Positions 1 to 35,112 of a stretch of DNA of 35,112 bases are shown here, one piece after another. The position numbers were made by a program, and so were the translations under genes. Position 1 is the first letter of the stretch, and the number at the start of each line of letters is the position of its first letter. The stretch comes from an uncultured bacterium (GTDB lineage: Bacteria > Patescibacteriota > Minisyncoccia > Moranbacterales > GWC2-37-73). Location: the NCBI GenBank assembly GCA_903824515.1, contig CAIJXA010000119.1:1-35112 (forward strand), in the 5' to 3' direction. The notes under the pieces are model-generated. The model was not told the origin of the DNA. It did not search any database and was given only the letters and a program-made list of their open reading frames with translations.

Positions 1-129
1 AAAATCCACATCACTATCATCAGTTGGCTTTCCCCAAGCATAAGAACCGAAAAGAATAATTTTTTCCGGTGCAAATTCTTTCACAATCTGATCTTTGATG
101 ATTGAAATTTCTTTTTCATATTTACCCAT
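1..129 (-). CDS. Nucleotidyltransferase domain protein (MNT/NTP_transf_2-like), N-terminal fragment truncated by window edge
   Basis: Reverse strand reads MGKYEKEISIIKDQIVKEFAPEKIILFGSYAWGKPTDDSDVDF; GSYAWG...DSDVDF is the nucleotidyltransferase GS-x(n)-DxD motif. Confidence 0.8.
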   Translation of the reverse strand, partial: MGKYEKEISIIKDQIVKEFAPEKIILFGSYAWGKPTDDSDVDF

Positions 130-204
130 AATTATATTATACAAAAAGCAAGCAAAAATGCAACCATTTCTAATTTTCTCAAAAATACCCTATACTGAGT
201 TTAT

Positions 205-972
205 ATGGAAACTTCAACTTTTATTTTGGAAAAAGATTTTGCCTCGCAGGGCTTTACGCATATTATTGGAACTGACGAAGTCGGTCGCGGGCCACTTTGT
301 GGACCGGTGGTGGCGTGTGCGGCGATGTATCGAGGCAGTGGATTTCCGGAGCTAAGCTCCGGAGTACCGGAGCTTAGCTCCGAGGAGCGCAAAAAATGGG
401 ATTTGATTCGTGATTCGAAAAAGCTTTCCGAAAAACAGCGGGAAGAAATCTTTGACTTTATTGGCGAGCATTTTTATCTTGGCATCGGACTTTGCGACCA
501 CGAAACGATTGACCGCATCAATATTTTGGAAGCCAGTTTCTTGGCAATGAAAAAAGCAATTCAGGCACTGCTGCGTCAAATTCCAAATGACAAATTGCAA
601 ATTCCAAATAAATTTCAAGAAACAAATAACAATAATCAAAATTCAAACACCAAAGAAAATCTAGATTCTAAAATCTATAATCTAAAATCTATCATCTTGG
701 TCGATGGCAATAAAATTATCCCAAATCTTTCTATGGAGCAATATGCCGTGATTGGAGGGGACAAGTTGGTCAAATCAATTTCGGCTGCTTCGATTGTGGC
801 AAAAGTGACCAGGGATAGAATGATGAAGGAGTTTGCAATTTTGTATCCACAATACGGCATGGAAAAGCATATGGGATATGGCACGAAGGTTCATATGGAG
901 GCTTTGCTCGAGCATGGACCTTGTCCGATTCACCGAAAATCTTTTGGACCAGTCAAGAGGCTGTTACATTGA
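205..972 (+). CDS. rnhB: Ribonuclease HII
   Basis: IIGTDEVGRGPLCGPVVACA, DSKKLSEKQRE, ILVDGNK, SISAASIVAKVTRDRMM, HMGYGT are RNase HII signatures. Carries two non-canonical internal segments. Confidence 0.95.
   Translation: METSTFILEKDFASQGFTHIIGTDEVGRGPLCGPVVACAAMYRGSGFPELSSGVPELSSEERKKWDLIRDSKKLSEKQREEIFDFIGEHFYLGIGLCDHETIDRINILEASFLAMKKAIQALLRQIPNDKLQIPNKFQETNNNNQNSNTKENLDSKIYNLKSIILVDGNKIIPNLSMEQYAVIGGDKLVKSISAASIVAKVTRDRMMKEFAILYPQYGMEKHMGYGTKVHMEALLEHGPCPIHRKSFGPVKRLLH
347..382. repeat. Nested palindromic repeat CGGAGCTAAGCTCCG-N6-CGGAGCTTAGCTCCG inside rnhB
   Basis: Two 15-nt arms that are exact reverse complements of each other, each itself a 7-bp odd palindrome; the same arms recur at 1068-1100. 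Confidence 0.9.
577..700. repeat. Low-complexity tract of (CAAATTCCAAA)n followed by (AATCTAGATTCTAAAATCT)n, embedded in rnhB
   Basis: Encodes QIPNDKLQIPNKFQETNNNNQNSNTKENLDSKIYNLKS between the helix and the conserved ILVDGNK; same two-part composition as 7866-7980. Confidence 0.8.
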
Positions 973-992
973 TACATTGTTACATTGTTTTG
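963..992 (-). repeat. Period-8 satellite AACAATGT (reverse orientation), overlapping the rnhB stop codon
   Basis: Reverse complement reads aacaatgtaacaatgtatcaatgtaac. Confidence 0.7.
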
Positions 993-1067
993 AAAAAATA
1001 ACAATGACGATAATTTGGCAAACTGATGAAATAATACCGAATTAACTAAATCAGTGTTATATTGGGA

Positions 1068-1100
1068 CGGAGCTAAGCTCCGATTCGGAGCTTAGCTCCG
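1068..1100. repeat. Second copy of the CGGAGCTAAGCTCCG / CGGAGCTTAGCTCCG nested palindrome (intergenic)
   Basis: Identical 15-nt arms with a 3-nt spacer (ATT). Confidence 0.9.
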
Positions 1101-1149
1101 GGATAGTAAACTACAACTAATTAAGTTAAGTTGGTATAATCCAGCAATT

Positions 1150-1189
1150 TAACAATGTAACAATATGGCAATGTGACAATGTGGCAAGG
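1150..1189 (+). repeat. Period-8 satellite taacaatg/taacaata/tggcaatg/tgacaatg/tggcaagg
   Basis: Five consecutive 8-nt units read directly. Confidence 0.8.
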
Positions 1190-1304
1190 CTTGCTAGAAA
1201 TAAAAATCCGTGTTAAGCTAGTCATTGATTATATGGTAGAAAGTCAGGATGTGGAAATGGACTATTAACCATCTAACAATGTAACAATTTAGCAATATAA
1301 TTTT

Positions 1305-1505
1305 ATGTCAGTACCAAAACAGAGGCACACTAAACAACGCCGTGACGCCAAGCGGGATCGTTTTGCAATCGCACCAATTGCGACTCAAACTTGTCCAAAA
1401 TGTGGCGGCGCCAAGCTTCCTCACCGTGTTTGCACAACTTGCGGAACCTATAAGGGCAAAGAAGTTATCGACACACTTAAAAAAACCATTAAGAAACAAA
1501 AATAA
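1305..1505 (+). CDS. rpmF: 50S ribosomal protein L32
   Basis: 66 aa MSVPKQRHTKQRRDAKR... with CPKCG/CTTCG zinc ribbon and KGKEVI. Confidence 0.95.
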   Translation: MSVPKQRHTKQRRDAKRDRFAIAPIATQTCPKCGGAKLPHRVCTTCGTYKGKEVIDTLKKTIKKQK

Positions 1506-1550
1506 AAAGCGACTCGAAACAACGAATTACATCAGAATCTTCGAATGTAT

Positions 1551-1700
1551 TTCCTTCCCCCTTTAGAAAAGGGGGACTCGCCTCGATTCGATAAAGCATC
1601 TCATTGAGTCGAAGCGGGTTGAGGGGGATTTGAAAAACTAGCTGAGATAAAGAAATTTTTTCAAATCTCTCCTAGTCTCTCTTTTCTAAAGAGAGGAGCA
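1551..1700. repeat. MITE-like inverted repeat (CCCCCTTTAGAAAAGGGGG ... CTCTCTTTTCTAAAGAGAGGAG) carrying a nested insertion
   Basis: Left arm CCTTTAGAAAAGG...GAGGGGGATTTGAAAAA and right arm TTTTTCAAATCTCTCC...CTTTTCTAAAG; homologous to 33104-33200. Confidence 0.85.
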
Positions 1701-1753
1701 ATACAATTTTGTAGATTCGTATAGGTTTCGTAGTTTCGAATCGGTAAACAAAC

Positions 1754-2272
1754 ATGGCAAATAGACATCTTCAACGATCAGTAGCAATGCAAGCTCTTTT
1801 TGAATGGGATTTTCAAGGTTGTAAAGATGAAAATATTGAGGAAATTATCGCTCATAATGTTGCTGAGTTTGCTCCAGGAATGGAGCAATGCGAATTCACG
1901 CAAGCCTTAATATCTGGAACACTTGAAAACAAAGACGGCATTGATATGCTCATTGAAAAGTGTGCGCCAGAATGGCCACTTGATCAGGTAACTATCATTG
2001 ATCGAAACATTTTGCGGCTTGGAATTTTCGAACTCATGTATGGAAATTACGGCGAAGTTCCTCCAAAGGTTGCAATCAATGAGGCAATTGAGCTTGCTAA
2101 GGCTTTTGGCGGTGACAGTAGCGCGCGTTTTGTTAATGGCGTCCTCGGAACAATCTACCGCGAGATGGGCGAGCCGATGAAAGATGACAAGAGCAAGAAA
2201 GATAAAGAGAGAGTTATTTCTACCGAAGTTGTGAAAGAAAAAGAAGAAGAGGAAAGAGAAGTTGTTGAATAA
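1754..2272 (+). CDS. nusB: Transcription antitermination factor NusB
   Basis: [20 protein letters not shown]...[13 protein letters not shown]...[30 protein letters not shown] is NusB. Confidence 0.95.
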
Positions 2273-2280
2273 TAAGTTAT

Positions 2281-2432
2281 TTTTTAAATTACAAATTACA
2301 AAATTCATCAGCTGATGAACAAATTCCAAACAAATCTCAAATTACAAAATTCAAATTCATAAAAATTTGTAAGTTGTCATTTGTGGATTTTATTTTGCTT
2401 GGTATTTGATATTTGGCATTTGTTATTTTTAT
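2281..2432. repeat. Low-complexity CAAATTCCAAA-type tract in inverted halves with a central perfect palindrome TTCATCAGCTGATGAA (2304-2319)
   Basis: Read directly: aaattacaaattacaaaattCATCAGCTGATGaacaaattccaaacaaatctcaaattacaaaattc ... ggtatttgatatttggcatttg. Confidence 0.75.
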
Positions 2433-2436
2433 ACAA

Positions 2437-3120
2437 ATGGTTCAGTCTTTAGCGAAAAAAATAGGTGTTTCCTTTAAGGAGATTTCTTTGCTTCAGCAGG
2501 CGGTCACTCATCGATCATATCTGAATGAAAATCGAACTTATGAACTCAATCACAATGAAAGATTGGAGTTTTTGGGTGATGCTGTGTTGGAACTTATTGT
2601 AACGCAGTATTTGTACGCAAAATTTTCCAATCCGGAAGGCGAACTGACGAGTTGGCGCAGCGCGCTGGTCAATGGGGAAATGTTGGCCAAAGTGGCGCAA
2701 GAAATCGGGGTGGAAAAATATTTGATGATGAGTCGCGGCGAAGCTAAAGATGTCGGACGCGCCAGGCAATATCTGCTAGCCAACGCCTTGGAAGCCATCA
2801 TTGGTGCGATCTATCTTGATCAGGGTTATGATGTGGCCAAAGAATTTGTGCTCACGCGGGTGGTGGTTAACTTGAAAGAAATTCTGGAGAAAAAACTTTA
2901 TCTTGATCCAAAAAGTTATTTTCAAGAAAGAGCCCAAGAGAGCAATAAGCTCACGCCATCTTATCGCGTGATGAAAGAATGGGGACCGGACCATGATAAA
3001 CATTTTGTGGTTGGTATTTTTTTGGGCAGCGACCTGGTGGCGGAAGGCGAAGGCAATTCCAAACAAGAAGCGCAAAGAGAAGCGGCTAGGATTGGGTTGG
3101 AAGTTAAGGGTTGGATTTAG
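2437..3120 (+). CDS. rnc: Ribonuclease III
   Basis: NERLEFLGDAVLELIVTQYLY, C-terminal dsRBD; ATG at 2437 preferred over TTG at 2413, which lies in repeat-like DNA. Confidence 0.95.
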   Translation: MVQSLAKKIGVSFKEISLLQQAVTHRSYLNENRTYELNHNERLEFLGDAVLELIVTQYLYAKFSNPEGELTSWRSALVNGEMLAKVAQEIGVEKYLMMSRGEAKDVGRARQYLLANALEAIIGAIYLDQGYDVAKEFVLTRVVVNLKEILEKKLYLDPKSYFQERAQESNKLTPSYRVMKEWGPDHDKHFVVGIFLGSDLVAEGEGNSKQEAQREAARIGLEVKGWI

Positions 3121-3149
3121 TATTCTTTTATATGAAAAAAGTTTATTAA

Positions 3150-3345
3150 TTAACTTTTCTTTTAATAGAAAAGTTATAAAAGAAATCCCGCACGTGCTTG
3201 TTGCTGGGGCAAAGACTTTACTCTTCGCTAAAAATTCCCGCTGCACTTTTTCCGCTGAAAAAGCACGCTTGAAATTTTCTTGACGCTCATCAATCGTCTT
3301 TTGCCTACGCACTGCGCAAAGTGCGGAGAGGGAATGCGAAAATGC
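3150..3345 (+). repeat. ~190-bp intergenic repeat family B, copy 1
   Basis: TTAACTTTTCTTTTAATAGAAAAGTTAtAAAAGAAATCCCGCACGTGCTTGTTGCTGGGGCAAAGACTTTACTCTTCGCTAAAAATTCCCGCTGC... near-identical to 8663-8849. Confidence 0.9.
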
Positions 3346-3367
3346 TGACTAGTTCTTGATTTATTTT

Positions 3368-3395
3368 GACTCGCAATTTTTGCGGGTCTTTTTTT
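3368..3395 (+). terminator. Rho-independent terminator downstream of rnc
   Basis: GACTCGCAA-TTT-TTGCGGGTC stem (one G-U pair) followed by TTTTTTT. Confidence 0.8.
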
Positions 3396-3411
3396 GAAAA
3401 AAAATTGAAAA

Positions 3412-3450
3412 AACAAGAAAAATCAGAGCCTGGCTCTGATTTTTCTTGTT
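3412..3450. terminator. Perfect 19-bp inverted repeat, probable bidirectional terminator between convergent rnc and pgm
   Basis: AACAAGAAAAATCAGAGCC-T-GGCTCTGATTTTTCTTGTT flanked by A-rich and T-rich tracts. Confidence 0.85.
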
Positions 3451-3467
3451 AATTTTTTTTTGAAAAT

Positions 3468-4892
3468 TTACTGCAAAGCTTCAACATTAACTGTTCCTGA
3501 TTCCCAGTTTACTTCACCATAGCTGCGCAAAAGTTTATTTAAATATTTTTTTAATTCGGCATATTTTTCCTGGGTCTGGGCTTCAAACTTAATTGTCAGA
3601 TAGGGCCCATTTTGCGAATAGCGTACCACAAACATGGAGTCATTTAGATTGAGTCTGACGCCATCACCAGCTCTTTCATCGCTGATAACTTCAGCTTGGG
3701 GGAAATCAATTTCCAAAACTTGGCTGATTTTTTCTATCAATAAAACTTTTTTGTCATCGGGGCAAGCAAGTTTTATTTCTGGACTGGAGATATATTTTGG
3801 CAGCTTAGCAACAACCTGGGAAAGGGTTTGATCGGTGTCGGCTAAATATCGCAGCAGTCGAAAAGTTGAATATGTTCCATCATCATGATTATAAAAATCT
3901 GCAGAAAAGAAAAAATGACCAGAAAGTTCACCAATGAAAGCGGCACCAACTTCTTGGTTTTTCTTTTTCAAAAATGAGTGACCTGTACGCCACATGAATG
4001 GAACGCCGCCGTTTTCTTTGATGGTGTCTTCAACCACTTTTGAACAAAGTGTGTTGTACATTATTTTTTCGCCTGGATGATCGCGCAAAACATCGGCGGC
4101 GAAAATTGCCACCAACACGTCATTCCAAATGATGCCGCCTTTTTCATCAACAATCCCAATGCGGTCGCCATCCGCATCATAGGTAAATCCAAGGTCGGCG
4201 CCTTCTTCCAAAACTTCTTTTTTGACTCTTTCTGCCACTACTGTTTCGGTTGGGTCTGGAGTTCCAAGGGGAAAAGTTGGATCAATTGTGCAGTTTCTTT
4301 CAATCACTTCGCAGCCAGCGCCTCGCAGCATTTCTGGAACAATCACGCCAGCAGTGGTGTTTCCAGAATCAATCAGCACTTTGAATTTCTTCTTAATAGG
4401 AAGTCTTTTGCTGATATCTTCAAAATAGGCTTTTGAAACATCTATTTTTTCAATCTTGCCTGGTTGTGCACCTTGTTCATAATCTTCTTCCTGCACCATT
4501 TTGCAAAGTGCTTGCATGCCATCACTGACCAATGTTTCAGAAAAATCAATTGCAAATTTAAAACCATTATATTCCGGAGGATTGTGTGAGGCCGTCACAA
4601 AAGCGCCCCCCTTGATGCTCAGATAATATTGCGACCAATAAAAAGTTCCTACCATAGTAAGTCCAATGTCGACAGTATCAATACCAGCCCAAACAAAGCC
4701 GCGAATCAGCGCATCGCTGTATGCCTGGCTAGTTGCTCTGCAATCTCTGCCAACAACTGCTTTGGTGATGCTGTGTCTTTTCATGTAGGTTCCATGGGCG
4801 CGTCCGATGTGTTCCACGATTGCTGGATTAAGATCTTGCTCGACGATGCCACGAAGGTCGTAGCCGCGAAACATGGAGGGGTTTATTTTCAT
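3468..4892 (-). CDS. Phosphomannomutase/phosphoglucomutase
   Basis: FRGYDLRGIV, GGAFVTASHNPPEYNGFK (phosphoserine loop), FTYDADGDRIGIVDEKG (metal loop), GELSGHFFF. Confidence 0.93.
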   Translation of the reverse strand: MKINPSMFRGYDLRGIVEQDLNPAIVEHIGRAHGTYMKRHSITKAVVGRDCRATSQAYSDALIRGFVWAGIDTVDIGLTMVGTFYWSQYYLSIKGGAFVTASHNPPEYNGFKFAIDFSETLVSDGMQALCKMVQEEDYEQGAQPGKIEKIDVSKAYFEDISKRLPIKKKFKVLIDSGNTTAGVIVPEMLRGAGCEVIERNCTIDPTFPLGTPDPTETVVAERVKKEVLEEGADLGFTYDADGDRIGIVDEKGGIIWNDVLVAIFAADVLRDHPGEKIMYNTLCSKVVEDTIKENGGVPFMWRTGHSFLKKKNQEVGAAFIGELSGHFFFSADFYNHDDGTYSTFRLLRYLADTDQTLSQVVAKLPKYISSPEIKLACPDDKKVLLIEKISQVLEIDFPQAEVISDERAGDGVRLNLNDSMFVVRYSQNGPYLTIKFEAQTQEKYAELKKYLNKLLRSYGEVNWESGTVNVEALQ

Positions 4893-4949
4893 AGGGTTTT
4901 TTGAGCTTATAGTTATTAGTACATGATTAGACTAGCAAAAATTGATGTT

Positions 4950-7118
4950 TTATTCAAGGTGCACATTGGTGGCAAACTTTGCCAGCTCTTTTTTCAGGAG
5001 CGGATACCTTGAAAGTGTCGGGCTGTTTTTCAAAAGTTCGAGCGCCTTTTGGCGAGAAATTTCGATGAGTTTCACGTTGCCAAGATGCTGCATAGCAATA
5101 TCAGGTAGCCCCGATTGGCGCACGCCAAGAAATTCTCCCGGACCTCGCAATTTCAAATCGGCTTCGGCAATTTCAAAACCGTTGTTGGTTTTTTCCATCG
5201 TGGCCAGACGCAATCTCGATTTGACAGTGCTCTTGGAAGCGAGCAAAAAGCAATATGATTGCAATTGACTGCGACCAACGCGCCCTCTGAATTGATGAAG
5301 CTGCGAAAGTCCAAAACGGTCAGCATCTTCAATGATAATCACGGTTGCATTTGGAACATCGATACCAACTTCAACGACAGAAGTGGCGACCAAAATGTCA
5401 TATTTTTTATTTTTGTAATCTGCCATAACGGCCTCTTTTTCTTTCGCTTTGAGTTTGCCATGCAGCAGCCCCAATGAAAGTTCTGGAAAAATATCGCGAG
5501 AAAGTCGCTCGTGTTCCTGGGTGGCAGCCTTGAGTTCTGCCAGTTTTTCAGATTCTTCGACCAGGGGAAAGATTATAAAAACTTGATGACCTTTAGCGAC
5601 TTGGCTTCTGACAAAAGCATAAACCTCTTTGCGTTTGCTCGGCAGAATTATTTTGGTGATGATGGGTTTGCGATTTTTTGGCATCTCATCCAGCAAAGAC
5701 AAATCAAGATTGCCAAAATAGGCCATGGTCAAAGTGCGCGGAATCGGCGTGGCAGTCATGGTTAAAAGATGAGGGATTTTGCCTGGCAAGCCGTCATTGA
5801 TAGTTTCTATTTTTTGTTGCAAAAAGGCTCGCTGCGAAACGCCGAAGCGATGTTGTTCATCAATCACAACCAGGGCCAAATTTTTAAACCGCACATCCTT
5901 TTGAATAAGGGCATGCGTACCTATTAAAATATCTATGCGACCTTCTTTAATTTCACTTAGTAGCTCGTCTCTTTTTAATATTGCGTTTTTATCCTCTAAT
6001 ATTTTTGTATTTTGTTTGCCGGTTTGTAGGTTGGATGTCGTTTGTATTTTGTTTATTGTATTTTGTATGTTGTTTAGCTCTCGATATGAATTTGTCAGCA
6101 GCGCTATTTTTAGCTCATTATTTTTAAATAGTGCACAAAACGTGTCATAGTGTTGCTTGGCCAAAACTTCGGTTGGCGCCATGAAGGCTGTTTGAAATTT
6201 TGCCTGAGCCGTTTGCAGGCTGGCCAGCGCAGCCACAATAGTTTTTCCGGAGCCAACATCGCCATTAAGCAGGCGGTTCATGGGGCGGGTTTTCCCCAGG
6301 TCTTTGAGGATTTCAAAAGAAGCTTTGCGCTGAGCATTGGTGAGAGCAAAGGGCAAGGAGGTTGTAAACTTTGAAATGAGTTTTTCTTCAAAAGGAATTT
6401 TGACGCAGGCTTCTTTTTCCCAATTGGCTTTGACTTTCAGGGATGCAAGCTGAACCGTCAGCATATTTTGAAAAGCAAATCTTTTTTGAGCCAGTAAATA
6501 TTGATGTTCATTTTGGGGAAAATGAATATATTGCAGGGCAGTTTTGATTGAAGGCAGATGGAGCTCCTGCAAAATATCCTCAGGAATAGGATCTTGAATT
6601 TCCAAATCTAATTTAAAAATATTTTGCATTTGCCAACGAATCCATTTGGAAGTCAATCCTTCAGTTTCTGGATAAATCGGGACCAAGCGGCCGGTGTTGG
6701 TCGGCTCGCGCGATGAAAGTTCCCAGGCCGGATTGGAAAAATAGAAACCATTTTTGTCTTCCAAGACTTTGCCGGAAAGGCGCACACCCTTGCCGATTGT
6801 CAGAGAATCGCTGACATAGGGTTGATTGAACCATATTGCCCGCACACTGCCAGTATCATCAGCAACATAGCATTCCGTGATCATTATTTTTTTCTTCCAA
6901 GTGCGGACGAGTTTGCTCGTTGAAATTTCTCCCATAATAGTCGCACTTTGACCAGCAATAATGGAGTCAATCTCAATGCGCTCGCTATAGTCTTCATAGC
7001 GAAAAGGGAAATGGAAAAGAAAATCACCCACCGTTGTGACGTTGATTTTTTTCAAAATCTCGCCATACTTCTGATTAATGCGCGGGATTGTTTGGATTTT
7101 TGCATTGAAGATGTCCAT
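4950..7118 (-). CDS. recG: ATP-dependent DNA helicase RecG
   Basis: NGDVGSGKTIVAALA, VIDEQHRFGVSQR, TMTATPIPRTLTM, VATSVVEVGIDVPNATVIIIEDADRFGLSQLHQFRGRVGRS. Confidence 0.96.
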   Translation of the reverse strand: MDIFNAKIQTIPRINQKYGEILKKINVTTVGDFLFHFPFRYEDYSERIEIDSIIAGQSATIMGEISTSKLVRTWKKKIMITECYVADDTGSVRAIWFNQPYVSDSLTIGKGVRLSGKVLEDKNGFYFSNPAWELSSREPTNTGRLVPIYPETEGLTSKWIRWQMQNIFKLDLEIQDPIPEDILQELHLPSIKTALQYIHFPQNEHQYLLAQKRFAFQNMLTVQLASLKVKANWEKEACVKIPFEEKLISKFTTSLPFALTNAQRKASFEILKDLGKTRPMNRLLNGDVGSGKTIVAALASLQTAQAKFQTAFMAPTEVLAKQHYDTFCALFKNNELKIALLTNSYRELNNIQNTINKIQTTSNLQTGKQNTKILEDKNAILKRDELLSEIKEGRIDILIGTHALIQKDVRFKNLALVVIDEQHRFGVSQRAFLQQKIETINDGLPGKIPHLLTMTATPIPRTLTMAYFGNLDLSLLDEMPKNRKPIITKIILPSKRKEVYAFVRSQVAKGHQVFIIFPLVEESEKLAELKAATQEHERLSRDIFPELSLGLLHGKLKAKEKEAVMADYKNKKYDILVATSVVEVGIDVPNATVIIIEDADRFGLSQLHQFRGRVGRSQLQSYCFLLASKSTVKSRLRLATMEKTNNGFEIAEADLKLRGPGEFLGVRQSGLPDIAMQHLGNVKLIEISRQKALELLKNSPTLSRYPLLKKELAKFATNVHLE
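5975..6088. repeat. ACAAAATACAA-type low-complexity tract embedded in recG
   Basis: Reverse strand: aacatacaaaatacaataaacaaaatacaaacgacatccaacctacaaaccggcaaacaaaatacaaaaatatta; encodes YRELNNIQNTINKIQTTSNLQTGKQNTKILEDKNAILK. Confidence 0.75.
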
Positions 7119-7124
7119 GGCTTA

Positions 7125-7130
7125 ATTATA
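7125..7130 (-). promoter_or_regulatory. Predicted -10 (TATAAT) for recG, 6 nt upstream of ATG
   Basis: Reverse strand ...CCGTATAATTAAGCCATGGAC. Confidence 0.55.
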
Positions 7131-7191
7131 CGGTATAAAAGATGAAGGAGAAAGCTGGGTGTTTTTGTTTTAAAAATTATTTAGCACAGAA

Positions 7192-7220
7192 TTGACCAAA
7201 CCCCTAAAAAGGCGTAGGAT
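7192..7220 (+). promoter_or_regulatory. Predicted promoter of U32 peptidase gene (TTGACC-N17-TAGGAT)
   Basis: Direct match at 7192-7197 and 7215-7220; a GAAGGA Shine-Dalgarno-like motif precedes ATG 7246. Confidence 0.45.
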
Positions 7221-7245
7221 AGACTATACAGAAGGAAATGAAATT

Positions 7246-8610
7246 ATGACTAAAAAAAGCCAAAAAATCGAACTTCTGGCGCCGGCGGGCAGCTTGGAAA
7301 AACTCAAATACGCCATTGAATATGGAGCGGATGCGGTTTATTGCGGTCTGCCAAGTGTTTCCATGCGGGCTCGCATCAATGCTTTCTCGGAAGCTGATTT
7401 GAGTCAGGCTGCCGATTTTGTGCACGCTCATGGAAAAAAGATTTATGTGACGCTCAACATCTATGCGCACAACTATCATCTGCCAATCATTGAAAAACAT
7501 TTGAAATTTTTGAAAACTATTTCCATTGACGCACTGATTGTTTCTGATCCTGGCATTATTATGTTGGTGCGCAAACATCTGCCGAAGATGCCGATTCATC
7601 TCAGCACCCAAGCTAACACAACCAATTGGCTGGCTGCCAAATTCTGGTTTGAGCAAGGGGTTGAGAGGGTTGTGCTTGCTCGCGAAACAACCTTGGAAGA
7701 TATTATTGAAATCAAGAAAAGAGTTCCAAAATTGGAATTGGAATATTTTGTGCATGGCGCGATGTGTATGAGTTATTCCGGACGCTGCATTTTGAGCAAG
7801 TGGATGAGTGGCAAGAGCGCCAACTTGGGCGATTGCACACAACCATGCCGCTGGCAATACCAGCGCAAATCCCAAATCTCAAATTGCAAATCCCAAACAA
7901 ATTTCAATGATTCAATTTCCAAAAAAAATCTAAAATCCTTGTCTGCCGAAGAGGCAGGAAAAATCGAGAATCTAGAATCTGCTCAATATAAAACAATGGA
8001 AATTACAGAAGTGCAAAGTGGGCAGCCAATGATTTTGGAAGAGGATTCTCATGGGACTTATTTTTTCAATAGCCGGGATTTAAACTTACTTTCACATCTG
8101 CAGGAGCTCAAAAATGCAGGCGTAAGCTCATTTAAAATCGAGGGTCGCAACAAGAGCGTGTTTTATGTCTCTAGTGTGGTGCGGGTCTATCGAATGGTTG
8201 TAGATGCAATTGAGAGTGAAAAAACAGCTCCAGAGTTGAGAAAAATTCAAAAATGGGCCAGCGGAGAAATTGACAAAACTGTCAATCGTGGCTACACCAA
8301 AGGTTTTCTGCTTGGAAACGAGCCCGAGCATAATTTTGAGGGCAAAATGGTTGGCAACAATTCCCAATCGGTTGGGGAAATTCTTGAAGTGAATGGAAAA
8401 ATTTTGAAAGTGAAAGTGCACAATGCGCTTTATCCTACTGATTTGGTAGAGATTATGGCTAAAGATAAAAATATTCCCGTAAAGATTTTAAATATTAAAG
8501 ATGAGGAAGGTAATGAAGTTTCTTCTGCGCATGGCGGACACGGGAACCTTTATTTTATTACAATAAACAAGAAAGATATCAAGGAGTATTCGTTGATAAG
8601 AAAAAAATAG
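7246..8610 (+). CDS. U32 family peptidase (TrhP/YegQ-like tRNA hydroxylation protein)
   Basis: IELLAPAGSLEKLKYAIEYGADAVYCGL, FVHGAMCMSYSGRCILSKWMSGKSANLGDCTQPCRWQY, SFKIEGRNKS. Confidence 0.9.
   Translation: MTKKSQKIELLAPAGSLEKLKYAIEYGADAVYCGLPSVSMRARINAFSEADLSQAADFVHAHGKKIYVTLNIYAHNYHLPIIEKHLKFLKTISIDALIVSDPGIIMLVRKHLPKMPIHLSTQANTTNWLAAKFWFEQGVERVVLARETTLEDIIEIKKRVPKLELEYFVHGAMCMSYSGRCILSKWMSGKSANLGDCTQPCRWQYQRKSQISNCKSQTNFNDSISKKNLKSLSAEEAGKIENLESAQYKTMEITEVQSGQPMILEEDSHGTYFFNSRDLNLLSHLQELKNAGVSSFKIEGRNKSVFYVSSVVRVYRMVVDAIESEKTAPELRKIQKWASGEIDKTVNRGYTKGFLLGNEPEHNFEGKMVGNNSQSVGEILEVNGKILKVKVHNALYPTDLVEIMAKDKNIPVKILNIKDEEGNEVSSAHGGHGNLYFITINKKDIKEYSLIRKK
7866..7980. repeat. CAAATCCCAAA/AATCTAGAATCT low-complexity tract with CTGCC-GAAGA-GGCAG hairpin, embedded in the U32 peptidase gene
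   Basis: Encodes QRKSQISNCKSQTNFNDSISKKNLKSLSAEEAGKIENLESAQ between CRWQY and the conserved EEDSHGTYFFNSRDLNLL. Confidence 0.8.
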
Positions 8611-8662
8611 ATTCTAGTTTGCCAGCTGGTAAATAGATTTTAGATAATTTTAAATCCAAGGG

Positions 8663-8849
8663 TTAACTTTTCTTTTAATAGAAAAGTTACAAAAGAAATC
8701 CCGCACGTGCTTGTTGCTGGGGCAAAGACTTTACTCTTCGCTAAAAATTCCCGCTGCGCTTTGTCTGCTGACAAAGCTCGCTGAAAATTTCTTAACGCTC
8801 AACACTCGTCTTTTGCCTACGCACTGCGCAATGTGCGGACGAAAAATGC
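8663..8849 (+). repeat. ~190-bp intergenic repeat family B, copy 2
   Basis: Near-identical to 3150-3345; shared hairpins AACTTTTCT..AGAAAAGTT and CTTTGTC-TGCT-GACAAAG. Confidence 0.9.
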
Positions 8850-8898
8850 AAAATATGGAATTAAATTTATTATTAATAATTATTTTTTAAAAAACATT

Positions 8899-9885
8899 AT
8901 GAATATTCAAGAAATCTATAAGTTAGCTATTGAAATTGGAATCAAAAATGATTTTCGTTCTAAAGATCAGATTGAAAAAATGCTAAAAAGGCAAAAAGAA
9001 AAATATGCTAAACTTTCCAAGGATGAGAAGGAACTTTTTGACGCAGAAAAAATGACAAATCCATATTTGGATAGTCGGATTCATTTTGCTGGAGGTACTA
9101 AAGTTGTCAAACGAGTGATGGCAGGCATTGATATTAATACTTCAGAATTGATGATGGCTAGATATCTTTCCAATCATAATCCGAAAACTCCAATCGATTT
9201 GGTTATTGGGCATCATCCAGAAGGTAAAGCCTTGGCAGATCTTTCAGATGTGATGCATTTGCAAGCCGACATATATTCTCAGTATGGCGTGCCAATCAAT
9301 GTTGCAGAAAGTTTAATGAAAATAAGAATCGGGGAGGTTAGTCGAGGGGTGAGCGCTTCGAATCACTTTAAGGAGGTTGATGCGGCTAGACTTTTGAATT
9401 TGAACTTCATGAATGTTCACACGCCTGCGGATAATCTGGTAGCAAAATTTATTGAAAAGAAAATCATGGATGATAAGCCTGAATATGTTGGGGATATCCT
9501 TAAAACCTTATTGAAAATTCCTGAATATCGAGAAGGTGAACTTCGTGGTGCGGGACCAAGACTTTTTACTGGAAGCCCAGAAAATCGTTGCGGAAAAATA
9601 GCTATCGTTGAAATTACCGGCGGAACTTCCGGCAGTCCTAAGATGTATGAAAAACTTTCGCAGGCCGGTGTGGGAACAATTCTTTCCATGCATCAGAGTG
9701 AAGAATTTCGCAAGCAAGCTGAAGAAGCTCATATTAATGTGATTATTGCTGGGCATATTTCTTCTGATTCAATCGGCATGAATATTTTCTTGGACGAGCT
9801 GGAAAAGAAGGGAATTGAAATCGTGCCATGTTCAGGTTTGATTAGAATTAGTCGTGTTAAAAAAGAAAAAAGCGTGAAGAAATAA
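8899..9885 (+). CDS. NIF3-like (NGG1p-interacting factor 3-like) protein
   Basis: DLVIGHHPEG, VHTPADN, VIIAGHISSDSIGMNIFLDELEKKGIEIVPCSGLIR resemble NIF3/DUF34 metal-binding motifs. Confidence 0.65.
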   Translation: MNIQEIYKLAIEIGIKNDFRSKDQIEKMLKRQKEKYAKLSKDEKELFDAEKMTNPYLDSRIHFAGGTKVVKRVMAGIDINTSELMMARYLSNHNPKTPIDLVIGHHPEGKALADLSDVMHLQADIYSQYGVPINVAESLMKIRIGEVSRGVSASNHFKEVDAARLLNLNFMNVHTPADNLVAKFIEKKIMDDKPEYVGDILKTLLKIPEYREGELRGAGPRLFTGSPENRCGKIAIVEITGGTSGSPKMYEKLSQAGVGTILSMHQSEEFRKQAEEAHINVIIAGHISSDSIGMNIFLDELEKKGIEIVPCSGLIRISRVKKEKSVKK

Positions 9886-9905
9886 TTTCTGCTTGATGGA
9901 TAGTT

Positions 9906-10016
9906 TTCAAATTTGAAATTTATAATTTGAAATTTGAAATCAAATCTTAATGAAAAAATGTTTAAAAATTTATCATTGAAAATTTAAAATTGATTAAAAA
10001 TTAAAAATTTCAAATT
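9906..10016. repeat. AT-rich TTTGAAATT/AATTTCAAATT satellite tract
   Basis: Read directly: caaatttgaaatttataatttgaaatttgaaatc ... attaaaaatttcaaatt. Confidence 0.65.
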
Positions 10017-10041
10017 AAGGCTTAATTAAATATTTATATCT

Positions 10042-11310
10042 ATGAAATATCGAAAAACAACTCTCAAAAATGGCTTACGAATTTTGACAGTGCCGATGGA
10101 AGGCACGCAGACTGCTACGGTGATGGTGATGGTGGGCGTGGGCTCGCGCTATGAAAGCGAAAAACAAGCCGGACTTTCTCATTTCATTGAACATATGTTT
10201 TTCAAGGGCACCCAAAAGCGTCCAACGGCTCAATCCATTTCAGAGGAACTTGATGGTATCGGCGGAGAGTTTAATGCTTTTACTTCGAAAGACAAGACGG
10301 CGTATTATGCTAAAGTTGATGGACGACATGTCGACAAAGCTTTGGAAGTGATTGCTGACATTTTTTTGAATTCAAAATTGGAGCAAGTTGAAATTGATCG
10401 TGAGCGAGGCCCAATCCTGCAAGAACTTAGTATGTATGAAGATGATCCAAGGCGCAGTGTAGGCGAAGAATTTGAAAAGCTTTTGTATGGCGAGCATCAG
10501 ATGGGACGCAATATCGTTGGCTATAAAGAGACGATCAAAAATTTTGCTCGTAAGGATTTTGTGGCGTATTTGAAAAAATATTACGTGGCTAATGAAACTG
10601 TTGTTTGCATTTCTGGAAAGTTTGACGAAAAGGCAGTAATTAAGCAGTTGCAAACATGCTTTGGCGGATTTGAAAAAGGCGCTGAGGCGAAATTCAAAAA
10701 AGTTTCTGACAAACAAACTGCTGCTAGCGTGCATCTTAAATTCAAAAAAACTGATCAAACCCATTTCATTTTGGGCGCTCGGGCTTATCCTCAAAATCAC
10801 AAAGACCGTTGGGCACTTTCCTTGCTGTCGGTGATTTTGGGTGGCAATATGAGCAGTCGACTTTTCATTGAAGTTCGCGAACGCAGAGGTTTAGCCTATT
10901 TTGTGCATACCAGCGTGGATACTTATCAGGATTGCGGTTACATTGGAACGCAGGCCGGCATTGAGCACAAGAATCTCGGACAAGCCATTGAAGTTATTTT
11001 GAATGAATACGGAAAAATTGCCACCCAAAAAGTTTCTGAAAAGGAACTGCAAAAAGCTAAGGATTATATTCGCGGACGCTCTGTGATGGGTTTTGAAGCT
11101 TCGGATGATGTGGCAATGTTCTTCATCGATCAAGAAATGCACAAAGAAAAAATCCTTTTGCCAAAAGAAGTTTTTGCCAAACTTGATGCAGTGACAAGCG
11201 GCGATGTTTTGCGAGTAGCCAAAGACATTTTCCGCAAAGAAAAACTCAATTTGGCAATTGTTGGGCCGCACAAAAATGACCAGAAAATTGCCCAGTTGAT
11301 GAAATTTTAA
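10042..11310 (+). CDS. M16 family zinc metallopeptidase
   Basis: HFIEHMFFKGT (HxxEH inverted zinc motif), GGEFNAFTSKDKTAYYAKV, RERRGLAYFVH. Confidence 0.93.
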   Translation: MKYRKTTLKNGLRILTVPMEGTQTATVMVMVGVGSRYESEKQAGLSHFIEHMFFKGTQKRPTAQSISEELDGIGGEFNAFTSKDKTAYYAKVDGRHVDKALEVIADIFLNSKLEQVEIDRERGPILQELSMYEDDPRRSVGEEFEKLLYGEHQMGRNIVGYKETIKNFARKDFVAYLKKYYVANETVVCISGKFDEKAVIKQLQTCFGGFEKGAEAKFKKVSDKQTAASVHLKFKKTDQTHFILGARAYPQNHKDRWALSLLSVILGGNMSSRLFIEVRERRGLAYFVHTSVDTYQDCGYIGTQAGIEHKNLGQAIEVILNEYGKIATQKVSEKELQKAKDYIRGRSVMGFEASDDVAMFFIDQEMHKEKILLPKEVFAKLDAVTSGDVLRVAKDIFRKEKLNLAIVGPHKNDQKIAQLMKF

Positions 11311-11348
11311 TCTTTCTCGTCTACTACTAAATCGCTTGTATACCTTTT

Positions 11349-11493
11349 TATTATCTAGCAAAGTGAGCGAAATGAAAGTAATCTTTCATTTCGCAGCGAG
11401 CGACGCAGCAAAAGGTGATTTGCCTACGAGGCTTGCCTCGTGAGCCTGAAGGGTCCAGGTCTTGCCCTGGGGTATTAATACCCTTTTATTTTT
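11349..11493 (+). repeat. Multi-hairpin intergenic repeat family A, copy 1
   Basis: TATTATCTAGCAAAGTGAGCGAAATGAAAGTAATCTTTCATTTCGCAGCGAGCGACGCAGCAAAAGGTGATTTGCCTACGAGGCTTGCCTCGTGAGCC...GGTATTAATACCCTTTTA. Confidence 0.92.
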
Positions 11494-11604
11494 ATCCCAG
11501 TAAAATCTACTAATTTTAAGTGAAAAAATTAAAAATATACTCGCTCAATTTTGGTAAATCCATATACTTATGGAAAATTGATTATTGAAAACTATTTGAT
11601 TTAT

Positions 11605-12651
11605 ATGAACAAAAGACAAATCGACATTTCAACTGGCGTCATTATCCGCACCATCGCAATTTTGCTGGGACTTTGGTTTTTGTATTTAGTTAGAGATGTG
11701 ATGGCCCTTTTCTTTTTGTCTATCATTCTTGCCGCTACTTTTGATTCAGCCATTGACTGGATGGGAAGAAAAAAAGTTCCAAGGTCATTTGCCATAACTA
11801 TTATCTATGTGTTGCTTTTCTCTTCGATTGGGATTCTGGGCACAATTATTGTTCCACCATTAGTGGGTCAATTTAAGGAATTTACGGCCAATATCCCTGT
11901 TTATGCTGAAAGACTTACAGCAACTTTTAGTGGACTTGAGCAGTATGCGCAGCTGTATGGTTTTTCTTTTAATAGCCATGAATTTTTGCAAAACACAATT
12001 GGTAGTTTTTCTCAATCTTCTGGGAAAATCTTTTCAACAACTGTCAGTGTGATGACTTTCTTTATTTCAGTTTTGGTTGTGTTGGCGCTTACATTTTATA
12101 TGTCAGTAAAAGAAGATGTGATGAATACGTTTTTAGTTTCAATAACTCCCAAGGCGCATCATGATTATATTGTTTCACTGGCGAATCGTATCAAAAGCAA
12201 AATAGGGAAATGGTTGGGCGGACAATTGCTTTTGATGTTGATTATTTTTTTGCTAGATTTGACTGTGCTTTCCATTTTTAATGTTCCATATGCGCTGGTG
12301 CTAGCTTTGCTGGCTGGAATTTTGGAAATAGTGCCCTATCTCGGACCAATTGTTTCAACTGCCCTGGCTTCAGCGATTGGTTTTCTGATATCGCCAATGA
12401 CAGGCATTGTTGTCCTATGCTTGCTCACGGTCATTCAGCAAATTGAAAGTCATATCATAGTTCCGCAAGTTATGAAAAAAGTTGTCGGGCTTAATCCAAT
12501 TGTTGTTATTTTGTCGTTGCTCATTGGCGCCAAGCTCGGCGGCTCCTTTGGGGCAATTCTTTCCATCCCAATTGCAACTTCACTGAGTGTTTTTGTGGGC
12601 GATTTGATTGAAAATAAAAACAAAAATGAGGAGGAAATAGACAGTATTTAA
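11605..12651 (+). CDS. AI-2E family transporter / PerM-like membrane protein
   Basis: Multiple hydrophobic helices; FFLSIILAATFDSAIDWM, GILEIVPYLGPIVS, QQIESHIIVPQVMKKVVGLNPIVVILSLLIGAKLGGSFGAILSIPIA. Confidence 0.92.
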   Translation: MNKRQIDISTGVIIRTIAILLGLWFLYLVRDVMALFFLSIILAATFDSAIDWMGRKKVPRSFAITIIYVLLFSSIGILGTIIVPPLVGQFKEFTANIPVYAERLTATFSGLEQYAQLYGFSFNSHEFLQNTIGSFSQSSGKIFSTTVSVMTFFISVLVVLALTFYMSVKEDVMNTFLVSITPKAHHDYIVSLANRIKSKIGKWLGGQLLLMLIIFLLDLTVLSIFNVPYALVLALLAGILEIVPYLGPIVSTALASAIGFLISPMTGIVVLCLLTVIQQIESHIIVPQVMKKVVGLNPIVVILSLLIGAKLGGSFGAILSIPIATSLSVFVGDLIENKNKNEEEIDSI

Positions 12652-12883
12652 GCTTTGGTAAACTGAATTTTCAAATTTAAAGGTCATCCTTATCACGCCA
12701 CAAAACAAGCTCTTACGGAAGATGACAATCTAGCAATGCATTGATACAATGGAGATACGCATCCGGTAGTGAGAATTTGAAATAGCAAGGTTGGTGTTTT
12801 TTAGTCGGATGGTTAAGTTTTTGTTTAAGGATTTAGATAACTGAGATTTTTCGGGCAAGGCCCATTTGAATTTCTACTACCGG

Positions 12884-13831
12884 ATGACAGAAAAACATTC
12901 AAAATTGCATAAATATATTTTGGCAACAGTTGCTTATTACGATGGTTTTTCATATCCATTGACAGCTTTTGAGGTGTGGAGGTATTTAATTAGAACAGAT
13001 TATTCTTCTGATTCTGAAAGAGTGGAGATTGAATTGGCCGACACTATCAGTGCGTTGCAAAGCGATGCGTTTTCGAAATTTTTGGAAAATTTCAGTGGCT
13101 TTTATTTTCTCAAGGGACGACGTGAGATTGTTGATTTCCGAATCAAAAATCAAAAAATTTCTGCTAGTAAGCTGAGACGCCTTAGGCGAGTTGTTTTTTG
13201 GCTCAGGTTTATTCCATTTGTTCGCATGGTTGGAGCCACTGGCGGACTAGCCATGAAAAATGCTCACTGGAAAAGTGATTGGGATTTGCTAATAGTCACC
13301 GCAGCTGGTCATATTTGGACAGGCAGAACCTTGGTAACTTTGTTTTCTCAAATAATTGGGAAAAGAAGATATGATCAAAAAATAGTCAACAGGCTTTGTC
13401 TTAATTATTTTTTGACTGAGCAGTCACTAGAGGTTATTACTAAAGATTTGTTTTCGGCGAATGAATATATGTTCATGATTCCATTGTTTGGGGGCGATGT
13501 TTATCATCGATTTCAAATTAAAAATCAATGGATTAAAAATATAAAACCAACCTATAATCTTCAAGAACTCCCTCATTTAAAAATAATTACAGATAATATT
13601 TTTTCGAAAACATTTCGAAATATTGGAGAGTTTGTGTTGGGTGGAGTTTGGCTGGAAAAAGGACTAAGGAATATAGAAAAAAGAAAAATCTTAGAAAATC
13701 CAAAAACCCATCAAGAGGGAAGTTTGGTTTATGCTGAAAATGATGCGTTGGTTTTTTTGCCAGTTCCTCATGGTCCTGTCATTTTTGAAAAGTTTAAGGA
13801 AAAAATCGAAGATTTTGGGCTTAGTAGTTGA
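12884..13831 (+). CDS. Nucleotidyltransferase-like protein of unknown function
   Basis: VGATGGLAMKNAHWKSDWDLLIV resembles GS..DxD nucleotidyltransferase core; start at ATG 12884 is tentative. Confidence 0.6.
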   Translation: MTEKHSKLHKYILATVAYYDGFSYPLTAFEVWRYLIRTDYSSDSERVEIELADTISALQSDAFSKFLENFSGFYFLKGRREIVDFRIKNQKISASKLRRLRRVVFWLRFIPFVRMVGATGGLAMKNAHWKSDWDLLIVTAAGHIWTGRTLVTLFSQIIGKRRYDQKIVNRLCLNYFLTEQSLEVITKDLFSANEYMFMIPLFGGDVYHRFQIKNQWIKNIKPTYNLQELPHLKIITDNIFSKTFRNIGEFVLGGVWLEKGLRNIEKRKILENPKTHQEGSLVYAENDALVFLPVPHGPVIFEKFKEKIEDFGLSS

Positions 13832-13957
13832 CCATCTCCGCATTATTAGCCCTATTTTAAGCCATAAATGGTGATCATTCCTTGACTTTAGTGGTGATTT
13901 TTGATAAATTAAAGTCTGAATGGGGTTCAAGCTATAAATGCATTAAAATATATTATT

Positions 13958-14179
13958 ATGAAGTTTATTACTATCGCACAGGTCGTCGTTTCGGTTCTAT
14001 TGATGGTTTCTATTTTGCTTCAAAACAGAGGCAGTGGGCTTAGTGCAGCCTTTGGTGGAGATTTTGGTGGCTACTACACTAAGCGAGGAGTGGAAAAATT
14101 TTTATTCTTTTCCTCGGTATTTTTGGGTGCTTGCTTTATTGGACTTGCTATTGTCCTGGTAGTTTTACAGAATAAATAG
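13958..14179 (+). CDS. secG: Preprotein translocase subunit SecG
   Basis: 73 aa, two TM helices, SILLQNRGSGLSAAFGGDFGGYYTKRGVEKFLF. Confidence 0.92.
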   Translation: MKFITIAQVVVSVLLMVSILLQNRGSGLSAAFGGDFGGYYTKRGVEKFLFFSSVFLGACFIGLAIVLVVLQNK

Positions 14180-14242
14180 CTCGGTAATCTTTTCACTACA
14201 ATCAATATTAGTATTAATAAAGAAAAGAAAATAAAATATCTT

Positions 14243-15919
14243 ATGCCAAGAAACTGGCGCAATATTGGGCGTCTGCTTTCTTTTAAGGATAAGTTGGTTG
14301 TGGCGTCACTGCTACTTATCAGTGGCCTTGCTTTGCTGATTTGGTTGGCAACTTTTTATCTGAATTTAACCAAGCCTGTTGCCAAGTTCGGAGGAGAATA
14401 TGTTGAAGGTGCGGTCGGGCAACCTTTTTATGTTAATCCTCTTTTGTCACAAACGAGTGAAGCTGACAGTGATTTAACTCAGCTAATTTATAGTGGCCTT
14501 TTCAAATATGACAATAGTGGTAGTGCTGTGGTTGATTTGGCTGAAAGTTATGCCGTTTCGCAAGATCAACGCGAATACACCGTAAATCTCAGAAAAAATG
14601 CTTTCTGGCAAGATGGAAAAGCAATCACCTCGGATGATATATTTTTTACGTTTAATATCTTGCAAGATCCTGCCTACAAAAGCCCACTCAGGCAAAGCTG
14701 GCAAGGTGTTGATGTGAAGGTTGTCGACAACTACACTGTTATCTTCATCCTGAAGAATCCATACGTTGGATTTCTGGAAAATCTTACTGTTGGAATCTTG
14801 CCAAAACATATTTGGGAAAATATTGCGCCTGAAAAGTTTGCCCTTGCAGATTATAATCTTCATCCAATTGGATCGGGACCATTTATGTTTGTTGATTTTC
14901 AAAAAGATTCTCAGGGTAGCATTTTGACCTACCACCTGAAGGCTTTTAAAGATTTTTATACAGGTAGTCCATATATTTCAAATTTTACTTTTAACTTTTA
15001 TCCCGATGATGATGCCCTTATTGCTGCCTATAATAAAAAAGAAGTGATGGGGATGAGTAGTATTGCTCCGGAGAAAGTCACTGCAATTAAGAATGTCAAA
15101 AGCACAGATATTCACGAGCTAATTATCCCGAGATATTTTTCAGTTTTTTTAAATCAAACTAAAAGCTTGGTGCTTGCAGATGACAACGTGAGAGCTGCCC
15201 TAAATTTAAGCGTTGATCGAAAAGAGATAATTGAAAAAGTTTTGCATGGCAAGGGTGATGCGCTTTCATCGCCGTTTTTTCCACAAATGAAGAGCTATGA
15301 TAGGCAGGCTCAAGTCAGCAAGGATCTCGATCGGGCAAACAAAATTCTTGAAGACAATGGCTGGAAAAAAGAAGCGGGCAGTGACATCAGAAAGAAAAAC
15401 GGCACCGCTCTTGAATTTGAACTAGTAACCACTGACTGGCCTGAACTTTCTCAAACAACTGATTTGCTTGCCAAACAGTGGCAGAAAATAGGAGTAAAAT
15501 TAAACGTAAAAATTTTGGCTATGTCTGATTTACAACAAAATTATATCAGAACTCGTGAATATGATAGTCTTCTTTTTGGCCAAGCAATTACCTTTAATCC
15601 TGATTTATATTCATTTTGGCACTCAAGTCAGAAAAGAGATCCCGGACTTAATCTTTCTTTGTTTGACAACAGTGATGCGGACAAGATTCTCGAGGGCGTT
15701 CGCCAACAGCCTGATGAAAGCAAGCGAATCGAAGCATTCAAGAGTTTTCAGGAAATCTTAGCAAAGGAAGCTCCAGCGATATTTTTGTATGGACCGTATT
15801 ATTTATATCCAACCAGCACCGCAGTGCATGGCATGACTATTCAAAATATCAATGCTCCAGCTAGTCGTTTTATTGATGTGAATAAATGGTATGTAAAAAC
15901 CAGGAGAGTCTTTAAATAG
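14243..15919 (+). CDS. ABC transporter substrate-binding protein, family 5 (peptide/nickel-like)
   Basis: N-terminal TM; LAESYAVSQDQREYTVNLRKNAFWQDGKAITSDDIFFTFNIL, GSGPFMF, ALNLSVDRKEIIEKVLHGKGD. Confidence 0.92.
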   Translation: MPRNWRNIGRLLSFKDKLVVASLLLISGLALLIWLATFYLNLTKPVAKFGGEYVEGAVGQPFYVNPLLSQTSEADSDLTQLIYSGLFKYDNSGSAVVDLAESYAVSQDQREYTVNLRKNAFWQDGKAITSDDIFFTFNILQDPAYKSPLRQSWQGVDVKVVDNYTVIFILKNPYVGFLENLTVGILPKHIWENIAPEKFALADYNLHPIGSGPFMFVDFQKDSQGSILTYHLKAFKDFYTGSPYISNFTFNFYPDDDALIAAYNKKEVMGMSSIAPEKVTAIKNVKSTDIHELIIPRYFSVFLNQTKSLVLADDNVRAALNLSVDRKEIIEKVLHGKGDALSSPFFPQMKSYDRQAQVSKDLDRANKILEDNGWKKEAGSDIRKKNGTALEFELVTTDWPELSQTTDLLAKQWQKIGVKLNVKILAMSDLQQNYIRTREYDSLLFGQAITFNPDLYSFWHSSQKRDPGLNLSLFDNSDADKILEGVRQQPDESKRIEAFKSFQEILAKEAPAIFLYGPYYLYPTSTAVHGMTIQNINAPASRFIDVNKWYVKTRRVFK

Positions 15920-15981
15920 TTTCTTGGTTTTAGCTTTTTAGTAAAATATAAAATCATTATAATAAATAGTAATAAAAAGTT

Positions 15982-16593
15982 ATGAACATTGATTTTACAA
16001 ACGTGCCAAAACATTATGCAGCTAGAACTCAGGAGAAAATGCGCGAGGTTTTGATGAATCCGGCAGGTGAGGGACCCGCTGTTCATTATTATATGCTTAG
16101 AGGAGGAGTGGATCAAAAAAATACCACAGTTTGGGAGCCAGGCACAATTTCGGGAGAATATATCAAAACGTACGGTCACTACCACGTGGGAGATTTAAGT
16201 GAGAACTATTTTGTCGCTTTTGGACAAGGGGTTGCGCTGCTTCAGAAATTAGCTGAAGATGAAAGCGGTCAATTGATTGCTGATCAGGTTGAACAATTCA
16301 GGGCAATTGTGGTTAAGACTGGAGATAGTGTTTTTATGCCGCTGAAATTTGGTCATTTGGTAGCTAACACTGGTCAGACGTATCTGGTGACAATTGATGA
16401 CAGTCCAGTGGACTTTGACGATCGAGATCCCTCGAGTTTTCCAGGACATGCTGATTATGAATTGGTCAAGCAGATGCGTGGTTTTGCTTACTATGTTGTT
16501 GAGGGTGAAAATGGTCAGCCTGCCCTGAAAAGAAACTCACTTTATAAGTCTATTGTTGAGGAGGACCTGGGTGGTCTGAGCGTGATTGAATAA
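15982..16593 (+). CDS. Cupin-type glucose-6-phosphate isomerase
   Basis: TVWEPGTISGEYIKTYGHYHVGDLSENYFVAFGQG, VFMPLKFGHLVANTG match the PF06560-type cupin GPI. Confidence 0.85.
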   Translation: MNIDFTNVPKHYAARTQEKMREVLMNPAGEGPAVHYYMLRGGVDQKNTTVWEPGTISGEYIKTYGHYHVGDLSENYFVAFGQGVALLQKLAEDESGQLIADQVEQFRAIVVKTGDSVFMPLKFGHLVANTGQTYLVTIDDSPVDFDDRDPSSFPGHADYELVKQMRGFAYYVVEGENGQPALKRNSLYKSIVEEDLGGLSVIE

Positions 16594-16633
16594 TGTTGTG
16601 GTATGAATTTATATTTTTTTAATAATGCATTTT

Positions 16634-16742
16634 TATTATCTAGCAAAGTGAGCGACGCAGCAAAAGGTGATTTGCCTACGAGGCTTGCCTCGTGAGCCTG
16701 AAGGGTCCAGGGCTTGCCCTGGGGTATTAATACCCTTTTATT
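16634..16742 (+). repeat. Multi-hairpin intergenic repeat family A, copy 2 (short form lacking first hairpin)
   Basis: Same sequence as 11349-11493 but missing AAATGAAAGTAATCTTTCATTTCGCAGCGAGCG. Confidence 0.92.
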
Positions 16743-16844
16743 TATATTTCGCAAAGCATATTTCTATATATTTCCAATAGCTTTCTTTGCAGTTTAATTT
16801 TATAGACTTTATAACTTTTAATTCTAAAAATTAATAACTTATTT

Positions 16845-18224
16845 ATGTATTCCATTATCCTTTGTGGTGGCAGTGGTACACGACTTTGGCCGCTGTCACG
16901 AAAAAATTTTCCAAAACAGTTTCTGAAACTTTATAGTGACTTTTCTCTTTTGCAAGAAACATTTTTGCGAATGGAAAAAATCATGCCGGCCAAAAATATT
17001 TTTCTGATTACTAACAGTGAAAACTATTTTAATGTTTATAATCAAATCAGAGATATTTATCCTCAAGTCGTTAAAGAACAAATAGTTACTGAACCAGCTT
17101 CGCTAAACACTGCGCCGGCAATTGCATTGGGAATGAAATACTTGGTAGAAAAAATAAAGGTCAGCAAGAATGACCCGGTAATAATTTTGCCAGCAGATCA
17201 CTATATTGCAAAGCCCAAGATTTTCATTAGAATCGTGAAGCAGGCAATGCTACGCGTTGGCGGAAATATCGGCACAATTGGCATCACGCCACTTGGGCCT
17301 GAAACTGGCTTTGGTTATATCAAGAAAGGGAAAAAGGAAAATGGCTATTTCGCAGTTGATTCTTTCAAAGAAAAGCCTAGCAAAGAAGTTGCTCAGCAAT
17401 ATTTGCAATCTGGGCAATATGTCTGGAATTCCGGAATGTATATTTTTAGTGCTAAGACATTTGCAAGTGAACTCAGAAAATATTGTCCGACGCTTTCTAG
17501 TGCTTATGAAAAAAAATATGCTGATTTTGCAGCAGAGTTTGCAAGGCTTGAAGCCGAGGCGATTGACACAGCAATTTCTGAAAAATCCAAGAAAGTGATT
17601 GTTTTTGAGGGTGCTTTCGGTTGGAGTGATATTGGTTCTTTTGACGCTTTGGCAGATGTTTTGGCTGAAAAAAATTCGCTTCAAGAAAGACATATCTTGA
17701 TTGATAGCAAGAATGTTTTTGTGCATTCTTCAACGAATCGGCTGATTACAACAATTGGAGTCAGTGATTTGGTGGTTGTGGAAAACAATGATTGCATCTT
17801 GATTCACAAGCGGGGCCGAAGTGAAGATGTGAAAAAAATTGTCAGTCATCTCAAGGAGCATAGCTACAAAGAGATTGAGCATAATGTTGAGGTGCAGCGG
17901 CCTTGGGGAAAATATGAAGTTCTTATTGAAGATCAAAATCACAAAGTTAAAAAAATTACGGTTTATCCAAACTCTTCATTGAGTTTGCAGTCGCATGCTT
18001 ATCGTTCGGAGCACTGGGTGATCGTGAAAGGCACGGCGCAAGTCATTAATGGGGAAAATTTGTTGATTTTGCACGAAAATGAAAGCACCTTTATTTCACC
18101 GACAGCCAAACATCGCCTGTCAAATCCTGGTAAGACAAATCTTGAAATTATCGAGGTGCAAACAGGTGATTATTTGGAAGAGGATGACATCATCCACTAT
18201 GAAGATGATTATGGGCGAAAATAA
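16845..18224 (+). CDS. manC: Mannose-1-phosphate guanylyltransferase / mannose-6-phosphate isomerase
   Basis: IILCGGSGTRLWPLSRKNFPKQFL, VIILPADHYI, ETGFGYIKKG, C-terminal cupin RPWGKYEVLIEDQNHKVKKITVYPNSSLSLQSHAYRSEHWVIVKGTAQV. Confidence 0.94.
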   Translation: MYSIILCGGSGTRLWPLSRKNFPKQFLKLYSDFSLLQETFLRMEKIMPAKNIFLITNSENYFNVYNQIRDIYPQVVKEQIVTEPASLNTAPAIALGMKYLVEKIKVSKNDPVIILPADHYIAKPKIFIRIVKQAMLRVGGNIGTIGITPLGPETGFGYIKKGKKENGYFAVDSFKEKPSKEVAQQYLQSGQYVWNSGMYIFSAKTFASELRKYCPTLSSAYEKKYADFAAEFARLEAEAIDTAISEKSKKVIVFEGAFGWSDIGSFDALADVLAEKNSLQERHILIDSKNVFVHSSTNRLITTIGVSDLVVVENNDCILIHKRGRSEDVKKIVSHLKEHSYKEIEHNVEVQRPWGKYEVLIEDQNHKVKKITVYPNSSLSLQSHAYRSEHWVIVKGTAQVINGENLLILHENESTFISPTAKHRLSNPGKTNLEIIEVQTGDYLEEDDIIHYEDDYGRK

Positions 18225-18256
18225 TCTCGAATGATTTAGGCGTAGCAAATTGAGAC

Positions 18257-18287
18257 TTAAAACTAGCTGGCTGACAGCTAGTTTTAA
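18257..18287. terminator. Inverted repeat, possible terminator after manC
   Basis: TTAAAACTAGCT-GGCTGAC-AGCTAGTTTTAA, 12-bp perfect stem. Confidence 0.5.
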
Positions 18288-18538
18288 AATATTCAAAAAG
18301 GGTGTATACTTAAAATATACGATTCATCAAAATGGGATGAGAATTTTTAATAACGCTTCGTGCCTAAAATAAAATAAGAAATAATACCAAAAATCACTGG
18401 GGTGAGGATTGTTTGAGCTGATGAAAGCTGTAAGCAAGCAAAAATTTTGCAGCAAGAAAAAGCGTAGTCCTGCAAAAAAAATAATTACCCAAAAAAAGAC
18501 ATTATTAGGGGGGGAATACTTTTTTTACAAAGGTTTTT

Positions 18539-21500
18539 TTGTCTAGCAAAAAAACCAAAAAAACACTGAAAAAATCTTCATCAGAAATGCGGGTTTTTTC
18601 TGTTGGGCATTATTCAGCTTCAAAAAAGATTTTGATAATGCGAAATATTGAAAAGCGCCTTGATTTTAAAGAAATTAGCCTGAGCTTAAAGTTTTTTTCA
18701 AAGCATCTTTTTTCAATAACAAATAAATCAATTTTTTTGGCACATAAATTTGCTGATTTTCTTCTTAGGTTAATATTTCCGAAAAATGAAATTAAGAAAA
18801 CAAGAAAGCGCATCGTTGTTAGTCAAAAAACCCTGAAGGAGTTTATTTTCAAGCATGAGGCAAAAAATGAAAGTCATGGCGAGAAATATTGGAAGCGATA
18901 TTATCTTTCTGTTTTGCTAAAAAAGATGCATAAGGCAGCTGGGGATGCGCTTAAGGTCATTGGCGGTGCTTCTTGGCGTTTTTCAGTTTCATTGGGGGCG
19001 CTGCTGATTATTTTTTCAGTTTTGCCTTCAGTCCTCAGTGCGCCTCGTTCAATTTCAGTTTCAACTAGGGCTCAATGGGAAGCCGGAACACAATCAAACA
19101 CCAACGCATTAAGCTCGAGTGACGCTATTCAATTGAGTTCAGTTGGCAGCTGGAATGCTCGTGTTTGGTCGCCAACACCTGAGCCCATAAACGCAGGACA
19201 TTCTTCGGTTTCAATTGGAAATTACACCTATATTACCAGGGGACAAGCTGACAAGGCTTTTTGGCGATATGACAATAGTAAAAACAAATGGGAAACAATG
19301 CCAGATCTTCCTCAACCTGCCTACTTGGGTGCTGATATGACTTATTTATCTTCAACGGGAGATATTTATATGATTTTTGGAGGATATTCTTTGAAGTTTT
19401 ACAAATTTTCAACAACCTCTCAAACTTGGACAAAATTAACTGAGTTGTTAGATGCTCCATATTCTGGAGCTGCAATTGAAAATGACGGAACTAATATATA
19501 TTTTGCAAGAGGAAACAGTAGTACGGATTTTTATAAATATGATGTGGCTAGTGACCAATGGCTAAACAGGGCGCCCGTGACGGCAACTGTCAGTACGGGA
19601 GGAGATTTGGTTAATGGTCAGGATGGTTTCTTATATATTTTAAGAGGAAATCTGGGTGCTCAAATGTATCGCTATAACATAGCGAGCAATCTTTGGGAAA
19701 ATCGTACAGCTATAACAGCGGCCATTGCCGGAGATCAACGAGGTGCATACGCAAATGGATATTTATATTTTTTGAGATCCGGAAGTACGAATACTTTTTA
19801 TCGTTTTGATATAGCTGGCAATAGTTGGCTTGCACTTGCTGGGACAAATGAATTTGCTCCAATGGCAACAAATTCTTCTTCACTTTCTTATAACAGTAGT
19901 GAAAATAGAATTTATGGTTTTAGAAGTGTCGGCACAACAGATTTTTGGAAATTTAATCCTGCGCAAGGAACAAACGGTGAATGGATAAATCCCAAGCAAC
20001 TTATGGATGGAACCCTTGGTTTTGGTACGGGAGGAGATTTGATCTGGAACGGTCAGGTTGGGGCCTCAGCTTATCTTTATGCTACAAGGGGAGCGTCTAA
20101 TGGATTTAATCGTTATGATGTTGCCACGAATTCTTGGTCAACTAAAGCTAACTTGCCGTATAGCTTAAGCACTGACACAAAGGGTGTTTTGTGCGGTGGA
20201 AATGTATATTTTCTACAACCCGGAGCAACAACGTTTTACAGTTATACAGAAGATATCTGGACAACATTTTCGACTTCGCCAAATATTTTACCAGCCGCCG
20301 CCGGCGCTGGTAGTTCCATGGCTTGTGCCTCTGATAATGCAATTTATGCAATCAGGGGCGGAGGGACAAGTTCTTTTTACAAGTATGTTGTTGGCACTGG
20401 TTGGAGCACTCTTCCTGCAACTACTATTGGAACTGTGACCTATAATGCAAATATTGGTGCACGCGTTGTGGCAATTGGTACCAATGTTTACGCAATGATG
20501 GGTAATGGAGAAACGGCCTTTTTGAAATACAATGGAACAGTTTGGAGCTCGCTTAAGGCCACGCCCTTTGCCCAATATTACGGAACGGATATGACGACCT
20601 ATGGCGGAAAGATTTATGCAATTGCGGGCTATTATAAAAATGAATTTTGGGAATATAACCCAACTTCTGATGCTTGGAGAATGCTGCCGGAAAATCAGAA
20701 ATATCTTTTCGGCCGCGGGCCATATAACGGAGCATCGATTGAATATGCTGGGGGAACGTCATTTTATGCAACAACCGGTCAAGGCCTAGCAGATATGTGG
20801 AGCTATACCGGTTCTGCTACAAATTTTGTCTCTGCTGGAAATTACGTTAGTAAAACATTTGACCTTTCACATGTTGACAATTGGTTGTCATTTATTGCTA
20901 CCGATGCAAAACCCGCCAATACCGCTATTGCCTATGAAACCAGAACAAGTAGTGATCAAAGTTCCTGGTCAATTTGGCAAACAGTTTCAGGCACAAATAT
21001 CCAATCACCAGTAAATAGATATATTCAAGTGCGAATTAATTTGAGTACAACTGATGGCGTCAGTACTCCAACAGTTAATAATTTTCAAATTTCCTATAAT
21101 GCTGAAGAAAATTCTCCAAATAATCCGACCGTGATAAATGCTTTTTCTCAAAATGGTGGCGGACAAACACTTGCTTCTGGCAGCACGTATGCATATGACC
21201 ACCCATATTTTCAATGGTCAGGAGCAACGGACGCAGGATCTGGCGTAACAGGTTACTATGTATATTTTGGCTCAGACAATCAGGCAGACCCGGCTGTTAG
21301 TGGGATTTATCAAACAGCTTTGAACTATTTGGTCAATGACCCGCTTGAGCAAACAGCTCAAAACCAAGCAAAACCTTATTATCTACGGATTAAAACTAAA
21401 GATAACAATGGAAATATAAGTAGTGCCACTTGGCAAGCATTTACTTATGTTTATGGTGGAGCCTCGCCAATTCAGAGTCAAACAATTTCAACTAAAGACG

Positions 21501-24500
21501 ATTTTGACAAGGGAACTTTTTCTAGTAGCGTTTCTCGCAAAAATTTACCAACAGATGATGGCTCAATTAATCTTACTGGGATAAGTGGCCTTTGGAATCA
21601 AAGCAGGCTTTCAGTTCTTCCAGGTGGAGTGAGTTATGGAGCTGAATTTGCCTTGGGAAACTGCCAAGGTAACAGTAATCACTGCATTTATACGGCAGCA
21701 GGTAACAATTCTAATGTTTTTTATCGTTATGAAATTGAAACGGATACCTGGTCAACCAAAGCTGTTATCCCAACATTAGCGGCAGCTGTTTATTATGGTG
21801 GTTCACTTGTGGAAGGACCTCCAGGATATTTATTTTTGGCAAAAGGATATGTGCAAGCATCATTTTTGCAATATGAAATCGCAACTGACACTTGGACAAG
21901 TGTTGATAGTGCACCGAAGAATTTTGATTATGGAAGTAATCTTGCCTATGATGGCAGCCGATATATTTATGCAATGCCTGGTAATGATGACGCTGCCTAT
22001 CGTTATGATACTTGCAACGGGCAAGCGGGTTGCACGAGGGGTTGGACAACTCTGGCCAACGCAAATTTTGGCAATCCAAACACCGTAGATGGCCAAAAAG
22101 TGTATGAAGGTTCTGACAGTGTTTATGATAATCGAAACAATATTTACGTGCTGCAAGGAAATTTGTTACCTTACTTTGCAAAATATTCTATCAGTGGAGA
22201 CGCTTCTCATGGTGAAATTCACAACACCTGGACACCACTTGCTCCTGCGCCGGAAGGATTTTACGACGGCGGGAGTTTGGCTTTTGATGAAGCTTCCCAA
22301 TCAATTTTTGCTGTTGGCGGAAACAACGCAGGCACAGCAAATACGATTCAGAATTTCTACAAATATGACATTGCCTCAAACACCTGGTCAGTATTGCCTA
22401 ATGTCCCAGGGTTGGTGAGCTATGGAGGTTCAATGGTCAGCTATAATGGATATTTGTATTTGCAAAGAGGTGTTGGAACAACTAATTTTTATCGATTTAA
22501 TATTTCAAAAAATACTTGGGAGTTGCCGAATAATGGATTTTTTGGTCCAGCCGTGCCAACCGGAAACGGAACTGGAGTGAATTCATTTTTTCCATATACC
22601 GCTGGAACCTTTATGGTTTCTGATGGAGTTCAAAATTTGTTTATAACCAGAGGGGGCCTGGATAATACCTTTGGAAAATACGATGTCAGGACTGGTACTT
22701 TTAATGAGCTTGCCAGGCTTCCGGTTGGAGCAACCACTGGCGCGAGCATTACCTATGACAAAGATGATGGAAATATTTATTACGTTCCAGGAATTTTAAG
22801 TACTACTCGAACTGGATTTACAACGTATTTTTATAAATACAGTGTTGCAACCAATGTTTGGAGTGAAATTACAACTGATAGACCGCCAGGACAAGTGACG
22901 ACGGGATCAGCAATGACCTATGATGGAAGTCGCTACCTTTATTTAACTCAGGGTTCAAGCTATGTTTGGTGGCGTTATGATCCTCAGGGTGCCAGTGGAT
23001 CTCGATGGTCTGTGATGACACCAATGACGGCTGGAGCCTGCGTGGGAACAGCTGGAGATGGTTCAAAAATTATTTATAAAGGCGGTTATATTTATGTGAC
23101 CAGAGGCGGAACTACAACATCTGCATGTCGTTTCCAAATCGGAGGAGCATGGGCGGCGATGGGAGCTCTTCCTGCCACGGTTGCTGGCGGATCGGGAATT
23201 GCAGATTCAGGTGATGGATATTTGTATGTCACCAGGGGTGGCAACACAAATGATTATTATCGATATGATACGACACAGTCTTTGCCTGGCGTTTGGCAAA
23301 CGGTAAGTTCAACTGTTGACATGAAAGTTCCTGCCCTAGTGACAACTGGCGGTGTGCAAGCTTTTGCCGACAATAAAAATTGGATTATTTCAGGAGCTGG
23401 CACTAACTCATATGCTGATGGTCTTTATAGTTATTTGATTGGTTCAACTGGAAATGGAACTGGTTTTATGAAGAATGGTACTTACACTTCTCCTGTGCTG
23501 GATCTAGTCTCGGTTTATCATTGGGCAAATTTAACGGTTAATTATACCAAACCACTCAACACTTTTGTGAGTTTTGAAACACGAAGTTCTGCGGACGGTG
23601 TTAGTTGGTCCGCTTGGACTGTAACACTCAATGATAATGTTTCAGCAACGAAGCACATAATGACAATAAGCTCGCCGACTGCAACTTTTCTGCAAATCAG
23701 AGCTTCATTTTCTTCGTCAGATCAAGTTTATTCTCCAAATATTACTGACATGAAAGTAAATTATTATCAGGACACTGTTGCGCCAAACAATCCTTCGTCA
23801 GTGACTGCCTATAGCGATGCGTCTCGAGTAACTCAAATTCTGGAAGGCACTTGGGATAAACATCCAAATCCGAGTTTTGTTTGGCCTGAGGCAGCAGCTA
23901 CTGGAGGAGCAATGGATAATCCTGGCGGATCTGGAATTGCGGGATACTATGTTTATTTTGGTAATGATTCTAATGCTGACCCATTTACGCTTGGAACATT
24001 TCAAACTTCCAATGTGTACAATGCTGCTAATCTTATTTCTGGCAAGGCATATTATTTGAGAATAAAAGCTATTGATAATGCAAATATGATACCGGCAGAA
24101 AGTTACAGTGGCTTTGTGTATCAATATGATACGATTTCTCCTACGAATCCAACTACAATCTCCGTAACCCCAACGGGTTACACTGCAATAGATAAATATG
24201 ATTTTCTGTGGACTCCTGACGCAACGGATGATTATTCTGGAGTTGCCAAATTTCAATATCGAACTGATGGGGACGTTGCGAATGTCTGGAATGATATAAG
24301 TGATCCTAGTCTTTTCCAATTAACTATTCCCAATGCGAATCACGCAGCCGGTGCGTATCAATCAGGAAAAAACAAGTTTTATTTGCGAACTGTTGATAAT
24401 GCTGGCAATTTTTCCGAACCAATTGTGCAAGAATATTATTATAGCGCCAGCGCGCCGACCCCACCCCAAAATTTGGTAGTTGCACCACAAACTTCTCAAG

Positions 24501-26263
24501 TAAATTTCTTCTCTTTTTCTTGGGATCAGCCAGCTTCTTTTGTGGGCGAGTCTGACAAGCTCACATACTATTACTCAATAAATGTTTTACCAACTCCGAA
24601 CAATGTGGTGGCAACAAATTTGCAATCCGCAGGACCTGGAGCGTTTGCAACTCAGCGAGGACAAAACACCTTCTTCGTAGTGGCAGCTGATCAAGCTGGG
24701 AATGTTGAGTTTAACAATTATGCCTCGGTAAATTTCTTTGCAGAAACTTCGGCTCCAGGAGTTCCTGGGAATATTCAAATCTTTGACACATCTGATCGTG
24801 AGAATGCAGAATATAGCATTGCTGTTAAGTGGGTCAAGCCTGATGAACTTAGTTTGGGAAATTTTGATGGATATGTGATTTATCGCAGTGAAGACAATGT
24901 GAATTTTTCTGAAATCGCCAAAACAACCGGCAGCGCTTATGTGGACACGAAATTGGAAAGTAAGCTCTACTATTACTATATTAAGTCAAAAGATAAAACA
25001 AACAACTATTCAATTGCTTCAACCACTGTCAGCATTATACCAACGGGAAGATTTACTACCCCTCCTAAATTAGTCGGAACTCCAACAAGCAAAATGCAGG
25101 CATTTCAGGGAGAAATAGCTTGGGTCACTGATCGGGCGGCCAGTTCATTTGTGGAATATGGCAAGTCAATTGCACTTGGTCAAACAACCGGACAGGTTGA
25201 TTCGCTGACAAATCACATTGTTTTAGTTAAGGGACTAGACGCTGGCACAAAATATTTCTATCGAGTTAAATACATCGATCCAGATGGAAACATTGGTACT
25301 TCGGAAATAGATACTCTTACGACCTTGCCGCCGCCAACAATTTCAGAAGTTGTCGTAAGTGACATTCAACTTAGCACTGCTTATGTTTCTTGGAAAACAA
25401 ACACCAGCGCAACTTGCATCCTTGACTATGGCAGTGGCTCTTCGATGAGCATCAAGGAGGAATCTGGCGGATCAAGTCATGTGCAGAAAATTGACAAGCT
25501 TATGCCGGCAAATGACTACAAAATTCAAATCAGTTGCCTAGATAGTGATGCTAATAATTTTAAGTCTGATGAATATTTGTTTTCAACTCCCGAGGAGCCA
25601 ACCGTTTCGAATATCACTATTGATAATAAGGAAAATGTTGATTTGCCAACAATTGTAATAGCCTATAAGACAAATGTTCCAACTACAACCTATATTTTGT
25701 TTAAGGGAGCTCAAGAATCAGGTCAACACACTTATCTTATCAGTGATCGCACCCTCGAGCATAGCGCAGAAATAACAGGGCTAGATCCCTCAGTTGAATA
25801 TACCCTGCAAATCTCTGGCGTGGATGAGCATTCTATTGCTGCCAAGAGTGTGGAGCAAAAAATCACAACCCGTTTTGACTCGCGTCCTCCGGTGATTGTC
25901 ACAAGTCGGGCTATTGGAAAAGTCATGGGTCGTGGCAAGAGCGCACAAGCAAATGTTTACATTCGGGTAGAAACAGACGAACCAACAAAAATAAAAATTG
26001 GTTATGCTAAGGGTATTGTTACAAAATCTTTTGAGCAAACAGCAGCCGATGATGCTTTCAATACATATCATCTAATCACTATCCCAGCAGAAACAGGGCA
26101 GGTGTATAGTTATCAAATAAGTGCCTTTGATGAGGCGGAAAATGTTACAAACTCTGAGGCAATGACGATTGCGGTTGATCAATCGCGTGCTAATGCAACT
26201 GAGGTTATCACGAGCACTTTCCTCAATCAATTCGGTTGGATCTCTAAATTAGGTGGAAATTAA
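18539..26263 (+). CDS. Giant (2574 aa) membrane-anchored surface protein with two kelch-like beta-propeller blocks, two jelly-roll-like modules and multiple FN3-like modules
   Basis: Single long ORF; basic ~140-aa N-terminus then a TM (FSVSLGALLIIFSVLPSVLSA); ~11-12 repeats of F-Y-[KR]-[YF]-D-x(3-4)-N-x-W...G...L-Y-x-x-R-G per block; duplicated YYVYFG(S/N)D module; C-terminal FN3/PAP-like repeats. TTG start preceded by AAAGG. Confidence 0.88.
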   Translation: MSSKKTKKTLKKSSSEMRVFSVGHYSASKKILIMRNIEKRLDFKEISLSLKFFSKHLFSITNKSIFLAHKFADFLLRLIFPKNEIKKTRKRIVVSQKTLKEFIFKHEAKNESHGEKYWKRYYLSVLLKKMHKAAGDALKVIGGASWRFSVSLGALLIIFSVLPSVLSAPRSISVSTRAQWEAGTQSNTNALSSSDAIQLSSVGSWNARVWSPTPEPINAGHSSVSIGNYTYITRGQADKAFWRYDNSKNKWETMPDLPQPAYLGADMTYLSSTGDIYMIFGGYSLKFYKFSTTSQTWTKLTELLDAPYSGAAIENDGTNIYFARGNSSTDFYKYDVASDQWLNRAPVTATVSTGGDLVNGQDGFLYILRGNLGAQMYRYNIASNLWENRTAITAAIAGDQRGAYANGYLYFLRSGSTNTFYRFDIAGNSWLALAGTNEFAPMATNSSSLSYNSSENRIYGFRSVGTTDFWKFNPAQGTNGEWINPKQLMDGTLGFGTGGDLIWNGQVGASAYLYATRGASNGFNRYDVATNSWSTKANLPYSLSTDTKGVLCGGNVYFLQPGATTFYSYTEDIWTTFSTSPNILPAAAGAGSSMACASDNAIYAIRGGGTSSFYKYVVGTGWSTLPATTIGTVTYNANIGARVVAIGTNVYAMMGNGETAFLKYNGTVWSSLKATPFAQYYGTDMTTYGGKIYAIAGYYKNEFWEYNPTSDAWRMLPENQKYLFGRGPYNGASIEYAGGTSFYATTGQGLADMWSYTGSATNFVSAGNYVSKTFDLSHVDNWLSFIATDAKPANTAIAYETRTSSDQSSWSIWQTVSGTNIQSPVNRYIQVRINLSTTDGVSTPTVNNFQISYNAEENSPNNPTVINAFSQNGGGQTLASGSTYAYDHPYFQWSGATDAGSGVTGYYVYFGSDNQADPAVSGIYQTALNYLVNDPLEQTAQNQAKPYYLRIKTKDNNGNISSATWQAFTYVYGGASPIQSQTISTKDDFDKGTFSSSVSRKNLPTDDGSINLTGISGLWNQSRLSVLPGGVSYGAEFALGNCQGNSNHCIYTAAGNNSNVFYRYEIETDTWSTKAVIPTLAAAVYYGGSLVEGPPGYLFLAKGYVQASFLQYEIATDTWTSVDSAPKNFDYGSNLAYDGSRYIYAMPGNDDAAYRYDTCNGQAGCTRGWTTLANANFGNPNTVDGQKVYEGSDSVYDNRNNIYVLQGNLLPYFAKYSISGDASHGEIHNTWTPLAPAPEGFYDGGSLAFDEASQSIFAVGGNNAGTANTIQNFYKYDIASNTWSVLPNVPGLVSYGGSMVSYNGYLYLQRGVGTTNFYRFNISKNTWELPNNGFFGPAVPTGNGTGVNSFFPYTAGTFMVSDGVQNLFITRGGLDNTFGKYDVRTGTFNELARLPVGATTGASITYDKDDGNIYYVPGILSTTRTGFTTYFYKYSVATNVWSEITTDRPPGQVTTGSAMTYDGSRYLYLTQGSSYVWWRYDPQGASGSRWSVMTPMTAGACVGTAGDGSKIIYKGGYIYVTRGGTTTSACRFQIGGAWAAMGALPATVAGGSGIADSGDGYLYVTRGGNTNDYYRYDTTQSLPGVWQTVSSTVDMKVPALVTTGGVQAFADNKNWIISGAGTNSYADGLYSYLIGSTGNGTGFMKNGTYTSPVLDLVSVYHWANLTVNYTKPLNTFVSFETRSSADGVSWSAWTVTLNDNVSATKHIMTISSPTATFLQIRASFSSSDQVYSPNITDMKVNYYQDTVAPNNPSSVTAYSDASRVTQILEGTWDKHPNPSFVWPEAAATGGAMDNPGGSGIAGYYVYFGNDSNADPFTLGTFQTSNVYNAANLISGKAYYLRIKAIDNANMIPAESYSGFVYQYDTISPTNPTTISVTPTGYTAIDKYDFLWTPDATDDYSGVAKFQYRTDGDVANVWNDISDPSLFQLTIPNANHAAGAYQSGKNKFYLRTVDNAGNFSEPIVQEYYYSASAPTPPQNLVVAPQTSQVNFFSFSWDQPASFVGESDKLTYYYSINVLPTPNNVVATNLQSAGPGAFATQRGQNTFFVVAADQAGNVEFNNYASVNFFAETSAPGVPGNIQIFDTSDRENAEYSIAVKWVKPDELSLGNFDGYVIYRSEDNVNFSEIAKTTGSAYVDTKLESKLYYYYIKSKDKTNNYSIASTTVSIIPTGRFTTPPKLVGTPTSKMQAFQGEIAWVTDRAASSFVEYGKSIALGQTTGQVDSLTNHIVLVKGLDAGTKYFYRVKYIDPDGNIGTSEIDTLTTLPPPTISEVVVSDIQLSTAYVSWKTNTSATCILDYGSGSSMSIKEESGGSSHVQKIDKLMPANDYKIQISCLDSDANNFKSDEYLFSTPEEPTVSNITIDNKENVDLPTIVIAYKTNVPTTTYILFKGAQESGQHTYLISDRTLEHSAEITGLDPSVEYTLQISGVDEHSIAAKSVEQKITTRFDSRPPVIVTSRAIGKVMGRGKSAQANVYIRVETDEPTKIKIGYAKGIVTKSFEQTAADDAFNTYHLITIPAETGQVYSYQISAFDEAENVTNSEAMTIAVDQSRANATEVITSTFLNQFGWISKLGGN

Positions 26264-26283
26264 ATGTAAATTAAACACGAATT

Positions 26284-27057
26284 ATGTCAGAAATTCAAAC
26301 TGAAACAGCTATCAAAGTGAGGGGAATAAAAAAGAGTTTTGTTGTGGGTGGACGAGAAATCCCCATTCTTCATGGCATTGATTTTGAAATAAAAAAGGGC
26401 GAATTTGTTCTACTTGTTGGTCCTTCTGGTTGCGGAAAATCAACCTTACTTCACATTATTTATGGATTGGAAGCGCCGACTGAAGGTAGTGTGGATATTG
26501 GAGGTGAGGATGAATGGTCACACACAAAAAATTGGCGCGCAAATTTTCGAAATGACAATATTGGCTTTATCCCGCAGCAACCTTTTTGGATAAAATCTTT
26601 AACCGTTATTGAAAATATTGCAATTCCTGCAGTGATTGCGGGAAAAACTTTTCATGAGGGTATTGGAATTGCGGCAAAACTTATAGAGCTTGTAGGTATG
26701 GGCGAATGGTCGAATCATCGACCCTATGATCTTTCCGGTGGTCAGCAGCAGCGAGTTGCACTTGCTAGATCCCTTTTGCTTGATCCAAAATTTGTAATTG
26801 CTGATGAACCGACAGGAAATCTTGATCAAAAAGCTGGTGAACAATTGATGGAACTTCTTCAAAACATCAGTGAACAATTTCAAATTACAATTTTGATGGT
26901 TACTCATAATACTGATCAATATAAATTTGGAACAAGAATTATTCAGATGGTTGATGGGAAAATAACATCCGATATACCTAATAAACATAGTCTACGGGCG
27001 CTGAAAGAAGAAATTAGTTTAGTAAAAAAGAAATCAATTAGCAAACCAATAAAATGA
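26284..27057 (+). CDS. ABC transporter ATP-binding protein (MacB/LolD type)
   Basis: Walker A GPSGCGKSTLLH, signature LSGGQQQRVALARSL, Walker B FVIADEPTGNLD. Confidence 0.95.
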   Translation: MSEIQTETAIKVRGIKKSFVVGGREIPILHGIDFEIKKGEFVLLVGPSGCGKSTLLHIIYGLEAPTEGSVDIGGEDEWSHTKNWRANFRNDNIGFIPQQPFWIKSLTVIENIAIPAVIAGKTFHEGIGIAAKLIELVGMGEWSNHRPYDLSGGQQQRVALARSLLLDPKFVIADEPTGNLDQKAGEQLMELLQNISEQFQITILMVTHNTDQYKFGTRIIQMVDGKITSDIPNKHSLRALKEEISLVKKKSISKPIK

Positions 27058-28343
27058 AAGATTCTAAAATCCCTCCAAAAAATAAAAAGCATTTTTTTGG
27101 AAAGCGTGAAAAAGTTAAGCACATGAGAATGTCGTCGGTTCTTCTGATTGGGTATCGTAATATAGCTATAAACAAAACCAGATCATTTTTGACTATTGGT
27201 GGGGTTAGTATTGGAATTGGAATCATAACCTTTTTGATTTCAATTGGTTTTGGTGTGCAGGCGATGGTGATTCGTGAGGTGACAAAAAATAATCCCACGG
27301 AAATAATCGATGTTAGTAATGAAAACTTGGAAAATTTTGTTGTGCTCAACAAGGAAACTATCGATAAAATTCAAAAATTTCCAGACGTTAGGAGTGTTGA
27401 AATTAATTCAAATATTGGCGGAAAATTTATCAATGGCGCGGCCCAAACGGATGCCATCCTTTATGGCGTGACGCCTGGATATTTAAAATTATCAAACATA
27501 AGCATAGAAAATATTTCATTTGAAAATTTTTCAACCTCTGATGGGATTATTGTCACTCCGAAACTTGCGACTTTGCTTGGTTTTGAAAAAGCTCAAGATG
27601 CTGTTGGCAAAGAGGTTGAATATAACGCTGTTGTTGCAAAAGAAATTTTGGACACCACTATTGATAACAGTGAGGATGGACAAGCTGGAAAAAAATTCAA
27701 AATTTTGGGCATAGTCAATGATCAATCGAAATCCGATGCTGTTTATGCATATACGATGTTTGAAACACTAAAAAACAATTATCATATTAACGCCGGACAA
27801 CGCGGAAAGATTTTAATCGGTAACATTGAAAAGATTGATTTCGTTCGTTCGCAAATTGAACAGCTCGGGTTTGTAACTGAGAGCGTGATAGACACAGTGA
27901 CGGACATAAATTCATTTTTTTCGATAGTTCGAATAGTGTTAATTGTTTTTGGAACAATCATTATGTCTATTTCAGCAATGGGCATGATGAACACGCTCAG
28001 TGTGTCACTTTTGCAACGCACAAAAGAAGTTGGAATTCTCAAGGCTCTTGGTGCCAAGCGGACGGACATTTTTAAAATGTTTATTTTTGAAGCAATTTTG
28101 ATTAGTTTTTCTGGTGGAGCTATTGGTTTATTGGGTGGTTATGGCGTGGCCAAGGGTCTGAATACTCTCATTAACTTTATTTCGAAGCGATATGGAATTC
28201 CTGCTGCTGATTTTGTCATGGTGCCAAACGTTTTCATTGTGGCAATTGTGACTTTTATCGTTGTGTTGGGAATCTCAACCGGACTTTTTCCAGCGCGCCG
28301 CGCCTCAAAAATCCATGCTTTGGAGGCTTTGCGCTACGAATAA
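27054..28343 (+). CDS. ABC transporter permease (MacB/FtsX family)
   Basis: Overlaps the ATPase ORF by 4 nt (ATGA); N-terminal TM, periplasmic-like domain, C-terminal FtsX-type TM block with LQRTKEVGILKALGAKRTDIFKMFIFEAI. Confidence 0.93.
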   Translation: MKDSKIPPKNKKHFFGKREKVKHMRMSSVLLIGYRNIAINKTRSFLTIGGVSIGIGIITFLISIGFGVQAMVIREVTKNNPTEIIDVSNENLENFVVLNKETIDKIQKFPDVRSVEINSNIGGKFINGAAQTDAILYGVTPGYLKLSNISIENISFENFSTSDGIIVTPKLATLLGFEKAQDAVGKEVEYNAVVAKEILDTTIDNSEDGQAGKKFKILGIVNDQSKSDAVYAYTMFETLKNNYHINAGQRGKILIGNIEKIDFVRSQIEQLGFVTESVIDTVTDINSFFSIVRIVLIVFGTIIMSISAMGMMNTLSVSLLQRTKEVGILKALGAKRTDIFKMFIFEAILISFSGGAIGLLGGYGVAKGLNTLINFISKRYGIPAADFVMVPNVFIVAIVTFIVVLGISTGLFPARRASKIHALEALRYE

Positions 28344-28398
28344 TATTATTATGAAATTCTACTTGAAGTTTTGTTGGTTGCTAAAATGCTAACAAATT

Positions 28399-28532
28399 TA
28401 TTATCTAGCAAAGTGAGCGAAATGAAAGTAATCTTTCATTTCGCAGCGAGCGACGCAGCAAAAGGTGATTTGCCTACGAGGCTTGCCTCGTGAGCCCGAA
28501 GGGTCCAGGGCTTGCCCTGGGGTATTAATACC
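28399..28532 (+). repeat. Multi-hairpin intergenic repeat family A, copy 3 (long form)
   Basis: Nearly identical to 11349-11493. Confidence 0.92.
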
Positions 28533-28544
28533 CTTTTATTTTTT

Positions 28545-28683
28545 TATTATCTAGCGAAGTGATTGTCCCGATGCGTATCGGGACCGATTCAATGGAGGCA
28601 GCAAAAGGTGATTTGCCTACGAGGCTTGACACGTGAGTCCGTAGTGTCCATGGCTTGCCTTCAGGGGTATTAATACCATTTAT
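28545..28683 (+). repeat. Multi-hairpin intergenic repeat family A, copy 4 (divergent, alternative first hairpin), tandem to copy 3
   Basis: TATTATCTAGCGAAGTGATTGTCCCGATGCGTATCGGGACC...GCAGCAAAAGGTGATTTGCCTACGAGGCTTG...GGGGTATTAATACC. Confidence 0.85.
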
Positions 28684-28711
28684 TTGGAATTCATATTTCA
28701 CGCATTTTCTA

Positions 28712-28741
28712 TTGATAAAATATTCTAAATGTGGGTATAAT
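28712..28741 (+). promoter_or_regulatory. Predicted argS promoter TTGATA-N18-TATAAT, -10 ends 6 nt before ATG
   Basis: TTGATA 28712-28717, TATAAT 28736-28741, ATG 28748. Confidence 0.6.
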
Positions 28742-28747
28742 GAACAT

Positions 28748-30598
28748 ATGAAGAGCCAAATACAACAAATCATAAAAAATGCCTTGATTGAGGCAAAAAA
28801 AGTTAATGATTGGCCTGCCTTTCCGGCAGACGGATTGGATTTTGAGTTGTCTGAAATCATTATTGACTATCCGAAAAATGAGCAATTCGGGGATTATTCT
28901 TCGAATATTGCTATGGTTTTGGCAAGCAAGCTTGGAAAAAGTCCCATGGAGATTGCAAACCAAATTGCTGAATTGCTGAATTGTGACATTGCTGAAAGTT
29001 GTCATCCTGAACTTGTTTCAGGATCTGCGTTGCAGGAAAATACTGGCGAAACAAATCCGAAGATGCTGAAACAAGTTCAGCCTGACATTTATGGTGCTTT
29101 TGAGAAAGTTGAAGTTGCGGCGCCGGGGTATCTCAATTTTCATTTGTCGAAAAAATATTTACAGAGTGTGGTTGAAAAAATTACCAAAGAAAAAAATGCT
29201 TTTGGGAACTCAAATTTCGGTAAAGGTATCAGTGTTAACAATGAATTTATTTCTGCAAATCCAACGGGCCCACTTACGGTTGGCAATGGTCGCGGAGGAT
29301 TTTATGGCGACTCTTTGGCTCGTATATTGCGTAAGGCCGGATTTGAAGTGGTGAATGAATACTACATTAACGATGCTGGGGGACAAATTGTTAAGCTTGG
29401 CCATAGCGTGCTGAAAGATGAGGAAGCTGTTTATAGCGGAGAATATATTGATAAGCTTGGTGAAAAATATGCAAAGTTTGGGGATGCGGCTGCGATTGGA
29501 AAAATTTCAGCTGATGACATTTTGGAAAATATCATCAAAAAAACTGTTTCGGAAAAAATGCAAATAAAATTCAATGTTTGGATGAGCGAAAAAAAACTCA
29601 ATGATGATGGATACAATCAGCGAGCAATTGAGATGCTGAAAGAAAAAGGTTTAACCTTTGAAGAAGCGGGAGCTGTTTGGCTCAAGACTTCTGCTTTTGG
29701 TGATGATAAAGACCGAGTTTTGATCAAGAAGGATGGAAAAAATGCCTATATTGCTGGTGATTGTGGATATATGCTTAATAAAATCGAAAGAGGTTTCAAT
29801 TGCCTCATTGTGTGTTTGGGTGCCGATCATCATGGATATGTTTCGCGATTATCTGCTGTTGCAAAAGCCTTGGGATTTGCTGGACAGTTCAAAGTTTCTA
29901 TTTCGCAACTTGTTAGAATCACAAAAGATGGCAAAGAAGTTCGCATGAGTAAGCGAGCTGGCAATGTTGTGTACATGGATGAATTAATTGAAGAGATTGG
30001 GCACGATGTGGCAAGATTCTTCTTTTTGCTGTATTCACCTGACACTCACATGAATTTTGATTTAGCTTTAGCGAAAGAGCATAGTTCAAAGAATCCGGTT
30101 TTTTATGTGCAATATGCGCATGCCAGGATTTGCAGTATTCTGAGCAAGGCAAGCCATGGAACATGGAACATGGAGCATGGAGCAAAAGAAAAACAAGAAT
30201 GTCTTTGCGAGGGTGTAATCACCCGAAGCAATTCAGGATGTTGCCAAGCCCTGGATCGCCACGAATTTTCGAGTACAAAAATTCTCGCGATAACAGAGTC
30301 TACTCAAATTTCAAATTTGAAATTATTGGTGGCTGAGAGTGAACTTTCTTTAGTTAGGGAATTAAACAAATTTCCGGCGTTGATCGAGGAAATTGCAAAT
30401 GACTATGGGGTGCATAAATTAGGACACTATGCTATTAAGTTGGCTGATAAATTCCATGCATTTTATGGCGCATGCAAGGTAATTGATATTGACAATCAAG
30501 ACTTGACAGGTGCTAGACTTTGTTTGATAAATTCTGCTAGAATAGTGTTAGCTGAAGTCTTGGCTTTGATTGGTGTGGATGCGCCAGAGAAAATGTAA
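28748..30598 (+). CDS. argS: Arginyl-tRNA synthetase
   Basis: FISANPTGPLTVGNGRGGFYGDSLARILRKAGFEVVNEYYINDAGGQI, VRMSKRAGNVVYMDELIEEIGHDVARFFFL, C-terminal DALR-like region. Confidence 0.95.
   Translation: MKSQIQQIIKNALIEAKKVNDWPAFPADGLDFELSEIIIDYPKNEQFGDYSSNIAMVLASKLGKSPMEIANQIAELLNCDIAESCHPELVSGSALQENTGETNPKMLKQVQPDIYGAFEKVEVAAPGYLNFHLSKKYLQSVVEKITKEKNAFGNSNFGKGISVNNEFISANPTGPLTVGNGRGGFYGDSLARILRKAGFEVVNEYYINDAGGQIVKLGHSVLKDEEAVYSGEYIDKLGEKYAKFGDAAAIGKISADDILENIIKKTVSEKMQIKFNVWMSEKKLNDDGYNQRAIEMLKEKGLTFEEAGAVWLKTSAFGDDKDRVLIKKDGKNAYIAGDCGYMLNKIERGFNCLIVCLGADHHGYVSRLSAVAKALGFAGQFKVSISQLVRITKDGKEVRMSKRAGNVVYMDELIEEIGHDVARFFFLLYSPDTHMNFDLALAKEHSSKNPVFYVQYAHARICSILSKASHGTWNMEHGAKEKQECLCEGVITRSNSGCCQALDRHEFSSTKILAITESTQISNLKLLVAESELSLVRELNKFPALIEEIANDYGVHKLGHYAIKLADKFHAFYGACKVIDIDNQDLTGARLCLINSARIVLAEVLALIGVDAPEKM
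29001..29086. repeat. REP-like inverted repeat (26-bp arms, 23/26 matching) in frame within argS
   Basis: GTCATCCTGAACTTGTTTCAGGATCT ... AGATGCTGAAACAAGTTCAGCCTGAC; encodes CHPELVSGS...KMLKQVQPD. Confidence 0.88.
30145..30327. repeat. Composite repeat insertion in argS (period-7 satellite + degenerate GTC-TTGCGAGG...CTCGCGAT palindrome + TCAAATTTCAAATTTGAAAT)
   Basis: ccatgga/acatgga/acatgga/gcatgga at 30154-30181, then GTCTTTGCGAGGGTG...GAAGCAATTCAGG...CCTGGATCGCC...CTCGCGATAAC. Confidence 0.7.
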
Positions 30599-30603
30599 GA
30601 ATT

Positions 30604-30706
30604 AAGTTTGTAAAGTTATAAAGTTGAAAGTTTGTAAAGTTTAATTGAGTCGCTCTGCGACACTGTTTGACTTTATGGACTTTTAAGAACTTTAAAAACT
30701 TTCAAC
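30604..30706. repeat. AAAGTT-type satellite in inverted halves around GTCGC-TCT-GCGAC hairpin
   Basis: tttgtaaagttataaagttgaaagtttgtaaagttt ... gactttatggacttttaagaactttaaaaactttcaac. Confidence 0.7.
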
Positions 30707-30714
30707 TAAAATAT

Positions 30715-31896
30715 ATGAAAATTGGAATTGATGCAAGATCTATTTTGAATCCAGCCAAGGGCGATGCAATTGGAGTGGGTCACTACACCTATCAGCTTTT
30801 GCGACATTTGTTGGAAATCGACACGGAAAATGAATATGTGCTTTTCTTTGATTTTCGAGTGCGGGAAAAAGATGTGAAGAAATTTTCCAAGCCGAATGTT
30901 CAAATCAGATTCTATCCTTTTTCGGATTATAAAAAATATTTGCCAGGCGCATATAGCGAAATCTTAGGAACTGCCACCCTGCAGAAAGAAAATTTGGACG
31001 TGCTGCACTCAACTTCAGCGCTTAATCGCATTCCAATGGGCTATCAAGGCAAAACCATTGTGACTTTTCATGATATGGCTGCCTTTGAGATTCCACAATA
31101 TTTGTCAGCAGTAGGTAGAGTCAGAGATAAGGCAATTTCAAATATGATGGCTGGCAAGGCGGTTAAAATTATTGCAGTTTCAAATTCAGTTAAGGACGGA
31201 TTAAAAAAAAATCTTAAGATTGCGGATGAAAAAATGCAAGTTATTTATAGCGGTCTGGATAAACGTTTTTTTCAAGAGCCGGAAATTGATAGCTCGAAAA
31301 TCTTGAGCAAATATGACATTAGCAAAAAGTACATTTTATTTTTGGGAACCTTGGAACCTTCCAAAAACATTTCCAAGCTGCTGGAAGCATTTGCGAAATT
31401 CAAAGATCAGCAGAAGCAGAAAAATGGTGGAAAATTTGACTATCAGCTTGTTTTGGCTGGCAAAAGAGGTTGGCTGTCTGATGAATATCCTCAAATGATT
31501 AAAGATTTAGGCCTAATGAAAGACATCATTTTTACAGGTTATATTATCGGTGACGAATTGGTACCACTTTTCAGGGGGGCGCAATTTTTCATTATGCCAT
31601 CTTTTCATGAGGGTTTTGGCATGACTGTGTTGGAAGCTTTTGCCACTCAGACCCCGGCGATTATTTCCAATGTTGCTTCGCTGCCAGAAATTGCCGATGG
31701 AGCTGCATATTTTGTCAGTCCCGCGAGTGTTGATGAAATCACAATGGCGATGAATACATTTGCCAATGATTCTGCTTTACGTGAGCAGTATCGCATCAAG
31801 GGTTTGGAACAAGCCAAGAAATTCGATTGGGAAAAAACCGCCAGGCAGACCCTGGAGATTTATCGGAGCTTGGAAAAAAATAAGGGATTTTTTTAA
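30715..31896 (+). CDS. Glycosyltransferase family 4 (GT-B, group 1)
   Basis: MKIGIDARSI...GVGHYTYQLLRHLL, YILFLGTLEPSKNISKLLEAF, FIMPSFHEGFGMTVLEAFATQTPAIISNVASLPEIADGAAYF. Confidence 0.93.
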   Translation: MKIGIDARSILNPAKGDAIGVGHYTYQLLRHLLEIDTENEYVLFFDFRVREKDVKKFSKPNVQIRFYPFSDYKKYLPGAYSEILGTATLQKENLDVLHSTSALNRIPMGYQGKTIVTFHDMAAFEIPQYLSAVGRVRDKAISNMMAGKAVKIIAVSNSVKDGLKKNLKIADEKMQVIYSGLDKRFFQEPEIDSSKILSKYDISKKYILFLGTLEPSKNISKLLEAFAKFKDQQKQKNGGKFDYQLVLAGKRGWLSDEYPQMIKDLGLMKDIIFTGYIIGDELVPLFRGAQFFIMPSFHEGFGMTVLEAFATQTPAIISNVASLPEIADGAAYFVSPASVDEITMAMNTFANDSALREQYRIKGLEQAKKFDWEKTARQTLEIYRSLEKNKGFF

Positions 31897-31968
31897 AGAT
31901 TTAATTAAACTATCAAATATAAAATTATGAATTCTGAAAAACCAAAAGTTTAAAAAATAGTTATTGAT

Positions 31969-32724
31969 ATGGGTCATGCTTGGACTCCCGAAGAAAGGAA
32001 ACAAAAAGAGGAAAGTGGGCAAGGAAAACCTAATAATAATTTCGCAGAAAATGAATATCCACAAAGACTCGGATTAGTTAGGCAATATTTAAATAAACTA
32101 ATAGATAATCATCATAGTGGAGACAAAGATAATGAAGATTTTTGTCGGGAACGTTTGATGGACTTAGATTGTGGAAATGAAAGAGTGGTCATGGAATTTT
32201 TGGAGGATGCTTGCCCTCACTCAGATGGAAAAACTCCAGAAAGAGCAGAATTGACTGAATGGAGAAAGGCAGTTTTTGAAATGAGTAAGGAAATGCATGT
32301 TGAGGCAAGTTTTAGTTCGGATGAGATCAGCAATTTTTTAATGGAAGAATTTGAAGAAAAAATGGTTGAAATGAATTTAGAACTAGAAAATAACCCTAAC
32401 TCTTATAATGCAGATGATATAAAAAAATGGGATAAGGAGATATCAATTTGGCAGGATGCTTCGGAAAGACTTTTTAAAGGTTTTGATGCTGCTGAGCTTG
32501 CTTTGTCGTTAATTGAAAAAGAAATCGACGATTTGACAGAATATATTCAGGGCGCAAAAAAAGCAAAAGAAGAAGCATTGAAATCAATAACAAAAGATCC
32601 AGCTGATGTTATGAAAAGAATAAAAGCTCGCACGGAATCCATTGAAAATTATTTTGAAAAATTAAAAAGTTTCAGACGGATGAGAAATTCAATTTATGAG
32701 GCTATGTTTAAAGGTCAAAAATAG
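31969..32724 (+). CDS. Hypothetical coiled-coil/charged protein
   Basis: Intact 251-aa ORF, highly charged, helix-rich; no recognised motif. Confidence 0.6.
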   Translation: MGHAWTPEERKQKEESGQGKPNNNFAENEYPQRLGLVRQYLNKLIDNHHSGDKDNEDFCRERLMDLDCGNERVVMEFLEDACPHSDGKTPERAELTEWRKAVFEMSKEMHVEASFSSDEISNFLMEEFEEKMVEMNLELENNPNSYNADDIKKWDKEISIWQDASERLFKGFDAAELALSLIEKEIDDLTEYIQGAKKAKEEALKSITKDPADVMKRIKARTESIENYFEKLKSFRRMRNSIYEAMFKGQK

Positions 32725-32741
32725 TTTTTTATTTCACAGTT

Positions 32742-32769
32742 TTGACATTAAAATTTGAGGTGTTAAGAT
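32742..32769 (+). promoter_or_regulatory. Predicted promoter of ileS T-box leader (TTGACA-N16-TAAGAT)
   Basis: Perfect -35 at 32742-32747; -10-like 32764-32769. Confidence 0.5.
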
Positions 32770-32963
32770 AAAAGAAAGGTTATGAGGGAGCTATCACTCT
32801 CTCGTCCAGGTGAAATTTTCGCTTTGCGAATTTCACTGGGCAAGCTGCAAAAAGAAATTCTCCAATAAGGTGAAAATTAGAATTTGTCGGGTAGGCCCGT
32901 AACAGCCGGAAAGAGGGCTTTAGCTTCATTAGCTGCGTTAGTTTTTAGGAAAATGAATTTTTT

Positions 32964-32994
32964 CTATAAGCTATAAGCTATAAGCTATAAGCTA
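32964..32994 (+). repeat. Tandem CTATAAG x4 (plus CTA) within T-box leader
   Basis: ctataagctataagctataagctataagcta. Confidence 0.95.
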
Positions 32995-33023
32995 AACTAA
33001 GGTGGTACCACGGAATTATTTCG

Positions 33024-33056
33024 TCCTTATGCATTTTTTGCGTAGGGATTTTTGTT
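33024..33056 (+). terminator. T-box-controlled intrinsic terminator
   Basis: 10-bp stem (two G-U) followed by TTTTTGTTT; overlaps antiterminator strand. Confidence 0.8.
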
Positions 33057-33103
33057 TATTCTCTACGAAATACGAATTTTACGAATGTACGAAAAATTTA
33101 ATT

Positions 33104-33200
33104 CCTCCCTTTAGAAAAGGGAGGTTGGGAGGGATTTGAAAAATTTTCTTCGTAAATATAGTTTTTCAAATCCACCTTAATCCTCCTTTTCTAAAGGAGG
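33104..33200. repeat. MITE-like inverted repeat, copy 2, between T-box terminator and ileS ORF
   Basis: CCTCCCTTTAGAAAAGGGAGGTTGGGAGGGATTTGAAAAA ... TTTTTCAAATCCACCTTAATCCTCCTTTTCTAAAGGAGG. Confidence 0.9.
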
Positions 33201-33250
33201 AAAAAATAAATTTGTTGGATTTAAGATATTAATAATTTTAGATAAAACAT

Positions 33251-35112
33251 ATGAACTTTAAGAAAGTTGACGCCGGACAAAGTTTTCCGAAGATGGAGGA
33301 GGAAATTTTGAAATTTTGGCAGGAAGAAAAGATTTTTGAAAAATCTTTGGAAAAAACCAAGAGTGGGAAACCCTACACTTTTTATGATGGACCGCCGTTT
33401 GCGACGGGCACGCCTCATCATGGGCATATTGTGGGCAGTGTGATGAAAGATGTGGTGCCGAGATTTTGGACAATGAAAGGACGACATGTGGAAAGAAAAT
33501 GGGGTTGGGATTGCCATGGGCTGCCGATTGAAAACATTGCTGAAAAAGAATTGGGTTTCAAGCATAAAAAAGACATCGAGGAATATGGTGTTGATAAGTT
33601 CAACGAGTTTTGTCGCAGCAAAGTTTTGGGTTATGTGGATGATTGGAAAAAAGTAATCAACCGATTGGGCCGCTGGGCTGACATGGAAAATGCCTACAAG
33701 ACCATGGATTTGAAGTATATGGAATCAGTTTGGTGGGTTTTCAAAGAATTGTGGGACAAGGGCCTCATTTACGAAGGTTATCGCTCCATGCACATTTGCA
33801 CGCGCTGTGAAACTACACTTTCTCAGCAGGAAGTTTCCGAAGGTTACAAGGATATCAAGGATTTATCAGTGGTTGCGAAGTTCGAACTGGCCAGCGAACC
33901 GGGAACTTTCGTGTTGGCATGGACGACGACGCCATGGACCTTGATTGGAAATGTGGCGCTGGCGGTGGGGAAAGATATTGAGTATGAATATTTACAAATA
34001 GATGCTAGTGATAGCGCTAAATTCAATAAGGGCGATATTTATATTGTAGGTTTGGAAAAAATTAAAAATGCATCAGGAGGAACTTTAGCTGTTTATGATT
34101 GGGGATACAATGTTAATTTTGCAAATGAGGGTAACGTTTCTTTTAAGCGAATAAAGACCATAAAGGGTTCTGATCTGATTGATAAAACCTACAAGCCGCT
34201 TTTTGATTATTATCAAACTCCTGATTTGGAAAATGCGGAAAACGGTTGGAAAATTTATGCAGGGGATTTCGTGACCACGGAAGATGGCGTGGGCGTGGTG
34301 CACATTGCGCCGGCTTTTGGGGAAGACGATATGAATTTGGGTAAACAATATGCTTTGCCATTTATTCAACATGTGAAAATGGATGGAACCATCAAAGAGC
34401 AAGCGACTGACTTTGCTGGCATGAATGTGAAATCTTTGGAAGATCATATGCAGACGGACATTGAAATCATCAAATATTTGGCCAAACATGGCACGCTTTT
34501 TTCCAAAGAGAAATATGAGCACAGTTATCCGCATTGTTGGCGCTGCGACACACCGCTAATCAACTACGCAACCACTTCTTGGTTTGTCAGTGTTGGCAAA
34601 GTGAAGGAGCGAGCCCTTGAGCTCGCCAAGGAAATCACTTGGTTTCCGGCGCATATCAAAGATGGACGTTTTGGAAAATGGTTGGAAGGTGCGAGAGATT
34701 GGTCAATTTCTCGCCAGCGTTTTTGGGCATCCGTGATGCCAATCTGGCGCTGTGAATGCGGGGAAATGAGAGTTTTTGGCTCGGTAACTGACCTGGAAAA
34801 AGTTTCAGGTGAAAAAATAGCAGACCTGCATAAACACATTGTTGACAAAATAACTGTCCCATGCGAAAAGTGCGGAAAACAAATGCACCGCGTGCCTGAC
34901 GTTTTGGACACTTGGTTTGATAGTGGTTCGATGCCGTATGCTCAAGAGCATTATCCATTTGAAAATCAAGCAAAATTTGAAAATGGATTTCCGGCTGAGT
35001 TTATCGCGGAAGGCGTTGATCAAACTCGCGCTTGGTTTTATTATTTGCATTTGATTGCCACGGCCATCAAAGACAAAAACGCTTTCAATCACGTGATTGT
35101 TAATGGCATCGT
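33251..35112 (+). CDS. ileS: Isoleucyl-tRNA synthetase, N-terminal part (truncated by window edge)
   Basis: YTFYDGPPFATGTPHHGHIVGSVMKD, WGWDCHGLPIENIAEKELG, AWTTTPWTLIGNVALAV; open to window end. Confidence 0.95.
   Translation, partial: MNFKKVDAGQSFPKMEEEILKFWQEEKIFEKSLEKTKSGKPYTFYDGPPFATGTPHHGHIVGSVMKDVVPRFWTMKGRHVERKWGWDCHGLPIENIAEKELGFKHKKDIEEYGVDKFNEFCRSKVLGYVDDWKKVINRLGRWADMENAYKTMDLKYMESVWWVFKELWDKGLIYEGYRSMHICTRCETTLSQQEVSEGYKDIKDLSVVAKFELASEPGTFVLAWTTTPWTLIGNVALAVGKDIEYEYLQIDASDSAKFNKGDIYIVGLEKIKNASGGTLAVYDWGYNVNFANEGNVSFKRIKTIKGSDLIDKTYKPLFDYYQTPDLENAENGWKIYAGDFVTTEDGVGVVHIAPAFGEDDMNLGKQYALPFIQHVKMDGTIKEQATDFAGMNVKSLEDHMQTDIEIIKYLAKHGTLFSKEKYEHSYPHCWRCDTPLINYATTSWFVSVGKVKERALELAKEITWFPAHIKDGRFGKWLEGARDWSISRQRFWASVMPIWRCECGEMRVFGSVTDLEKVSGEKIADLHKHIVDKITVPCEKCGKQMHRVPDVLDTWFDSGSMPYAQEHYPFENQAKFENGFPAEFIAEGVDQTRAWFYYLHLIATAIKDKNAFNHVIVNGI

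Follow-up and report, generated by a model that had tools for sequence, protein, structure and literature searches.

A short Stem I in T-box leaders is reportedly the subject of a 2015 paper by Sherwood on Actinobacteria. Class III T-boxes have been characterized by a short Stem I without an IDTM, an apical specifier loop of 5-6 nt and a Stem II; a K-turn accompanies the class and lies outside its definition (PMC10482949). T-boxes that act on transcription "generally require" a long Stem I with an IDTM, the rationale for this elbow-binding element being that the tRNA must be caught before polymerase arrives at the terminator (PMC7583486), and the ileS T-boxes of Actinobacteria are translational (PMC1262725). 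T-boxes have been described for few phyla (PMC2494555). TBDB ran its class II model on class I hits with a truncated Stem I (PMC7778990), so that transcriptional cases with a short Stem I may already sit there unremarked. We found no paper that joins T-boxes with Patescibacteria or the CPR; subscription journals were mostly uncovered, so novelty is provisional.

The window, by which we mean the whole stretch of 35,112 nucleotides that was analysed, carries a T-box leader of ileS at 32776-33054 (+), whose features are collected in Table 1. An earlier note, drawn up from the sequence alone, had claimed for this leader a short hairpin, GAGGGAG-CUAUCA-CUCUCUC, presenting AUC followed by A in a 6-nt terminal loop, together with ileS as its target, a UGGU bulge matching A73 of the tRNA and a T-box overlapping an intrinsic terminator. 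The coordinates of the hairpin were confirmed, the gene starting at 33251 matches TIGR00392 above the cut-off, the host tRNA-Ile(GAU) does have A73, and CCUU at 33025-33028 falls within a hairpin (33023-33049) followed by a U-run. Set against the published classes, the leader has the short Stem I without IDTM, the specifier in an apical loop of 5-6 nt, the Stem II with S-turn and the IIA/B pseudoknot of Class III; the long Stem I with IDTM and the internal specifier loop of Class I are absent, no K-turn is found at the base of Stem I, and the output is an intrinsic terminator instead of a translational switch. Its folding energy lies 4.8 sd below that of dinucleotide shuffles.

Table 1. The ileS leader and its surroundings: positions in the window.
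Feature	Position	Strand	Remarks
Promoter TTGACA, 16 nt, TAAGAT, extended -10 (TG)	32742..32769	+	10/12 consensus letters
Stem I basal helix, 5' strand GGUU	32778..32781	+	pairs with AGCU 32843-32846
Ultrashort Stem I hairpin, loop CU-AUC-A	32782..32805	+	7 bp (GAGGGAG 32784-32790, loop CUAUCA 32791-32796, CUCUCUC 32797-32803), extendable to 9 bp (32782-32790 with 32797-32805); specifier AUC 32793-32795, then A 32796, in apical loop; 4/4 family upper-stem pairs show compensatory changes
Inserted hairpin, 3' side of K-turn site	32804..32841	+	-18 kcal/mol for 32804-32843; K-turn GA absent
Stem II	32847..32887	+	lower helix GCAAA/UUUGU (5/5 pairs covary in family), S-turn strands AGAA 32853-32856 and UUAGAA 32877-32882, upper helix
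Stem IIA/B pseudoknot	32888..32907	+	CGGG/CCCG 32888-32899; loop GG 32894-32895 with CC 32906-32907; relatives show compensated variation at both IIB pairs
Long Stem III region	32910..32996	+	4.4 heptamer copies CTATAAG at 32964-32994
Antiterminator	32999..33028	+	T-box UGGU 33003-33006, complementary to tRNA-Ile ACCA (A73)
Intrinsic terminator, 11-bp hairpin and U-run	33023..33054	+	overlaps antiterminator 3' strand
ileS (isoleucyl-tRNA synthetase)	33251..35110	+	TIGR00392, 655.9 bits against a cut-off of 621.4; runs past window end

ARAGORN found one tRNA-Ile (among the best 30 tRNA loci), with anticodon GAU, A73 and no encoded CCA. It matches both the T-box UGGU and the specifier AUC, an isoleucine codon in keeping with the ileS gene downstream. 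UGGU sits within AAGGUGGUACCACGG, and the terminator hairpin that takes up the CCUU strand of the antiterminator is followed by UUUUGUUU. At -14.5 kcal/mol the terminator is more stable than the free antiterminator (-5.2), so termination should occur by default, and the binding of tRNA has to make up the gap in energy, as it does in known T-boxes.

We conclude that this is very probably a Class III T-box riboswitch controlling ileS by transcription attenuation. Computation gives it a conserved and covarying anatomy, a match between specifier and tRNA, a mutually exclusive antiterminator and terminator, and a promoter in position; binding of the tRNA, sensing of its charging and the response itself, readthrough included, would proceed by analogy with known T-boxes. 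The leader RNA would begin at about 32776, and the specifier AUC at the tip of Stem I would pair with the GAU anticodon of tRNA-Ile, with the IIA/B pseudoknot positioning the Stem II S-turn to clamp the codon-anticodon duplex. If the tRNA were uncharged, its ACCA end would pair with UGGU, the antiterminator would be held and polymerase would read through into ileS; if it were charged or absent, CCUU would join the more stable terminator.

The anatomy does not rest on the window's own folding. Presented with an alignment of 16 compact ileS leaders of relatives, window excluded, RNAalifold recovered unprompted the basal and upper helices of Stem I, the lower and upper helices of Stem II, and IIA, with compensatory changes in 15 of the 20 pairs. 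When the two pseudoknot pairs are added, 94.3% of cells are paired (27-46% in slid controls) and two-sided changes occur in 18/22 pairs. On covariation the alignment scores 0.64, compared with 0.31 for shuffles and 0.07-0.19 for the slid versions; because the sequences are related, the shuffle counts are optimistic, but the slid controls agree. A covariance model (R1) built from 16 related ileS leaders, which were taken as ileS although the gene call of a few (L016, for example) is unconfirmed, finds the window leader at 55.5 bits (E = 4e-9) though it was absent from the training set. The 5' pattern of ileS leaders in relatives is typically RGC-NNUGA-GGAG-[NNAUCA]-CUCC-GGAGCY, followed by GCGGG-AAGAAA...GUAGAA-CCCGC, CGGGUARGCCCGUAAYAGC and GGUGGUACCACG with the terminator.

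Some features of the window stand apart from this core. The heptamer copies that form one arm of Stem III are perfect, and in several relatives this site holds arrays of other short repeats; judged by these arrays, Stem III seems to grow by repeat expansion. Positions 18539-26263 of the window are a single open frame of 2574 aa. Between the terminator and the start of ileS (33086-33221), and again at 1616-1697, lies an imperfect palindromic repeat that has the character of a MITE- or REP-like element; across the genome it gives 27 overlapping matches, which fall on both strands and at more than a dozen places. Matches to miRNAs at 33086-33221 were rejected as products of the repeat's imperfect palindrome.

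Where the window departs from its insert-free relatives is at the base of Stem I. In ileS leaders without an insert (n = 21) the upper stem has 4-6 bp and the 3' GA of the K-turn is present in 19/21. Among those with at least 17 bases between upper stem and S-turn (n = 13), the stem has 4-9 bp and the GA is absent in eight, namely the window and seven others, all with an insert; note that some GA calls in the other five may be chance letters of the insert. The window itself combines a 9-bp upper stem with the inserted hairpin, and we infer that in its subgroup a three-way junction stands in for the K-turn. The basal helix, which covaries in relatives, is weak in the window, where it contains two G-U wobbles. 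In the class III RNA studied, loss of the K-turn would impair tRNA binding (PMC7583486). Given the weak helix and the missing K-turn, the window copy could therefore be a weakened switch or, further, a degenerate remnant that inherited its T-box anatomy and with K-turn loss became a constitutive attenuator. We consider such a remnant unlikely: the window copy has kept its specifier, S-turn, pseudoknot, UGGU and terminator intact, and several relatives also carry the form with the insert, their specifier and terminator likewise preserved, a recurrence that argues for selection. Whether any T-box works without a K-turn is a question posed in a review (PMC7583486), to which, if the leader is indeed a working attenuator, the leaders of the window's subgroup are candidate answers.

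A translational T-box as in Actinobacteria, with the hairpin at 33023-33054 merely incidental, is the reading suggested by the class III T-boxes of PMC7583486, PMC10651847 and PMC1262725, which are translational; that mode of output does not enter into how the class is defined. It is nevertheless very improbable here. The terminator and its U-run overlap the antiterminator, and a terminator beginning at the antiterminator 3' strand is kept in 27/35 related ileS leaders, against 0.5 expected from a shuffle control; this shuffle-controlled scan replaced a permissive one, discarded because it called a terminator in 78/78 leaders. Moreover, the ileS ATG lies 196 nt beyond the terminator and its Shine-Dalgarno sequence is not clear, so there is no ribosome site for the terminator hairpin to hide.

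The search with RF00230, the Rfam T-box leader, that the earlier note had proposed matches 32848-33031 with 39.9 bits (E = 1e-6), below the gathering cut-off of 93 and with the model's long Stem I skipped. That note had also held its reading open to a longer Stem I upstream of 32776, where we find an upstream gene or ORF that stops at 32724 and a promoter that ends at 32769. Taken alone the promoter is weak, as shuffles of the region contain 1.7 promoter-like sites; it directly precedes the conserved start of the aptamer. Its position would put the 5' end of the RNA at about 32776, two bases 5' of the Stem I basal helix, so that a longer Stem I could not be fitted in upstream. That the leader is a canonical T-box with a long Stem I, recognized in its 3' part alone, is thus scarcely credible: RF00230 does align end to end with Stem I skipped, yet gene end and promoter leave a long Stem I no place, and in relatives the aptamer has an identical starting point.

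The joining of a Class III aptamer to a terminator is not peculiar to the window. Its host genome (1.26 Mb, 99% complete) probably belongs to Patescibacteria; the earlier note's presumption of a CPR host agrees, indirectly, with the genome size, with those of phylum-mates (0.5-1.7 Mb) and with a search of the host genome for ribosomal protein uL30, which was not found. At E <= 0.001 per genome, R1 finds the aptamer in 94/132 genomes of the order and 95/381 of the phylum, with about 0.4 false matches expected in the 381, keeping in mind that E-values from this model are rough. Among the best phylum matches, most of those with a parsable leader carry a T-box 27-71 bases downstream, together with a tRNA synthetase gene. 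The combination of aptamer and terminator, which the earlier note had called unusual, is so relative to the literature; within the phylum it is not rare, and in the host's order it is the norm. From the sequences, this pairing appears to be a standing design in the whole order, spread over the phylum. The standard model misses it: among 57 genomes examined, the host's own being one of them, 46 carry T-boxes, and not one of these T-boxes passes the Rfam cut-off.

R1 also matches aspS-type and cysteine synthase leaders, and the specifier changes with the gene. Ahead of aspS-type genes it is GAC (loops CUGACA in L009 and UCGACA in L145) or AAC (UCAACA in L033, CAAACA in L142 and L148). Loops read by eye, and less certain, are GUGGCU for Gly, CUACCAA for Thr, CGUGCG for Cys and CUAGUCA for Val. 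On this reading of the loops the same aptamer serves Asp and Asn besides Ile, and probably Gly, Thr, Cys and Val. Before genes other than ileS the terminator is found in 7/23 leaders (0.26 expected), by a gapless criterion that overlooks bulged hairpins. In L018, L033 and L148 aspS-type genes lie beneath an apparent Asn (AAC) specifier, which suggests that their AspRS may also charge tRNA-Asn.

The host genome holds one RF00230 match besides the window's. A second kind of T-box, with a much larger 5' domain, occurs at L002 (contig C13 of the host's own genome), L046, L054, L036 and L039, where it precedes a gene for a YbdK/GshA-like carboxylate-amine ligase and, among relatives, trpD; its specifier could be UGG or UGC.

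The pairing of a short Stem I with a terminator runs counter to the customary association of Stem I length with the mode of control. These leaders, presuming they function as predicted, are natural counterexamples to the need of transcriptional T-boxes for a long Stem I. They would make T-box control common in a large uncultured group of bacteria and give direct hints, of a kind rarely available, to how these bacteria sense amino acids. Tentatively, and stopping short of calling it likely, we suggest a phylum-wide, undescribed branch of T-boxes in which a Class III aptamer is joined to termination for no fewer than three tRNAs (Ile, Asp and Asn, with Gly, Thr, Cys and Val probable in addition) and the IDTM is unneeded for a decision before the terminator. 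The K-turn would be dispensable in the window's subgroup, with a three-way junction instead, and the long, repeat-built Stem III would perhaps buy time.

Compared with known systems, the leader is closest to the Class III ileS T-boxes of Nocardia farcinica and Mycobacterium tuberculosis. It shares with them the ultrashort Stem I without elbow-binding IDTM and AUC plus A in a loop of 5-6 nt (PMC10482949, PMC7583486), the Stem II with S-turn, the IIA/B pseudoknot, the T-box discriminator and the ileS target. It differs in its output, an intrinsic terminator where theirs is Shine-Dalgarno sequestration, in the extra hairpin that replaces the K-turn in the window's subgroup, in the long repeat-built Stem III, and in belonging to another phylum, where the aptamer apparently also serves Asp, Asn and probably Gly, Thr, Cys and Val. 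With the transcriptional Class I T-boxes of Firmicutes such as B. subtilis it has in common the antiterminator-terminator arrangement, Stem II, the IIA/B pseudoknot and, presumably, the response to uncharged tRNA, whereas it lacks their long, IDTM-bearing Stem I and their internal specifier loop. Relative to RF00230, the 3' half, with antiterminator and T-box, aligns, at a score that, as for all relatives, is below the cut-off.
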